From Kordia aestuariivivens (GTDB lineage Bacteria > Bacteroidota > Bacteroidia > Flavobacteriales > Flavobacteriaceae): 64,000 nt of DNA. The notes under the pieces were generated by a model. The model worked only from the letters and a program-made list of their open reading frames with translations. It was not told the DNA's origin and made no database searches. Positions 1 to 64,000 of the stretch are shown one piece after another (position 1 is the first letter of the stretch; every line of letters begins with the position of its first letter). The DNA is taken from positions 1 to 64,000 of the forward strand of contig NZ_JACGWS010000010.1 of NCBI RefSeq assembly GCF_014397005.1, written 5' to 3'. Both the position numbers and the translations under genes were made by a program.

Positions 1-70
1 TGATAGGCTATAGGTGTAAAGGCAGTAATGTCATAGCCGAGTAGTACTAATTACCCGTAGGCTTATGTAC
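1..70 (+). rRNA. rrl: 23S rRNA, 3' end (partial)
   Basis: The first ~70 bases are the last part of a 23S rRNA gene: the segment with GGCTATAGGTGTAAAGGCAG, followed by the CCGAGTAGTACTAATTACCC stretch, is the usual 3' end in Flavobacteriia. The 5' part lies outside the window. The exact 3' end is estimated, because processing removes the spacer that follows (about 71-216, AT-rich, no tRNA seen). Confidence 0.88.
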
Positions 71-216
71 TGGCTCTTGTTATTTTAAATTTAACTCTTT
101 TTTTTATCTCAATATGTTAACTTATTAATTGTTAGTTGTAGTGTTGTTAGCTTTTAATAGCTTACTTGATTACAAATTGCAACAGATTCCCAATCAAGTT
201 GGGAACTAAAGATTTA

Positions 217-324
217 AGGTGGTTATAGCAATGGGGCTCACCTCTTACCATTCCGAACAGAGAAGTTAAGCCCATTAGCGCAGATGGTACTGCAGAAATG
301 TGGGAGAGTATGTCGCCGCCTTTT
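217..324 (+). rRNA. rrf: 5S rRNA
   Basis: A 5S rRNA of about 108 nt. The 5' end GGTGGTTATAGC pairs with the 3' end GTCGCCGCC, and the internal ACCATTCCGAACAGAGAAGT stretch is the conserved loop B/C region. It lies about 147 nt after the 23S end, as expected for the distal gene of an rRNA operon, and is followed at once by a strong terminator. Ends are accurate to a few bases. Confidence 0.93.
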
Positions 325-327
325 TTT

Positions 328-360
328 AAAACCCTTACCCCAATAGGTAAGGGTTTTTTT
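328..360 (+). terminator. rRNA operon terminator
   Basis: A 12-bp perfect stem (AAAACCCTTACC with GGTAAGGGTTTT) closes a 6-nt loop and ends in a run of seven T. It sits directly after 5S rRNA, so it ends the rRNA transcript. Confidence 0.93.
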
Positions 361-479
361 GTGCCTAAAATCTAAGCAAAAGAATGACTAATTGAAGTTA
401 AGTATAACTTTTAGAATAATATAAGATGTTTTGTATTTACTATATTGTTTTTTTAGTATATTGAACACAAAGTTTGATT

Positions 480-998
480 ATGAATACCATGGTGATAGAT
501 TCGCTTCTGAATACTTTATACAAGTCCAAAAACCTTTTAACTGAATTAAACGATATTTCTTACTGCTGTAAAGAGATCGGGCCTTATTATTCTAGTGTAG
601 GTTCGCATATACGGCATATTTTAGATTTTTATAATTGTATTTTTAAAGGATTAGAAAGTAAACACATTGATCTGACTTTGCGAGAACGAAGTCAAATGAT
701 AGAACGTGATTGTAATTGCGCAATTTCTGAGATTGATACTGTAGCTAGTAAGCTAAAAGACTTGTATAGTGCAGATTTAACTTTATTATTAGATGTAGAA
801 GATGATTTAGGTGATGGAAATGTTACATTGCAGTATACATTAGGCGCAATTTTGGCGCAAGCAAATGGACATACTGTACACCATTATGCAATTATTGGAT
901 ATATTATGGATCGTTTGGATGTGGTTATTGAAGACGAAAATTTTGGATATAATCCTACGACACCAAAGGCAGTTTTGAAAAATACAAAGGTTGGCTAA
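480..998 (+). CDS. DinB-like four-helix-bundle protein
   Basis: A 172-residue soluble protein that looks like the DinB/YfiT superfamily of metal-binding four-helix bundles. Seen: a SHIRHILDFY helix near residues 42-51 and a GHTVHHYAIIGY helix near 130-141, which together supply the His residues (H46, H131, H135) usual for a DinB metal site. Many DinB proteins act as thiol-dependent transferases; the substrate here is unknown. I start it at the ATG at 480 rather than a TTG 6 nt upstream. It is a lone plus-strand gene after the rRNA operon and converges on the DUF6095 gene with a 4-nt overlap of their 3' ends. Confidence 0.6.
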   Translation: MNTMVIDSLLNTLYKSKNLLTELNDISYCCKEIGPYYSSVGSHIRHILDFYNCIFKGLESKHIDLTLRERSQMIERDCNCAISEIDTVASKLKDLYSADLTLLLDVEDDLGDGNVTLQYTLGAILAQANGHTVHHYAIIGYIMDRLDVVIEDENFGYNPTTPKAVLKNTKVG

Positions 999-1216
999 AA
1001 TATAGCATCCGTTATTTTTCGCATTCCTTTGAAAGCTAGTATGATTGCGCCAGCGGCAATAGCGAGTCCAATTATTAGTATTGGTATGTATAATGGATGT
1101 TCTTGATTTTTGAATGCCGAATGTAATACCACAGGACCTGCAAACATACAAACGAGCGATCCCGCCATTAGTTTTAATCCTTTTCCGAGTAGTTCTTTAT
1201 TTGTTCTTTTTGTCAT
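995..1216 (-). CDS. DUF6095 family small membrane protein
   Basis: A 73-residue protein with two predicted membrane helices (about residues 15-33 and 42-63) and a charged start (MTKRTNKELL). The pattern KGLKLMAGSL, then GPVVLHSAFKNQEHPLY, matches the DUF6095 family, which I know only from Flavobacteriia and which has no assigned function. Its start lies 20 nt inside the 3' end of murQ, so it is probably co-transcribed and translationally coupled with murQ. Confidence 0.7.
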   Translation of the reverse strand: MTKRTNKELLGKGLKLMAGSLVCMFAGPVVLHSAFKNQEHPLYIPILIIGLAIAAGAIILAFKGMRKITDAIF

Positions 1217-2018
1217 AGTTAGAGATTGCTAATCGTACGTTTTTATATTGTTCTAATAGTTTTTTTGCTTCTTCTGATGGAATTTGCAATTCTGACATGA
1301 TCATTTTTACACCTCTTTCAACCAATTTATGATTGCTGAGTTGCATATCGACCATTTTGTTTCCTTTTATTTTTCCTAATTGAATCATCGCAGCAGTTGA
1401 AATCATATTGAGAACTAGTTTTTGAGCCGTTCCTGCTTTCATTCTAGAACTTCCTGTAACAAATTCAGAACCTACAATGACTTCTATTGGATGTTTTGAT
1501 ACGTTTGATAACGGACTGTTTTGATTGCAAGTGATGCAACCTGTTAGAATGTTGTGTTTGTTACATTCTTTTAGCGCTCCAATTACATACGGAGTTGTTC
1601 CGGAAGCAGCAATACCAATTACAGTATCTTTTGGAGTGATTTTATGTTGTTGTAGATCTTTCCAACCTTGTTCGGTATCGTCTTCGGCGAATTCTACCGC
1701 TTTTCTAATAGCGATATCGCCACCAGCAATTAATCCGACAACTAATTCGTGCGAAACGCCAAATGTCGGTGGACATTCCGAAGCATCTACAATTCCAAGC
1801 CTTCCGCTTGTTCCTGCGCCAATGTAGAACAATCGTCCACCATTTTTCATTCTGGCTACAATATCAGAAACCAAGTTTTCTATTTTAGGAATTACTTTTT
1901 CAACCGCAAGCGGAACATTTTTGTCTTCGTTATTGATGTTGGTCAGTAGTTCTGATACGCTCATTTTTTCAAGATGATTGTATTTTGAATCTTGCTCCGT
2001 TGTTTTGATGAATTCCAT
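1197..2018 (-). CDS. murQ: N-acetylmuramic acid 6-phosphate etherase
   Basis: MurQ cleaves the D-lactyl ether of N-acetylmuramic acid 6-phosphate to give GlcNAc-6-phosphate, a cytoplasmic step of cell-wall recycling. The 273-residue protein has the SIS-domain sugar-phosphate motif GAGTSGRLG, followed by DASECPPTF carrying the catalytic Glu, and the family signature GSSRMKAGTAQK near the middle. The length is normal to slightly short for the family (usually 270-300). It is the first gene of a two-gene unit with the DUF6095 gene. No anhydro-MurNAc kinase is adjacent. Confidence 0.95.
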   Translation of the reverse strand: MEFIKTTEQDSKYNHLEKMSVSELLTNINNEDKNVPLAVEKVIPKIENLVSDIVARMKNGGRLFYIGAGTSGRLGIVDASECPPTFGVSHELVVGLIAGGDIAIRKAVEFAEDDTEQGWKDLQQHKITPKDTVIGIAASGTTPYVIGALKECNKHNILTGCITCNQNSPLSNVSKHPIEVIVGSEFVTGSSRMKAGTAQKLVLNMISTAAMIQLGKIKGNKMVDMQLSNHKLVERGVKMIMSELQIPSEEAKKLLEQYKNVRLAISNYDKKNK

Positions 2019-2079
2019 AGTTCAAAAATACAGTTTTTTGTGTAGATTTCTACTGGTTTTTTTGCGTTAGTGATAGAAG

Positions 2080-2142
2080 CGGCATCCTCCCGATTTTCTC
2101 GGGAGATATAGCGGATAGCACGACCCTTGTGGGAACGCCCTA
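2080..2142. repeat. Intergenic double-hairpin repeat
   Basis: The 258-nt gap between murQ and icd holds two small hairpins in a row: CTCCCGA with TCGGGAG (2087-2105), and CCC with GGG inside ACCCTTGTGGGA (2123-2134). GC content is well above the surrounding spacer. This arrangement resembles dispersed palindromic elements of Flavobacteriia; I see only this copy in the window. The rest of the gap is AT-rich and otherwise featureless apart from the icd terminator. Confidence 0.5.
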
Positions 2143-2216
2143 ATTATAAATTATAAATGCTAAATGTTGAATTTTAAATGCGATAATTTAGTCTTTAGTG
2201 AACTAATATGGCTAAA

Positions 2217-2250
2217 TAAAAAAAGCTCCTTATAAATAAGAAGCTTTTTA
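2217..2250 (-). terminator. Terminator of icd
   Basis: An imperfect stem (AAAGCTCCTTA with TAAGAAGCTTT) with a TAAA loop. On the minus strand it is followed by seven T. It lies 27 nt past the icd stop codon. Confidence 0.85.
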
Positions 2251-2276
2251 GTGATTTTATATTATTTATATTTTGA

Positions 2277-4511
<2,235 letters not shown>

Positions 4512-4629
4512 TTACAAATAAAAGATTGGAATAATTGAATGTATTTTTCGAAATGCGAATATACGAAAATGATAGTGGATTTAAGAAAATATTGCGAAGC
4601 AGTCCGTTCAGATTGTGTGATATTTTAAC

Positions 4630-4675
4630 AAAATAAAAGCCATATCATTGTAATTGCTTACCTTGATATGGCTTT
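4630..4675 (-). terminator. Terminator of the RNA candidate
   Basis: A perfect 12-bp stem, AAAGCCATATCA with TGATATGGCTTT, with a 16-nt loop; on the minus strand it is followed by TTATTTTG. It belongs to no protein gene: the nearest one upstream on this strand is rplS (5430-5783), which has a terminator of its own. This is the best evidence that 4676-4975 is a separate transcript. Confidence 0.8.
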
Positions 4676-4975
4676 CTGAAGAATATTGTGTTTAATTTTT
4701 TAATAATTGCTTATCAAAAACTTGTATTGCTACGCTAAACACAGCTAGACTTCGGGTTTGAAATAGGTTCTGTCGTTATTGGCATTTTACCTTTACTGAA
4801 ATCCTATTTCAGCTGTTTTTTTAATATACCTACTTGTACAGATTAGCTTTCGCAATTTGTCCATTTATACAAACCCCTTTTCCTTTCGGAATTTAGGTCG
4901 GCATAACACTTCGTTAGCATCTTAGCAATACTAACAAGTTTCAGCGTTTCTCCTTGAGTCTACTATAGTGTCCTA
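4676..4975 (-). ncRNA. Candidate structured non-coding RNA
   Basis: No convincing reading frame, but strong RNA folding on the minus strand. A long-range 12-bp helix pairs 4935-4938 and 4923-4930 with 4721-4732, with a 4-nt bulge. Inside it, 14 contiguous bases (4803-4816) pair with 4741-4746 plus 4760-4767. There are two GAAA-tetraloop hairpins: TTCC-GAAA-GGAA at 4880-4891 and ATTGC-GAAA-GCTAAT at 4842-4856. A terminator follows. I looked for hallmarks of tmRNA (3' CCA, tag frame), RNase P RNA (GAGGAAAGTC block), SRP RNA and 6S RNA and did not find them. Both ends are estimated, the 5' end only roughly. Confidence 0.6.
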
Positions 4976-5377
4976 TCTTAGAAATAGAGATACATTTTTC
5001 TTTGTAATTTTTGTGTCCAAAAATCAGTTCCAAAAAACCTACTAAAATAACAACCTTTGTTAGAACGTTCTTGTTAGATCTACAAAGATCAATTTGCATT
5101 GCCTCTTTGTATTTCGTTTTATAAATGTAGTATAAGTTTTTGAAAAAGCAAGAAATATAATAAATTAGAAATCAACAAGATATGAACCTAGTTTATCAAC
5201 AATTGTTCATAATACCATTTACCAATTGAATTTACCGCAATAAAACGCCCTTTTTCTCTTTCTATTTCAGCATAAAAATAAACCGTAATTATGGCTATGC
5301 TTGATTTTTATGTTTTATATAAAGAAAAGAATCATCATTTTCTCTTACGATACATTCAATCAATACCTGGTATAACG
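4976..5377. other. Gene-free AT-rich spacer upstream of the RNA candidate
   Basis: About 400 nt without a coding frame. It holds a perfect 10-bp palindrome AGAACGTTCT (5062-5071) and, 8 nt further on, GATC-TACAAA-GATC (5077-5090), on the promoter side of the RNA candidate. On the minus strand GATCTTTG (about 5082-5089) is near the TAnnTTTG -7 consensus. These could be an operator and promoter for the RNA, but that is inference only. Confidence 0.35.
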
Positions 5378-5408
5378 AAAAAAGTCCTGCAATTTGCAGG
5401 ACTTTTTT
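5378..5408 (-). terminator. Terminator of rplS
   Basis: The stem GTCCTGCAA with TTGCAGGAC is flanked by A6 and T6, so it could work in both directions. It lies 22 nt past the rplS stop codon. Confidence 0.9.
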
Positions 5409-5429
5409 ATTGTATGTGTTTGGAAGATT

Positions 5430-5783
5430 TTATTTGAATCTTCTCTCTTTGATTCTTGCTTTCTTACCAGTAAGACCTCTAAAGTAAAAGATACGAGCTC
5501 TACGAACTTTACCTCTTTTGTTTACTTCAACACGTTGAAGTGCTGGTAAATTAACTGGGAAAATACGCTCAACACCTACTGTACCAGACATTTTTCTGAT
5601 TGTAAATGTTTCAGTAGATCCTGAACCTCTACGTTGGATTACAACTCCTCTAAAGAACTGTGTACGTGTTTTTTCACCTTCACGGATTTCGTAATAAACT
5701 GTAATAGTATCTCCTGCTGCAAATTCAGGAAAGTCTTTTGTTGGTACAAATTCGTCTTGTACAAATTTAATTAAAGCTTCCAT
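5430..5783 (-). CDS. rplS: 50S ribosomal protein L19
   Basis: A 117-residue ribosomal protein of the large subunit, at the 30S-50S interface. The core FAAGDTITVYYEIREGEKTR, the RRGSGSTETFTIRKMS block and the C-terminal RRARIFYFRGLTGKKARI are typical of L19. It follows trmD on the same strand as in many bacteria, but 260 nt away, and it has its own promoter, so it can be expressed separately. Confidence 0.98.
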   Translation of the reverse strand: MEALIKFVQDEFVPTKDFPEFAAGDTITVYYEIREGEKTRTQFFRGVVIQRRGSGSTETFTIRKMSGTVGVERIFPVNLPALQRVEVNKRGKVRRARIFYFRGLTGKKARIKERRFK

Positions 5784-5858
5784 TTTAAACTTTTTATAAA
5801 TATTAATTCAAACCAACATATTCACGTCTATCGCCAGAGGTTGATCCAAAATTGAGTG

Positions 5859-5888
5859 CAAAAATAACTATTTATTATGAATGTGCAA
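5859..5888 (-). promoter_or_regulatory. rplS promoter (Bacteroidota type)
   Basis: On the minus strand a -33 TTG (5886-5888) is followed after 19 nt by TATTTTTG (5859-5866), a full match to TAnnTTTG. Transcription would start near 5852, giving a leader of about 70 nt before rplS. Confidence 0.6.
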
Positions 5889-5890
5889 TG

Positions 5891-5932
5891 TTTCTCGATA
5901 CAATTTTCTATCGAAAATCACTCGAAATGACG
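5891..5932. repeat. Dispersed repeat, TTCTCGATACAATTTTCTAT family
   Basis: A ~41-bp element with an internal inverted repeat (TCGATA with TATCGA), ending in ACTCGAAATGACG. A near-identical copy lies at 14461-14501, and a copy of its right end (CACTCGAAATGACG) at 26257-26270. A degenerate CCTGCC-type repeat and AGCGAAGCG motifs follow up to about 6040. Confidence 0.75.
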
Positions 5933-6043
5933 CTTTTGTTACTGTTTTTAATGTTTAAAAGAGATCATAATGTAACAGCGAAGCGATACCAAAATACTAA
6001 GAGATTCCTGCCTACACGGGACGAGTCCAAAAGCGAAGCGATT

Positions 6044-6721
6044 CTAATCATCTAATAAGTCAGGTCGTAATGCTTTCGTACGTTCGTAGGCTTGTTCTTC
6101 ACGCCAAGCTTCTATTTTAGGAAAGTTTCCAGATAATAATACTTCCGGAACGTCCCAATCTTTGTAACTCGCAGGCCTTGTGTATACCGGCGGCGCTAGT
6201 AAATTGTCTTGAAACGAATCAGTTAGGGCAGAAGTTTCATTCCCTAATACACCAGGAATTAATCTAATGATGGAATCGCACAGTACAGCTGCGCCCAATT
6301 CGCCACCAGAAAGGACATAATCACCAATAGAAATTTCTCGGGTAATAAAATGATCGCGTACACGCTGATCGACACCTTTATAATGTCCGCAAAGAATCAT
6401 AATGTTTTCTTTCAAGGAAAGCTCGTTGGAAGTTCCTTGATTTAAGGTCTTTCCATCAGGCGTCATATAAATGATTTCATCATAGTCGCGTTCAGCTTTT
6501 AAATCAGAAATGCATTTATCAATCGGAGCAATCATCATTACCATGCCTGCACCACCACCAAATTGGTAATCGTCAATGGATTTGTAGTTATCCGTTGCAT
6601 ATTCACGTAAGTTGTGAATGTGTATTTCCACAATGCCTTTGTCAATAGCTCTTTTTAAGATAGAAGCACTAAAAGGACTTGTTAATAAATCGGGAACTAC
6701 GGAAATGATATCGATGCGCAT
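6044..6721 (-). CDS. trmD: tRNA (guanine-N1-)-methyltransferase TrmD
   Basis: A 225-residue SPOUT-class enzyme that methylates G37 of tRNAs next to the anticodon, using S-adenosylmethionine. Seen: the N-terminal [25 protein letters not shown], and the trefoil-knot motif [12 protein letters not shown]. It starts 19 nt after the upstream coiled-coil gene, so these two form an operon that may read through toward rplS. Confidence 0.97.
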
Positions 6722-6740
6722 TGCAGGTGGAAATTAGCGT

Positions 6741-7337
6741 TTATTTATTCTTGTTGATTTCATCTTGAAGCTTTCTGCGAACTTGTTGTTCACGTTCTAA
6801 AGCGCGTTTGCGATGTTCTTCAAATTCTTGTTCTGTTTCCGCTAGTTTTGCGTTCGCTTCTTTTGTAATGGTGTTACTCGCTTTGAATCGGTATGCAAAA
6901 AACAACCATAAAGCAGCCAAAACTCCAATAATTCCCCACATTAATGATTGGTATGAACCTTTGCTCAGTTGCAATCCGAGTAGGGAAATACTATCTTTTT
7001 CAGTATTTAAGTCAGCTATTTTTTGATTTACAGCAGCTAAATCCGTTTTTAATTTTTCAATTTCTGTTTGTTGGGTCGCCACTTTCGCCATTTCTTCGAT
7101 AAAATCTTTGCGTACAGCATTGATAGAATCCGCAACGTTTTTTTGTAATTTTTCAATCCAAACACGTTTTACAACCTTATAATTTTTGTATTTGTTGGAA
7201 TTCTTAAGAATGAACTCAAATTGCTCATTAATTGGTCCTTCTTTTAATTTTAAGTTTGCGTTTTTTGCTACATTTTGCGCGCTAACTAGGACAGAAAAGC
7301 TTAGCGTTATTGCTAGGAATAGGTATTTCACTTTCAT
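6741..7337 (-). CDS. Exported coiled-coil membrane protein, unknown function
   Basis: 198 residues: a signal peptide (about 1-20, ending VLVSA-Q), a charged region with coiled coil (about 85-118), one membrane helix (about 131-150, MWGIIGVLAALWLFFAYRF), then a second long charged helix rich in Glu, Arg and Lys to the end. In Flavobacteriia this family is often named tRNA (guanine-N1)-methyltransferase, evidently copied from the neighbour trmD; nothing in the sequence supports methyltransferase activity. It is the first gene of the trmD unit. Function unknown; an envelope role is likely from the topology. Confidence 0.7.
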   Translation of the reverse strand: MKVKYLFLAITLSFSVLVSAQNVAKNANLKLKEGPINEQFEFILKNSNKYKNYKVVKRVWIEKLQKNVADSINAVRKDFIEEMAKVATQQTEIEKLKTDLAAVNQKIADLNTEKDSISLLGLQLSKGSYQSLMWGIIGVLAALWLFFAYRFKASNTITKEANAKLAETEQEFEEHRKRALEREQQVRRKLQDEINKNK

Positions 7338-7421
7338 GGTCTTTCAGGTTTAAAATAACTGTTGTCAAATAAACGAAGATATTTTTATTTATTGTATGAA
7401 ATCTTAAGAGATTTATTAACT

Positions 7422-7452
7422 AAAAAAAGAGCCTCTAACTAGAGACTCTTTT
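7422..7452 (-). terminator. Terminator of gap
   Basis: The stem AAAGAG-CTCT with AGAG-CTCTTT has one C/A mismatch, and on the minus strand it ends in seven T. It lies 22 nt past the gap stop codon. Confidence 0.85.
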
Positions 7453-7474
7453 CCTTTCGTATAATTGTCTACGA

Positions 7475-8923
7475 TTAATAGTATGTATAACGTCTTACTT
7501 TCGAAATATATTTAGCCAATCGCATTACTTGATGCGAATAGCCGTATTCGTTATCATACCAAACATATAAGATGATATTTTTTCCGTCTTCACGAACGAT
7601 AGTTGCTTTGCTATCAAAAATTGATGGCGCCGAAGAACCTACAATATCAGAAGAAACCAATTCATCGTTTAATTCGTATTTGATTTGCTCAACCAAATCA
7701 CCTTCTAACGCATATTTCTTTAAAATTGTATTGACACCTTCGAGTGAAGTTGTATTTTCAATTTCAAGATTTAAAATCGCTAATGAACCGTTTGGAACAG
7801 GAACTCTAATAGCATTTGAAGTTAATTTTCCTTCTAAAGATGGCAATGCTTTTGAAACCGCTTTTCCAGCGCCCGTTTCCGTAATTACCATATTTAGTGC
7901 TGCAGCTCTACCACGACGGTATTTGTTGTGCATATTATCTACCAAATTCTGGTCATTTGTATATGCGTGAATCGTTTCTAAATGTCCGTGTTTTAATCCG
8001 AAAGAATCTTCAACTGCTTTTAAAACAGGTGTAATGGCATTCGTTGTACAAGAAGCAGCAGAGAAAATATCTACTTCATCCGGATTGTGTTCTTGGTGAT
8101 TTACACCATATACTATATTGGGAATTCCTTTTCCTGGTGCTGTTAGTAATACTTTGTTAGCTCCGTTTGGCACTAAGTGTCTTTCTAGCGCTTCTTTATC
8201 TCTAAATGCACCTGTATTGTCAATAATTAATGCATCGTTAATCCCGTAGCTTGTATAATCAATTTCTTCTGGTCCGTTAGCCGAAATGATATGTACTGTA
8301 GTTCCATTAATGATTAATGCTGAATTTTCAACATCGATACCAACAGTTCCAGGGAAATCTCCGTGAACAGAATCGTTGCGTAATAGGGATGCTCTTTTTT
8401 CTAAAACCGTTGCATCAACTTTTCCACGAGTTACAATCGCGCGTAAGCGTAATTGGTTTCCACGACCTGTACGTGTCATTAACTCTCTGGCTAATAAACG
8501 TCCAATACGACCAAAGCCATATAAAACGACATCTTTTGGTTTGATACTCGAAGATTTTTTAGCGTCTTTCAATTTGTCAACTACAAATGAAGTTGCGTTT
8601 GCATGCTGATTGTCTTCTAAGTGATACTCGTACGTTAATTTCCCGATATCAATTTTAGATGGCGGAAGATCCATTTTTGAAATAGCTTGTGCAATTTCAA
8701 CAGTATCAAAAATAGAGATTGGTTTTTGTACAAATTGACCTGCATATTCGTGTAGATTTAAAATCTCACTCACATTTCTGTCAATTAGTTGATTTCTAAA
8801 AATGACAAGCTCAATAGATTTATCATACCATAAATCGCTTACATTCTTAATAAATTCAACAGTAGCACGTCTTCTATCTGCTTGAAAAGTGAGTTCCTTT
8901 TCGTAAATATCATTAAAACTCAT
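7475..8923 (-). CDS. gap: Glyceraldehyde-3-phosphate dehydrogenase, long form
   Basis: A 482-residue GAPDH homologue, about 150 residues longer than the classical enzyme (about 335). The extra length is an N-terminal domain of about 130 residues with no motif I recognise. The NAD-binding GFGRIGRLLARE follows at 136-147 and the catalytic Cys is C292 in SAASCTTNAITPV; the C-terminal WYDNEYGYSHQVMR is also intact. Expected reaction: oxidative phosphorylation of glyceraldehyde 3-phosphate, or the reverse. Long forms are known in Flavobacteriia, often beside a classical copy elsewhere. Single-gene unit with its own terminator. Confidence 0.92.
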   Translation of the reverse strand: MSFNDIYEKELTFQADRRRATVEFIKNVSDLWYDKSIELVIFRNQLIDRNVSEILNLHEYAGQFVQKPISIFDTVEIAQAISKMDLPPSKIDIGKLTYEYHLEDNQHANATSFVVDKLKDAKKSSSIKPKDVVLYGFGRIGRLLARELMTRTGRGNQLRLRAIVTRGKVDATVLEKRASLLRNDSVHGDFPGTVGIDVENSALIINGTTVHIISANGPEEIDYTSYGINDALIIDNTGAFRDKEALERHLVPNGANKVLLTAPGKGIPNIVYGVNHQEHNPDEVDIFSAASCTTNAITPVLKAVEDSFGLKHGHLETIHAYTNDQNLVDNMHNKYRRGRAAALNMVITETGAGKAVSKALPSLEGKLTSNAIRVPVPNGSLAILNLEIENTTSLEGVNTILKKYALEGDLVEQIKYELNDELVSSDIVGSSAPSIFDSKATIVREDGKNIILYVWYDNEYGYSHQVMRLAKYISKVRRYTYY

Positions 8924-8960
8924 AGACTTAAATTTGTGTAGTTGTGTTTACAATTTTGCG

Positions 8961-8968
8961 CAAAAGTA
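8961..8968 (-). promoter_or_regulatory. Probable gap promoter -7 box
   Basis: On the minus strand TACTTTTG matches TAnnTTTG and would give a leader of about 30 nt. I did not find a well-spaced -33 TTTG, so this is tentative. Confidence 0.4.
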
Positions 8969-9063
8969 TACAATTTCAAACGTTTTCGTAAACAAATGAA
9001 AAAGTTTTTTTAGGACGCTTCTGAAGGAACAATTTTAAGATCAAGAAATTATTGATAAATCAC

Positions 9064-9098
9064 AAAAAAAGCGAGGCACTTTAAGGTGTCTCGCTTTT
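9064..9098 (-). terminator. Terminator of htrA
   Basis: The stem AAAGCGAG-CAC with GTG-CTCGCTTT and a 6-nt loop is followed on the minus strand by a seven-T run. It lies 22 nt past the protease stop codon. Confidence 0.9.
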
Positions 9099-9119
9099 CC
9101 AACATATATAGATGGCAAT

Positions 9120-10544
9120 TTATCGAAAGATAAAACGCTCGTATTGTCCTTTTGGACTGATAAAGGCTAAGATTTTAACTTGATCTTCACCATAACTATT
9201 AATAAAACCTTTTAATGCTTCCGCAGATTTTACTTTTTTACCATTGACTTCTACCAACACATATCCTGGTGTAATGCCAAGTTCTTTATATAATTGTGGG
9301 TTATTATTGTCGGTAACTTTTAATCCGTAATTAATTTCGAGTTTTTCAGCATCTTCTTTGCTTAAGTTCTCTAATGTCATATTCATTAAGTTGACACTGT
9401 TTGCAATTTCTTCTTTTACTAAGGTTACGGCGAATGTTTCAAAATCATCATCACGTAGAACCATCACATTTACAACATCGCCTGGGCGTTTTGCACTTAA
9501 ATATCCTGATAAGTCAGAGAATTTAGAAATTTTTACATCATCTAGTTTTTTAATAATATCACCTTTAACAATTCCAGCTTTGTCAGCTCCCGAATCTTCA
9601 AATACTTTATCCACATAAAAACCTTCCGTTTCATCGATACTTAATCTTTCAGCAACGACTGAATTTAAAGAACCTCCAGAAACTCCCAACAAACCTTTTT
9701 GCACATCGCCAAACTCTAATAAATCATTGACAATTTTTTGCGCAATATTACTTGGAACCGCAAATGAATACCCAATATAAGAACCAGTTTGTGAGGAAAT
9801 GGCAGTATTAATTCCGATCAATTCACCATTGGTGTTTACCAATGCACCACCAGAATTCCCTGGATTTACCGCGGCATCTGTCTGAATGAAAGATTGACTT
9901 AACTTATCGCCTTCGTTCAAATCTCTTCCTTTAGCACTAATAATTCCCGCAGTTACGGTTGATGTTAAATTAAACGGATTTCCAACCGCCAACACCCATT
10001 CGCCAATTTTTGCATTGTCCGAATCGCCAAAAGAAATATATGGAAGTTCTTCGTCTGCTTCAATCTTCAACAAAGCAATATCCATATTTGAGTCTGTTCC
10101 CACTAAAGTGGCAATATAATTTTTATTATTATTTAAGGTAACTTGAATCTCGTTAGATTCTTTAATCACATGATTGTTGGTTACAATATATCCATCAGGC
10201 GTAATAATAACTCCGGAACCTGAACCAATCTGTGTTTGCGGTCGTCCTGTACCATTATATAAATCCCAGATACTTCGCGGTGCAACCTTCGTCATTTTAT
10301 TTTTTACGTGTACTACAGCGTGAATTGTCTTCTCAGCCGCTACGGTAAAATCAATACCGTTTGTAGCTGCATTTGTTGTTGGTGTATTAACAAAGTTTGT
10401 TGGAACATACGTTTGTTGTTCAAAAACAGAAGCTTGTTCAACTTTTTCAGGTGTTTCTGAAAAGAATTTATAAGCTCCAATGCTGATGACGCCTCCAAGA
10501 ATAGAAACGAATAGTAAACTTGCAAATTTTTTCATGTTTTTCAA
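9120..10544 (-). CDS. htrA: HtrA/Do family periplasmic serine protease
   Basis: A 474-residue DegP/DegQ-type protease and chaperone for misfolded envelope proteins. An N-terminal membrane or signal segment (about 6-26) directs it to the periplasm. The trypsin-like domain has the triad H125 (TNNHVI), D155 (NMDIALLKI) and S231 (NPGNSGGAL). A first PDZ domain covers about 275-365 and a second, more divergent one about 385-474. It is transcribed alone, with its own terminator. Whether it corresponds to DegP, DegQ or DegS cannot be told from sequence; two PDZ domains argue against DegS. Confidence 0.95.
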   Translation of the reverse strand: MKNMKKFASLLFVSILGGVISIGAYKFFSETPEKVEQASVFEQQTYVPTNFVNTPTTNAATNGIDFTVAAEKTIHAVVHVKNKMTKVAPRSIWDLYNGTGRPQTQIGSGSGVIITPDGYIVTNNHVIKESNEIQVTLNNNKNYIATLVGTDSNMDIALLKIEADEELPYISFGDSDNAKIGEWVLAVGNPFNLTSTVTAGIISAKGRDLNEGDKLSQSFIQTDAAVNPGNSGGALVNTNGELIGINTAISSQTGSYIGYSFAVPSNIAQKIVNDLLEFGDVQKGLLGVSGGSLNSVVAERLSIDETEGFYVDKVFEDSGADKAGIVKGDIIKKLDDVKISKFSDLSGYLSAKRPGDVVNVMVLRDDDFETFAVTLVKEEIANSVNLMNMTLENLSKEDAEKLEINYGLKVTDNNNPQLYKELGITPGYVLVEVNGKKVKSAEALKGFINSYGEDQVKILAFISPKGQYERFIFR

Positions 10545-10766
10545 TTGATTATAATTAGTAATTTGTATTGATGATTTTAATAGTAACTAACTCTTTGTCT
10601 TAGTTTAACACTTAAAATTACAGATTTATTGTAGTCGTATTTTAACTTTAACGACACTTTAACGGAATTTTAATAAGTCTGTTAAAATGAACTTAAAACA
10701 ATTATTAAAGGTACTTTATCTAATAATACAGATTCATACATTATTGTGACTTCTTAGGCAGATTCC

Positions 10767-10800
10767 TTTGAGATTTAATACCTTTTATTTTGTACTTTTG
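10767..10800 (+). promoter_or_regulatory. dapF operon promoter
   Basis: TTTG (10767-10770) and TACTTTTG (10793-10800) are separated by 22 nt and match the Bacteroidota -33/-7 pattern. Transcription would start near 10807, about 13 nt before the dapF ATG. A longer dapF reading from a TTG at 10790 would lie inside this promoter, so the ATG at 10820 is preferred. Confidence 0.6.
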
Positions 10801-10819
10801 TCGGCATCAAACCTCAAAA

Positions 10820-11599
10820 ATGATACAATCGTTTTATAAATATCAAGGCACAGGGAATGATTTTGTATTGATTGACAATCGACAATTACAATTTTCCAAA
10901 AATGATACCAAACTTGTCAACCATTTGTGCGACCGAAAATTTGGCATAGGCGCTGATGGATTGATTCTGTTGGAACACGATGCTGAATACGATTTTAAAA
11001 TGGTCTATTACAATGCGGATGGAAACGAAAGTACCATGTGTGGTAATGGTGGACGTTGTATTGTTGCTTTCGCGAATTTTCTCGGAGTTATTAAAAATGA
11101 GACCACTTTTAGAGCAATTGATGGAAAACATTACGCAACGATTGACGGTGATGTGGTCAATTTGCAAATGCAAGATGTTTCAAGCATTGAACAACACGAT
11201 GGTTATGTGTTTTTAGATACAGGTTCACCACATCATGTAGTATTCAAAGAAGAAATCAATCAATTTAACATACAAAAAGAAGGAGCTGCAATTCGGTATG
11301 GCGCGCCGTATTTTGAAGAAGGTACCAATGTGAATTTTGTAAAAAAGCTTTCAGATACCGAATTTAGAGTACGAACCTATGAAAGAGGCGTAGAAGATGA
11401 AACGCTTTCGTGTGGAACTGGCGTAACGGCAGTTGCACTGGCAATGCATCATTTACACGAAACAACAGCAAATAAAGTTACATTACAAGTAGAAGGAGGA
11501 GCATTGCAGGTGTCTTTTGAACGCGATGCAACTTCATACAAAAATATTTTCCTCAAAGGAAAAGCAACCCAAGTATTTAAAGGAGAAATTTCATGCTAA
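10820..11599 (+). CDS. dapF: Diaminopimelate epimerase
   Basis: DapF converts LL- to meso-diaminopimelate, the precursor of lysine and of the peptidoglycan cross-link. The 259-residue protein has both catalytic cysteines: C74 in MCGNGGRC and C198 in LSCGTGVTA; GTGNDFVLIDN near the start is also conserved. The PLP-independent two-base mechanism needs both Cys. It heads a tight unit: the next gene overlaps by 7 nt (ATGCTAA). Confidence 0.97.
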   Translation: MIQSFYKYQGTGNDFVLIDNRQLQFSKNDTKLVNHLCDRKFGIGADGLILLEHDAEYDFKMVYYNADGNESTMCGNGGRCIVAFANFLGVIKNETTFRAIDGKHYATIDGDVVNLQMQDVSSIEQHDGYVFLDTGSPHHVVFKEEINQFNIQKEGAAIRYGAPYFEEGTNVNFVKKLSDTEFRVRTYERGVEDETLSCGTGVTAVALAMHHLHETTANKVTLQVEGGALQVSFERDATSYKNIFLKGKATQVFKGEISC

Positions 11600-12117
11600 C
11601 ACTTACAGGCGAAAAATTATACTTACGTGCGTTAGAACCCGAAGATTTAGAATTTATCTATGAAATAGAAAATAACGAATCTATCTGGGAAATTAGCGCA
11701 ACACAAACACCATATTCTAGATTTCTAATCAAACAGTATTTAGAAAATGCGCATCAAGATATTTACGAAGCAAAACAATTGCGTTTGGTGATGGTAAATA
11801 TGAAAAAAGAAAGCATTGGCTTGATCGATCTTTTCGAATTTGACCCAAAAAATAAGCGTGTTGGTGTTGGTTTATTAATCGCGAAAAGCGAACACAAGCA
11901 TAAAGGATACGGAAAAGAAGCGTTACAATTGGTTTGTAACTATGCTTTTAAGCACTTACACGTACATCAAGTATATGCTAATATTGGGGAAGACAATTTG
12001 GCAAGCATCAATCTATTTGAAAGTTTAGATTTCAAGCAAATTGGCGTCAAGCGCGATTGGACTTTTATCAATGGTGAATTTAAAAACGAAGTATTCTATC
12101 AAAAAATAGCGGAATGA
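11593..12117 (+). CDS. GNAT N-acetyltransferase, RimJ/RimL-like
   Basis: A 174-residue single-domain acetyltransferase. The opening LTGEKLYLRALEPEDLEFIYEIEN, here split over the first 30 residues, and the acetyl-CoA loop around HKGYGKEAL (about 98-106) are typical of the RimJ/RimL type that acetylates protein N-termini or small amines. The dapF, GNAT, mltG order is common in Flavobacteriia. It overlaps dapF by 7 nt and the next gene by 4 nt (ATGA), so all three are translationally coupled. Substrate unknown. Confidence 0.85.
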   Translation: MLTLTGEKLYLRALEPEDLEFIYEIENNESIWEISATQTPYSRFLIKQYLENAHQDIYEAKQLRLVMVNMKKESIGLIDLFEFDPKNKRVGVGLLIAKSEHKHKGYGKEALQLVCNYAFKHLHVHQVYANIGEDNLASINLFESLDFKQIGVKRDWTFINGEFKNEVFYQKIAE

Positions 12118-12692
12118 GTTACATGAAAAAAATATTGATTGCCATCCTAATTATAGGAGTTGTCATTGGTTTTTACATCATGTACAGCATTACGCAAACT
12201 ATCTTCAAGCCAATTACTGCGTTTAACAATGAAGAAGCATACATTTATATTCCATCGGATGCAGACTTTTTATTCGTTCTAAAAGAAATTGATCCTTTAG
12301 TAACAGATACAGAAGCTTTTAAAACTTTGGCAGCGAAAACTGGATATACAGTAAAAGGAGGAAAGTACACCATTCGAAATGGAATGAATAGTAATGATAT
12401 TATAAAAGTATTGCAAGGTAAAGGCGAAATGGTTACTGTGAAGCTACCAACATTCATGGAGCATAAAAAATTTAAAGACATAGTTAAGTTAGTTTCAGAT
12501 CAAATTGAAGCTTCTGAAAGTGATTTACGTGAAAAATTGTCGGACACTTTATACATGAAAAAGCAAGGATACAATCCAATGCTTGTGCCTTCAATTTATT
12601 TGGGTCATACGTATACAATTCCTTGGAATACATCCGCAGAAGAATTCAGAACTATTGTATTTAAAACCTACGAAAAAAGAAAGAAGCAATAA
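12114..12692 (+). pseudogene. mltG: MltG-like endolytic transglycosylase, truncated: catalytic domain missing
   Basis: The 192 residues match the N-terminal half of MltG (YceG-like), which cleaves nascent peptidoglycan and is normally about 345 residues. Seen: a membrane anchor (about 5-23), a first LysM-like region (NNEEAYIYIPSDADF, about 37-51), the VTVKLPTFM linker, and the late WNTSAEEF motif (about 171-178). After it the protein runs into EKRKKQ and stops at 12692, and the next gene starts 3 nt later. The block that carries the catalytic Glu (LASIVQKE-type motif in relatives) is absent in any frame. The place in the dapF-GNAT unit is where Flavobacteriia usually keep full-length mltG. 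It may be a decayed copy or a non-catalytic relative. Confidence 0.75.
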
Positions 12693-12695
12693 TTG

Positions 12696-13604
12696 ATGAA
12701 ACTATTCTTAAAACTTTTTTTTATACTGTGTTTTGTGAATGTGGCAAGCGCACAGTTGACGCCGCCAAGCTTTTGGACAGTTTCTGACACCTTACACAAA
12801 CCACGACGAAATTTTGTAGCGATTACAGAAACATCTTTGGCTGCGGTAACTTTAGTTGGTTTGGACAGAATTTGGTACGCAGATTTCCCACGATCTTCTT
12901 TTCATTTTATAAATGATAACAACGAATGGTTGCAAATGGACAAAGCTGGTCACGTGTTCACTTCATATTATGTGGGTGATATTGGCGCTAAAGTGTTGAA
13001 ATGGAGCGGTGTATCTAAAAAAGATCAGCTCATTTATGGCGCAACGGTCGGATTTGGCTTTTTAACCGCCGTAGAAGTCATGGATGGTTTTTCTGCTGAA
13101 TGGGGCGCTTCTTTTGGAGATATCCTCGCAAACGGCTTAGGAACTGGCTTATATGTCGGGCAAGAATTATTATGGGAAGAACAACGCATCAAATTAAAGT
13201 ATTCTTTTCATCAAACACGCTTTGCAGAAATTCGTCCAAATAAATTGGGAGACGGTTTTCTGGAAGAAGTTTTAAAAGACTATAACGGGCAAACCTATTG
13301 GCTTAGCGCAAACGTGCATTCGTTCTTTAAACAAAGCAAAATTCCGAAATGGTTCAATGTTGCTTTTGGCTATGGAGCGGAAGGTTTAATTGCTGGAACT
13401 GAGCAAACCCAACGCGAAATTTTACCAAATCAGCAACGATATCGACAATTCTACCTCAGTATTGATATTGATTTAACAAAAATAGAGACAAATTCTAAGT
13501 TTCTAAATAGCGTGTTTAGCGTTATTAACTTCATTAAAATTCCTGCTCCAACTTTGGAAATCAATAGTTTAGGGAAAATGAAGTTCCATGCAATCTACTT
13601 TTAA
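12696..13604 (+). CDS. DUF2279 (YfiM-like) exported protein
   Basis: 302 residues, counted from the ATG at 12696 (a TTG 3 nt upstream is less likely). A signal peptide of about 18 residues ends in VASA. The conserved core NEWLQMDKAGHVFTSYY (about 87-103), with YGATVGFGFLTAVEVMDGFS and WGASFGDILANGLG after it, is the DUF2279/YfiM pattern; the Asp/His residues suggest a lipid-facing or metal-binding site. C-terminal half looks beta-rich, as in outer-membrane proteins. It starts 3 nt after the truncated mltG and is probably the last gene of the dapF unit. Function unknown. Confidence 0.75.
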   Translation: MKLFLKLFFILCFVNVASAQLTPPSFWTVSDTLHKPRRNFVAITETSLAAVTLVGLDRIWYADFPRSSFHFINDNNEWLQMDKAGHVFTSYYVGDIGAKVLKWSGVSKKDQLIYGATVGFGFLTAVEVMDGFSAEWGASFGDILANGLGTGLYVGQELLWEEQRIKLKYSFHQTRFAEIRPNKLGDGFLEEVLKDYNGQTYWLSANVHSFFKQSKIPKWFNVAFGYGAEGLIAGTEQTQREILPNQQRYRQFYLSIDIDLTKIETNSKFLNSVFSVINFIKIPAPTLEINSLGKMKFHAIYF

Positions 13605-13626
13605 GAATACTTTAACATAATAATCC

Positions 13627-13654
13627 TTGTATTAAAAAATAATGTGTATATTTG
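13627..13654 (+). promoter_or_regulatory. Promoter of the lysozyme-like gene
   Basis: TTG (13627-13629), 17 nt, TATATTTG (13647-13654), a full match to TAnnTTTG. The leader before the ATG at 13714 would be about 50 nt. Confidence 0.6.
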
Positions 13655-13713
13655 CACGCTGAAATTTTAAGCTTAATTCTATGAGTTAGTAAGTCTTAAA
13701 GAAAACAAATTTT

Positions 13714-14355
13714 ATGAGAAATAGCACAATAAAATTTTTAATTTTAATAGCTGTTTTAACATTTGCAAGTTTAGGTTTCACTTCAAAAAAAGAAACCAAC
13801 GTTCTTAAAAATAATATTGAAATACATAACAAATCACCTAAGCTAGTTACAGTGCTACCAATAGGTGAAGCTAAAACAGAAGAAGCGCCAATTCCGTATA
13901 CAGGAAATAAATATTTGGGTTTCAAAGAAGCTTTAGCATTTAAAGAATCGCAAGGAAATTACTTCGTGGTAAACACCTTAGGGTATCTTGGAAAGTATCA
14001 ATTTGGAAAAGGAACATTAGAAATGATCGGAATTTATAATCCGCAAGCATTCTTACACGATCCAAAATTACAAGAAAAGGCCTTTGAAGCAAATGCATCA
14101 CGAAATAAGTGGATTCTTAGAAAAGACATTAAACGCTCAGTCGGTAAAAGAATTAACGGTGTGTTGATTACAGAATCAGGAATTCTGGCAGCAGCACATT
14201 TAGCCGGACCAGGAAGCGTAAAGAAGTATTTAAGAAGTGGCGGATCGCAAGGATTTGCCGATGCTTATGGCACAACAGTGAAACACTACATGAAGAAATT
14301 CGCAGGGTACGATGTTTCCTCTATAAAAGCCAACAAAAAAGCTAGAGTATCATAA
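13714..14355 (+). CDS. Exported lysozyme-like (transglycosylase-fold) protein
   Basis: 213 residues with a signal peptide (about 1-22). Residues about 66-160 resemble a lysozyme-like fold: FKEALAFKESQGNYFVVNTL, with Glu after the KES turn where transglycosylases place their catalytic Glu, then GYLGKYQFGKGTLEMIGI, then AAAHLAGPGSVKKYL. Related proteins in Flavobacteriia are often labelled peptidoglycan-binding. Likely role: cutting or binding peptidoglycan in the periplasm. It is a single gene with its own promoter and terminator. Confidence 0.65.
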   Translation: MRNSTIKFLILIAVLTFASLGFTSKKETNVLKNNIEIHNKSPKLVTVLPIGEAKTEEAPIPYTGNKYLGFKEALAFKESQGNYFVVNTLGYLGKYQFGKGTLEMIGIYNPQAFLHDPKLQEKAFEANASRNKWILRKDIKRSVGKRINGVLITESGILAAAHLAGPGSVKKYLRSGGSQGFADAYGTTVKHYMKKFAGYDVSSIKANKKARVS

Positions 14356-14380
14356 CTCTAAAGTTTAGTTAAGAAGATGA

Positions 14381-14411
14381 CCTCAGTATAGAAATATGCT
14401 GAGGTTTTTTT
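14381..14411 (+). terminator. Terminator of the lysozyme-like gene
   Basis: The stem CCTCAG-ATA with TAT-CTGAGG, GAAA loop, followed by seven T; 26 nt past the stop codon. Confidence 0.9.
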
Positions 14412-14460
14412 ATTTCTAAATTTTAAATAGGAAGTCAAGAAACAACTAGTTTTAAAATAC

Positions 14461-14695
14461 TTCTCGATACAATTTTCTATCGAAAACCACTCGAAGTGAC
14501 GTTTTGAGATGCTTTATGAAATTGTAAATGCTAAATATTGAATTTTAAATGTAAAAGTGTTTTTTTTGAATAACGAATAACGAATAACAAAAGTGCGAAG
14601 CACGTCTAAAATACTAAGAGCGAAGCGATACCAACATTCCAAGAGCAAAGCGAGTCTAAAAGCGAAGCGCTCTAACATCTAACAGCGAAGCGGTC
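14461..14695. repeat. Repeat-rich spacer
   Basis: The gap holds a second full copy of the TTCTCGATACAATTTTCTAT element (14461-14501; see 5891-5932). It is followed to 14695 by short GC-richer units, AGCGAAGCG or AGCAAAGCG, repeated about five times between TCTAA-like words. Similar degenerate text occurs at 5975-6045. No coding frame is seen. Confidence 0.65.
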
Positions 14696-14701
14696 TAATA
14701 T

Positions 14702-15415
14702 CTATTTATCAATAATAAACATCGTCGGTCGCTTATGTAAATTCACTGAAGTCTTTTTCCACTCATTAATCGTTAACGTACGAATGTATTCTGTACTGAG
14801 CGTAATATCACACGCAATACACAAACGCGTATTTCCAGAAAGTGTCGCAGTTAAATCCGCTAATAATTTATCATTTCGGTATGGAGTTTCTATAAAAGCT
14901 TGTGATTGTTGCAAATCGCCAGCACGTTTTTCCAATTGTTTGATCGCTTTTTTACGTTCATGACTGTCAATTGGTAAATATCCGTTGAAAGCGAAGTTCT
15001 GTCCGTTCATACCAGAAGCCATCATTGCCATTAAAATTGAAGATGGACCTACTAATGGAACCACTCTAATTCCTCGTTGATGTGCAATCTTTACAATCTC
15101 CGAACCTGGATCGGCAACACCAGGACAACCAGCTTCCGAAATTAAACCAACATTTTTTCCTTGAAAAGCGGCTTCTAAAAACGCAGGCAATTCTTCATCT
15201 TTGGTGTACTTATTTAAAACATGCAACTGTAACGAAGGTTGTGACTTTTTTGGCGTAATCTTTTTAATAAAGCGTCGCGCCGTTTTTTCATTCTCAACAA
15301 TATAATAATCCGTAGTTTCAATGATTTTTTTGACTGATAATGGAAGCACTTCTAATGGTTCATTATCGCCTAAAGTAGTTGGAATTAAATATAAAATTCC
15401 GTTGGTTGCATGCAT
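14702..15415 (-). CDS. rsmI: SAM-dependent methyltransferase, RsmI family
   Basis: A 237-residue member of the tetrapyrrole-methylase fold group. RsmI 2'-O-methylates C1402 of 16S rRNA. The motif LISEAGCPGVADPGSEIV (about 93-110) and LVGPSSILMAMMASGMNGQ (about 120-138) are characteristic, as is AFIETPYRN. It is shorter than E. coli RsmI (about 286) and lacks the C-terminal extension; two RsmI-like paralogues are common in Bacteroidota, so the exact target is inferred. Last gene of the dnaA-strand run. Confidence 0.85.
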   Translation of the reverse strand: MHATNGILYLIPTTLGDNEPLEVLPLSVKKIIETTDYYIVENEKTARRFIKKITPKKSQPSLQLHVLNKYTKDEELPAFLEAAFQGKNVGLISEAGCPGVADPGSEIVKIAHQRGIRVVPLVGPSSILMAMMASGMNGQNFAFNGYLPIDSHERKKAIKQLEKRAGDLQQSQAFIETPYRNDKLLADLTATLSGNTRLCIACDITLSTEYIRTLTINEWKKTSVNLHKRPTMFIIDK

Positions 15416-15442
15416 AGGTAAGGAGTTTGTTTACAAATAAAA

Positions 15443-16831
15443 CTAATTTTTGACTAATTTATGATAGGAAACAGTGTCATTATTTGAAATTAATTGCACA
15501 ATATAAATTCCTTTGCTTAATTGATCAGTCATAATTTTTTGATTCTCAGTTGTAATAGATGTCGTTGAAACTAGTTTTCCGCTAAACGAGTACATCACGA
15601 CTTCTTTAATCTGTGAAGCTGCATTTTGATTGTTAATCTGAAAATAGTTTTGTGCAGGATTTGGGTAGAGTTGATATTGGTTTGAAAGTGAATTTTCTTC
15701 CACGCCCAAAGTTGGGTCAAATACTTTATAAACAATTCCGTTAGTCAAACCTGCAGCATATAATTCTTTGCTAGAATCTTCTCCGAAAGTTGCGATATTT
15801 CCAGTGAAAGGTCCGTGAAATAACATATTCCATGTACCGCCTGAAAACTTTAGTGTTCCAACTTCGTTGGTGCAATAATCTGCAAAAAAGTACGCGCCTT
15901 CTAAATCTGGATACAAATTACCTCTATATCGATAACCACCAGTAATAGAACATTTAAAAGGATTTCCACCGTAATTATATTCACCAACAGGAAATGTAAT
16001 TGTTGACATTGCTGGGCAACCAGAAGTATTAAACGTGCTGTTTCCTTCATAACATCTCCAACCAAAATTATAACCAGCGTTTACGATAGGAACATTATTA
16101 ATTTCTTCTTTATTATTTTGTCCAACATCGCCAATCCATAATTCACCATTATTGCTGTCAAATGACATTTTCCAAGGATTTCGAAGCCCGTATGACCAAA
16201 TTTCGTCCAAACCAGCAGGATTTCCAACAAATGGATTCGTTGCAGGAACTGTAAACGAAGTTGCGCCACTGACATCAATTCGGAGAATTTTACCTAAATG
16301 TGATTGTAAATTTTGTGCATAATTTTGTGGATCTCCGCCGCTTCCGCCATCGCCCAAAGCAATGTATAAATAACCGTCAGTGCCAAATGCTAGCGAGCCG
16401 CCATTGTGATTGTCATACGGTTGCGAAACTGTAAGTAGAATTTCTTCGGAAGTATCATCGGCAACATCAGGATTTGCAGAAGTTGTAAATCGTGCAATCA
16501 CCGTATCTCCGCTAAGATTTATATAATTTACATAAAATCGATTGTTGGTTGCGTAATTTGGATCGAATGCCAAACCTAGCAATCCTTGTTCGTTTGCGGT
16601 GGAACGAACACGTGCATCAATATCTAAAAATGCTGTTGGATTTGTGACTCCTGACGCATTTAAAATTTTGATTACACCATCTTGTTCCACAATAAATAAT
16701 CGGGAATCGCCAGCATGTTTAATGTCTACAGGTCTTGAAAATCCTGTTGCAAATACGTCTAAATCGACACTTTGAGAAAATAAAAGTATGGGGAAAAGTA
16801 GAGCGAGTAATATGTAGTTTCTTGGTTTCAT
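15443..16831 (-). CDS. PQQ-dependent sugar dehydrogenase with type IX sorting domain
   Basis: A 462-residue secreted protein. Signal peptide (about 1-20), then a six-bladed beta-propeller of the soluble aldose/sorbosone dehydrogenase type: GFSRPVDIKHAGDSRLFIVE, GLLGLAFDPNYATNNRFYVN, YDNHNGGSLAFGTDGYLYIA, and GDGGSGGDPQNYAQN. The last ~75 residues (from YQLYPNPAQNYFQI) are a type IX secretion sorting domain, so the protein is expected on the cell surface or outside. Start chosen at the ATG at 16831; ten extra residues upstream spoil the signal peptide. Sugar oxidation is inferred; substrate unknown. Confidence 0.88.
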   Translation of the reverse strand: MKPRNYILLALLFPILLFSQSVDLDVFATGFSRPVDIKHAGDSRLFIVEQDGVIKILNASGVTNPTAFLDIDARVRSTANEQGLLGLAFDPNYATNNRFYVNYINLSGDTVIARFTTSANPDVADDTSEEILLTVSQPYDNHNGGSLAFGTDGYLYIALGDGGSGGDPQNYAQNLQSHLGKILRIDVSGATSFTVPATNPFVGNPAGLDEIWSYGLRNPWKMSFDSNNGELWIGDVGQNNKEEINNVPIVNAGYNFGWRCYEGNSTFNTSGCPAMSTITFPVGEYNYGGNPFKCSITGGYRYRGNLYPDLEGAYFFADYCTNEVGTLKFSGGTWNMLFHGPFTGNIATFGEDSSKELYAAGLTNGIVYKVFDPTLGVEENSLSNQYQLYPNPAQNYFQINNQNAASQIKEVVMYSFSGKLVSTTSITTENQKIMTDQLSKGIYIVQLISNNDTVSYHKLVKN

Positions 16832-16892
16832 AGTAGAGTAGGTTAGCTTTTTTTCAGTCAAGATACAAAAAAATGAAAAGCACTTTTACTTT

Positions 16893-17354
16893 TTATGATT
16901 TGGAAAGTTTCGCTGCAAAAATGCTACACGCTTCATCTAACATTTGAAATACATTTTCAAAACCTTGATCGCCGCCGTAATACGGATCGGGAACTTCTGC
17001 GTTTGAATTTGGTGAAATTTGATTCAACATCAAATGAACTTTTGAGCGATCTTCGGCAGTTTTTGCCAAACTTAGAATGTTGTTGTAATTGGATTGATCC
17101 ATCGCAAAGATGTACTCAAACGTTTGAAAATCACTTCTAACGAACTTTCGCGAGCGTTGATAGGTAATGTCAATTCCATATTGTTTGGCAGTAGCAATCG
17201 ATCTTCTATCTGCTAATTCACCAACATGATAACCAGCGGTTCCGGCAGAATCAACCATAAATTTTGTTGGATCGAGTTTAGAAGCTAAAATGCCTTCTGC
17301 TAAAGGAGATCGACAGATATTCCCTAAGCAAACCATTAGAATTTTAGTTTTCAT
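16893..17354 (-). CDS. Low-molecular-weight protein-tyrosine phosphatase
   Basis: 153 residues with the phosphatase P-loop CLGNICRSPLAEG (C9, R15) near the start and the general-acid motif VPDPYYGG near residues 119-126. These proteins dephosphorylate tyrosine on proteins, often in exopolysaccharide control. It starts 9 nt after dnaA on the same strand; this linkage is frequent in Flavobacteriia. Confidence 0.93.
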   Translation of the reverse strand: MKTKILMVCLGNICRSPLAEGILASKLDPTKFMVDSAGTAGYHVGELADRRSIATAKQYGIDITYQRSRKFVRSDFQTFEYIFAMDQSNYNNILSLAKTAEDRSKVHLMLNQISPNSNAEVPDPYYGGDQGFENVFQMLDEACSIFAAKLSKS

Positions 17355-17363
17355 GAAGTGTGA

Positions 17364-18791
17364 TTATAACGAAAGTTTCTTTGTCAAATCTTCCACATAT
17401 TTGCGGAACTGCTTATCGGTAGAGGATAAGTTATCAACCGTTTTACATGCGTGTAAAACCGTTGCGTGATCACGTTTTCCAATTTGAGAACCAATACTTG
17501 CGAGTGATGCTTTTGTAAATTTCTTCGCAAAAAACATTGCTAACTGTCTTGCTTGTACAATATGACGCTTACGTGTTTTTGATTGCAAGGTAGAAACATC
17601 CATCTGGAAATAATCGGAAACTACTTTTTGAATGTAATCGATAGAAACTTCGCGTTTTGTGTTTTTTACAAACTTTTCAACGACTTGTTTTGCCAATTCA
17701 ATCGTAACTTCTTTTTTATTGAAAGATGATTGTGCGATCAATGATATAATAGCACCTTCTAATTCACGTACATTCGATTTGATATGCTTCGCGACATATT
17801 CCACAATATCATTAGGCATTTCCACACCATCACGATATAATTTGTTTTTCACGATTGATACACGTGTCTCAAAATCAGGAGTTTGTAATTCGGCAGAAAG
17901 TCCCCATTTAAAACGAGATAATAAGCGTTGCTCAATATCTTGCATGTCTACAGGTGCTTTGTCTGACGTTAAAATTACTTGTTTTCCATTTTGGTGTAAG
18001 TGATTGAATATGTGGAAAAATACATCTTGTGTTCCAGATTTTCCAGAGAAAAACTGAACATCATCAATAATTAATACATCAATTAGTTGATAAAAATGTA
18101 TAAAATCGTTTCGTGTATTCTTCTTTACAGATTCTATGTATTGTTGTGTAAATTTCTCAGCAGAAATGTACAACACCATTTTTTCAGGATACTTATCTTT
18201 GATATCAACACCAATTGCGTGTGCAATGTGTGTTTTCCCTAATCCAACACCACCAAAAATTAATAGTGGATTAAATGACGTTCCGCCAGGTTTATTGGCA
18301 ACTGCCATTCCTGCAGATCTAGCCAAACGGTTAGAATCGCCTTCTAGGAAGTTATCGAAATTATAATTTGGATTTAACTGAGATTCAATTTTAACATTTC
18401 TAATACCAGGAATGATAAACGGATTTTTCAGTTCAGGACTTTTGTTTTTGATTGGCACATCAATTTCTTGTGCACGCACGCCGCTACGATTTGCACTTGG
18501 AATTTTTTCCGTGAATGGTTTTTTGTTACCATACGTATTTTCCATCTTAATGATATATACTAAACGTGCTGTATTTCCTAACTCTTTAACTAAAGCGACT
18601 TTAAGTAACTTTACGTAATGTTCTTCTAACCATTCGTAAAAAAACTTACTAGGGACTTGAATGCTTAACGCTTTATTCGTTAACTTTACAGGCTTTATAG
18701 GCTCAAACCAAGTTTTATATGCTTGTGGCTGAATGTTGTCCTTTATGAAAGACAGACAATTATCCCATACTGATTGCGCAGTTACACTCAT
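17364..18791 (-). CDS. dnaA: Chromosomal replication initiator protein DnaA
   Basis: A 475-residue initiator ATPase. Domain I (about 1-90) begins VWDNCLSFIKDNIQPQAYKT. The AAA+ domain has Walker A GGVGLGKTHIAHAIG (about 180) and Walker B LIIDDVQFFSGK (about 240). The C-terminal domain IV carries the DNA-recognition signature RDHATVLHACKTV (about 438-450). It melts the origin and loads the replicative helicase. It leads the run dnaA, phosphatase, dehydrogenase, rsmI. Confidence 0.98.
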   Translation of the reverse strand: MSVTAQSVWDNCLSFIKDNIQPQAYKTWFEPIKPVKLTNKALSIQVPSKFFYEWLEEHYVKLLKVALVKELGNTARLVYIIKMENTYGNKKPFTEKIPSANRSGVRAQEIDVPIKNKSPELKNPFIIPGIRNVKIESQLNPNYNFDNFLEGDSNRLARSAGMAVANKPGGTSFNPLLIFGGVGLGKTHIAHAIGVDIKDKYPEKMVLYISAEKFTQQYIESVKKNTRNDFIHFYQLIDVLIIDDVQFFSGKSGTQDVFFHIFNHLHQNGKQVILTSDKAPVDMQDIEQRLLSRFKWGLSAELQTPDFETRVSIVKNKLYRDGVEMPNDIVEYVAKHIKSNVRELEGAIISLIAQSSFNKKEVTIELAKQVVEKFVKNTKREVSIDYIQKVVSDYFQMDVSTLQSKTRKRHIVQARQLAMFFAKKFTKASLASIGSQIGKRDHATVLHACKTVDNLSSTDKQFRKYVEDLTKKLSL

Positions 18792-18994
18792 TATTATTGT
18801 TAAAAATTGTTAGTTAGGTTAGAAAAAAAGAGAAAATTCGGGGTTTTCTCCTCCTATTATTTTGCGTGAACAAATATGTGAAAAAAAAAGTGAAAAAAAA
18901 ATTAGTAGCCTATTGAATTTGTTAAATTTTTTTCGCATGCCTAGTTACAATTTCTTTACAATTAGTTAACATATCTAAATATACATAAAATACT
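18792..18994. other. Divergent AT-rich region upstream of dnaA
   Basis: The 203-nt gap between divergent dnaA and the thioesterase is very A/T-rich, with two long A runs (18881-18901). One DnaA-box-like 9-mer, TGTGAAAAA, lies at 18877-18885. No cluster of DnaA boxes is visible, so it must hold the two promoters but cannot be called an origin. Confidence 0.4.
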
Positions 18995-19402
18995 TTGAGA
19001 AGTCACGAAATAAAAGTAAGAATTCGATATGCCGAAACCGACCAAATGGGCGTTGTGTATCACGGTAACTATGTACAATTCATAGAAATGGGGCGAACCG
19101 AGTGGTTGCGCGCCTTAGGAATTTCATATAAACAAATGGAGGAAGCTGGTGTGATGCTCCCTGTTATATCAATTACTATAAATTATAAAAAATCTGCGTA
19201 TTACGATGATGTACTGACGATTAAAACAACACTGAAAAAATTACCGTCTGTTAAGATTGAATTTGAGTACGAAATTTTGAACGAAAGTAAGGAAATTATT
19301 ACAGTAGGAAACACCGTTTTGGCATTCATCAATATGAAGACAGGCAGACCAATGAAATGTCCTGCGCATTTGATCGAAAAATTATCGACGATTGACTTCT
19401 AA
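18995..19402 (+). CDS. ybgC: Acyl-CoA thioesterase, YbgC/4HBT family
   Basis: A 135-residue hot-dog-fold thioesterase. RIRYAETDQMGVVYHGNYVQ near residues 9-28 is the 4HBT/YbgC active-site motif with the catalytic Asp. The start is a TTG at 18995: an in-frame stop lies at 18986-18988 and no ATG intervenes. It hydrolyses short or medium acyl-CoA thioesters; the physiological substrate is unknown. It reads away from dnaA. Confidence 0.9.
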   Translation: MRSHEIKVRIRYAETDQMGVVYHGNYVQFIEMGRTEWLRALGISYKQMEEAGVMLPVISITINYKKSAYYDDVLTIKTTLKKLPSVKIEFEYEILNESKEIITVGNTVLAFINMKTGRPMKCPAHLIEKLSTIDF

Positions 19403-19432
19403 TTTGTAACATTTTGAATACATATTATTTAT

Positions 19433-19924
19433 ATGACAGTAGCGCAAACTAAATTATGGAACAAAATTCGAAATTTTGAAATTGATGATATAAGTTCTTC
19501 TTTTACCTTTACAGATAGAATTGCTAGAGAGAATGGTTGGTCATTAGAATATTCTTTGCGAGCAGTTTTGGAATACAAAAAATTTCTGTTTCTGATAGTA
19601 ATTTCAGATTTTCCACAAACACCTTCAGATCAAATTGATCAAGTTTGGCATCTTCACTTGTTATACACAAAATCGTATTGGATAGATTTTTGTCAAAACA
19701 CAATTCAAAAATCAATTCATCATGGACCTACAAAAGGAGTAGAGGAAAAGTCGCTTTTTAAAGAACAATATTTGAAAACTCTTGAGTTTTATGAATCTAT
19801 ATTTTCGAAACAACCTCCAAAAGATATTTGGGTTGATGTTGATACGAGATTTAAAGAAATTCATTTTACACGTGTAAATAGACACAAAAACTGGATCATT
19901 CCTAAATTACTATTAAAAAAATAA
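19433..19924 (+). CDS. Glycine-rich-domain (GRDP/DUF1399-like) protein
   Basis: 163 residues, no signal peptide. The core FPQTPSDQIDQVWHLHLLYT (about 61-80) and KSYWIDFCQ, with HHGPTKGVEE further on, matches the GRDP family motif best known from plant glycine-rich-domain proteins and from bacteria. The invariant D-x-x-W-H-x-H suggests a metal or nucleic-acid site, but bacterial function is unknown. It overlaps the next gene by 1 nt (TAATG), so the two proteins are likely partners. Confidence 0.65.
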   Translation: MTVAQTKLWNKIRNFEIDDISSSFTFTDRIARENGWSLEYSLRAVLEYKKFLFLIVISDFPQTPSDQIDQVWHLHLLYTKSYWIDFCQNTIQKSIHHGPTKGVEEKSLFKEQYLKTLEFYESIFSKQPPKDIWVDVDTRFKEIHFTRVNRHKNWIIPKLLLKK

Positions 19925-20730
19925 TGAAGCTACTCTCTAAAATAACACCAGCTGAAACAATTCTTATAAAAGAATGTGGTGATGCTCAACTAAAAAACCT
20001 ATTGAGATTTACTTTTATGGATTTACTCCTTAAAAAAGTTATTAAAATAGTTGAAGAAGACAAACAACCACACCCTAGAGATCAAGTTCGCACATACACT
20101 TATGTTGAATCTGGCAAAAATTTTAATTCATATAAACCAAAAAATCATGAGTTAATCTTTATGAGTCCTTTTGTTGAAGAAGAATTAATTCAAATCTTAT
20201 TCAAGCATTTTGTGAAAATTATATATGATGCTTCTGGTGGAAAAAAGAATTATAGAGAAAGTATAAAAAGTAATGAAACACAAAAACATTATTTTAATCA
20301 GTCGTTTTTTATAAACTTATTTCGATTTGTAAGACTAACTAAAGAAGGAGAAAAAGTCAAACAAGAAATAACTGCATATTTAAAAGAAGTTGACGAAAAC
20401 ATTGGTGATTTATTAGAAAATGATCAGAAAAAAGCATTAGAACTATTAGTTAATATTGGCGGAAATATATTTTTAATAAGGAATTTAGATTTTGACCTTC
20501 TTAAAAAAATAGATAAAGAACTCTTAAACCAACATAAAGCATTACACGAAAATATTGATCATTACGATGACGGTTGGTATTTGTTTGAAGATAGTTATTT
20601 ATTTGAAGATTCTCTTGATTCCTTTTTTTATGACACTATAGACTCTTTCGATTCAGAATTTGATGCATCTAGTTGTTCATCTTGTGATAGTGGCTGTAGT
20701 AGTTGTGGTGGCTGTGGAGGTTGTGATTAA
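19924..20730 (+). CDS. TIGR04222-like protein with Cys/Gly-rich tail
   Basis: 268 residues. The N-terminal half resembles the winged-helix-like repeat part of TIGR04222 proteins (start LLSKITPAETILIKECG, later LFRFVRLTKEGEKVKQEITA). The last ~40 residues turn acidic and then become a low-complexity tail of Ser, Cys and Gly (SSCSSCDSGCSSCGGCGGCD). Such Gly/Cys tails are typical of this family. No membrane helix is evident, unlike most TIGR04222 members. Partner of the glycine-rich-domain gene just upstream. Function unknown. Confidence 0.55.
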   Translation: MKLLSKITPAETILIKECGDAQLKNLLRFTFMDLLLKKVIKIVEEDKQPHPRDQVRTYTYVESGKNFNSYKPKNHELIFMSPFVEEELIQILFKHFVKIIYDASGGKKNYRESIKSNETQKHYFNQSFFINLFRFVRLTKEGEKVKQEITAYLKEVDENIGDLLENDQKKALELLVNIGGNIFLIRNLDFDLLKKIDKELLNQHKALHENIDHYDDGWYLFEDSYLFEDSLDSFFYDTIDSFDSEFDASSCSSCDSGCSSCGGCGGCD

Positions 20731-20793
20731 AATCGAAATTACTATTTGAATTTTCTTAACCTCAAGCAAATTATAATACTGAGCTAACTATTG

Positions 20794-20822
20794 AAAGTTT
20801 ACAATTTTGTAAACTTTTTTAA
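20794..20822 (+). terminator. Terminator of the glycine-rich-domain pair
   Basis: AAAGTTTACAA pairs with TTGTAAACTTT around a tiny loop and is followed by T-rich sequence; 64 nt past the stop codon. Confidence 0.8.
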
Positions 20823-20864
20823 TTCATATTACATAATCCGGAAACATTTTCGTATCTTCATGCT

Positions 20865-21332
20865 ATGGTAATTATCGAAACTGCAACAGGAAATTCACAT
20901 CCAGTGGAAATAAAACTTGTTGATGATTCAGATTATCAGAAATTAACAAAAGCACGTTACTTTTTCGATTGGAAAGCAGAAAAACAATTTGAAGTCTATA
21001 AATTGTGCATCTTTGGTTCCAATGAAATCTTAGGATTGATCTCTTTAGAGCGAATTCCTGACGAATGGAGAATTCATATTAGATTGTTGACGGTTTCTGT
21101 TGAAAATCAAGGAAAACACAAACTATTTGATAACATTGCAGGAAACTTGATAGCGCATGCTGCAAAAATTGCAGTTGCTGCGTATGCCGAATTAGCCTGT
21201 GTTTCATTACGACCAAAAACTGAAATAGCGAAACATTATATAGAAACGTATAATATGCAAGTAACAGGATTGACGTTGAGCATCGAAGTGCCCGAAATAC
21301 TAAATTTAACAAATCGATTTGACCATGACTAG
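20865..21332 (+). CDS. GNAT-like protein, possible toxin-type partner
   Basis: 155 residues with a degenerate acetyltransferase fold: a beta-strand pair around ILGLISLERIPDEWRIHIRL, then LLTVSVENQG-KHKLFDNIAG (about 75-94) at the position of the acetyl-CoA loop, then a helix and KHYIETYNMQ near the end. The usual Gly-rich R-x-x-G-x-G/A loop is not obvious. It overlaps the downstream HTH gene by 8 nt (ATGACTAG), a layout typical of toxin-antitoxin and other paired genes. TATCTTCA at 20853-20860 may be a -7 box, which would give an almost leaderless mRNA. Confidence 0.55.
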   Translation: MVIIETATGNSHPVEIKLVDDSDYQKLTKARYFFDWKAEKQFEVYKLCIFGSNEILGLISLERIPDEWRIHIRLLTVSVENQGKHKLFDNIAGNLIAHAAKIAVAAYAELACVSLRPKTEIAKHYIETYNMQVTGLTLSIEVPEILNLTNRFDHD

Positions 21333-21870
21333 AGCGGAAAATAAAGATTCAAATAACCATCCAGAGTTTGGTGTAGATTCACGATATACTTCAAAAAAGG
21401 AATCTCAATCTGAAGCTACTGCATTAATGGAAGCACGTTTGGCGCGCATGAAAAATGTGTCTAAAGATGATATTATTCGTGCGAAACTCATGCAGTTAAA
21501 ACTAAACATGGAAGCGTTTATCAAACAGCCTATTCATGAGCCTCACAACTATTTTTCAGAATTCTTGCAATCGTATATAGATGCAATTTATTCGAAGCGA
21601 AGTATTTTTGCAATGGATCTTGATATTACTCCGTCAAAACTAAGTCAGGTGATCAATAATCACAGAGAACCACAAGATGAGTTCCTATTAAAATTGATGA
21701 TTCATTCCGAGAAAATTTATGCAAATGTTTGTCCTTTTCAAAAGGAAATTTGGTATCAAGTGTATTTTCATGAGAAGTTGTGCAAAATGATGTCTACGCA
21801 AAAAGAATGGACATCAAAATTTGAAAATGTTGTGTCTGTAAGTGAGCCTATTACAAAATATGAAAAGTAA
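21325..21870 (+). CDS. Helix-turn-helix (XRE-like) protein, possible antitoxin
   Basis: 181 residues from the ATG at 21325. An acidic/polar, probably disordered N-terminus (about 1-40) is followed by helices and an XRE-type HTH at about 95-130: AMDLDITPSKLSQVINNHRE then QDEFLLKLMIHSE. The remainder (about 135-181) has no motif I know. Its start lies inside the GNAT-like gene, so it is translated from the same message. A DNA-binding antitoxin that represses its own operon is plausible but unproven. Confidence 0.6.
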   Translation: MTRAENKDSNNHPEFGVDSRYTSKKESQSEATALMEARLARMKNVSKDDIIRAKLMQLKLNMEAFIKQPIHEPHNYFSEFLQSYIDAIYSKRSIFAMDLDITPSKLSQVINNHREPQDEFLLKLMIHSEKIYANVCPFQKEIWYQVYFHEKLCKMMSTQKEWTSKFENVVSVSEPITKYEK

Positions 21871-21947
21871 TTTGTAGCGATTGTTCGTGTTTTATATTGA
21901 ATTTTATTCAAGTAAGTTAATGATGATTAAATTATACAGTAAAATAG

Positions 21948-22328
21948 ATGACGAAAAAAACACCAAATATGAAAACGTCTTTTCTTCACACTTTTTGGGT
22001 GCAATTAGATTTGAGACTTTCTGAAGAGTTTTCCAAATCAGAAGATCCTTTGTTGAAAAACTTTTGGTGTGATGGAATTTATTTATATCCTACAGATCAT
22101 CAATTGGTTAAGAAGTATGTGAATGATAAGCGAAAAATTGTTGTGACGGCATGGCTAGGCAAAACAGGACAAGATGCGTACGAAGCAACGATTCATTTCG
22201 GAACGAGAGCATTAAGCAGATATGCGAAAGGAACAGATGTATCTGAAGCTATCCCTAAGTTTGAATCTCAAACAGAATGGATTGAAATTGATATTGAGCG
22301 AAAAACAATCGAAATACGACTAGATTGA
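21948..22328 (+). CDS. Hypothetical protein
   Basis: 126 residues, soluble, mixed alpha/beta, no signal peptide and no motif I recognise. Aromatic-rich opening (HTFWVQLDLRLSEEF, FWCDGIYLYP) and a C-terminal beta-like segment (WIEIDIERKTIEIRLD). An ATG seven codons in (21969) is an alternative start. It lies 77 nt after the HTH gene on the same strand and could be its third member or independent. Confidence 0.65.
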   Translation: MTKKTPNMKTSFLHTFWVQLDLRLSEEFSKSEDPLLKNFWCDGIYLYPTDHQLVKKYVNDKRKIVVTAWLGKTGQDAYEATIHFGTRALSRYAKGTDVSEAIPKFESQTEWIEIDIERKTIEIRLD

Positions 22329-22354
22329 ACGTAATTGTAAGTGATAAGTATATA

Positions 22355-22969
22355 CTATTCAAGCTCTTTAATCGCAATCTCATACAAATTTTGAAACAAC
22401 TCAAAAATCTGTTGTGCGTCTTTTTGACGAACCGAAATGGTAATGCGACAATCCATTTCTAGTTTTTGAGCAATAATATTCAAGTTTCGCTCTTTTACCA
22501 CTCGCATGACTTTGTTCATGTTTTTGTAATCAAAAACGAGTAAATAATCAATATTGATGGTTTTCTCCAAAATTTCTGAAGCTTCCAACGCTAATTGTGC
22601 GCCTGTACGATATGCATTAATCAATCCGCCAACGCCCAATTTTGTGCCGCCAAAATAGCGCACGACTACAATTAATATATCCGTAACATCAAAAGACTGA
22701 ATCTGTCCGTAAATCGGCATTCCAGCACTATTGGAAGGTTCGCCATCATCATTGGCTCTAAAGCGAAACGGCTCCGTTTTACCAAATTGCCACGCATAAC
22801 AAAAATGTCGCGCTGAATGATGACTTTTTTTCAAAGCTTCCAACTTTTCTTTTACGTCATCTTCATTAAACACCGGAAACGCATAGCCAAAGAACTTACT
22901 ATTTCGATCTTTAAATAGTACTTCTTCCGAAGGAATGTCAATGGTTTTGTAGGTGTCTTTAGTTTCCAA
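22355..22969 (-). CDS. yigZ: YigZ/IMPACT family protein
   Basis: A 204-residue member of the UPF0029/IMPACT family. The diagnostic blocks are RHFCYAWQFG, NDDGEPSNSAGMPIYGQIQS (about 74-93) and VVRYFGGTKLGVGGLINAYR (about 101-120); the C-terminal half is the DUF1949 ferredoxin-like domain. Eukaryotic IMPACT regulates the kinase GCN2; the bacterial role is not settled. It converges with the plus-strand hypothetical gene 26 nt away. Confidence 0.92.
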   Translation of the reverse strand: METKDTYKTIDIPSEEVLFKDRNSKFFGYAFPVFNEDDVKEKLEALKKSHHSARHFCYAWQFGKTEPFRFRANDDGEPSNSAGMPIYGQIQSFDVTDILIVVVRYFGGTKLGVGGLINAYRTGAQLALEASEILEKTINIDYLLVFDYKNMNKVMRVVKERNLNIIAQKLEMDCRITISVRQKDAQQIFELFQNLYEIAIKELE

Positions 22970-23078
22970 TATTTATAAATTACTGATTTATCGTTTTTTA
23001 TTTTCTTTTTAGTTCGTGTCTTTTTTATTTTCTTAAAGATGAACTCATGAATCTTCGGTTTCTTTGTTCGCCCAAAGC

Positions 23079-23103
23079 ATCTCGACTGCGCTCGATGTGA
23101 CAT
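23079..23103. repeat. REP-like element TCTCGACTGCGCTCGA
   Basis: A hairpin-forming repeat (TCGA-CTGC-GCTCGA type) ending in TGTGACATT. Copies lie at 28788-28811, 33189-33212 and an inverted pair at 54334-54406. It sits in the 185-nt gap upstream of yigZ. Confidence 0.8.
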
Positions 23104-23153
23104 TACGAAATAAAAGAAAACTGTGCGTTTAAATTTCCTAACGAAATTAGCTA

Positions 23154-24023
23154 TTACAACTGTTGCGCCGAAATCGTAATCAATGCAATACTCACAATCG
23201 CGATTCCAATTCCAATCCAGTTTTTTAAGATGAGCTTTTCTTTAAAAATAAGGATTCCAAAAATAGTGGATAACATTACAATCGCTACATTATTAATCGG
23301 AAAAACCGTAGAACTATCGCCCAATTGATCAGGTCGTAATGCTTTCAACAAGAAAACTATCGAATAGAAATTTGGGATTCCGAGTGCAATTCCACCAAGG
23401 ATTGTTTTTCCAGTAATCTTAAAATCGCGTCGAATGGTGATCACCATAATTCCAATAATTGCCGCACACGCAAAAATGGCTGCCGAAAAAATAGGCGTTT
23501 CACCTTCGGCAACATACGTAGTTTCCATGTATTTTATGGAAGTGTCAATGACGCCAGAACCTATAAATAGCAAGACAGGAAAGAGTAATTTTTTACGATC
23601 AAACGAAGCACCGTCTTTTTTAACTGTGGTTAAATAGACAGCGAGTAACGCCAAAATAATTCCAGCAATTTTTAATAGACTTAGCTTTTCATTGTATACA
23701 ATCACCGCAAAAATCACAGGAACAACGACCGACATTTTACTTGAAACCGAAGCTACGGAAAGTCCATTGCGTTGCGCTGTGAGTGCCATCAAAATAAAAA
23801 TAGAAATAAACAGAATTCCCAAGCAAACGGCACCAATCATCCAGGGTTTCTGGGTAACTTCTACAATTGTGATTCCATTTCCGTAAAAGAAAAATCCGCA
23901 AGTAAATGCTACAACGTAATTGACAACAATCGCTTGAAACGTGTTCACTTGAAACGTATCAAACAGTTTAAAGATGACAAATAGCGAACTCGAAATTAAA
24001 ATACTTAGGATGAGGTAAATCAA
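23154..24023 (-). CDS. EamA/DMT-family transporter
   Basis: A 289-residue ten-helix membrane protein made of two repeated EamA halves. Motifs: the SVASVSSKMSVVVPVIFAVI segment ending the first half, and PINNVAIVMLSTIFGILIFKEKL closing the second, here written across residues about 232-254. The likely start is TTG at 24023, which makes TTGA with the stop of the HAD gene and begins at a membrane helix (IYLILSILISSSLF). An upstream ATG at 24086 would add an Arg-rich segment inside the HAD gene and is unlikely. Substrate unknown (metabolite or drug exporter class). Confidence 0.85.
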   Translation of the reverse strand: MIYLILSILISSSLFVIFKLFDTFQVNTFQAIVVNYVVAFTCGFFFYGNGITIVEVTQKPWMIGAVCLGILFISIFILMALTAQRNGLSVASVSSKMSVVVPVIFAVIVYNEKLSLLKIAGIILALLAVYLTTVKKDGASFDRKKLLFPVLLFIGSGVIDTSIKYMETTYVAEGETPIFSAAIFACAAIIGIMVITIRRDFKITGKTILGGIALGIPNFYSIVFLLKALRPDQLGDSSTVFPINNVAIVMLSTIFGILIFKEKLILKNWIGIGIAIVSIALITISAQQL

Positions 24024-24634
24024 AATAGTGATTTTTTGTGCGTGAACAAATCTACAACATCTTCTTCGCCCGGAATCAAATTCCAAACATGAATTCCTAA
24101 GTTCGCTGCGGAATCTGTGTTTTCGGCAGTATCATCAATAAATAAAGTTTCAGAAGCTTTCAAATCATTTTCACGCAATACAAATTCGTAAATATTGGCA
24201 TCAGGTTTTCTGAGATTGATTTCATGCGAAAGGTAAAATTGCTCAAAACAAGCTGCAAACTCGTTGTATAATTCTGTTCCCCAATCGTGTTGAATCCACG
24301 AAATATGCAAATCATTCGTATTACTCAACAATAATAAACGATACTTTTTATCTTTGGCTAATTGCTGAATAAACTCCAACCGATATTTCGGAAAATCTAA
24401 TAAAATAGCGTTCCAAGCGTCTATTAAACTTGCCTTCGTTGTATTTGGGAATTGGTTGTGATAAAAATCAACAAACGCTTCCGTTGTCATCAAACCTTTC
24501 TCGTATGCTTGATTCTTCTCAACCATTTCTGGCGTAAAATCAGTAATGCCTAATCTTTCCAATTCGCGCGCTGTTGCAGGTTTATCTAGGTTGATGAAAA
24601 TATCACCAAAATCGAAAATTAAATTCTTAATCAT
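24020..24634 (-). CDS. HAD-family hydrolase
   Basis: A 204-residue haloacid-dehalogenase-fold phosphatase. Motif I FDFGDIFINLD is unusual in having D-F-G-D where D-x-D is standard; motif II is LLLLSNTND; the Lys motif is LRKPDANIYEFVL and motif IV LFIDDTAENTDSA. This is the YihX/epoxide-hydrolase-N subgroup pattern. It overlaps ribD by 8 nt, so a role in dephosphorylating the riboflavin intermediate (a missing step in many bacteria) is an attractive inference. Confidence 0.85.
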   Translation of the reverse strand: MIKNLIFDFGDIFINLDKPATARELERLGITDFTPEMVEKNQAYEKGLMTTEAFVDFYHNQFPNTTKASLIDAWNAILLDFPKYRLEFIQQLAKDKKYRLLLLSNTNDLHISWIQHDWGTELYNEFAACFEQFYLSHEINLRKPDANIYEFVLRENDLKASETLFIDDTAENTDSAANLGIHVWNLIPGEEDVVDLFTHKKSLF

Positions 24635-25673
24635 TCGTATAAATATCTAATGAATTGTCTAAAATTGTTTGTTCAGATTGAAGTTTTCCTGTAAAAGTTG
24701 GCGCTTCAATTCCAGCTTGAAACGAAACGTTTCCTGTGAAAACGCGCGCTTCATCCCAAAGATTTGCATCAATAAACGTTTGCAAAGTTTGTTTTCCACC
24801 TTCAATAATAACCGATTGTACTTCGTATTTGTATAAAACTTCACAAATTTGTTCTGCAATATTTTTAGAAAAATCTATAACTTCAAAAATGATATTTTCT
24901 TTGTTATCTCTTTGCTGCTCGGTCAATACAATTGTTTTTATTGTTTGATCGAATAACGAATACGTTTCTGGAATTCGCAAAGATTTATCCAACACAATTC
25001 GCACAGGATTGTTGCCATGCCAATCGCGTGTATTTAACTTTGGATTGTCTGTAATTGCAGTATTTGTTCCAACTAAAATAGCAGCTTCTTCACTTCGCCA
25101 TTTATGAACGAGCTGACGCGAAAATTTATTTGTAATCCAATTGGGTTGAACTGGATCATTTTCATGTCGAATCTTATCAATAAAGCCATCTTGCGTTTGC
25201 GCCCATTTCAGAATAATATACGGACGTTTGTATTGATGAAACGTGAAAAATCGTTTATTGGATGCGATACATTCAGCTTCTAAAACACCTAAAACGACTT
25301 CACAACCAGCGTTTTTGAGCTTTTCGATGCCTTTTCCAGCCACTTTTGCAAATGGATCAATAGTTCCAACAACAACTTTCGGAATTTGATGTTTGATGAT
25401 TAAATCGCTACATGGCGGTGTTTTTCCAAAATGACTACATGGTTCTAATGAAACATAAATCGTTGCTTCTTTCAATAAAGAGGTGTCTTTTACGGAATGA
25501 ATTGCGTTTACTTCGGCATGATCTCCACCATATGCACTTGTATATCCTTCGCCAATAATCACGTTATTATGCACAATGACTGCGCCAACCGAAGGATTCG
25601 GCATGGCAGCTTGCAAACCGTTTGCAGCCAATTGCAAACAACGTTTCATATATTTTTCATGCGAATGTTGCAC
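24627..25673 (-). CDS. ribD: Riboflavin biosynthesis protein RibD (deaminase-reductase)
   Basis: 348 residues, two domains. The deaminase part (about 1-145) has the zinc motif HAEVNAIHS (about 52-60) and PCSHFGKTPPCSDLI (about 77-91). The reductase part (about 148-348) follows, with WAQTQDGFIDK. It performs the second and third steps of riboflavin synthesis. The start codon is GTG at 25673, sharing one base with the stop of the upstream gene (TAGTG). HAD and EamA genes follow in the same unit. Confidence 0.95.
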   Translation of the reverse strand: MQHSHEKYMKRCLQLAANGLQAAMPNPSVGAVIVHNNVIIGEGYTSAYGGDHAEVNAIHSVKDTSLLKEATIYVSLEPCSHFGKTPPCSDLIIKHQIPKVVVGTIDPFAKVAGKGIEKLKNAGCEVVLGVLEAECIASNKRFFTFHQYKRPYIILKWAQTQDGFIDKIRHENDPVQPNWITNKFSRQLVHKWRSEEAAILVGTNTAITDNPKLNTRDWHGNNPVRIVLDKSLRIPETYSLFDQTIKTIVLTEQQRDNKENIIFEVIDFSKNIAEQICEVLYKYEVQSVIIEGGKQTLQTFIDANLWDEARVFTGNVSFQAGIEAPTFTGKLQSEQTILDNSLDIYTND

Positions 25674-26134
25674 TATAATTTTATCTTTATATCTTCAGTT
25701 TTGTCAACTTCATAATTGTATGAAAAGCCAAACGTACTATAAGTAATTGTTCCTTTGTATTGTACTTTCATTTTTTGATTGACAATACTATTTAGAATGC
25801 CTCCCAAAAGACCATTTTTATTTTTTTCAAACACTTCTTTTGTGGGAATGATCACTTTTAACGGGATTGTAAAATTTTCTTTTGCAGGAACTTTAAAAGA
25901 TTCAGAACTCACGTTTGCAACCGAAACATCATTTACAAACACTTCAATTCCTTTGCATTCTAAACTTCCTCCAACATCATTTTGATTCATAAAATAAGCA
26001 TCTGCCGTTAGCGTGATGGTTTCCAAAGTTGCATCTTCAACCACAACATTATCAACCTTTACGAATAATGGTTTTTCTTTGACTTTACAATTTATGAAAA
26101 GTAAGATGATTGGAATTATAAAAAGTTTTTTCAT
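25673..26134 (-). CDS. LEA14-like (WHy domain) lipoprotein
   Basis: 153 residues with a lipoprotein signal (LLFINCKVKEK, Cys at about 16). The remainder is beta-rich, with alternating NNVGG-like and KVPAKENFTIPLKVIIP segments resembling the WHy domain of LEA14 proteins, associated with desiccation or stress tolerance in other organisms. It begins the ribD unit. Function unknown. Confidence 0.65.
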   Translation of the reverse strand: MKKLFIIPIILLFINCKVKEKPLFVKVDNVVVEDATLETITLTADAYFMNQNDVGGSLECKGIEVFVNDVSVANVSSESFKVPAKENFTIPLKVIIPTKEVFEKNKNGLLGGILNSIVNQKMKVQYKGTITYSTFGFSYNYEVDKTEDIKIKL

Positions 26135-26384
26135 AATATAATTTGCTTTTTTCTGTAATGAATCATGCTGAAAATTTCGTCAGTTTGAGTGTTTTCATGT
26201 AATGAAAATGTATCGAAAATAAGAAACTTTCTAGCTGTATAGTTTCTCTTAAAAATCACTCGAAATGACGTTTTTATGATAATTGATCTTGAACCAACAA
26301 CAAACAACTAGCAACAAACAACCAAATTTAGTATCTTCACAGCATCGCAAAACTACATAAATTCTATTTGAAGCGCACACAAAA

Positions 26385-26960
26385 ATGAGTCAAGAATTTT
26401 ACCAAGATCAAGTTTTTAAAAAGATCGATTATACACAACAAACTTTTCCGAAAGGAGAATATGACAATTGCACGTTTCTGGATTGCAAGTTTGAAGGCGT
26501 TTATTTGACAACAATGTCGTTTTTAGAATGTACGTTTGATACTTGCGATATGACAAATGCAAAAGTGAAAAGCACATCATTTACCGAAGTTGATTTTGTG
26601 AATTGTAAATTATTAGGAATCGATTTTAGTCAGTGTAATGATTTCATGTTTTCGGCAACGTTTCAAGACTGTATGTTGCAATTGGCTTCGTTTGCCGAAT
26701 TAAAAATTAAGCAAACAACCTTCCGAATGTCTAATTTGCGAGAAGTAGATTTTACGGGAACCGATTTAGAAAACTCCGTTTTTGATGATTGCGATTTGCA
26801 ACAAGCTATTTTTGAAGAAACCAATTTGGCAAAAGTAGACTTTAGTTCTGCTTACAATTACACCATTGATCCAAGTTTGAATCAACTTAAAAAGGCAACA
26901 TTTTCACGTGTAGAAATTCACGGTTTATTAAAAAAATACGATATAAAAATTATATCCTAA
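26385..26960 (+). CDS. Pentapeptide-repeat protein, Qnr/MfpA-like
   Basis: 191 residues built almost wholly of pentapeptide repeats A(D/N)LXX, here with many F/L/C centres (FLDCKFEGV, SFLECTFDTCDMTNAKV, DFTGTDLENSVFDDCDL). Such proteins fold into a right-handed square helix; Qnr and MfpA members mimic DNA and protect gyrase. Size and the slight break near residue 90 resemble Qnr proteins, but gyrase protection is not shown. It overlaps the acetyltransferase by 1 nt (TAATG). TATCTTCA at about 26332-26339 may be a -7 box. Confidence 0.85.
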   Translation: MSQEFYQDQVFKKIDYTQQTFPKGEYDNCTFLDCKFEGVYLTTMSFLECTFDTCDMTNAKVKSTSFTEVDFVNCKLLGIDFSQCNDFMFSATFQDCMLQLASFAELKIKQTTFRMSNLREVDFTGTDLENSVFDDCDLQQAIFEETNLAKVDFSSAYNYTIDPSLNQLKKATFSRVEIHGLLKKYDIKIIS

Positions 26961-27436
26961 TGATTATTAGAGAAATACAACAAAAAGATAACAAAGATGT
27001 AGCAATTTTTATAAGAGCTGCTTTCCCAGAATTTAACATGGCAATGGTTGGAACTGCGTATGAAGATCCAGAAACAGATGCCATGTTTGAAGCATATCAA
27101 GGCGATCGTGAAGTATATTATGTGATTGAAGTTGATGGAGAAGTTGTTGGCGGTGCAGGAATTAAGCTATTGCGTGACAATACAGACAATGTTTGTGAAT
27201 TTCAGAAAATGTATTTTTTGACGAAAACCAGAGGAAAAGGATACGGAAAATTGCTATTTTCGAAATGTTTAGAGGCTGCAAAAGATTTTGGTTACGATCA
27301 ATGTTATTTGGAATCTTCGCCATTATTTGAGGCAGCAATTCATATCTATGAATCGTTTGGTTTCAGACAGTTGGATAAGCCTTTAGGGAATACAGGTCAT
27401 TATTCCTGCGATATATGGATGTTGAAGGAGTTGTAA
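26960..27436 (+). CDS. GNAT family N-acetyltransferase
   Basis: 158 residues. Acetyl-CoA loop KTRGKGYGKLLFSKC (about 89-103) and the C-terminal AIHIYESFGFRQLDKPLG are typical. It is translated directly after the pentapeptide-repeat gene. Substrate unknown; small-molecule or peptide acetylation is usual for this size. Confidence 0.9.
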   Translation: MIIREIQQKDNKDVAIFIRAAFPEFNMAMVGTAYEDPETDAMFEAYQGDREVYYVIEVDGEVVGGAGIKLLRDNTDNVCEFQKMYFLTKTRGKGYGKLLFSKCLEAAKDFGYDQCYLESSPLFEAAIHIYESFGFRQLDKPLGNTGHYSCDIWMLKEL

Positions 27437-27439
27437 CTT

Positions 27440-27471
27440 TTAGGTATTAGGTATTAGGTATTAGGTATTAG
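27440..27471 (+). repeat. Short tandem repeat (TTAGGTA)n
   Basis: Four perfect copies of a 7-bp unit plus a partial fifth, directly after the acetyltransferase stop codon. The rest of the 310-nt gap to prmC is AT-rich; I see no other feature except A/T runs. Confidence 0.9.
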
Positions 27472-27746
27472 TATTTGTGATTTTTTATCCAAAACCCAAA
27501 TTTAAGTTTAAGAGTTGAAAGGCTTATCAGTTTAGAAATCTTTTATGCAGTATAGTAATACAAACACGTTAAAAATTTTTGAAACCTTGGAGAAAATTTA
27601 GTGTTTGAATTACGGTTTTATTGCTTCCTGAAGAAGCAATAAAAATACCTCATAAAAGTGTCATTTCTTTTGGTTCATTTTCTTTGGACAAGCAAAGAAA
27701 AGAACAATAAAAATAGTTTTTTTGATAAAAAATTTAAAATAAAAAT

Positions 27747-28625
27747 TTGAAACTAAAAGATATACAAGAAATATTTCACAAGGAATTGGATGAAATTTAC
27801 GGAAAAGATGAAGTCAATAGCTTTTTCTTCATGTTAACGGAAGCCTTTTTTGGGTTGGAACGTTTTTCATTGGCAATAGATCCTGAAATTGTAATCACAA
27901 AAACGCAGGAAACTCTAATATTTGCAGCGTTAAGCGAATTAAAACTCGAAAAACCAATTCAACATATTCTTGGAAAAACTCACTTTTTTGGATTGGAATT
28001 TAAAGTAAATGAACACACTTTGATTCCACGACCAGAAACGGAAGAATTGGTACAATGGATGTTGGATGACCTCAAAGTTGAAAAATTACCCAACAAAATA
28101 ATTCAAATTCTAGACATCGGAACAGGAAGCGGTTGCATTCCGATTGCACTCAAAAAGAATCTACCAAATGCTGTAATTTCCGCGCTAGATATTTCTGAAA
28201 ACGCTTTGAAAGTCGCGAAAGAAAACGCAAAAAGTAACGAAGTCGAAATTCAATTTGTGCAAGCAAATGTGTTGACTTTAGAAAAATTGAATTTGTTTGA
28301 AGAAGAAAATATACTTTTTGACATTATTATTTCGAATCCGCCGTATGTGCGAAATTTGGAAAAAGAAGCCATGCACAAGAATGTTTTGGAATACGAGCCA
28401 GATTCAGCCTTATTTGTAGACGATCATGATGCACTCGTTTTTTACGACAAAATAGCGAATCTCGCGAAAGCGCATTTAAAACCATCTGGAAAATTATACT
28501 TTGAAATCAATCAGTATTTAGGCAAAGAAATGATCGATCTACTACAAAAGAAACAATTTAAAAACATCGAATTGCGCAAAGATATGTTCGGCGTAGACCG
28601 AATGACGAAGTGTATTCTAAATTAA
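27747..28625 (+). CDS. prmC: Release factor glutamine methyltransferase PrmC
   Basis: A 292-residue enzyme that methylates the GGQ glutamine of release factors. Class I SAM site ILDIGTGSGCIPIAL (about 120-134) and the catalytic motif IISNPPYVRNLEKEAM (about 193-208) are intact; the N-terminal helical domain ends with KPIQHILGKTHFFGLEF. Its start is TTG at 27747, which aligns with the usual N-terminus of relatives (MKLKDIQ-). Its stop lies about 40 nt before the 8-bp tandem array. Confidence 0.95.
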   Translation: MKLKDIQEIFHKELDEIYGKDEVNSFFFMLTEAFFGLERFSLAIDPEIVITKTQETLIFAALSELKLEKPIQHILGKTHFFGLEFKVNEHTLIPRPETEELVQWMLDDLKVEKLPNKIIQILDIGTGSGCIPIALKKNLPNAVISALDISENALKVAKENAKSNEVEIQFVQANVLTLEKLNLFEEENILFDIIISNPPYVRNLEKEAMHKNVLEYEPDSALFVDDHDALVFYDKIANLAKAHLKPSGKLYFEINQYLGKEMIDLLQKKQFKNIELRKDMFGVDRMTKCILN

Positions 28626-28667
28626 AAATGTTAAATGCTACATTATAAATGTAAAAGTTTAAATTTA

Positions 28668-28785
28668 ACATACCAACATACCAACATACCAACATACCAA
28701 CATACCAACATACCAACATACCAACATACCAACATACCAACATACCAACATACCAACATACCAACATACCAACATACCAACATAC
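28668..28785 (+). repeat. Perfect 8-bp tandem array (ACATACCA)n
   Basis: About 118 bp of uninterrupted 8-bp units, close to 15 copies, without a single mismatch. It lies between prmC and the arginine leader region. An 8-bp unit shifts frame on every copy change, but no gene spans it, so any effect would be on transcription, RNA or DNA structure. Frames read through it (runs of CWYVGML or NIPTYQHT) are repeat artefacts. Confidence 0.97.
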
Positions 28786-28787
28786 TT

Positions 28788-28811
28788 GTCACATCGAGCG
28801 CAGTCGAGATG
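28788..28811. repeat. REP-like element, TCGAGCGCAGTCGAGA
   Basis: Follows the 8-bp array directly. Same family as 23079-23103 in the opposite orientation (GTCACATCGAGCGCAGTCGA). Confidence 0.85.
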
Positions 28812-28929
28812 AACATCGAAAACTAAGATATCCATAATTTCATAGTCGTTTTTTTGAGATATTCATAAAAATTCTCTGAAGCTGCATTTTATTGTTTTAC
28901 GTACAATTATAATTTGTATGTTTACAGTA

Positions 28930-28995
28930 ATGAATACTCAAAATAAAAAATACAATAGAAAACCCATGTTGCGCTTGCGCAAACGCCGCCGCTAA
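28930..28995 (+). CDS. Arginine-rich leader peptide of the arg operon
   Basis: A 21-codon reading frame, ATG at 28930 to TAA at 28993. Its last nine residues, from a second ATG at 28966, read MLRLRKRRR; six Arg codons in total, five of them CGC, which is strikingly GC-rich against the AT-rich surroundings. It is followed by the arginine biosynthesis operon 235 nt downstream. This is what a translation-dependent attenuator would look like: ribosomes stall on Arg codons when charged Arg-tRNA is scarce. Either ATG could be used. Confidence 0.72.
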   Translation: MNTQNKKYNRKPMLRLRKRRR

Positions 28996-29100
28996 TTCTA
29001 CTAATTAGCTCAACTCTATTGTTTCATTTTATTTATCTTTTTTGTGTATCATTTAACATTCATATCATCTTATCAACATATCGTTATTCCTCAGAATAAC
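28952..29100 (+). promoter_or_regulatory. Putative arginine attenuator structures
   Basis: Around and after the Arg codons: a perfect 7-bp hairpin GCTAATT-ctact-AATTAGC (28991-29009) that contains the leader stop codon; an outer 7-bp helix ACAATAG/CTATTGT (28952-28958 with 29016-29022) that encloses the whole Arg run; and a third hairpin GTTATTC-ctca-GAATAAC (29083-29100). A ribosome paused on the CGC codons would break the outer helix and cover the first hairpin. No clear U-tract terminator follows the third hairpin; a T6 run lies at about 29119-29124. Function is inferred. Confidence 0.5.
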
Positions 29101-29230
29101 AATATTCCTGCACGCCGCTTTTTTCCGCGCCGCCCGTAAGGGTACATTTCTATTTTTGAACTTAGGTGCGTCCGGTTCTTCATTTTCAAAACATCATATC
29201 ATTTAAGTTTAATCATTTTAAATCAGCACA

Positions 29231-29848
29231 ATGGAAATTGTTATAGCTAACAATTCGCATAGTATATATGCAGATACTATTTGCGAAACTATTTTAAAAG
29301 CTGCCCAAGTAAGAGGAACAGGAATTGCCAAACGAAAACCAGCATATATTATTTCCAAAATGGAACAAGGCAATGCTGTCATTGCTTTAGATGGAGAAAA
29401 ATTTGTTGGATTTTGCTATATAGAAGCATGGAGTCATGGAAAATTTGTTGCCAATTCTGGACTTATTGTTCATCCTGATTATAGAGGAAAAGGAATCGCG
29501 AAAATGATCAAGAAGAAGGTTTTTGAACATTCGAGAGTTAAGTTTCCCAACGCGAAAGTATTTAGTATCACCACCGGATTAGCTGTGATGAAACTCAATA
29601 GCGATCTTGGATATAAACCTGTTACATTTTCTGAACTCACAGACGATCAATCCTTTTGGAGTGGCTGTCAAACCTGCAAAAACTTTGATGTATTGAAACG
29701 TACAGAACAAAAAATGTGTTTGTGTACAGGCATGTTATACGATCCAAAAACAAGTGATGTGACTAAAAAAGTAAAAATAAAAGAACAGGTTTTCAACAGA
29801 TTGAAAAACATTAAACAAGCCTTGTTTTTAAAAAAAGATAAAAAATGA
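29231..29848 (+). CDS. Acyltransferase (GNAT), probable N-acylglutamate synthase of arginine synthesis
   Basis: 205 residues, GNAT fold, with acyl-CoA loop VHPDYRGKGIAKMIKKK (about 79-95) and a later Cys-containing segment FWSGCQTCKNFD (about 142-153) seen in the family that replaces ArgA in Bacteroidota. Placed first in the arginine operon, it most likely makes N-succinyl- or N-acetylglutamate from glutamate. It overlaps argG by 4 nt (ATGA). Confidence 0.82.
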   Translation: MEIVIANNSHSIYADTICETILKAAQVRGTGIAKRKPAYIISKMEQGNAVIALDGEKFVGFCYIEAWSHGKFVANSGLIVHPDYRGKGIAKMIKKKVFEHSRVKFPNAKVFSITTGLAVMKLNSDLGYKPVTFSELTDDQSFWSGCQTCKNFDVLKRTEQKMCLCTGMLYDPKTSDVTKKVKIKEQVFNRLKNIKQALFLKKDKK

Positions 29849-31041
29849 AGACTTCAAAAAAATTAGTACTTGCCTACAGTGGCGGATTAGATACTTCGTA
29901 TTGCGCGGTACATTTAACCAAAGACAAACACTTTGAAGTACATGCGGTAAGTGTAAATACAGGTGGTTTCTCGCCAAATGAAATCAAAGATATAGAAACG
30001 AATGCTTATAAAATGGGCGTTTCAACCTATAAAAATATTGACGCAGTGACTACGTTCTATCAAAAAGTTGTCAAATATTTGATTTTCGGAAACGTCTTAA
30101 AAAATAACACGTATCCTTTATCTGTAAGTGCAGAACGTATTGTACAAGCCATTGAAATCATTGAATATGCGAAAAGTATCAATGCCAACTATATTGCGCA
30201 TGGAAGTACGGGCGCAGGAAATGATCAGGTGCGTTTTGATATGATTTTTCAAACATTAGCACCAGAAATTGAAATCATCACACCGATACGAGATCAAAAA
30301 TTAGCGCGTCAAGAAGAAATCGATTATTTAAAAGCAAATAATGTGGATGCTTCTTGGGAAAAATCAAAATACTCTGTCAACAAAGGACTTTGGGGAACAA
30401 GTGTTGGCGGTGAAGAAACCTTAACTTCTGAAAAAGCATTGCCCGAAGAAGCATATCCTTCTCAATTGCAAAAAGAAGGCGAAGAAAAAGTACAATTGAC
30501 TTTTCTGAAAGGAGAATTAATCGCGATCAATCAACAACAAAACACACCTGAAATAAACATTGAAATCTTAAATAATCTCGCTGCTGCATACGCAATCGGA
30601 AGAGACATTCATGTGGGCGATACGATTGTTGGAATTAAGGGAAGAGTTGGTTTTGAAGCGGCTGCGGCAATCATTACGATAAAAGCACATCATTTATTAG
30701 AGAAACATACATTGACGAAATGGCAACTGCAACACAAAGAATATTTGTCAAACTTTTATGGAATGCATTTGCATGAAGGTCAATATTTAGATCCTGTCAT
30801 GCGAGACATGGAAGCTTTTCTACAAAATAGTCAGGCAAAAGTTTCGGGCGATGTTTTTATCACCTTGAAACCGTATCATTTTACACTTGACGGAATTCAT
30901 TCAAAACACGATTTAATGAATGCAAAATTTGGCAGCTATGGCGAAATGAACTCAGGTTGGACAGCTGATGAAGCAAAAGGATTTATCAAAATTATCGGAA
31001 ATCAAAACAAAATTTACCAACAAGTAAACTCAGAAGCATGA
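29845..31041 (+). CDS. argG: Argininosuccinate synthase
   Basis: A 398-residue ligase joining citrulline and aspartate with ATP. The N-terminal P-loop-like LAYSGGLDTSYCAVHL (about 8-23) is the N-type ATP pyrophosphatase motif; HGSTGAGNDQVRFDMIF (about 119-135) and the KGLWGTSVGGEE region are also conserved. It overlaps its neighbours by 4 nt on each side. Confidence 0.97.
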   Translation: MKTSKKLVLAYSGGLDTSYCAVHLTKDKHFEVHAVSVNTGGFSPNEIKDIETNAYKMGVSTYKNIDAVTTFYQKVVKYLIFGNVLKNNTYPLSVSAERIVQAIEIIEYAKSINANYIAHGSTGAGNDQVRFDMIFQTLAPEIEIITPIRDQKLARQEEIDYLKANNVDASWEKSKYSVNKGLWGTSVGGEETLTSEKALPEEAYPSQLQKEGEEKVQLTFLKGELIAINQQQNTPEINIEILNNLAAAYAIGRDIHVGDTIVGIKGRVGFEAAAAIITIKAHHLLEKHTLTKWQLQHKEYLSNFYGMHLHEGQYLDPVMRDMEAFLQNSQAKVSGDVFITLKPYHFTLDGIHSKHDLMNAKFGSYGEMNSGWTADEAKGFIKIIGNQNKIYQQVNSEA

Positions 31042-32015
31042 TACAAGCAGGAATAATTGGCGGCGCAGGATATACGGCGGGAGAATTACTAAGAATCTTA
31101 CTATATCATCCGAAAGTAGAAATCAATTTTGTGTATAGCACTTCAAATGCTGGCAACAAAATTAGTAGTGTACATCAAGATTTAGTTGGAACGACAGAAA
31201 TGTTATTTACAAATACAATTGATACAACAGTTGACGTATTGTTTTTGTGTTTGGGGCATGGGAATTCTAAAAAATTCTTAGCAGAAAATACTTTTTCAGA
31301 AAACACAAAAATTATTGATCTAAGCAATGATTTTAGATTGCAAAAAGATGCACTATTTGAAGATAAAACTTTTATATACGGTTTGCCTGAATTACAAAAA
31401 GATGCGATCAAAAAAGCACAAAACATCGCCAATCCAGGTTGTTTTGCTACCGCGATTCAACTCGCTATGTTGCCTTTAGCACAACATGGATTATTAGCAA
31501 CTGATGTGCATATAAATGCAGTCACAGGCGCAACTGGCGCAGGAACTTCCTTGTCAAAAACGACACATTTTACGTGGAGAGACAATAATTTTTCGCATTA
31601 CAAACCTTTTACACATCAGCATTTAGGAGAAATTCATCAAACGGTAACGCAATTGCAAGAAGGTTTCACTTCAGAAATTAATTTCATGCCAAATAGGGGA
31701 AACTTTAGCAGAGGAATTTTCGCCACAGCGTATACAAAATTTGAAGGAAATTTAGAAGAAGCCATCAAACTCTACAAAGATTTTTATGCCGATGCGAAAT
31801 TCACTTTTGTGAGTGACGAAAACATACATTTAAAACAAGTGGTAAACACCAACAAATGCTTGCTACATCTTCACAAACACGGAGATAAATTATTAATTAC
31901 GAGTATCATAGACAATCTTTTAAAAGGCGCTTCGGGCCAGGCAATTCAGAATATGAATCTGATGTTTGATTTTGAAGAAACCGAAGGATTACAATTAAAA
32001 GCTAACTTTTTTTAA
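31038..32015 (+). CDS. argC: N-acyl-gamma-glutamyl-phosphate reductase
   Basis: 325 residues. Rossmann start IIGGAGYTAGELLRIL (about 7-22) and catalytic Cys in NPGCFATAIQLAMLP (about 132-146), the ArgC active-site signature. Reduces N-acylglutamyl phosphate to the semialdehyde with NADPH. Overlaps argG by 4 nt; 12 nt before argD. Confidence 0.96.
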   Translation: MIQAGIIGGAGYTAGELLRILLYHPKVEINFVYSTSNAGNKISSVHQDLVGTTEMLFTNTIDTTVDVLFLCLGHGNSKKFLAENTFSENTKIIDLSNDFRLQKDALFEDKTFIYGLPELQKDAIKKAQNIANPGCFATAIQLAMLPLAQHGLLATDVHINAVTGATGAGTSLSKTTHFTWRDNNFSHYKPFTHQHLGEIHQTVTQLQEGFTSEINFMPNRGNFSRGIFATAYTKFEGNLEEAIKLYKDFYADAKFTFVSDENIHLKQVVNTNKCLLHLHKHGDKLLITSIIDNLLKGASGQAIQNMNLMFDFEETEGLQLKANFF

Positions 32016-32027
32016 AACCGAAAAATC

Positions 32028-33155
32028 ATGAGTTTATTTAATGTATATCCACTATTCGACATTACACCCACTTTTGCAAAAGATGTGTATGTGTATGATG
32101 AAAATAACACGAAATATTTGGATCTTTATGGCGGCCACGCTGTGATTTCTATAGGACATTCGCATCCAAAGTATGTAGCTGCAATATCTAATCAAGTTAA
32201 AAAATTAGGATTTTATAGCAATGCGATTCAAAATCCGTTACAAACACAATTAGCAGACAAATTAACAAGTTTATCTGGCAGTAAAGGATATCAATTGTTT
32301 TTGTGTAATTCTGGCGCAGAAGCCAATGAAAATGCATTAAAACTTGCATCATTCCATACACATAAAGCAGAAATATTGGCGTTCAAAAATTCTTTTCACG
32401 GTCGAACTTCTGCCGCAGTAGCCGCTACAGATAATGCTAAAATCGTTTCACCATTAAACGCGCAACAAAAAGTAAACTTTGTGTCATTGGGCGATTTGGA
32501 AGCCGTAGAAACCATTCTAAAACAAAATAAAACCTGCGCTGTGATTATCGAATGTATTCAAGGAGTTGGCGGATTGGACGAAAGTACGACTGAATTTTAC
32601 CAAGGACTTGCCATACTTTGTAAAACCTACAATACCGTGCTAATTGCTGATGAGGTGCAATCGGGTTTTGGGAGAACGGGCGATTTCTTTTCCTTTCAAA
32701 AACATCATATTACGCCAGATATTATTTCCATGGCAAAAGGAATGGGCAACGGATTTCCTATTGGCGGAATTCTGATTCATCCATCCATCAAAGCATCTTT
32801 TGGTTTGCTTGGAACTACGTTTGGCGGAAATCATTTGGCGTGTAGTGCTTCTTTGGCGGTATTAGAAGTCATAGAGGAAGAAAACTTAATTCAGAATGCA
32901 ACTGAGATTTCAGCATATTTCATAGAAAAAGCAAGCGAAATACCTGAAGTTAAAAAAGTAAAAGGTCGCGGTTTAATGCTTGGATTGGAATTTGATTTCC
33001 CAGTTGCTGAATTGCGAAAAAAGCTCATTCACAAGCATCACATATTCACTGGAAGTGCTAAAAATCCGAATCTGATTAGAATTCTTCCACCATTAACAGT
33101 CGCTAAAAAGCATCTCGATTTGTTTTTTGATGCGTTGAAAGAAGCATTAAAATGA
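32028..33155 (+). CDS. argD: N-acylornithine aminotransferase
   Basis: 375 residues, class III PLP aminotransferase. Seen: LCNSGAEANENALKLA (about 92-107), the carboxylate-binding LIADEVQSGFGRTG (about 204-217) and the PLP lysine in SMAKGMGNGFPIGG (about 233-246). Converts N-acylglutamate semialdehyde to N-acylornithine with glutamate. Followed by a 179-nt repeat-bearing gap before argF'. Confidence 0.95.
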   Translation: MSLFNVYPLFDITPTFAKDVYVYDENNTKYLDLYGGHAVISIGHSHPKYVAAISNQVKKLGFYSNAIQNPLQTQLADKLTSLSGSKGYQLFLCNSGAEANENALKLASFHTHKAEILAFKNSFHGRTSAAVAATDNAKIVSPLNAQQKVNFVSLGDLEAVETILKQNKTCAVIIECIQGVGGLDESTTEFYQGLAILCKTYNTVLIADEVQSGFGRTGDFFSFQKHHITPDIISMAKGMGNGFPIGGILIHPSIKASFGLLGTTFGGNHLACSASLAVLEVIEEENLIQNATEISAYFIEKASEIPEVKKVKGRGLMLGLEFDFPVAELRKKLIHKHHIFTGSAKNPNLIRILPPLTVAKKHLDLFFDALKEALK

Positions 33156-33188
33156 AGAAGTCTTGATTTTATCTATCGGTTTGAGTGT

Positions 33189-33330
33189 GTCACATCGAGC
33201 GCAGTCGAGATGCAATAGAGAACAAGAAAAAATGAACAAGAGATGAAAATTATTCTATTTATAAATAACGAATTAATTTTTATCAGCTAAAAAAGTTTAA
33301 TTAAAAAAGATTCCCACTTTCGTGGGAAAT
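33189..33330. repeat. Two dispersed repeats inside the arg operon
   Basis: The argD-argF' gap (33156-33334) holds a TCGAGCGCAGTCGAGA element (33189-33212) and an ATTCCCACTTTCGTGGGAAA hairpin (33308-33330), the second of the CCTGCC/GGAATGAC REP type. They interrupt an otherwise tightly packed operon and could form stable hairpins in the mRNA, giving scope for processing or internal attenuation. Confidence 0.75.
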
Positions 33331-33334
33331 AACT

Positions 33335-34273
33335 ATGAAAAAGTACACCAACATAGATGATATTGAATCGTTTCCCGAAATCATTCAAGAAGCGATTCAA
33401 CTCAAAGAAAATCCTTTCGCTTATGAACATTTAGGAACACATAAAACCTTGATTATGTTATTCTTCAATGCGAGTTTGCGTACGCGATTGAGTACTGAAA
33501 AAGCAGCAAAAAATCTTGGAATGCAGGTCATGATTTTAAATGTGAATGATGCTTGGAATTTAGAATTTGAAGATGGAAGTATCATGAATTTCAATACTAC
33601 CGAACATATCAAAGAAGCGGCGCAAGTGATTTCGCAATACGCGGATATCATTGCAGTACGCGCATTTCCAAGTTTGGTAGACAAAGAAAAAGATGCTTCG
33701 GAATGGATTCTGAATAGTTTTGTGAAACATGCCACAGTTCCTATCATAAACATGGAAAGCGCAACCATGCATCCGTTGCAAGCGTTGGCAGATGCGATTA
33801 CTATTGAAGAATTGAAAAAAACAAAAAAACCTAAAGTGGTTTTGTCGTGGGCACCACATCCAAAAGCGTTGCCACAAGCAGTCGCCAATTCGTTTGTAAA
33901 AATGATGCAACATATTGATGTTGATTTCTACATCACACATCCGAAAGGATATGAATTGAATCCAGCAATTACGTTAGATACACCAATTCTGTACGATCAA
34001 AATGAAGCGTTAGAAGGTGCTGATTTTGTGTATGCGAAAAATTGGAGTAGCTATTCCGAGTATGGCAAGATTTTAAATCAAGATTCCAATTGGATGATGA
34101 CACAAGAGAAACTGAAAACAGCAAAATTCATGCATTGTTTGCCTGTACGACGAAATGTTGTGGTAACTGACGCAGTTTTGGATAGTTCAAACTCTGTCGT
34201 GATTCAACAAGCAAATAATCGAACATTCGCAGCACAAATTGTATTGAAGAAAATTTTAGAAAATTTATACTGA
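33335..34273 (+). CDS. argF': N-acylornithine carbamoyltransferase (succinylornithine type)
   Basis: 312 residues, carbamoyltransferase fold. Carbamoyl phosphate site NASLRTRLSTEKAAK (about 45-59), and HCLPVRRNVVVTDAV near 287-301. It belongs to the branch acting on acylated ornithine (Bacteroides type) rather than free ornithine: the second-domain blocks NMESATMHPLQALADAITIE and APHPKALPQAV are those of that branch. At the position of the Pro that marks succinyl specificity in the B. fragilis enzyme (EAIPV) this protein has EAAQV (Q97). Substrate acyl group thus undecided. Confidence 0.9.
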   Translation: MKKYTNIDDIESFPEIIQEAIQLKENPFAYEHLGTHKTLIMLFFNASLRTRLSTEKAAKNLGMQVMILNVNDAWNLEFEDGSIMNFNTTEHIKEAAQVISQYADIIAVRAFPSLVDKEKDASEWILNSFVKHATVPIINMESATMHPLQALADAITIEELKKTKKPKVVLSWAPHPKALPQAVANSFVKMMQHIDVDFYITHPKGYELNPAITLDTPILYDQNEALEGADFVYAKNWSSYSEYGKILNQDSNWMMTQEKLKTAKFMHCLPVRRNVVVTDAVLDSSNSVVIQQANNRTFAAQIVLKKILENLY

Positions 34274-35049
34274 TGAAAACACTAAAAATCATAAAAATAG
34301 GAGGGAATATCATTGATGATGAAGTGGCTTTGCATAAATTTCTAGAAGGTTTTGCAAAACTAGCTTCACCAAAATTATTAGTTCATGGTGGTGGAAAATC
34401 AGCGACTAAATTAGCAAAGGAAATGCACATTGACGTTCAAATGAATGAAGGAAGACGAATTACGGATGCAAAAACCTTGGACATTATTACCATGATGTAC
34501 GCTGGAAAGATCAATAAAATGATTGTTGCAAAATTACAAGCAAATAATTGCAATTCCTTAGGTTTTTCAGGAGCTGACGGAAATAGTATCGTTTCTGTAA
34601 AGCGTCCAATTCAAGAAATCGATTATGGATTTGTAGGTGATGTAAAAAAGGTAAACACAACTATTTTGAAAGTCTTGCTTGAAAATAAGATTACGCCAGT
34701 TTTTTGCGCCATTACACACGATGAAAACGGACAATTATTAAATACAAACGCAGACACCATTGCTTCCGAATTGGCAGTTGCTTTCGCGAACGATTTTAAA
34801 ACAGAATTGTATTACTGTTTTGAAAAAAATGGCGTATTGAGAAACATTCAAGATGATGATTCGGTCATTGAAAACATTACTACTGAAACCTATCAAACCT
34901 TACTAAATGAAGGAATTATTGCAGATGGCATGTTGCCCAAACTCAACAATTGTTTTTACGCACTGCAACATCAAGTACAAAAAGTATGTATTGGACAACC
35001 AACGATGCTTTTTCAAAAAAATATAAAACACACAACCATTCAACAATGA
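34273..35049 (+). CDS. argB: N-acylglutamate kinase
   Basis: 258 residues, amino-acid kinase family. Start IIKIGGNIIDDE (about 6-17), HGGGKSATKLAKE (about 38-50) and NTNADTIASELAVAF (about 155-169). Phosphorylates N-acylglutamate. Overlaps argF' by 1 nt (TGATG) and argE by 4 nt. Confidence 0.95.
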   Translation: MKTLKIIKIGGNIIDDEVALHKFLEGFAKLASPKLLVHGGGKSATKLAKEMHIDVQMNEGRRITDAKTLDIITMMYAGKINKMIVAKLQANNCNSLGFSGADGNSIVSVKRPIQEIDYGFVGDVKKVNTTILKVLLENKITPVFCAITHDENGQLLNTNADTIASELAVAFANDFKTELYYCFEKNGVLRNIQDDDSVIENITTETYQTLLNEGIIADGMLPKLNNCFYALQHQVQKVCIGQPTMLFQKNIKHTTIQQ

Positions 35050-36110
35050 ACACGCAAGAATTAACAACTACGGCAATTGCATTGCTCAAGAATCTGATTG
35101 AAACACCATCGTTTTCCTCAGAAGAACAGGATACTGCCAAACTTATAGAAAATTGGTTTCAACACTATGAAATTCATTTTAAAAGAACACAAAACAATAT
35201 TTGGGCGACGAATTTATTTTATGATGAAAACAAACCGACATTGCTATTAAATTCGCATCATGATACCGTAAAACCTAACAATGGATATACAAAAGATCCT
35301 TTTAAAGCCATTGTGGAAGATGGAAAATTATACGGATTGGGAAGTAATGATGCTGGCGGTTGTTTGGTGTCATTACTTGCTACGTTTGCATATTTCTACA
35401 AACAGAAAGATTTAAAATATAATTTGGTGATTGTCGCTTCCGCAGAAGAAGAAAGTAGCGGCGAAAACGGCTTGAATAGTATGCTGTCTGTCATTCCAAA
35501 AATTGACGTAGCCATTGTAGGCGAACCAACGTTAATGCAATTGGCAGTCGCCGAAAAAGGATTGTTAGTCTTTGATGCAATTGTAAAAGGCACGCCAAGT
35601 CACGCAGCACATCCAAATACGGATAACGCTATTTACAACACGATTGACGTTTTAAAATGGTTTCAAGATTACCGATTTGAAAAAACATCTGCTGTTTTGG
35701 GCGATGTAAAAATGACGGTAACACAAATTAACGCTGGAAAACAACACAATGCCGTTCCAGCGGACGTAAAATTAGTAGTGGATGTTCGTGTGAATGATGC
35801 GTATTCTAATCAGGAAATTGTTGCTATTCTTCAAAAAGAAGCACCTTGTGAACGTATCATTCCAAGAAGTTTAAAACTGAATTCGTCTTCCATTCCAATG
35901 GAACATCCATTAGTACAAGCGGGAATTACTTTGGGAAGAAAAACCTATGGCTCTCCAACTTTATCAGATCAGGCAGTATTGTCGTGTCCATCCTTAAAAT
36001 TAGGTCCTGGCGACAGTACGCGTTCGCATACAGCGGATGAGTTTATTTATTTGCGCGAGATTGAAGAAGGCGTTCAGATTTATATTAAATTATTAAATAA
36101 CGTACTATGA
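35046..36110 (+). CDS. argE: M20 deacylase of arginine synthesis (ArgE-like)
   Basis: 354 residues, zinc-dependent amidohydrolase of the M20 family. Metal ligands are visible: His in NSHHDTVKPN, Asp in GSNDAGG, Glu pair in ASAEEESSG, Glu/Asp in GEPT, and His in RSHTADEF near the end. In the acylornithine-carbamoyl pathway it removes the acyl group from N-acylcitrulline. The true start is ATG at 35046 (ATGA overlap with argB); an upstream reading from 34950 lies wholly inside argB. Confidence 0.92.
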   Translation: MNTQELTTTAIALLKNLIETPSFSSEEQDTAKLIENWFQHYEIHFKRTQNNIWATNLFYDENKPTLLLNSHHDTVKPNNGYTKDPFKAIVEDGKLYGLGSNDAGGCLVSLLATFAYFYKQKDLKYNLVIVASAEEESSGENGLNSMLSVIPKIDVAIVGEPTLMQLAVAEKGLLVFDAIVKGTPSHAAHPNTDNAIYNTIDVLKWFQDYRFEKTSAVLGDVKMTVTQINAGKQHNAVPADVKLVVDVRVNDAYSNQEIVAILQKEAPCERIIPRSLKLNSSSIPMEHPLVQAGITLGRKTYGSPTLSDQAVLSCPSLKLGPGDSTRSHTADEFIYLREIEEGVQIYIKLLNNVL

Positions 36111-36114
36111 TGAT

Positions 36115-36183
36115 GGATTCCTGCCTTCACAGGAATGACAAAATGAACTAAATAAAAATAGATTCCTGCCTACGTAGGAATGA
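36115..36183. repeat. Tandem pair of CCTGCC..GGAATGAC REP elements
   Basis: Two copies, GATTCCTGCCTTCACAGGAA (from 36115) and GATTCCTGCCTACGTAGGAA (from 36161), each a TTCCTG/CAGGAA or TTCCTNCC/TAGGAA hairpin followed by TGA. They fill the 88-nt gap between argE and argH. Another copy lies at 43523-43546, and degenerate ones at 6004-6018 and 33308-33330. Confidence 0.85.
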
Positions 36184-36198
36184 AAAAAAGTAACGCAA

Positions 36199-37473
36199 AT
36201 GAAACTCTGGGATAAAGGAATTAGTATCGATAAAAAAATAGAAACATTTACAGTTGGAAACGATCGAGAGATTGACATGCATATTGCAACGTATGATATT
36301 CAAGCTTCGTTGGCGCATGCTAAAATGCTGCAAAAAATACAGATCATTTCTGCGGAAGAATTGCAACAGCTTACCGAAGGTTTGGAAGCGTTACAATCGC
36401 AATTGGATGCTAAAACTTTTGTGATTGAACCGCAGTTTGAAGATGTGCATTCAAAAATTGAATTTGAACTCACTAAAAAGTATGGTGATGTTGGGAAAAA
36501 GATTCACACCGCACGATCTAGAAACGATCAGGTTTTGGTGGCGTTGCAGTTATTTTACAAAGAGCATTTGAAATTGGTCATGACAAATACCAAAACGTTT
36601 TTTGATACACTTTTGCAATTGGCAGAAACACACAAAGAAGCCGTATTGCCAGGCTACACACATTTGCAAGTTGCGATGCCTTCTTCGTTTGGATTGTGGT
36701 TTTCGGCGTATGGCGAATTGTTAATTGACGATATGTACGTATTAGAAGCGGCACTTAAAACCGTAGATCAAAATCCACTCGGTTCTGCCGCAGGTTATGG
36801 AAGTTCATTTCCAACTGATCGAGATTTTACCACACAAGAATTAGGATTTAAAACTTTAAAATATAATGTTGTTGCTGCGCAAATGAGTCGTGGGAAAAGC
36901 GAACGAACGATTGCGATGGCATTGGGAAGTTTGTGCAATACACTATCGCGATTTGCGATGGATATTTGTTTGTATATGAGTCAGAATTTTAATTTTATTT
37001 CCTTTCCGGATGAATTAACGACTGGAAGTAGTATTATGCCACATAAAAAGAATCCTGATGTTTTTGAATTGATTCGCGGGAAATGCAATAAAATTCAGGC
37101 GTTGTATTCAGAAGTACTTTTAATTACGAACAATTTACCAAGTGGTTATCATCGAGATTTTCAATTATTAAAAGAGAATATCATCGGTGCTTTTATGGAT
37201 GTGAATGATATTTTGGAAATATTCAATCATTCCATTCAACAAATTAAGGTAAAAGAGATTGATCTCACCGATGAAAAATATCAATATCTATTTACGGTAG
37301 ACACGATTAATAATTTAGTGATGGAAGGCGTTTCTTTTAGAGATGCGTATCAAAGAATAGCTAGCCAAGTTCAAGACGGAACGTACACGCCAGACATGTC
37401 AAAAGAACACACGCATGTTGGAAGTATTCATCATTTGTCTTTGGATAAGATTCGCGATAAGTTTCCTGAATGA
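36199..37473 (+). CDS. argH: Argininosuccinate lyase
   Basis: 424 residues, fumarase/aspartase superfamily. The superfamily signature GSSIMPHKKNPDVFE (about 276-290) is intact, as is TARSRNDQVLVALQLF (about 105-120). Splits argininosuccinate to arginine and fumarate, the last step of the pathway. End of the arginine operon; no clear terminator follows. Confidence 0.97.
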   Translation: MKLWDKGISIDKKIETFTVGNDREIDMHIATYDIQASLAHAKMLQKIQIISAEELQQLTEGLEALQSQLDAKTFVIEPQFEDVHSKIEFELTKKYGDVGKKIHTARSRNDQVLVALQLFYKEHLKLVMTNTKTFFDTLLQLAETHKEAVLPGYTHLQVAMPSSFGLWFSAYGELLIDDMYVLEAALKTVDQNPLGSAAGYGSSFPTDRDFTTQELGFKTLKYNVVAAQMSRGKSERTIAMALGSLCNTLSRFAMDICLYMSQNFNFISFPDELTTGSSIMPHKKNPDVFELIRGKCNKIQALYSEVLLITNNLPSGYHRDFQLLKENIIGAFMDVNDILEIFNHSIQQIKVKEIDLTDEKYQYLFTVDTINNLVMEGVSFRDAYQRIASQVQDGTYTPDMSKEHTHVGSIHHLSLDKIRDKFPE

Positions 37474-37652
37474 TTCCTTTTTACACATTTTTAGTTATTT
37501 AATGTGTTTAAATTCAGTAGTTGAAAGGCAATTATTTTCTATCAGGTAGTTCAGCTTGGTTTCTAAAATCAGGCTATACTGCGCTAAAAAAAACGTGTGC
37601 ACCAATTTACCTTTGGAGTGTATTTAATTAACAACTCTAAAAACAATTTATT

Positions 37653-38099
37653 ATGAGCACATCACTAAAAGTAAAATTAGACATTTCAAAAAACATGAAA
37701 GATTCAAGCGGAAATCCTATTAAGGTTTACACCCATGATTATTATTACAAAACGCAAGCGGATAAAGACAAAGGTAGTTCGACGGCATATCGCGAATGTG
37801 TATCTGGTCGTACGGTTTGTGGTAGTCCTATAAATTATAATACAGCGAGTCCTGTTTGTAGCTGTGAAACTAAAGGTTCTGGTTCATGCGCCTTTGATGA
37901 CAGTAAATGGGCACTTTATTTCTGGGACAATGATTCGGCAATTACTTCAGGGAATATTGGGTATGTACATTTCAAAGAAACCTGTGGGAGTAGCAAATGG
38001 CATGTATCGGGTTCAGGTTCTGTTGGGAAATATTTGGTATCGGTTGAAATGCAAAGCAATACTGAAGCAAAAGTTACGATACAACTATCGGCATCTTAA
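37653..38099 (+). CDS. Cys-rich hypothetical protein
   Basis: 148 residues I do not recognise. No signal peptide; six Cys at RECV, TVCG, PVCSC, GSCAF and KETCG, spaced like a small disulfide or metal cluster in the middle third. The ends are Ser/Lys/Thr-rich and beta-like. It has a Bacteroidota -7 box upstream (TACCTTTG, 37608-37615) and its own terminator, so it is probably a real single-gene unit. Composition is unlike the neighbouring biosynthetic genes. Confidence 0.7.
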   Translation: MSTSLKVKLDISKNMKDSSGNPIKVYTHDYYYKTQADKDKGSSTAYRECVSGRTVCGSPINYNTASPVCSCETKGSGSCAFDDSKWALYFWDNDSAITSGNIGYVHFKETCGSSKWHVSGSGSVGKYLVSVEMQSNTEAKVTIQLSAS

Positions 38100-38128
38100 T
38101 CAACTCTCTGTAATTTCAACACATATTT

Positions 38129-38177
38129 AAAACCTATGTATAGCTAGTTTTCTAGTTGTACATAGGTTTTGTTTTTT
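38129..38177 (+). terminator. Terminator of the Cys-rich gene
   Basis: AAAACCTATGTA pairs with TACATAGGTTTT (12 bp), with a further CTAG/CTAG stem inside, and GTTTTTTG follows. Confidence 0.85.
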
Positions 38178-38274
38178 GAAGCACTAGCTATACGCAATTC
38201 TGTATCAAATTGAAATTTAGGATATATTTTGCGCTGAAATGTAAAATAAGTACTTTCGTTGGCTGTAAATGACG

Positions 38275-38430
38275 AATAAGAAGAATCAAGAGCCAAGAAT
38301 ATAGAATATAGAACCAAGAGCATAGATTCAAGATTCAAGATGAAGCATAGAGAAAATTTACTACAAGCAAAAAAATAATCTAAAAGTCTAACAAAGTCCA
38401 AGGAGTCCAAGAAGTCTAATTAAGTCTAGG
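38275..38430. repeat. Degenerate short-word repeats
   Basis: The gap before the LOG gene (336 nt in all) ends in near-repeats: AATAT/AGA words with AAGATTCAAGAT, then TCTAA-AGTCTAACAAAGTCCAA words. The second kind recurs at 43548-43620, 47440-47490 and 48978-49015. No coding frame is seen. Confidence 0.55.
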
Positions 38431-38435
38431 AAAAA

Positions 38436-39014
38436 ATGAAAAGTATCGCCGTCTATTGTGGAAGTAGTTTAGGAAATGACCCAAAAATTGTTGCAGATGC
38501 TACACAGTTAGGAGAAACATTAGCCAAGCAAAACATTACGCTCGTATATGGCGGATCTCAAATAGGAATTATGGGAACTGTCGCAAATGCGGTTTTAGAA
38601 AACAACGGAAAAGTCATTGGCGTGATTCCTGAGTTTTTAAAGTGTAAAGAAATTGTACATGACGATGTGGAAGAAATGTACACTACACAAACCATGGTGG
38701 AACGCAAAATGAAAATGATTGATATGGCAGAAGGTTTTGTTGCACTTCCTGGCGGATTTGGTACGTTGGAAGAACTTTTTGAAGTCATTACTGCGTTGCA
38801 ATTAAAACAAATAGAACATCCAGTTGCGGTTTTGAATAGCAATGGATATTACGATGAACTCATCGCTATGATGAAAACGATGATCAAAAAAGGATTGCTC
38901 AAAGAGAAAAACTTCGATATGTTGATTATTGAAACGGACATTCCAACCTTATTAGCTCGCATGCGAAACTTTGTTCCGAATGTTACACCAAAATGGATTA
39001 CAGCTAAAAATTAG
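38436..39014 (+). CDS. LOG-family (TIGR00730) Rossmann-fold protein
   Basis: 192 residues with the two family motifs: YGGSQIGIMGTVANAVL (about 39-55) and RKMKMIDMAEGFVALPGGFG followed by TLEE. The PGGxGTxxE motif marks nucleoside-5'-monophosphate phosphoribohydrolases (LOG, cytokinin-activating type in plants). In bacteria most act on AMP-like nucleotides; the real substrate is unknown. Confidence 0.9.
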   Translation: MKSIAVYCGSSLGNDPKIVADATQLGETLAKQNITLVYGGSQIGIMGTVANAVLENNGKVIGVIPEFLKCKEIVHDDVEEMYTTQTMVERKMKMIDMAEGFVALPGGFGTLEELFEVITALQLKQIEHPVAVLNSNGYYDELIAMMKTMIKKGLLKEKNFDMLIIETDIPTLLARMRNFVPNVTPKWITAKN

Positions 39015-39024
39015 TCAAAGAGCA

Positions 39025-39531
39025 CTATTTTTTAGCTAGCCTAGAAAGTCTTATAAGTCTATATTTATCATCTACGATTAAGGAAGAGACATTTACAGAA
39101 TAGGTAACGTCGTTATGTTTGAATAACACTTCGCCCTTTGTTCCTTTTACATTATCTTCTTCTTTATCTTCATACATGTAATCGGAATATTCAATAGCGT
39201 TCCAAACAATACTATTTTTTTCTGCTGCTTCTTTGATTCTATTGTAATCACTTTCCATTCTACCATTATACTTATCAGCTTCTAAATTGGCAATTTCTTT
39301 TCGACCTCTTTCGCTAATTTTATCGGCATTATTTTCCCCAAATTCTTTCACTTCTTCAAACGTAAATATGGTTTTGATATAGTCGTCTTTTGACGTATTA
39401 TCCATTTTTTTTAGAACATCAAAAACGTATTTCCCCATATCTTCTGCTTTTGCAACGCCTTTTGAATTTTGACAAGCAATAAATAGCGTAGAAGTAATTA
39501 CTAAGGCGAAGATGTAATATAATTTTTTCAT
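39025..39531 (-). CDS. Lipoprotein, paralogue 1
   Basis: 168 residues with a lipoprotein signal (STLFIACQNS, Cys at 20). The mature part is charged and helical; no known domain. It shares layout and words with the next gene upstream: GKYVFDVLKKMD here, GRYTFELLQKLD there; FTFEEVKEF here, ISLEELREF there. The two are tandem paralogues with 50 nt between them. Function unknown. Confidence 0.75.
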   Translation of the reverse strand: MKKLYYIFALVITSTLFIACQNSKGVAKAEDMGKYVFDVLKKMDNTSKDDYIKTIFTFEEVKEFGENNADKISERGRKEIANLEADKYNGRMESDYNRIKEAAEKNSIVWNAIEYSDYMYEDKEEDNVKGTKGEVLFKHNDVTYSVNVSSLIVDDKYRLIRLSRLAKK

Positions 39532-39581
39532 AGGTGTGTTGTTGTTGTTGATATTTTTTTAAAGATATAAATTTTATATGA

Positions 39582-40082
39582 TTACTTCGTTGCAGGTTCA
39601 AAATTTGACAAAGTAAACAATTGTTGTTTTTCTTGATGTTCAAACGAAATTACCTTTGCTAAGTACTTTTCTGAATTGTGCTTAAAAATGACAAATCCAT
39701 CATGAAATTCCACGCCGCTATCAAGTCGAAGTCGATACACATATTCTTCAAAAGTGATGTTTTTCCAATTGATTTGATGTCTTTCGCCTGATTCTTTCAG
39801 CATTTCATACGCTTGAAGCAATCCTTCTCGATGTTTCTCTTTAGAAACCTTTGTCATGGCGTTTCTAAAAGTATCTTCAATAGTAGTATCTTTTACAAAC
39901 TCGCGCAATTCTTCTAGTGAAATAAAATGATTTCCAAAATCGTCACTCGAAATTGTATCTAGCTTTTGTAGCAACTCAAACGTGTAACGCCCGATTGGTT
40001 CATCTACAGTAGTGGAAGAAATACACGCAGTATAAACGACTGAAATAATGATTAAGAAAGTGATGTAAATTGTTTTTTTCAT
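39582..40082 (-). CDS. Lipoprotein, paralogue 2
   Basis: 166 residues with lipoprotein signal (SVVYTACISS, Cys at about 20). Similar in length and motif order to the downstream lipoprotein, ending in IFKHNSEKYLAKVISFEHQ where the other has FKHNDVTYSVNVSSLIV. It lies 22 nt after the beta-mannosidase stop codon and may be read through from it. Confidence 0.75.
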   Translation of the reverse strand: MKKTIYITFLIIISVVYTACISSTTVDEPIGRYTFELLQKLDTISSDDFGNHFISLEELREFVKDTTIEDTFRNAMTKVSKEKHREGLLQAYEMLKESGERHQINWKNITFEEYVYRLRLDSGVEFHDGFVIFKHNSEKYLAKVISFEHQEKQQLFTLSNFEPATK

Positions 40083-40104
40083 GAAAAGATGATTATGATC
40101 TATT

Positions 40105-42672
40105 TTATAATGTAGAAGGTATATCCAGTCTATTCAACGTTTTAATTTCTACATCTAAAAGCTCTGTGGCTTCTGTCTGAAATATAATCGTTTTAGGCTC
40201 ATTTGGTAGCAAATCAAAGAAATTATCTTCAAAATGTCCTTTGGTTTTAGTATGCATAAAGACATTTTTTTGTAATGTTTTTGAAGTTACTTGAATTGCA
40301 AAACCTTGTGGTCGTTTTGTAATAAAGGTATCAATTTCATGTGCTGGCAACGCTAAATCTTTCGGCTTTACCAAATAGAATAGGGAAGTAGCTTTATAAG
40401 GAATTGTACTTGAATCGTATCTTGTATCTGAACCTGAATATTTAGCTACTTTAGCGTAGTCAAAAACAGCTTTTACTACCGTTTGTTTATGATCGAATTT
40501 TAAATCAGCAATTGGAATTTTAATAATCAACTGACTTGTATTTGCTTTTAGCGTTACTTTTTGATTGACTTCATGTAATTTTTTACCTGTAAAATCTAAG
40601 AAAGTGAGTTTCAGTTCGCCTTCTTGCGCATGCAATTTGTCTGAAATTATATAACTTTTTAGTGTATCGTTTTCTATAACAGAAGAAATCAACATGTTTT
40701 CAAACGACTTCTTCGCTTTGTAATGCAAGGCTTTCCAATTTCCCATAAAATCGATGCTCGACCACGAAACTACTGGCCAACAATCGTTCAATTGCCAATA
40801 CAAACTTCCCATGCAATACGGCATCGCACGACGTTGCGCTTCAATTCCCATCGTAATTCCGCGTGCTTGCAACAATTGACTCACGTAGACATAATCGTCG
40901 CCATTTTCAGGAATCGTATAATCACGTTCCATATACTCACGAATCAACTGAAAACCTCTCGCATGCTTTTGATGTGTCACGTAACTATCATGATTCAAGT
41001 CAATACTATCTTGTTCGGTGAAATATCGAATGGTTTCATACGACGGAAATGATTGAAAGCCAAATTCGCTCATAAATCGCGGTACTTGTTCTTTAAAATG
41101 TTCAAACGGATACGCATCATGCCAAACCCACCAATCGTGCGCATCGCCTTCAAATTCAAACTTCGGATTTCCGCGTCCATATTTCGGTGAACTTTCCCAA
41201 TAAGAAACCTCAGGATTGAGTTTTGAAACTGTTTTTGGCAACATACTATCAAAAACTGCCAAATATCCTTTCCAAATTGCTTCTCTTTGCGCTTCTGTTT
41301 TATCCGCTTGCCAGCCCCAACGTTTCCAACCTTCGGAGTTTTCATTATTTCCGCACCAAAGTGCAATTGAAGTATGATTTCGTAAGCGTGTTACTTGATC
41401 GATCGCTTCTTGTTGTACATTTTCCAAAAAGTCATTATCTCCAGGATACATCGCGCAAGCAAACATAAAATCTTGCCACACTAAAATTCCTTTTTCATCA
41501 CATAAGTCATAAAAGATATCATTCTCATAAATTCCACCGCCCCAAACTCTGAGTATGTTCATATTGGCGTCTACGACATCATTTAGGAGTTTTTCGTATT
41601 TTTCATCCGTCACTTCATTTTGAAAACTGTGTTGTGGAATATAGTTTGAACCTTTCATAAACACTGGTACGCCGTTGAGCTTAAAATAGAACGTTTCGCC
41701 TTTTTCGTCTTTATCTGTTACCAACTCAATAGTTCGTATGCCTTTTTTGACAGTACGTTCCGCTTTTAAGGTTTCGCCTTGTTTCAGCGTAAAATCAAAT
41801 GCATATAAATGTGGTTCACCTAAATTGTGCGTCCACCAAAGTTTAGGTCTTGAAATTTCTATTGATAGTTCATACGTGTGTGTTCCTTTTTTAGGCGTAA
41901 AAACCGCATAACTACGCATCCTATCATCGTATTCAATTTCTAATCTTACTTTTTTTTCTGTATCAGCAGTAATCGTATATTCAACAGTTAAATACGCAGT
42001 ATTGTTGACTAAACTATCTTGTTTGATGTAAATATCTCCTAACAGCACATCATCCCAAGCTTTGAGCGTCACACGTTTCCAAATTCCCGAAGTGTTCAAT
42101 TTTGGTCCCCAATCCCAACCGTACTGAAATTGTGCTTTTCGGGTAAATACGCGCGGACTTTCGGGCAAAACATACGCTAGTTTAGCGCTTTCTTCTTGTT
42201 CACGTATAGACGTTCTATCGAATTCAACACGTAGCGTATTTTGCGTTTTTGCAGTTTTTTTGATGTCAAATTTCCACGTGCAAAAAGCATTGTCTGTTTT
42301 TCCCAACAATGAATCGTTGAGGTAAATGGTCGCGTAGGTGTCCAAACCTTCAAACGTAAGCTCAATATTTGATTTTTCTAATGTTTCCGAGTCAAGCTCG
42401 AATGTACTTTGATACAACCAATCCTTTTTAGAAACCCATTGTACATTGAGTTCGTTTGTTCCTATGAATGGATCTTTTATACGATCATGATGCAACAAAT
42501 CTGAATATACATTTCCAGGAACCGTAGCCGAATTCCAAACGGTATCTCCAGTTTGTTGTTTAAATTCCCAGTTTTGGTGAATCTCGACAACTTTTGGAAG
42601 GTCTTCTTTTTTGGTGCAGCTATTCAATAGAAAACCAACAATGATTAGTAAGGGAAAGTATTTTAAATTCAT
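40105..42672 (-). CDS. Beta-mannosidase, GH2 family, lipoprotein
   Basis: 855 residues. A lipoprotein signal (VGFLLNSCTKKED) places it at the membrane. Domains: a jelly-roll sugar-binding domain (about 25-215), an immunoglobulin-like domain, a TIM barrel (about 320-640) and C-terminal beta domains. The acid/base Glu is in WCGNNENSEGW (about 441) and the nucleophile Glu in RFMSEFGFQSFP (about 535). It would remove the beta-1,4-mannose of an N-glycan core or mannan. It overlaps cutC by 4 nt. Confidence 0.9.
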   Translation of the reverse strand: MNLKYFPLLIIVGFLLNSCTKKEDLPKVVEIHQNWEFKQQTGDTVWNSATVPGNVYSDLLHHDRIKDPFIGTNELNVQWVSKKDWLYQSTFELDSETLEKSNIELTFEGLDTYATIYLNDSLLGKTDNAFCTWKFDIKKTAKTQNTLRVEFDRTSIREQEESAKLAYVLPESPRVFTRKAQFQYGWDWGPKLNTSGIWKRVTLKAWDDVLLGDIYIKQDSLVNNTAYLTVEYTITADTEKKVRLEIEYDDRMRSYAVFTPKKGTHTYELSIEISRPKLWWTHNLGEPHLYAFDFTLKQGETLKAERTVKKGIRTIELVTDKDEKGETFYFKLNGVPVFMKGSNYIPQHSFQNEVTDEKYEKLLNDVVDANMNILRVWGGGIYENDIFYDLCDEKGILVWQDFMFACAMYPGDNDFLENVQQEAIDQVTRLRNHTSIALWCGNNENSEGWKRWGWQADKTEAQREAIWKGYLAVFDSMLPKTVSKLNPEVSYWESSPKYGRGNPKFEFEGDAHDWWVWHDAYPFEHFKEQVPRFMSEFGFQSFPSYETIRYFTEQDSIDLNHDSYVTHQKHARGFQLIREYMERDYTIPENGDDYVYVSQLLQARGITMGIEAQRRAMPYCMGSLYWQLNDCWPVVSWSSIDFMGNWKALHYKAKKSFENMLISSVIENDTLKSYIISDKLHAQEGELKLTFLDFTGKKLHEVNQKVTLKANTSQLIIKIPIADLKFDHKQTVVKAVFDYAKVAKYSGSDTRYDSSTIPYKATSLFYLVKPKDLALPAHEIDTFITKRPQGFAIQVTSKTLQKNVFMHTKTKGHFEDNFFDLLPNEPKTIIFQTEATELLDVEIKTLNRLDIPSTL

Positions 42673-43394
42673 GAATTGATGCGTTCTAAAATTTGCTTAA
42701 TTTTTTCTTTGTTGGAAGTCGCAATGCGCGTATCATTGAACAAATTAGCACTATTCATACTAATCTTAGGATTATTTATAGATTGGCGAATGCTTGTTGC
42801 GGAACAGTGAATTTCTTTAAAATTACTTTCCTTAAACAAATACACGTTACTCGGATTAATTCCGCCGCCAGGCATCACAATCAATTCATTTTCAACAGTT
42901 TCTTGTAATTCTTGCAAGAGTAAAATTCCTTTTTCGGCACTTTGCGCTTGTCCAGAAGTCAACACACGATCCACGCCTAAAACGGCTAATTGTAAAATAG
43001 CTTCTATCGGATCGGGCGTCCAATCAAAACCACGATGAAACGTGAATGTCATGGGTTTTGCAAGTTCAATCAATTCCTTCGTGCGTTCTTGATCAATTGT
43101 TTGATCTTGTAACAACACACCTGAGACAATTCCAGCGCAACCGAGTTCTTTACACAATTCAATATTTGCTTTCATGATTTCAAACTCACTTCGCGAATAC
43201 GTAAAATCGCCACTTCTCGGACGAATCAATACCTGCACAGGAAGTTGAAAATCGGTCATTACTTTTTTCAGCAATCCGTACGAAGGCGTAATTCCGCCAA
43301 TAGCTAGTTCTGAACAAAGTTCAATACGATGCGCGCCTGCTGTTGAAGCATTCATAGCAGATTCATACGAATTGGCACAGATTTCTAGGAGCAT
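42669..43394 (-). CDS. cutC: CutC family protein
   Basis: A 241-residue TIM-barrel protein of the CutC family: LEICANSYESAMNASTAGA-type start (split at 3-21), HRIELCSELAIGG, VLIRPRSGDFTYS and HRGFDWTPDP. The copper role once claimed for E. coli CutC is doubtful. Members often lie beside glycosidases, as here, where it starts the mannosidase unit; a sugar-related role is possible. Confidence 0.9.
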   Translation of the reverse strand: MLLEICANSYESAMNASTAGAHRIELCSELAIGGITPSYGLLKKVMTDFQLPVQVLIRPRSGDFTYSRSEFEIMKANIELCKELGCAGIVSGVLLQDQTIDQERTKELIELAKPMTFTFHRGFDWTPDPIEAILQLAVLGVDRVLTSGQAQSAEKGILLLQELQETVENELIVMPGGGINPSNVYLFKESNFKEIHCSATSIRQSINNPKISMNSANLFNDTRIATSNKEKIKQILERINS

Positions 43395-44145
43395 TTTTTT
43401 GGGTTGTTAGGTGTTGGGTTATTGGGTTTTAGTTTTTTTGTAACTGATTTCAAAGATATTGTTTATTTGAGTTATTTTGAAAGTTTTGTCAAAACTTGTG
43501 GCTGTCTACTTCTTGAGCAACAGATTCCTGCCTTCGCAGGAATGACAAGTCTAACAATCTAAGAAATCTAAGAAGTCAAAGCAAGTCCAACAATCTAACC
43601 AAGTCTAAGAAGTCCAATAATCCTTTGAAGCTATTCATTAAAGAATACTTGACGTTCCCTAAAGAATATAGTTGGTTGTACTAATAACTGTTTGACGTTG
43701 AATAATCATTATTTGGGGTTCATTAAAGAATATTTTCGGTTCATGAAGGTTTTTTACCCCTTAACGAACCCATTATAGTCTATAAAACACCGAAATTAAA
43801 CGATATCTAACCGCTTTGAGATACTATCAAAAGGGCTAACGATCATTACACAACCTCAAAATAAGATTACACAACCCGAAAAAAATAGTAAACAACCGCT
43901 TAAAGCTACTTTTTGCAGGTTTTTGTGTAGAATTTAGCAGGTATTTTGTTTCGTCATAGCGTACTTATTTTGGCATACTCAGCATATAAGAAATGTGCGA
44001 CGTGGTTGTCTGTTTCAGAATAAACTAGAAATTTTATTTTAAGTAACAGATTACTTCTTTTCCATTAGGCTTATGGTCGCAATGGTGTTATCAATTCATC
44101 AGATTATTAACTTTTGAAACGGTTACAGTTGTGTAGGCTACAGTA
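43395..44145. other. Gene-free spacer of about 750 nt
   Basis: It holds a REP element (GATTCCTGCCTTCGCAGGAA, 43523-43542), TCTAA/AGTC word repeats to 43620, three imperfect copies of CATTAAAGAATA (43635, 43662, 43720 region) and a pair of ATTACACAACCYSAAA words near 43845-43880. I see no gene, RNA or terminator. It marks the edge of the accessory block that follows. Confidence 0.5.
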
Positions 44146-44826
44146 TTAATTTAAGTATGATTTAGCAGTTAAATACTTTTCTATATTAATGAGAATCCGC
44201 TTTAGATATTTAATTACTTGATTATTAATCATTCTTAAATCTGAAAGTGTATAATTACGACCACACTCGGCAAAAGATAAATCACCATGAGCTAATTTAT
44301 TTCTTTGAATTTTAACTTGATGCAATGATGCTCCATTATTTAGGCTGTGATGAGATCTAGTAGAAAAACCTATTTGAGAAGCAAATTCTCTTATTTTAAG
44401 AGCGTCAATATTTCCGGAAATATTTTTATTAACATCAAATTCTATTTCAACAATATCTAATGCTATTTGATCAATCACTTCATAAATCCTATTAGTGCTA
44501 TGTTGATTGAAATTCTTATAATTTAATTTTATCCATATTTTTTTTATTTCTTCCTTTACATCAGAGTATTGAACATTCTCATCAGTTATGGTATCATATA
44601 TTTCTACTAATGCTTGTTTTATAGCTGATTCAGCTAGATTGTATAGTAATAAAAACATATTTGCTTTCATAACTTTTTGAAGTTCATCATCAAAGTCGTT
44701 ATATTTTCTTGTTCTATTGTTAGGAAGAAAAAGCATTGCGTCTTTATCCAGAATTTTTTCTAATAACTTGAAATATAAAGTTATTTCGGTTGCTCTTTTT
44801 TCAAAGTCAGATATTACACTAGTCAT
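44146..44826 (-). CDS. HEPN-domain protein, MAE_28990/MAE_18760-like
   Basis: 226 residues, almost all helical. The catalytic HEPN motif R-x4-H is visible: RNKLAHGD at 175-182 (R175, H180), and an upstream helix FLLLYNLAESAIKQAL typical of HEPN dimers. This pattern matches the MAE_28990/MAE_18760 family, predicted RNases. It overlaps the DUF262 gene by 4 nt (ATGA), so the two proteins are made together. HEPN RNases act in phage defence and toxin systems; activity here is not shown. Confidence 0.8.
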   Translation of the reverse strand: MTSVISDFEKRATEITLYFKLLEKILDKDAMLFLPNNRTRKYNDFDDELQKVMKANMFLLLYNLAESAIKQALVEIYDTITDENVQYSDVKEEIKKIWIKLNYKNFNQHSTNRIYEVIDQIALDIVEIEFDVNKNISGNIDALKIREFASQIGFSTRSHHSLNNGASLHQVKIQRNKLAHGDLSFAECGRNYTLSDLRMINNQVIKYLKRILINIEKYLTAKSYLN

Positions 44827-45863
44827 ATTAAACTAAGTAATTGGTTCCTTACAAATTCTATTCTATTTTTTATTGCTTTAGGAGCATTTTGTCCTCCTGC
44901 TGTAATTATAGATTTAAACTCTTCACTTTCAATCCAATCTACATTTTTAACACTTAATTTAGGGTTTTTTTCTAATGCAAGATGTATTCCTACAGATATT
45001 GAATCAAACCGAACTCTTGGTGTTTTATTTGAGTTAGGGGTTTTACTGAACCCATAAGGGAAATTTGAATCAACAAATTTTAACATGCGATCAAATCTTT
45101 TATATAAATCATTCCGGTTGAATGATTTATTCATACTATTTGTATAATCATTTAAGAATTCATTTACTCCTGTTCGCACATCAGTATAACGATCAGAATA
45201 TGCAAAAAACCTAATTATAAGTTCTTGTGGTTCGCCTCTTTTTTCCATGTTTTCCGTAAAAGTTGTATTTTTTACAAACAATGGATGTTTTGCACATTCA
45301 TTGTAGACGAAGTCAATAAATTTGCCTCCATATATGCCTTTTCTTTTTTCCATGTCTTTGAGTATGGAACTTCCAGTATTAATCCTTTCGAACATCATAA
45401 ATCTGACTTCATCATCACTTTTATCCGTAAGTGAAATCATTCTAATAGTAGTGTTGTTGAATTTTCTTTGGCGAGATTTAAGTAAGTTATTATATTTATA
45501 ACCATTCAAATTGTCTAGAATTGAAAGATTTTTTAATTTTAGTTTCCCACTTATAAAAGATACAAGAGTTCTTAAGCGTTGTGAACCATCAACAATTTCT
45601 AATCGCCCATCACCAGTATCTGCTGTAAAAATATATGGAATTGGTAGTCCTAAAACAACAGATTCAATAAATTTGGATTGTCTATCTATATTCCAAACAA
45701 ATTTTCTTTGGTATGTTGGAATATAAATATCATTATCGTCGTCATCTAATCCTGTTAAGTATTTAGTAACTAGAAGTTCAATTGTAAATTCTTTAATGTC
45801 AAAATCAACAATCTTTTGTTTGTCAATTATTTGTAATTCTGCTATGTCTTGTGTTGTATTCAT
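44823..45863 (-). CDS. DUF262 (GmrS/ParB-like) protein
   Basis: 346 residues with the DUF262 N-terminal core: IPTYQRKFVWN (about 48-58) and VDGSQRLRTL (about 91-100), the DGxQR motif of the ParB/sulfiredoxin-like NTPase fold used in GmrSD and other defence proteins. The C-terminal part is helical and lacks the HNH motif of GmrD. It leads a two-gene unit with the HEPN gene. Probably the sensor or regulatory half; inferred only. Confidence 0.85.
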   Translation of the reverse strand: MNTTQDIAELQIIDKQKIVDFDIKEFTIELLVTKYLTGLDDDDNDIYIPTYQRKFVWNIDRQSKFIESVVLGLPIPYIFTADTGDGRLEIVDGSQRLRTLVSFISGKLKLKNLSILDNLNGYKYNNLLKSRQRKFNNTTIRMISLTDKSDDEVRFMMFERINTGSSILKDMEKRKGIYGGKFIDFVYNECAKHPLFVKNTTFTENMEKRGEPQELIIRFFAYSDRYTDVRTGVNEFLNDYTNSMNKSFNRNDLYKRFDRMLKFVDSNFPYGFSKTPNSNKTPRVRFDSISVGIHLALEKNPKLSVKNVDWIESEEFKSIITAGGQNAPKAIKNRIEFVRNQLLSLI

Positions 45864-46226
45864 GTTTTTAAGTATTGTTGCTCAACGTATATATAACAAG
45901 AATTCCTCTTATCATACTTAATTTAATACATACCAGGAAATTAAATTACATCAATTTCCTCTTACTTCTCGTAAATGTAAAACAAAGATTACACATACAC
46001 AATGCGGTTTCCCGTAAAGAAGTAAAGAAGTAGGTGTTGCGAGTATGAGATTGTTTCACAAAGCTTGTCTTGAGTAACGTTGAAAGGTTCGCAAAGACGT
46101 TTCCTTATTTGGTAACTATATCTTGATTTTAAGCGGTGTTCATTTTAGGGTTTGCAGAAACAATAGCATCTTCCTTTTATGAAATAGATAGATGAAAAGA
46201 CAATAACTTTTTGCATTAATAGAACG
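45864..46226. repeat. Spacer with ~125-bp dispersed repeat (copy A)
   Basis: A ~125-bp element (about 45973-46100) recurs with substitutions at 48850-48975, and its left third at about 47208-47250. Shared words: CAATGCGGTTTCCCGTAAAG or close variants, then GAGATTG(T/C)TTCAC(A/G)AAGCTTG, then GAAAGGTTCGCAA(A/T)GACG. All copies flank the lipoprotein/membrane-protein block. An 8-bp inverted repeat AGGAAATT/AATTTCCT lies at about 45935-45960. No coding frame. Confidence 0.75.
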
Positions 46227-46379
46227 CTAAGACTTTGATCTTTTTACTAAATTAAAAACAAGAGCTAAAATCATTATTGCTAATAATACATATTGAACCA
46301 TAACAAGATTATCTTTCTTATCAAATAGTTGAATGAGTAAAATTAGAAGCAACGGAATAAAAATTATATATTTTTTCAT
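46227..46379 (-). CDS. Small two-helix membrane protein
   Basis: A 50-residue reading frame, ATG at 46379 to TAG at 46227. Two membrane segments (about 4-18 and 28-44) with a charged turn KKDN between them and a basic tail KRSKS. It starts 2 nt after the stop of the lipoprotein gene on the same strand, so it is probably co-translated with it. This is the size and topology of small immunity or accessory proteins, but no homology is recognised. Confidence 0.6.
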   Translation of the reverse strand: MKKYIIFIPLLLILLIQLFDKKDNLVMVQYVLLAIMILALVFNLVKRSKS

Positions 46380-46381
46380 AG

Positions 46382-47029
46382 TTATTGATTTTCAAGGCAA
46401 CTTGTATGGTCATTTGATGCGTCATCATAGCACAGTGCCATAACAGTTATTGCGGCAGCAGTTCCTATTGCAGTTCCAATACCAATTGTGAAAAAGGCTG
46501 AAATACCCGCAGCTGTTACTGCTATAGCGTAATTCCTTGCGCATCTCGATCGTGCTTCTATGTATGCATCTGCACAAGATCCATTTTTACCAGTAAATGC
46601 AATTGTTTCTTCTAAATCCTTAGTATCAAATTGTCTGTGTATTTCAATATTAATTTTACTAATTATTTCTTTTTGATCTAAATTTACTAAATCTTTAACA
46701 AAGTTATTTGTGTTATTTTGTATCTCTAGATATATTTTAGCTATTTCTGAACTTTTTGAAAAATTAGCGCCTTGTAGAAACTCTGTGAATTCTTTAACAT
46801 TATCAAATTTATCAGGAAATTTCGATAACATTTCCATATTAATATCATCTTCTTTACTGTAAATTTCTATAATTTTATTCGTTAACGATATATGTTTCTC
46901 TGTAAATTCTTCAATTGTTAAAAAGCTTAATTCTTCATTACTGTTTGGGTTATAACAGGATGAAAATAAAACTAATAATGATAAAATAAAGCCCAGATAG
47001 GGTTTTCTTAATGTACTTAAACTATTCAT
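46382..47029 (-). CDS. Lipoprotein with C-terminal glycine-zipper segment
   Basis: 215 residues, unrecognised. Lipoprotein signal (LLVLFSSCYNP, Cys at about 25), a charged helical middle (about 35-140), then CADAYIEARSRCARNYAIAV followed by a Gly/Ala-rich hydrophobic segment (GISAFFTIGIGTAIGTAAAI) and a short Cys-containing tail. The Gly-Ala stretch could insert in or span a membrane. It is followed by the 50-residue membrane protein. Function unknown. Confidence 0.65.
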   Translation of the reverse strand: MNSLSTLRKPYLGFILSLLVLFSSCYNPNSNEELSFLTIEEFTEKHISLTNKIIEIYSKEDDINMEMLSKFPDKFDNVKEFTEFLQGANFSKSSEIAKIYLEIQNNTNNFVKDLVNLDQKEIISKINIEIHRQFDTKDLEETIAFTGKNGSCADAYIEARSRCARNYAIAVTAAGISAFFTIGIGTAIGTAAAITVMALCYDDASNDHTSCLENQ

Positions 47030-47483
47030 GCTTTTAAATTTTTAGAGAAAAACCGTTCTTGATGATTTTACATGACTTTTCTAATTTGCAACAATTCTTA
47101 CTCTTTTGATTATCTTATATTCTAGAGTATTTACGTTTTTTATTTAAAGTCTGAATTTTATCCAAAACCAATATCTAAACAACTCTCTATCTTTTTAGTA
47201 AAGATAAGATAAAGATTACATACAAGTAGTGTGGTTTCCCGTAAAGGGCAAAAAAAACATGAAAAAAAATCGAATTACTCAATAACTGTACGAGAAAGAG
47301 AGCTGTAAGAGAATTATGTAATTTGCTATATGAGAGGCAAATTGCCACTAAAACGTATACAATACTTATAAATGAGAACCTAAAAATGGTCAACACTATA
47401 GAAGGAAGTACATTTGAACCTTGAACAATTTCCGACTTTCAATCTAAAAAATCCAACACTCCAAGAAGTATAATTAAGTCTAA
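47030..47483. other. Gene-free AT-rich spacer
   Basis: Holds a partial copy of the repeat seen at 45973 (about 47208-47250, ATTACATACAAGTAGTGTGG then TTTCCCGTAAAGGG) and TCTAA/AGTC words at 47440-47490. A 69-codon minus-strand frame (47187-47396) is present but overlaps the repeat and has no supporting signal. Nothing else seen. Confidence 0.45.
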
Positions 47484-48797
47484 TTAATCTTTATAGTACC
47501 AAAAAGGAATTTTAGACACATTCCAATTTGTTGTATCACCTTTTCTGATTCTTAAGCGGTTCACTTTTAATATGTGTTTGCCATCTATTAAATTTTTAGT
47601 GCTAACGTACGTTTCAAAACCTAAATTACCTTTTTTACTCTTGGCTATAATAAAATCAGCATCATACTTAATGGTATCTATTTTTACTGAATACATATCA
47701 TTAAATGTTTTTAAGTAAGCGCGTCTTAGACTATCTGGCTTATTAAAGTTGTTACCAAATGTAATAGCCGATCTCAATCCACGACTATCTTCATCTGGCT
47801 TTAATTCTGGATTAAAATTAAATATGTTGTCTTCTATATTTTTAGAAAATACGACAAACACTTTTACATAATTATCAGCGATGACTTTTGATTGGATTGC
47901 CACATCATCAATAAATCCATCACTATCAGATAATAAATCTTCATAGTTATTATTGTTCGCAACATATTCACTTGAAGTCATGTCGTTCCCTAAAAAATTT
48001 GAAACATTGTATTTAAGAGTTGTGGCTAATGCTATTAATATATAGAATGGTACCAATGCAAAACTTAATCGTTTTCCAAACTTATTATCTAGAAAATTAT
48101 ACACCAATGGTCTATACAGAAAAGACAAGGTAATAAAACCAAAGACCCTATATATAGGGAAATACAAGATAGATAACCATTTTTTCTTTTTAAGAAAACC
48201 GAGCGTTAAAAAGTCAATTAAAGTAAAAAACATTCCGAAAATGATAAATACCATAAGCGGTATACCAACACCATGAGATAGCCAGCCAGGTAAATCGTCA
48301 TTGCCTATTAATAGATTCGCAATAAAAACAATAGCGAGTATGGTGAACGTTATTGCCAAAACATAAAAGATGAGTAAAAAAGAAATTGCAAAGATGACAC
48401 TACAATAGTTTTCTAATGTGCCAATATATTTATCGAAAGAGCCAACTTTCTTCTTTAAGTGATTCGTGAATTTCTTGCTGTATTTTAAACTATCATAATC
48501 AATATCACCTGATACATAACGCAAGCCTAAAGCACCTATCCATAATCCGCGCAATAATACATGAAACAATAGATTAAAGATTAATATATAACAAGATATT
48601 GTTGCAACTAGTGAAATAGCAAACTTATATATTTGGCGATTATTTTCAGCTTCTACAAGGCTTTCTGTAATCGTTGGGATGGCTGTAAATAAACCGAAAA
48701 TTGCAAAACCAGAGATGAGTAGCTCTAGCTGCCAACTTTCTTCTTGGAGTTTATGTAATAGCTTTTTAAATTCTGGCTTTGTATAATCGTTCTGCAT
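47484..48797 (-). CDS. Polytopic membrane protein, unknown
   Basis: 437 residues. About six membrane helices in the N-terminal two thirds (roughly 28-45, 60-90, 132-165, 178-200, 215-235, 252-270) and a soluble C-terminal domain of ~160 residues with several Asp/Asn-rich turns. Start MQNDYTKPEFKKLLHKLQEE is charged and amphipathic. I do not recognise the family. It is a single gene flanked by copies of the ~125-bp repeat and by TCTAA-word repeats, which suggests an accessory gene. Confidence 0.7.
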   Translation of the reverse strand: MQNDYTKPEFKKLLHKLQEESWQLELLISGFAIFGLFTAIPTITESLVEAENNRQIYKFAISLVATISCYILIFNLLFHVLLRGLWIGALGLRYVSGDIDYDSLKYSKKFTNHLKKKVGSFDKYIGTLENYCSVIFAISFLLIFYVLAITFTILAIVFIANLLIGNDDLPGWLSHGVGIPLMVFIIFGMFFTLIDFLTLGFLKKKKWLSILYFPIYRVFGFITLSFLYRPLVYNFLDNKFGKRLSFALVPFYILIALATTLKYNVSNFLGNDMTSSEYVANNNNYEDLLSDSDGFIDDVAIQSKVIADNYVKVFVVFSKNIEDNIFNFNPELKPDEDSRGLRSAITFGNNFNKPDSLRRAYLKTFNDMYSVKIDTIKYDADFIIAKSKKGNLGFETYVSTKNLIDGKHILKVNRLRIRKGDTTNWNVSKIPFWYYKD

Positions 48798-48849
48798 TAA
48801 TTTTTATATTATTTTATAAATATAATATTATTATAAAAACTGTAATCAT

Positions 48850-48975
48850 ATTTATAATGAAGATTATACATGTGCAATGCAGTTTTCCGTAAAGCAGGAA
48901 AGAAATAGGGATAGCGATTATGAGATTGCTTCACGAAGCTTGTCTTGAGCAACGTCGAAAGGTTCGCAATGACGT
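48850..48975. repeat. ~125-bp dispersed repeat (copy B)
   Basis: Second full copy of the element at about 45973-46100, same orientation, roughly 80-85 percent identical by eye. Followed by TCTAA/AGTC word repeats up to the GH20 gene. Confidence 0.75.
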
Positions 48976-49013
48976 ATCTAACAAGTCTAATAATCCAAGC
49001 AGTCTAAGCAAGT

Positions 49014-51326
49014 CTATTTAACAACAATCTCATCCAAAAAAGTCCACGCTTTATGTCCTGCACCTTGCAAACCATCAGGAATGACTCCGTAATTTGGAAT
49101 AAAGATTTCTATATACTGCGTCGTGAGTTCTTCAATTTGTAACGTATATGGAATAAGCGTAGCATCGCTTTTTGAAATTAGAGCGATCCTGTTCAGTGTT
49201 CTGCCATCTTCATCATTAATAAAACTAAAACCAATTTCTTCTGGCGCGTGAATCCATTGTCCGCTTGCGTTGTAAAATCGTGTGGAAATGCTGCTAATTG
49301 TGGTGGGTTTTCCCAAGTCAATTTTAATTGTGACATCTTTTCCCGAAAAACCTAACCATTCTTTATCGCCATAACGTTTACTACTTCCCGAAACGCCATT
49401 GATCAATCCTTCTTTTCCGCTTCCAGGATATGCTTTGCTTGGTGTTGGATCTAAGGTAATTGTTGCGCCAACGGCTTTGTGATTGTTGAATGTTAGCGTA
49501 AAATCGCGACCTAACTTTTCTTTTTCGTTAAAAACAGCCGCTTTCAATACGGTTGAACCTTCAATTGGTAGCGTACCATTGTAAACTTCCGAAGTTATTG
49601 TTGGAGACGATTCATCCGTTGTATAGCGAATTGTTTTATCCTTAATCGTTGTTTGCAAGTCAAAAACCAATTGCTCGTTTTGTTTCGTGATTTCACCTTC
49701 AATCTCATACAAATGATTTGCATAATTTACATTTTGTGCATCCAAACGTTTGTGAAAAAGCGATAGACGGTAGGTAAAATGTTGATAATCTTTTTGTTGA
49801 TAATCTCTTTTCGTTGGATTCGACCAAACAACTTCTGCCATAGCAATAATTCTTGGAAACACCATATATTCCGCTTGTTCGGAAGTCGAAATGTATTCTG
49901 TCCATAAATTTCCTTGTGCGCCCAACACATGTTTGGCTTCTTCTTCGTTGAGTTCTTTAGGAATCGGATTAAAATTATATACTTTTTCTAATGGTAAATA
50001 GCCGCCAATCGCCAACGGTTCAGCGTCATTATCCGATTGATAATAATCAAAATACGCATGTGAAGTAGGTGTCAAAATTACGTTATGACCCGCTTTTGCA
50101 GCTTCCACAGCGCCTTCTGTGCCACGCCACGACATCACAGTTGCATTTGGCGCCAAGCCACCTTCTAGAATTTCGTCCCAACCAATAATTTGTTTGCCTT
50201 TGCTATTGATATATTTTTCTATGCGTGCAATAAAATAGCTCTGCAAGCCATATTCATCTTTTAATTTTTCCTTTTTTATTAATGCCTGACAATGTTCACA
50301 GGCTTTCCAACGAGTTTTTGGAGCTTCATCGCCGCCGATATGAATATACTTTCCAGGGAAAAGTGGCATCACTTCATCCAAAACATTTTCTAAAAATGTG
50401 AAGGTTTCCGCTGTTGGACAATAGATATCTTCAAAAACGCCCCATTTTGTAGCCACTTTGGTTGGTTTGCCTGTACATCCTAAATTTGGGTACGCAGCAA
50501 TGGCAGCTTGCGAATGTCCGGGCATTTCTATTTCTGGAATTACGGTGACAAATCGTTCGGTAGCATATTTTACAATAGCTGCAACTTCTTCTTGTGTGTA
50601 AAATCCGCCATATTTTTTTCCATCAAATTGTTGAGGTTCTTCGTTATAATGCCCAATTAGTGTTTCATCGCGATAAGCGGCAACTTTTTGTAATTCAGGA
50701 TATTGCTTAATCTCAATGCGCCAACCTTGATCGTCGGTTAAATGCCAATGAAAGGTATTCATCTTTAGCATTGCCATCATATCAATGTATTTTTTGATGA
50801 ATTCCACGGAAAAGAAATGTCGCGATACATCCAAGTGCATTCCGCGATACACAAATCGTGGCGCATCTTTTATTAAGGCACATTTTAACAGAATTGTTTT
50901 ATGAGGGAAGGTTTTATTTTCTACAGTAGCTGGAAAAAATTGACGTAAGCTTTGAAACGCATAAAAAGCACCTTTTGCGGTTTTCGCTTTGATCGTGATT
51001 AGAGAAATATCAACCTTCAATTCATAGCCTTCCTCATTTTCAATACTCTCATCAAATATAAATTGCAGTAGATTTCCATTTGGTTTGCTGTCATAAGGGA
51101 GTTTATATCCAAGTTTTTCTTCAAAAAAATCATTCGCAAAATTTGCTGCGCTTCTTAATTCAAAATCTGTATGTAGGGATACATTTTTATCAAAAACAAA
51201 ATCTTCGTTACTAACACCGTCGAAACTAGGAGTTGGAAGAATAAAAGGTGTAATGGACGGCTCTGGTTTAGTACAACTTACAATACAAAGTAAAATTACA
51301 AGTTTAAAAAAAATATTGCTTCTCAT
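49014..51326 (-). CDS. Beta-N-acetylhexosaminidase, GH20, lipoprotein
   Basis: 770 residues. Lipoprotein signal (LLCIVSCTKPEP), GH20b domain (about 30-145), catalytic TIM barrel (about 150-505) with the Asp-Glu pair in HIGGDEAPKTRW (about 332), and a C-terminal chitobiase-like plus discoidin-like domain (KDVTIKIDLGKPTTISSIST). It removes terminal GlcNAc or GalNAc from glycans. Divergent from the GH92 gene with only 40 nt between the start codons, so shared control is likely. Confidence 0.93.
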   Translation of the reverse strand: MRSNIFFKLVILLCIVSCTKPEPSITPFILPTPSFDGVSNEDFVFDKNVSLHTDFELRSAANFANDFFEEKLGYKLPYDSKPNGNLLQFIFDESIENEEGYELKVDISLITIKAKTAKGAFYAFQSLRQFFPATVENKTFPHKTILLKCALIKDAPRFVYRGMHLDVSRHFFSVEFIKKYIDMMAMLKMNTFHWHLTDDQGWRIEIKQYPELQKVAAYRDETLIGHYNEEPQQFDGKKYGGFYTQEEVAAIVKYATERFVTVIPEIEMPGHSQAAIAAYPNLGCTGKPTKVATKWGVFEDIYCPTAETFTFLENVLDEVMPLFPGKYIHIGGDEAPKTRWKACEHCQALIKKEKLKDEYGLQSYFIARIEKYINSKGKQIIGWDEILEGGLAPNATVMSWRGTEGAVEAAKAGHNVILTPTSHAYFDYYQSDNDAEPLAIGGYLPLEKVYNFNPIPKELNEEEAKHVLGAQGNLWTEYISTSEQAEYMVFPRIIAMAEVVWSNPTKRDYQQKDYQHFTYRLSLFHKRLDAQNVNYANHLYEIEGEITKQNEQLVFDLQTTIKDKTIRYTTDESSPTITSEVYNGTLPIEGSTVLKAAVFNEKEKLGRDFTLTFNNHKAVGATITLDPTPSKAYPGSGKEGLINGVSGSSKRYGDKEWLGFSGKDVTIKIDLGKPTTISSISTRFYNASGQWIHAPEEIGFSFINDEDGRTLNRIALISKSDATLIPYTLQIEELTTQYIEIFIPNYGVIPDGLQGAGHKAWTFLDEIVVK

Positions 51327-51366
51327 TTTAGTATATTAGATGCCATAAAATTAGCAATCTATTTTA

Positions 51367-54318
51367 ATGAAACTTCAACACATCACTATTTTTATTGTCA
51401 TGGTACTATTTTTTAGTTGTACGAATGATGAAAAAATACACATCGCACAAAAAGATTCCTCATTAATTAGTTATGTAAATCCTTTCATTGGAACTGGTGG
51501 ACATGGACATACCTATCCAGGCGCAACGATGCCGTTTGGAATGATGCAACTCAGTCCAGACACGCGTTTGGATGGTTGGGACGGATGTTCGGGGTATCAT
51601 TATTCGGATAACTATATTTATGGTTTTTCGCATACGCATTTGAGCGGAACAGGCGTTTCTGATTACGGAGACATTTTGCTAATGCCAACCAATGAAATTA
51701 ATTTTAATAATGGTTCCAATGGAGAAAAAGGCTATCGCGCACACTTTTCGCATGATAATGAAGTTGCGGAACCTGGTTATTACAAAGTACATTTAGATTC
51801 TACGAATATTGATGTTGAATTAACGGTTTCCAAACGAAGCGGAATGCATAAGTACACATTTCCAACTGCGGAAAATCAAGTAGTGATGTTAGATTTGGTG
51901 CATCGTGATAAAGTATTGGATGCAAAAATTGACAAGATTTCTGATACGGAACTCGTCGGTTATCGATTTTCAAACGCTTGGGCAACAGATCAACGGTTGT
52001 TTTATGTTATAAAAACATCGCATCCTTTTGATGATATGTTACAATCGCCACCAAAACAAGGAATGCCGGGCGCACGAAGAACCGCGTTGACATTTATCAA
52101 TCCGAATAACGAACCGATTTATATTAAAATTGGAATTTCAGCAGTTGATGTGGAAGGTGCTAAGAAAAATCTGGAAACAGAAATAGGAGCGAAGACATTT
52201 TCAGCAATTAAAAAAATAGCGCAAGAAACGTGGGAAACACAATTAGAAAAGATTGTGATTGAAAGCAACGATCTTGATTATAAAACAAATTTCTACACTG
52301 CATTATATCACACGATGCTGGCACCAAATTTATACCAAGATGTGGATGGACGTTATCGTGATATGGATTTAGAAATTCATCAATCGGATGATCACAAACA
52401 TTATACGGTTTTCTCTTTGTGGGATACGTATCGCGCGGCACATCCGTTGTATACAATTATTGAGCAAGAACGCACGAACGATTTCATAAAAACATTTATA
52501 AAGAAATACGAATCTGGCGGAATTATGCCAATTTGGGATTTATCAGCAAATTATACAGGTTGTATGATTGGATATCACGCTGTTCCTGTGATTGCGGATG
52601 CATACCTAAAAGGCATTCGTGAGTATGATGTAGAAAAGGTATTTGAAGCCATGAAACATAGTGCTACACGTGATAAATTAGGCTTAAATTATTACAAAGA
52701 AATCGGGTATATTCCTGTGGAAAAAGAATCGGAATCAGTGTCTAAAACCTTAGAATACGCCTATGACGATTGGACAATTGCTGAAATGGCAAAAGCACTC
52801 GGGAAAACCGAAGATTATGTCGAATTTACCAAACGAGCACAATACTATAAAAACGTATTTGATCCTGAAACGCAGTTTATGCGTGGACGTTTCAGAAACA
52901 CTTGGTTTGCACCTTTTGATCCGTATGAAGTGAATTTTAATTATACCGAAGCAAACTCATGGCAATACAGTTTTTATGTGCCGCAAGATGTTTCAGGCTT
53001 TATTGAATTATTAGGTGGAAAAGACAAACTTGAAGCACAATTAGATAAATTATTTACGGCGAATCAAGAAACTTCTGGACGTAATCAGGCAGATATTACT
53101 GGGTTGATTGGGCAATACGCGCATGGAAATGAGCCAAGTCATCACATGGCATATTTGTATAATTTCATCAATAAACCTGCAAAAACACAAGAATACGTTC
53201 ATCAAATTCTAACAACTTTATATAAAAACGAACCTGATGGCGTTTCTGGAAATGAAGATTGTGGACAAATGAGCGCGTGGTATGTATTGAGCAGTTTAGG
53301 ATTTTATTCCGTAACGCCTGGAACAAACGAATATATCATTGGAACGCCATTATTTGATAAGGCAACGATCAATTTGGAGAACGGAAAAACGTTTACCGTG
53401 GTTGCGAATAATAGCTCAAAAGCAAATAAATACATAAAATCGGCGACATTGAACGGTCAAGATCATCCGTATACTTTTATTTCGCATGAAGACATTATGA
53501 ATGGCGGAAGTTTGGTTTTTGAAATGACCAATACAGCTTCCGATTGGGGAACGAAAGACGCGCACATTCCGGTAACGGAAATTATGGAACATAAAATTGT
53601 ACCGCCGCCATTTATTGCAAAAGGAAATATTGCGTTTAAAGGAGAAACAACAGTATCGTTACAAACGGTTGACAAAGAAGCGAAGATTTACTATCAACTC
53701 ATGAATATGCTTCAAGCTGAAAAGCCTGATTTTGTAGAATATACACAACCAATTACGATTTCTGAAATAAGTGTATTAAAAACTTATGCACAACGGGGCG
53801 ATGTGAAAAGTGCCGAAATCATGACAGAATTCTTCAAAATTGATCCAAATTTAAAAATTGAACTCGGAACCGAATACGCCAATCAATACAATGCAGGCGG
53901 ACAAAACGCACTGATTGATGGAATTTTTGGAACCGAAGATTTCCGAACTGGAACATGGCAAGGATATTTTGACAAAGATGTCATTGCTACGATAGATTTA
54001 GGAAGCGTGAAAGACATAGAATATATTGGTGTCAACTTTTTACAAGATCAAAAATCGTGGATCTTTTTACCAACCGAAGTAGAATTTTTAATCTCTACGG
54101 ATGGAAAACGATTTACGTCAATTCGAAAACATCCGTATGGAGAAATTACACCAAAAGAAAAGCCTAAAGTAGAAGAATTTAGTTTGGCTTTTAAAGGGAA
54201 AAAAGCGCGCTACGTAAGAGTCATTGCAAAGAAACTAGGCGTATTACCCGAATGGCATTTAGGATATAAACACGATGGACGTTCGTGGTTGTTTGTAGAT
54301 GAAATTGAGATAAAGTGA
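51367..54318 (+). CDS. Alpha-mannosidase, GH92 family, lipoprotein
   Basis: 983 residues. Lipoprotein signal (VLFFSCTNDEK), GH92 catalytic modules from about residue 30 to 730 (NPFIGTGGHGHTYPGATMPF, YRDMDLEIHQ, DYGDILLMPT, NEDCGQMSAWYVLSSLGFYS) and a C-terminal F5/8-type discoidin domain (about 840-983). GH92 enzymes are Ca-dependent exo-alpha-mannosidases that trim N-glycan antennae. Divergent from GH20. Confidence 0.93.
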   Translation: MKLQHITIFIVMVLFFSCTNDEKIHIAQKDSSLISYVNPFIGTGGHGHTYPGATMPFGMMQLSPDTRLDGWDGCSGYHYSDNYIYGFSHTHLSGTGVSDYGDILLMPTNEINFNNGSNGEKGYRAHFSHDNEVAEPGYYKVHLDSTNIDVELTVSKRSGMHKYTFPTAENQVVMLDLVHRDKVLDAKIDKISDTELVGYRFSNAWATDQRLFYVIKTSHPFDDMLQSPPKQGMPGARRTALTFINPNNEPIYIKIGISAVDVEGAKKNLETEIGAKTFSAIKKIAQETWETQLEKIVIESNDLDYKTNFYTALYHTMLAPNLYQDVDGRYRDMDLEIHQSDDHKHYTVFSLWDTYRAAHPLYTIIEQERTNDFIKTFIKKYESGGIMPIWDLSANYTGCMIGYHAVPVIADAYLKGIREYDVEKVFEAMKHSATRDKLGLNYYKEIGYIPVEKESESVSKTLEYAYDDWTIAEMAKALGKTEDYVEFTKRAQYYKNVFDPETQFMRGRFRNTWFAPFDPYEVNFNYTEANSWQYSFYVPQDVSGFIELLGGKDKLEAQLDKLFTANQETSGRNQADITGLIGQYAHGNEPSHHMAYLYNFINKPAKTQEYVHQILTTLYKNEPDGVSGNEDCGQMSAWYVLSSLGFYSVTPGTNEYIIGTPLFDKATINLENGKTFTVVANNSSKANKYIKSATLNGQDHPYTFISHEDIMNGGSLVFEMTNTASDWGTKDAHIPVTEIMEHKIVPPPFIAKGNIAFKGETTVSLQTVDKEAKIYYQLMNMLQAEKPDFVEYTQPITISEISVLKTYAQRGDVKSAEIMTEFFKIDPNLKIELGTEYANQYNAGGQNALIDGIFGTEDFRTGTWQGYFDKDVIATIDLGSVKDIEYIGVNFLQDQKSWIFLPTEVEFLISTDGKRFTSIRKHPYGEITPKEKPKVEEFSLAFKGKKARYVRVIAKKLGVLPEWHLGYKHDGRSWLFVDEIEIK

Positions 54319-54333
54319 TTTATAATTTGAGAT

Positions 54334-54406
54334 GTCAAATCGAGCGCAGTCGAGATTCAATGTAAACAGATGTACTCATAAGCTTCTCGACTGCGCTCGA
54401 AGTGAC
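54334..54406. repeat. Inverted pair of TCGAGCGCAGTCGAGA elements
   Basis: One copy (54334-54356) and its inverted partner (54383-54406) about 26 nt apart, so the transcript could form one long hairpin downstream of the GH92 stop codon. This may act as an mRNA end or stabiliser. Confidence 0.8.
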
Positions 54407-54510
54407 AAAAAATTAAATAATATCAAAAGAAGTCAAAAAACGATTGGCTGTTTCTCATAAAATTCATTTAATTTGAAACTAAGAAAAGGCAGCTCTAAAA
54501 TCTATCACAG

Positions 54511-55524
54511 ATGAAAAGAAGAAAATTTATACAAAGCGCGGCTTTGACAGGATTAGGCTTGACCGTTGGAACGGCGTTAGCATCATGTGCTGACGAAAAA
54601 AAGGAAGCTGTTAAAACTGCTGCGGCAGGAACCACAACAAACGCAAAACCTGTTATTCCACTTGTTGTGGCAACTTGGAATGTTCCAAATGCAACAGCAA
54701 AAGCATGGGAAGTTTTACAAGAAGGTAAATCTGCGTTGGACGCGGTAGAACAAGGCGTAATGATTGAAGAAGCCGACGAAAAAAATCAATCTGTGGGAAT
54801 TGGCGGTTTGCCCGATAGAGACGGAAATGTAACACTCGATGCGTGTATTATGAACAAAGAAGGCGATTATGGCGCAGTCGTTTGTATTGAAAATATAAAA
54901 CATCCAATTTCGGTTGCCCGAAAAGTCATGGAAGATACACCACATGTACTTTTAGCTGGAAATGGCGCAAGGCAATTTGCTGTTGAAAGCGGTTTTATAC
55001 CTGAAAATTTACTCACAGAATCTTCTAAAAAAGCATGGGAGAAATGGAAAGTAGAAGCAAAGTACAAACCAATTATCAATGTGGAAAACCATGATACGAT
55101 TGGCATGTTAGCGATTGACAAAAACGGCGATATATCTGGCGCGTGTACCACAAGTGGATTATCGTACAAAATGCAAGGTCGTGTGGGCGATTCGGCAATT
55201 ATTGGTTCTGGATTGTTCATTGATAACGAAATTGGAGGTGCCACCGCAACTGGAATGGGCGAAGAAGTTTTAAAAACCGTTGGAAGCTTTCTGATTGTTG
55301 AACTCATGCGACAAGGAAAGTCACCGCAAGAAGCGTGCGAAGAAGCTGTTGGGCGTGTGATTAAAAAAAGCCCGAACTTCAAAGATTTCCAAGTGGGCTA
55401 CATAGCTGTCAACAAACAAGGAGAAGTAGGCGCGTATTGTATTCACGAGTGGTTTAATTACACCGTATATCAAAACAACGAAAACAAAAATCACAAGTCT
55501 GATTATTACACTAAAACAAAATAG
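54511..55524 (+). CDS. N4-(beta-N-acetylglucosaminyl)-L-asparaginase
   Basis: 337 residues, Ntn-hydrolase (glycosylasparaginase). A twin-arginine or lipoprotein-like signal (KRRKFIQSAALTGLGLTVG then ASC) exports it. The autocleaved nucleophile is T196 in ENHDTIGMLAIDK, and GACTTSGLSYKMQGRVGDS and GGATATGMGEE bind substrate. It cuts the GlcNAc-Asn link, the last step of N-glycan release from peptide. Completes the glycosidase set with GH2, GH20 and GH92. Confidence 0.93.
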   Translation: MKRRKFIQSAALTGLGLTVGTALASCADEKKEAVKTAAAGTTTNAKPVIPLVVATWNVPNATAKAWEVLQEGKSALDAVEQGVMIEEADEKNQSVGIGGLPDRDGNVTLDACIMNKEGDYGAVVCIENIKHPISVARKVMEDTPHVLLAGNGARQFAVESGFIPENLLTESSKKAWEKWKVEAKYKPIINVENHDTIGMLAIDKNGDISGACTTSGLSYKMQGRVGDSAIIGSGLFIDNEIGGATATGMGEEVLKTVGSFLIVELMRQGKSPQEACEEAVGRVIKKSPNFKDFQVGYIAVNKQGEVGAYCIHEWFNYTVYQNNENKNHKSDYYTKTK

Positions 55525-55571
55525 TAACTAGTTGTGAGTTATGAGTTATGAGTTAAGAGTAAAAACGAAGT

Positions 55572-55783
55572 AACGAATCAACAAAAAACAAATCAACAAA
55601 AAACAAATCAACAAAAAACAAAGTGTAAGAGTTTATAAGTTTAGCAGTTTATGCTTTGAAACAAACAGGTATCAGTTAAAAGTTAAAAAGTGATGAGTTA
55701 CGAGTTGCGTAAAACGAATTAACGAATCAACAAAAAACGAAGTTTAAGAGTTTATAAGTTTAGTAGTTTATGCTCTGAAAATA
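55572..55783. repeat. Direct repeats in the glycosylasparaginase-MFS spacer
   Basis: Three tandem 15-mers ATCAACAAAAAACAA (55577-55621), then TAAGAGTTTATAAGTTTAGC-type text (from 55627). The whole block recurs with changes about 115 nt further (55722-55783). The 318-nt spacer has no other feature. Confidence 0.75.
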
Positions 55784-55842
55784 AATAGAAATCAACCAAT
55801 TTAACCAGTAACTAACAATTAACATTCAACAACCAATCCAAC

Positions 55843-57162
55843 ATGTCTACAACCACCAACAAATCCTATAAAAGTGCCTTTATATTTTTAACCTCATTAT
55901 TTTTCCTTTGGGGATTTATTACGGTTTTAGTCGATCCGTTAATTCCACGATTAAAAGAAGTCTTTGAAATTACATATTTTGAATCTGGATTGATTCAATT
56001 TGCATTTTTTGGTGCGTATTTATTACTGTCCATTCCCGCGGGATTTCTATTGTCTAGAATTGGCTATAAAAAAGGAATCATTTTAGGATTACTTATTATG
56101 GCTTCGGGTTGTTTGCTGTTTTATCCGGCGGCTTCCTCGCGAATTTTTATTGTGTTTCTACTAGCGGTATTTGTCTTGGCAAGCGGAATGACTATTTTGC
56201 AAGTTGCAGCAAATCCGTATGTTGCCGCGTTAGGTTCGGAAGAAGGTGCAAGTAGTCGATTGAATTTATCACAAGCGTTTAATTCTTTAGGAACAGCAAT
56301 TGCACCAGCAATAGGCGCAATGTTTATTTTGAGTGATAAAATTAAAACAAGTGATGAAATTGAAGCATTGACGGACGCTAATAAAGAAATTTATTATGCT
56401 GCGGAAGCATCCAACGTGCAATTACCATTCGTGGCTATTGGATTATTCACATTATTACTCGCCATTATTTTTGTATATGTAAAGCTGCCAAAGTTGCTTC
56501 AAAAAGCGCCAAAAGGTGGTTATTTAGAATTATTGAATCAACCATCGTTAGTGATGGGCGCGATTGGAATTTTCGTCTATGTAGGTGCAGAAGTAGCCAT
56601 TGGAAGTTATTTAACAAGTTATTTTGTTGATATGAATCTGGCGGAAGCCGTAAAAGCAAGTCCAACCATGAAAAGCATTTCAGAATGGATTGTGAGTACC
56701 GATTTAGCAACTTTAGATCCAAAAGCAATTGTTGGCGCGTTTGTTACCTTTTATTGGTCTGGTGCCATGATTGGACGTTTTATTGGTGCGTATTTAACCA
56801 AAATTATAGATCCTGCAAAAGTATTGATCAGTTTTGCCATTGGTGCGTTATTGATGATTCTAATTTCTATGAACTCTGGAGGATTTATCTCGATGTGGAG
56901 TATTTTGGCAGTTGGACTATTTAATTCGATTATGTTTCCAACAATTTTTACATTGGCACTTGGCGGACTCGACGATTTGAAACCACAAGCATCTGGAATT
57001 TTGTGTACCGCAATTGTCGGTGGTGCAGTGATTCCACCATTTTACGGATTGTTAACAGATAATATAGGATTTAAAACAGCATTTGTTTTAGTATTAGCTT
57101 GTTACGCATATATTATGCTTTATGGGTTTACGAAGCGAAGAAAACAAAAAGCAATTGCATAA
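55843..57162 (+). CDS. Sugar MFS transporter (FucP/GluP-like)
   Basis: 439 residues, 12 membrane helices. The start SAFIFLTSLFFLWGFITVL, GFLLSRIGYKKGIILGLLI and ANPYVAALGSEEGASSRLNL are those of the fucose/glucose-galactose:H+ symporter family. Placed after the glycosidases, it most likely imports a sugar released from glycans; which one is not shown (mannose, fucose, GlcNAc or galactose possible). Confidence 0.9.
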   Translation: MSTTTNKSYKSAFIFLTSLFFLWGFITVLVDPLIPRLKEVFEITYFESGLIQFAFFGAYLLLSIPAGFLLSRIGYKKGIILGLLIMASGCLLFYPAASSRIFIVFLLAVFVLASGMTILQVAANPYVAALGSEEGASSRLNLSQAFNSLGTAIAPAIGAMFILSDKIKTSDEIEALTDANKEIYYAAEASNVQLPFVAIGLFTLLLAIIFVYVKLPKLLQKAPKGGYLELLNQPSLVMGAIGIFVYVGAEVAIGSYLTSYFVDMNLAEAVKASPTMKSISEWIVSTDLATLDPKAIVGAFVTFYWSGAMIGRFIGAYLTKIIDPAKVLISFAIGALLMILISMNSGGFISMWSILAVGLFNSIMFPTIFTLALGGLDDLKPQASGILCTAIVGGAVIPPFYGLLTDNIGFKTAFVLVLACYAYIMLYGFTKRRKQKAIA

Positions 57163-57197
57163 GTTTACGATTATTTAATAAGCAACGATTTTTATAA

Positions 57198-59201
<2,004 letters not shown>

Positions 59202-59206
59202 ATTGA

Positions 59207-59914
59207 ATGAATTTAACCAAACTAACACATATCACTTTTTTTATCGTTGCATTTATAACATTGCTTGTCGCAATGTATATGGAAAAGTTTTATTTGATTT
59301 ATGCACAGCCATTTACGGTGTTGGCTATTTTAATTATTTATTTTACAGAAAAAAAAGATCCGACAAGCGTATTATATATCCTTTCGCAAATCATTGGATT
59401 GGCTGGTGGTATACTGTTAATACTCGGTATGCGCGATCATTTAAAAGCAGTTTCTGTATTATTTTCACTGTTTTATATTATTTATCTTCGTTTGATGTAT
59501 GTGCGAAATGTAATGAAAAAGACAGAAGTTAGAACGTATTTTTATGTCTTCTTAATTTCATTGCCAGTATTGTATTTGTATCATAGAGTTATTCAAACAA
59601 TTTCATCAGAACTTACGGAAGTCGCTATTTATTTTGGAGTTTTAATGTTTTTCATGTTGAGCTATATTTTCACAGCTTTGTATTATTATTTAAAAGAGAA
59701 GAATCAAGCAAATTTATGGATGTTGATTGCGGCTATTAACTTTGGTTTTATGAACATTATTATTGGTTTGAATGAATTGTATGTGTACGAAACCACGTTT
59801 ACGGTTATTGTTGTTTTTTGCAGTTTCTTTATACAGTTTTTTGTGTTGAAATTTATGTTGCATGATAAAAATGATGAACATGACTTACTGAGGAGTATGC
59901 TACAAGAAAAATGA
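59207..59914 (+). CDS. Polytopic membrane protein, tandem family member 1
   Basis: 235 residues, seven to eight membrane helices, no soluble domain. It resembles YhhN (lysoplasmalogenase) topology and spacing, with a FTVLAILIIYFTEKKDPTSV segment and helical NLWMLIAAINFGFMNIIIGL near the C-terminus, but the residues diagnostic for YhhN are not clear. ATG at 59207 is 5 nt after ligA. Overlaps the next paralogue by 4 nt (ATGA). Confidence 0.65.
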   Translation: MNLTKLTHITFFIVAFITLLVAMYMEKFYLIYAQPFTVLAILIIYFTEKKDPTSVLYILSQIIGLAGGILLILGMRDHLKAVSVLFSLFYIIYLRLMYVRNVMKKTEVRTYFYVFLISLPVLYLYHRVIQTISSELTEVAIYFGVLMFFMLSYIFTALYYYLKEKNQANLWMLIAAINFGFMNIIIGLNELYVYETTFTVIVVFCSFFIQFFVLKFMLHDKNDEHDLLRSMLQEK

Positions 59915-60603
59915 ATTATAAAAAACCGACATATATCACTTTTTTTACGTTAGCTTTTATTTCGCTACTAGTAGCTTTGTTGTTTGAAAAAATGTATCAA
60001 TTGTACATACAACCGCTTACAATAATTGCTATTTTTATGATTTACATCACAGAAAAAAAAGCACCTATAAGTATTACGTACATACTTGCATTAATTTTTT
60101 CACTTTCTGGAGCAATTTTATTAATACTTGGTTATAAAGAGTACATTCCAGAAGCTTCAATACTATTTTCATTATTTTATGTAATGTATCTACGATTGAT
60201 GTATTTAAAAAATAAAAAAAAGAAAACAACTGTTAAGATGTATTTTATTTTAGTCATAATTTCTCTACCAATAGTGTATATTTATGACAGAGTCATTTGC
60301 TTGATATATAATGAAATAAGAGGTGATTTTATCTATTTTACGGTATTGGTGTTTTTCATTTTTGCTTACATCATTACTGCTATCTATTATTACTTACGAA
60401 ATAAAAATCAATCAAATTTATGGATGTTGATTGCAGCTGTGAATTTAGGAATCATGAATATCATCATCATGATAAATCAATTGTACATATATGACGTCAT
60501 GTTTACTGTGATCACACTTTTCTGTAGCTACTTGATGTATTACTTTTCATTAAAATTTATGCTAGAAGATGATGAAAATAACGTGTCAGATTTAATTGTA
60601 TAA
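59911..60603 (+). CDS. Polytopic membrane protein, tandem family member 2
   Basis: 230 residues, a close paralogue of the preceding gene: KKPTYITFFTLAFISLLVA here, KLTHITFFIVAFITLLVAM there; shared NLWMLIAAVNLGIMNIII. It has more Lys and Ile, as if diverging after a duplication. Same operon as member 1. Confidence 0.65.
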   Translation: MNYKKPTYITFFTLAFISLLVALLFEKMYQLYIQPLTIIAIFMIYITEKKAPISITYILALIFSLSGAILLILGYKEYIPEASILFSLFYVMYLRLMYLKNKKKKTTVKMYFILVIISLPIVYIYDRVICLIYNEIRGDFIYFTVLVFFIFAYIITAIYYYLRNKNQSNLWMLIAAVNLGIMNIIIMINQLYIYDVMFTVITLFCSYLMYYFSLKFMLEDDENNVSDLIV

Positions 60604-60638
60604 TTCACTATTTTCAAACTTCAGTAAAATATGTGAGT

Positions 60639-61034
60639 TTAAAATTTTTTCCCGATAATAGGAATGTTTTTACGTTGCAACCAAAGTGTAATGGCACTCA
60701 AAATAAAGACTACAATTGCTGTTATGAATAATGTGCCACCATCAGGTTTGCCTTCAAACGGAACTTCAATGCCTAATTGTGTCAAATGCATTAGTATAGC
60801 ACCACCAATAATTCCCAATGTAAGTGTTGCTCCAAGCCAAGCTGTTCTTGGAATCAAAATTAAAACTCCTGCAATCAATTCAGCAACTCCAATTCCAATA
60901 CGACCAAATGGTTCTAAACCTACTTGTTCAAAAATATATACACTATCTTGATGCGCAGTTAACTTAAATCGTAAGGTTTGAATCAAAATGACAGCAACAG
61001 CAATTCGAATGATAATTGGAACATATTTTTTCAT
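60639..61034 (-). CDS. DoxX-family membrane protein
   Basis: 131 residues, four membrane helices. Family motif with FEQVGLEPFGRIGIGVAEL and ELIAGVLILIPRTAWLGA; LTLGIIGGAILMHLTQLG is also typical. DoxX proteins are linked to redox or oxidative-stress functions, but this branch is uncharacterised. Opposite strand to its neighbours. Confidence 0.85.
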   Translation of the reverse strand: MKKYVPIIIRIAVAVILIQTLRFKLTAHQDSVYIFEQVGLEPFGRIGIGVAELIAGVLILIPRTAWLGATLTLGIIGGAILMHLTQLGIEVPFEGKPDGGTLFITAIVVFILSAITLWLQRKNIPIIGKKF

Positions 61035-61162
61035 TGTTTTTGGTTTTTTTAGTTTTTAGTTGTCACTATAGTCGATTAAAAAAAATATAGCTTACAAAAT
61101 AACGAATTGAGTGATTTTGTTTAAAATATTTCGTATCTTCTTTGAAAGCTTATTTTTACTAA

Positions 61163-61804
61163 ATGCCGACACGAAAACTACTTACTTACCTATATTTTAT
61201 CATCATGTTATTTGATGCTTTCGCAGTATTTTTCCCAGATATTATCAATAGAAGGTATACAACCTATTTTCCATTGCCAATATTGATGTTATTGTATTTA
61301 CTTTCGGTAAAAAAAATCAATTGGTTTTACGTGATAGGATTAGTATGTACGTTTTTGGGTGTCGTTTTTTTTAGCAAACAATTCTATTTTAAACTTGGGC
61401 TCGTGTTTTATGCCGTTGGTGTGCTCTTTTATGTATTAATTTGTTTAAAACAGGCAGCGATTATTTCCGTAAAAAGTGTCATTGTTGCAACGATTCCTTT
61501 CCTCATAATTTATTTAGTACCACTTATTTTGTATGCTGATGCTGTGCAAGTTGATATTTTTAATTACATAATCCTGTATGTGTTTTTTGTGGGTTCCTTC
61601 TTTTTCATTTCATCTTTAATCTACTTCAACCAACGAAACAATCGGAATCTTTGGTTATTTTCTTCAGGAATACTATTTGTCATATCGACCACAATACATG
61701 GATATAATATGTTTTTCGGATATGTTAAGATCGTACAATTTTTTGTGATCATTACCTTTATATTAATGCACTATGCGATGTATCGATATATTATTCATAA
61801 GTAA
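61163..61804 (+). CDS. Polytopic membrane protein, tandem family member 3
   Basis: 213 residues, about seven membrane helices. Distantly like members 1 and 2: YFPLPILMLLYLLSVKKINW matches their second helix and loop, and FFISSLIYFNQRNNRNLWLF their last conserved block. No signal peptide or known motif. Confidence 0.6.
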   Translation: MPTRKLLTYLYFIIMLFDAFAVFFPDIINRRYTTYFPLPILMLLYLLSVKKINWFYVIGLVCTFLGVVFFSKQFYFKLGLVFYAVGVLFYVLICLKQAAIISVKSVIVATIPFLIIYLVPLILYADAVQVDIFNYIILYVFFVGSFFFISSLIYFNQRNNRNLWLFSSGILFVISTTIHGYNMFFGYVKIVQFFVIITFILMHYAMYRYIIHK

Positions 61805-61924
61805 AACCTTATGCGTTTAAGGTCAGTCGAATTACATTTTTTTTGATTTCAACGATACTGAGAATCAACAATCAATAAAAAAACATAGGATTTTCACAGA
61901 GAAATATTTTACTTTGTGACGCTG

Positions 61925-62605
61925 ATGAAAAAAACAAATACGCTTCTTAAAACCTTATTAATCTGTATTGCTAGTATAGATATTATTTGGTTTTTCTTTT
62001 CAGATTTAACATTTAGGCGCTATACAATGTTATTGCCTATACCGTTATTAGTCCTTTTTTATTTTTTAAAAAAAGATACTAAAAGCGTACTATACTTAGC
62101 AGCATTAGCATCATTTATGGTGGCAGATTATTTTTTTCGCATTGAAGGCGGACAATTTATTGAAGGTGTTGTTGCTACAAGTGTCGGAATTGGATTGTAC
62201 GGTATTATTGTATTGATAAATTCACATTATATTTCTACACGAAGAATTTTAATTAGCACAGTCCCTTTTTTGGGAATATACATGATTCCATTTGTGTTTT
62301 TTATAGAAAAAATACCTGATGACATTTTCAGTCAAATCGTTGCGTATACATTTGCCATTGGTTATTTTTCTTTTTTGACGATTCTTACGTATGTAAGTAA
62401 ACCTAGTTTGGTGACAAAAAAACTATTAATTGCAGGCATTAGTACCATTTGCATGGGAATTCTTTACGGAATTTTTCTATTTGTATATACGAACAGAATA
62501 GTTGGAATTGGCGCCAACATCCTTTTTATGGTTTCCAATTATTCCATGTGGCGCTATATGATGATAAAAGATACGCAAGCAAAAGAAGAAATTATTTTAC
62601 GATAA
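61925..62605 (+). CDS. Polytopic membrane protein, tandem family member 4
   Basis: 226 residues from the ATG at 61925 (a GTG 9 nt upstream is less likely). About seven helices; the FRRYTMLLPIPLLVLFYFLK block parallels NRRYTTYFPLPILMLLYLLS in member 3, showing they are close relatives. Its 3' end overlaps the converging 5'-nucleotidase gene by 14 nt. Confidence 0.6.
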   Translation: MKKTNTLLKTLLICIASIDIIWFFFSDLTFRRYTMLLPIPLLVLFYFLKKDTKSVLYLAALASFMVADYFFRIEGGQFIEGVVATSVGIGLYGIIVLINSHYISTRRILISTVPFLGIYMIPFVFFIEKIPDDIFSQIVAYTFAIGYFSFLTILTYVSKPSLVTKKLLIAGISTICMGILYGIFLFVYTNRIVGIGANILFMVSNYSMWRYMMIKDTQAKEEIILR

Positions 62606-63512
62606 TCGACTTTCCGTTTGCAATCACATTTTTTTCATCGTCAAAATAAAAGTCAATTCTACCTACATACAAACCATACGCACCAACTTGATTCACTAAA
62701 ACAGAATCACCATTCAGGTTTTTCTCAATCGTTGGTTTTGGTAAGAATGTGTGTGTGTGTCCTCCAATAATCAAATCGATATTTTTGGTTTTCTTCGCTA
62801 AAATCAAATCAGAAGGTCTATCAGGATGTTTAGAATATTTGTATCCTAAATGTGACAAACAAATGACCAAATCGCACTTTTCTTCTTCTTTTAAGATTCG
62901 ACTCATATCTTGCGCAGATTCAATAGGATCGTTGTACACCGTTTCTTTGTACATGCGCTTGTCTACCAAACCATTCAACTTGATTCCAAGGCCAAAAATT
63001 CCAATCTTAATTCCGTCTTTTATAAAAATCTTATACGGTTTCACATGCGTGTCCATTACCGTATTTGTAAAGTCATAATTTGCCGAAACAAACTCAAAAT
63101 CAGCATTTGGCAATTGCGCGTACAATCCGTCAATACCATTGTCGTAATCGTGGTTTCCAATTGTAGCCAAATCGTATTTCATCATGCTCATGAGCTTAAA
63201 CTCCAATTCGCCACCATAATAATTAAAATATGGTGTTCCTTGGAAAATATCACCTGCATCAAGCAATAATGTATTTGGGTTTTCCTTTCTAATATTTGCA
63301 ATCAAACTTGCTCTGCGCGCCGCACCACCTTGATTTGGGTTTCGAGCATCATTTGCATCAAAAGGATCAATGTGACTGTGCACATCATTGGTATGTAAAA
63401 TGGTAATATGTTTCTTTGCGTTATTCGCTGTAAAACTTTGTAAAGACAAACCTCCTAAAGTTACAAAAGCACCTGTTGCTAACGAATGTTGTATAAAATC
63501 TCTTCTTTTCAT
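62592..63512 (-). CDS. Metallophosphatase half of a split 5'-nucleotidase
   Basis: 306 residues. Twin-arginine-like signal (MKRRDFIQHSLATGAF). Calcineurin-like metal motifs in order: LHTNDVHSH (about 38-46), LLDAGDIFQG (about 84-93), GNHDYDNG (about 118-125), LSHLGYKYS and GGHTHTFLP (about 250-258). This is the N-terminal domain of UshA-type enzymes; the C-terminal 5'-nucleotidase domain is absent here and encoded by the next gene 12 nt upstream. Confidence 0.93.
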   Translation of the reverse strand: MKRRDFIQHSLATGAFVTLGGLSLQSFTANNAKKHITILHTNDVHSHIDPFDANDARNPNQGGAARRASLIANIRKENPNTLLLDAGDIFQGTPYFNYYGGELEFKLMSMMKYDLATIGNHDYDNGIDGLYAQLPNADFEFVSANYDFTNTVMDTHVKPYKIFIKDGIKIGIFGLGIKLNGLVDKRMYKETVYNDPIESAQDMSRILKEEEKCDLVICLSHLGYKYSKHPDRPSDLILAKKTKNIDLIIGGHTHTFLPKPTIEKNLNGDSVLVNQVGAYGLYVGRIDFYFDDEKNVIANGKSIIVK

Positions 63513-63524
63513 CTGAATATAGGT

Positions 63525-64000
63525 TTATTGCTTTACAAATCTGCCATCCAATCGTGCAGGAATTGTGTCTACGCTTTTAAAATAATCAATCATTGCATTT
63601 CTAATCTTATAATCTAACACTTCCAATGTCACAGGGTTTTTTAAGAAATTCATGCGATCGCCGCCATTTTGCAAATAATCAGAAGTCACTACATGATATG
63701 TTTTACCGTCTTCAATTGGTTTTCCGTTCACTAAAGCTTCCAGTAGTTTGTAATCTTTATCTAATTTAATGGTCAAGCCAGCAATTGGATGTGCTCTTTT
63801 CGCAGTTACTAAATAATCAACCAAACCATGTACATTTTCGGAAGTCAATTCAGCGACTACAATAGAATTCTCAAAAGGCATTACATTAAAAGCAGTTTGT
63901 GTTTTAATTGGACCTTTCGGAATTGGCGCACGAATTCCACCATGATTCAGTAAACAGATATCAATATTTTTTCCTGTACGTTTATTAAAAATAGGCTCAC
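63525..64000 (-). CDS. 5'-nucleotidase C-terminal domain protein (partial)
   Basis: The frame stays open to the end of the window, so the N-terminus is not visible. The 158 residues seen include the nucleotide-binding NHGGIRAPIPKGPIKTQTAF, followed by NVMPFENSIVVAELT and YHVVTSDYLQNGGDRM of the UshA C-terminal domain, which binds the nucleoside base. With the metallophosphatase it should act as one periplasmic 5'-nucleotidase. Start not determined; the ATG at 63881 is internal. Confidence 0.9.
   Translation of the reverse strand, partial: EPIFNKRTGKNIDICLLNHGGIRAPIPKGPIKTQTAFNVMPFENSIVVAELTSENVHGLVDYLVTAKRAHPIAGLTIKLDKDYKLLEALVNGKPIEDGKTYHVVTSDYLQNGGDRMNFLKNPVTLEVLDYKIRNAMIDYFKSVDTIPARLDGRFVKQ

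Follow-up and report, generated by a model that had tools for sequence, protein, structure and literature searches.

The 64,000-nucleotide stretch of DNA analyzed here, referred to as the window, contains an arginine biosynthesis operon of Kordia aestuariivivens, and the region ahead of that operon very probably controls it through Arg codons in leader peptides whose translation responds to the charging of Arg-tRNA, whatever the output of that control may be. To judge from the comparison of related loci, two short frames, uORF1 and uORF2, are under selection as coding sequence, each ending in a run of Arg codons. The same comparison indicates that conserved RNA structure wraps each frame, with a helix (P1) around the Arg run of uORF1 and helix A around the uORF2 terminus; hairpin B comes next. 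An earlier note on this DNA had read the region as an arginine attenuator. That reading holds in its core: the uORF1 frame is conserved, the outer helix, P1, covaries in relatives, and the repressor ArgR was found in none of 60 genomes. The second frame, the A/B module, and the predicted near-leaderless start of uORF1 were not part of that note. Listed in Table 1 are the features of the region.

Table 1 Features of the arginine leader and operon (positions in the window)
Feature	Position	Strand	Description and basis
Putative -7 promoter box	28917..28924	+	TATGTTTA; compared with the Bacteroidota sigma-A consensus TAnnTTTG, from which the last base differs
uORF1, first Arg leader, predicted near-leaderless	28930..28995	+	MNTQNKKYNRKPMLRLRKRRR-stop
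P1, 5' arm	28941..28959 (28941-28948, 28952-28959)	+	Inside uORF1, ahead of the main Arg run; fold and covariation
Stop-codon hairpin	28991..29009	+	GCTAATT (28991-28997) with AATTAGC (29003-29009), 7 bp; minimum-energy fold
P1, 3' arm	29015..29034 (29015-29022, 29027-29034)	+	Fold and covariation
U-rich tract	29027..29043	+	Candidate site of termination or pausing; overlaps and follows the P1 3' arm, just before the uORF2 start
uORF2, second Arg leader	29044..29139	+	GTG start; C-terminal ARRFFPRRP-stop
Helix D	29083..29100	+	GTTATTC/GAATAAC, inside uORF2; fold and segment-pair scan
Helix A	29131..29144	+	CGCCC-GTAA-GGGTA, loop with the uORF2 stop codon; comparison of loci
Hairpin B	29158..29178	+	GAAC-TTA-GG-TGCGT-CC-G-GTTC; nearly invariant loop UGnGU, bulge, and closing pairs
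GNAT acetyltransferase, first gene of the arg operon	29231..29848	+	Pfam
argG, argC, argD, carbamoyltransferase (argF-like), argB, M20 peptidase (argE-like), argH	29845..37473	+	Pfam family and order

The first leader peptide

uORF1 comprises 21 codons, six of which specify Arg (five CGC and one AGA), and ends in three consecutive Arg residues ahead of a TAA codon at 28993-28995. A re-reading of the sequence thus bears out the earlier description of this frame, including its six Arg codons, five of them CGC, and its Arg-Arg-Arg-stop terminus. An upstream ATG at 28918 lies in the same open frame; the start was placed at ATG 28930 because this position agrees with the promoter box and with the relatives. 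The spacing between the uORF1 stop codon and the GNAT gene is 235 bases.

The DNA preceding the GNAT gene was compared at 105 loci, four of which lie outside the family. These consisted of 80 named loci, which ranked best among 547 confirmed relatives, and 30 loci from genomes, the latter drawn from the 33 genomes that gave a match among 60 relatives, the genome of the window included; four duplicates and one locus with a short flank were removed. The set was picked by the similarity of one protein, and because its loci share kinship, the locus counts do not represent independent events. A locus was scored as positive for uORF1 if it contained an ATG frame, 12-45 codons long and with three or more Arg codons among its final seven, that ended 420-200 bases before the GNAT gene. 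Such frames occur at 80 of the 105 loci as compared to 10 of 3150 dinucleotide shuffles. Conservation of the Arg-rich frame in relatives, by which it had been suggested the attenuator be judged, is therefore observed. One of the 80 passing loci, L101, is probably a chance frame. Of the 25 loci that fail, 14 are outgroups in the tree. The 11 others were inspected: five have a weaker ATG frame, L096 has a weaker frame with a GTG start, L057 retains a remnant, and four have none.

Arg accounts for 304 of the 640 residues in the last eight codons of the 80 frames. The codons of the AGA/AGG and CGN types exchange at these sites, with 12 and 23 occurrences, respectively, at position -4 and 9 and 42 at position -5, which suggests that selection acts on the amino acid. 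The share of CGC among Arg codons is 213/401 in the uORF1 frames versus 5/59 in ten genes of the window. In a quick tree of the loci, the uORF1 label clusters (10 changes versus a shuffled mean of 23), and three loci fall outside the main uORF1 group (L096, L103, and L101, the last of them probably false). This quick tree does not separate a single gain of uORF1 from several, or gain from loss.

Promoter element and start of uORF1

On the basis of the box motif, transcription is predicted to start at ∼28929, one base before the uORF1 ATG. In 68 of the 80 loci, the uORF1 ATG follows the end of a TAnnTTT[GA] box by 3-7 bases, and in 44 of these the spacing is exactly four bases. The background frequency of this motif in the flanks of the loci is 0.005 per position. 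Eleven of the remaining loci have no visible box, and one has a box positioned farther away. As given in the main text of a published transcript study, the sigma-A -7 box sits at -12 to -5 from the transcription start, and leaderless transcripts make up 5.5% of the 890 mRNAs examined (PMC9723704). From the spacing of the box and its published position, the uORF1 ATG would therefore be located at, or 1-3 bases past, the transcription start. In nearly all of the 68 boxed loci uORF1 is thus predicted to be near-leaderless, with a sequence motif rather than mapped ends as the basis.

Two other elements were noted by eye in the neighboring DNA. Just 5' of the arg promoter region, at 28670-28786, there is a short direct-repeat array with a unit of ∼8 bases, ACCAACAT. 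At 28789-28812 is CATCGAGCGCAGTCGAGATG, which is palindrome-like and resembles an interspersed repeat.

Helix P1 and the U-rich tract

Minimum-energy folding of the 300 nucleotides starting at 28931 yielded a z-score of -3.1, and none of 200 shuffles equaled it. The outer helix that the earlier note had placed around the Arg run is present in the minimum-energy fold, albeit with a length of 8 bp rather than the 7 claimed. Its core is formed by ACAATAGA at 28952-28959 and TCTATTGT at 29015-29022, and an outer extension pairs 28941-28948 with 29027-29034. The stem is rich in A and U. As can be seen across 79 loci, the arms flank the Arg run: the 5' arm extends, by median, from nucleotide 11 to 34, the first Arg codon is at nucleotide 49, and the 3' arm lies 21-44 nucleotides past the uORF1 stop codon.

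The pairing in P1 was evaluated for 80 loci as duplexes between the early uORF1 codons and the stretch 8-62 bases past the uORF1 stop codon. The mean energy was -11.7 kcal/mol with a locus's own partner as opposed to -8.3 kcal/mol with crossed partners, and none of 2000 permutations equaled this result. Within the 8 Kordia loci, 21 of 40,320 permutations do as well. In a structure-free scan of segment pairs (78 loci, ∼1770 pairs), P1 ranked first with a z-score of -5.3. Covariation in relatives, the other check that had been put forward, is thus found for the outer helix. The same scan of 78 loci revealed no covarying alternative pairing for either P1 or hairpin B.

Behind P1, the richest 18 bases contain on average 13 T across the loci, versus 10.8 in shuffled sequences. 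A clear terminator hairpin with a U-tract had been named as the missing link of the attenuator. The U-rich tract behind P1 provides part of that link, whereas a promoter/terminator consensus scan called no terminator on the + strand. It is quite conceivable that P1 is a terminator, but we stop short of calling this probable. The 7-bp hairpin that contains the uORF1 stop codon, likewise described in the earlier note, exists in the fold, but its covariation is weak, with a borderline z-score of -3.4 among ∼1770 comparisons. The "Arg hairpin" has a z-score of -3.2 among the same number of comparisons in the scan, and neither of these two hairpins is significant alone.

The second leader peptide

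When the sequence is read upstream from the CGCCC arm of helix A, the uORF2 frame stays open for a median of 40 codons versus 13 and 11 codons in the other two frames (101 loci). Codon 29 before CGCCC is a start codon in 65 of 97 loci (TTG in 39, ATG in 14, and GTG in 12), whereas the adjoining codons are start codons in only 10 and 3 loci. Likewise, 94 of 101 loci have a start codon within codons 26-34, versus 9 of 101 for codons 11-19. There is no ATG in the uORF2 of 64 of the 101 loci. The frame terminates in Arg-Pro-stop in 79 of 101 loci, and its stop codon lies in a hairpin loop of variable sequence. As judged by eye, lineages differ much in the residues of the peptide, apart from Arg and the terminal Pro. 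Helix D, located within uORF2, ranked third in the segment-pair scan of 78 loci, after P1 and hairpin B, with a z-score of -4.7.

Outgroups such as L097-L100 and L079 have the uORF2-type leader alone. In other families, Arg-bearing frames precede the GNAT gene, for example, in G038 (MNKTTKHINTLAPRFFRRPLWVLN) and in L107 (MNLRRRRPVRR). The other-family relatives G044 and G057 display weak Arg frames only, and no Arg-bearing frame was found before the GNAT gene in L109 and L110.

The A/B hairpin module

The conserved form of helix A is CGCCC/GGGUG. Helix A and hairpin B together contain 12 base pairs, seven of which are altered on both sides, and on each of five measures the count was 0 of 500 shuffles. 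Hairpin B alone, against 500 shuffles, beat all on three measures and was matched by 1 shuffle on another and by 67 on further pair types. It ranked second in the segment-pair scan (78 loci) with a z-score of -5.1.

A model of the module gave one strong match in the genome of the window, namely the arg leader itself at 84 bits, and the next match had an E-value of 0.23. With the model of B alone, the next-best match after the arg leader had an E-value of 0.012. Seven of the weak matches to A/B or B in this genome were inspected, all of which sit within open frames of 269-900 codons and were dismissed as noise.

The module follows the operon closely. Among 37 genomes of the family, it was found in 26 of the 26 with argC and in none of the 11 without argC. 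Of the 26 module-bearing genomes, 22 gave rows to the model, and the independent ones are G005, G011, G024, and, weakly, G027. The G027 match (E-value of 0.004) lies directly before the operon. At this locus (L167; G027:C2:476700-479300), hairpin B consists of a plain stem that lacks the invariant loop and leads into a U-rich stretch. The module also occurs in two more independent genomes of the family, G192 and G223, where it is positioned ∼1.8 kb before argC on the same strand. Overall, it precedes the operon in 28 of the 31 argC-bearing family genomes examined. A class-wide search of 198 genomes gave four matches: the genome of the window, G192, G223, and a weak match in G081. Both G081 and G047, which contains another weak match, are without a match for argC. 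The module is absent from eight argC-bearing genomes of other families. Within the genus, three of ten other genomes (G002, G006, and G010), which count among the 11 without argC, gave matches to none of GNAT, argC, and the A/B module; in these, the operon and its leader seem to have been lost together.

Two additional roles for these elements were considered and not adopted. That hairpin B serves generally as an intrinsic terminator is at odds with the outgroups L097-L101, in which no U-tract follows B. An antiterminator suggested by RNAalifold, in which CGCC at the end of uORF2 pairs with GGUG in B, displays no covariation, and two of its pairs are disrupted, each in a single sequence (L077 and L096). 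Note that the loop region of B at 29164-29173, AGGUGnGUCC, resembles, with one extra base, AGGUGAUCC, which we take to be the complement of the 16S rRNA 3' end. This likeness may be a coincidence.

The operon, ArgR, and genomes without the leader

The placement of the leader ahead of an arginine biosynthesis operon, as previously proposed, is upheld by the Pfam families and the order of the downstream genes, which run from GNAT and argG to argH. After argH, at 37653-38099, there is a frame of 148 amino acids with several Cys residues and no Pfam match at an E-value of 1e-5.

A search for ArgR (PF01316) found no match in any of the 60 genomes, that of the window included; the same search was positive in 9 of 14 controls, among them Bacteroides. 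In five further family genomes there was a single marginal match to an ArgR domain, at 26.9 bits in a 312-codon frame of G223, a genome that also carries the A/B module.

Three genomes of another genus of the family (G123, G159, and G252 of g47) contain GNAT, argG, and argC. In these, neither a match to the A/B model nor an A or B motif was found, the flank contained no frame passing the Arg test, and ArgR was not found either. At least one genus therefore manages without the leader, which limits the spread of the system, not the case for the locus in the window. In G123 (L184 1411-1497), a TACTTTTG box is located five bases before a 28-codon ATG frame with two CGG Arg codons. This frame, which would be near-leaderless, lies upstream of GNAT-argG-argC at a locus without the A/B module.

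Proposed mechanism and alternatives

In the mechanism that we propose, uORF1 would be translated from a 5'-terminal or near-terminal AUG once it is transcribed. With ample Arg-tRNA, the ribosome would clear uORF1, P1 would close, and the U-rich tract would end or pause transcription. Closed P1 would also hide the start of uORF2, which is located at the end of that tract. With Arg-tRNA scarce, the ribosome would stall on the Arg run of uORF1, and because this run lies in the loop of P1, the stalled ribosome would keep the helix from closing and transcription would continue. Given that the scan revealed no covarying competing pairing, the stalled ribosome itself is proposed as the block. uORF2 and the A/B module may then provide a second check, in which a ribosome stalled at the last Arg codons would hold helix A open. 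In its fullest form, this would be a two-stage arginine sensor that replaces ArgR in Flavobacteriaceae: the ribosome stalled on near-leaderless uORF1 would sit in the loop of a terminator helix and act as the antiterminator, and uORF2 would follow, with its stop codon in the loop of a new RNA module (A/B) whose invariant hairpin loop would be recognized by a factor. Taken as one joint claim, this is speculative and rather unlikely to hold throughout.

The same two leaders could instead sense Arg-tRNA with Rho access or the translation of uORF2 and GNAT as the output, rather than intrinsic termination. As part of this joint claim, A and B would be a switch or a protein site between uORF2 and GNAT. 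Such an output would agree with the negative + strand terminator scan and with a hairpin B that has no U-tract in the outgroups, and the layout also suits it, for P1 finishes just ahead of the uORF2 start and the uORF2 stop codon is inside helix A. The U-rich tract that lies behind P1 across the loci, and the plain stem and U-rich stretch of B in G027, argue against it. We regard this output as a serious contender that is nevertheless a little doubtful.

It has also to be considered that one of the two leaders encodes an arrest peptide of the TnaC/SpeFL kind. Free arginine or ornithine would bind in the ribosome and stall it at the stop codon, such that the signal would be high arginine rather than scarce Arg-tRNA. 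A C-terminal Pro before the stop codon is reminiscent of TnaC, and the Arg-Pro-stop tail of uORF2 is widespread among the loci. The variability of the remaining residues does not favor such a peptide, however, and the presence of several Arg codons, set in different contexts, suits tRNA sensing better, so that arrest is improbable. Direct sensing of arginine by A/B, as an aptamer or a protein-binding site to which the frames are secondary, might account for the nearly invariant UGnGU loop with its bulge and closing pairs, and for a single strong match in the genome that lies ahead of the arg operon and has no Rfam match at E-values up to 5. Yet it leaves unexplained why both Arg-rich frames are independently conserved as coding sequence, and we consider it very improbable. 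Finally, that the region is a product of chance, or encodes an ordinary small protein with no part in control, is scarcely credible: short Arg-rich frames can indeed occur randomly, L101 being a likely case, but the excess of loci over shuffles, the covariation, and the lack of the module in genomes without argC all stand against it.

If Arg-codon leader-peptide control, the reading preferred here, is true, it answers how the many Flavobacteriaceae without detectable ArgR regulate arginine synthesis, and arginine joins the amino acids whose own operon is under such control. It would also mean that tandem leaders, the first translated from an almost bare 5' end, operate in a group whose translation does not depend on Shine-Dalgarno pairing. 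The A/B module is, in addition, an RNA element without an Rfam match at E-values up to 5.

Comparison with known systems

In the attenuators of Escherichia coli (trp, his, leu, thr, and ilv), a leader peptide rich in codons for the end product is surrounded by RNA helices. The arg leader resembles them in its codons for the amino acid of the pathway, its helices, and its position before a biosynthetic operon. It differs in the amino acid concerned, the tandem arrangement, the predicted near-leaderless first leader, and the phylum, and in that it has no clear terminator/antiterminator pair.

Leaders tied to arginine have been described elsewhere. According to the report on rbfL of Staphylococcus aureus, the Arg codons of this leader peptide register a shortage of arginine through pausing of the ribosome (PMC13009471). 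The arg leader is similar in that an Arg-codon leader peptide would sense arginine shortage. Unlike the arg leader, however, rbfL, as described there, blocks the ribosome-binding site of a biofilm regulator, and shortage lowers expression; the sequences are unrelated (PMC13009471). The speF leader of Salmonella reportedly likewise links leader control to arginine, but it governs a polyamine gene rather than an arg operon (PMC6386406). For Flavobacterium psychrophilum, the authors report, in the main text, hints of attenuation by leader peptides ahead of operons for amino-acid biosynthesis, and they name structured 5' leaders upstream of pheA, hisG, and others; no arg leader is among those named in the main text, in contrast to the locus described here (PMC9723704). 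Subscription papers and supplements (such as Table S7 of PMC9723704) aside, none of the open papers that came up in a literature search was found to describe a leader peptide in front of a bacterial arg operon.

A search of Rfam with 26000-38500 of the window, at E-values up to 5, showed that the arg leader matches neither Bacteroid-trp (RF01692) nor the T-box. The only three matches in this interval were rejected, all being far below the gathering scores and from families without bearing here. The genome of the window does contain a Bacteroid-trp match, at G000:C1:665344-665465, with a score of 52.7 bits against a cut-off of 49, and leader-peptide control is therefore at home in this organism. 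The two leaders are alike in belonging to Bacteroidota and in occurring in the same genome, and trp leaders of relatives share with the arg leader a frame of end-product codons, mostly with a helix around them. Six trp leaders of relatives each contain a frame with three consecutive Trp codons and a plain hairpin/U-tract terminator, and in five of them a helix surrounds the Trp codons. Whereas these trp leaders have one frame, the arg leader has two, together with a P1 helix that enters the U-rich tract and the A/B module.
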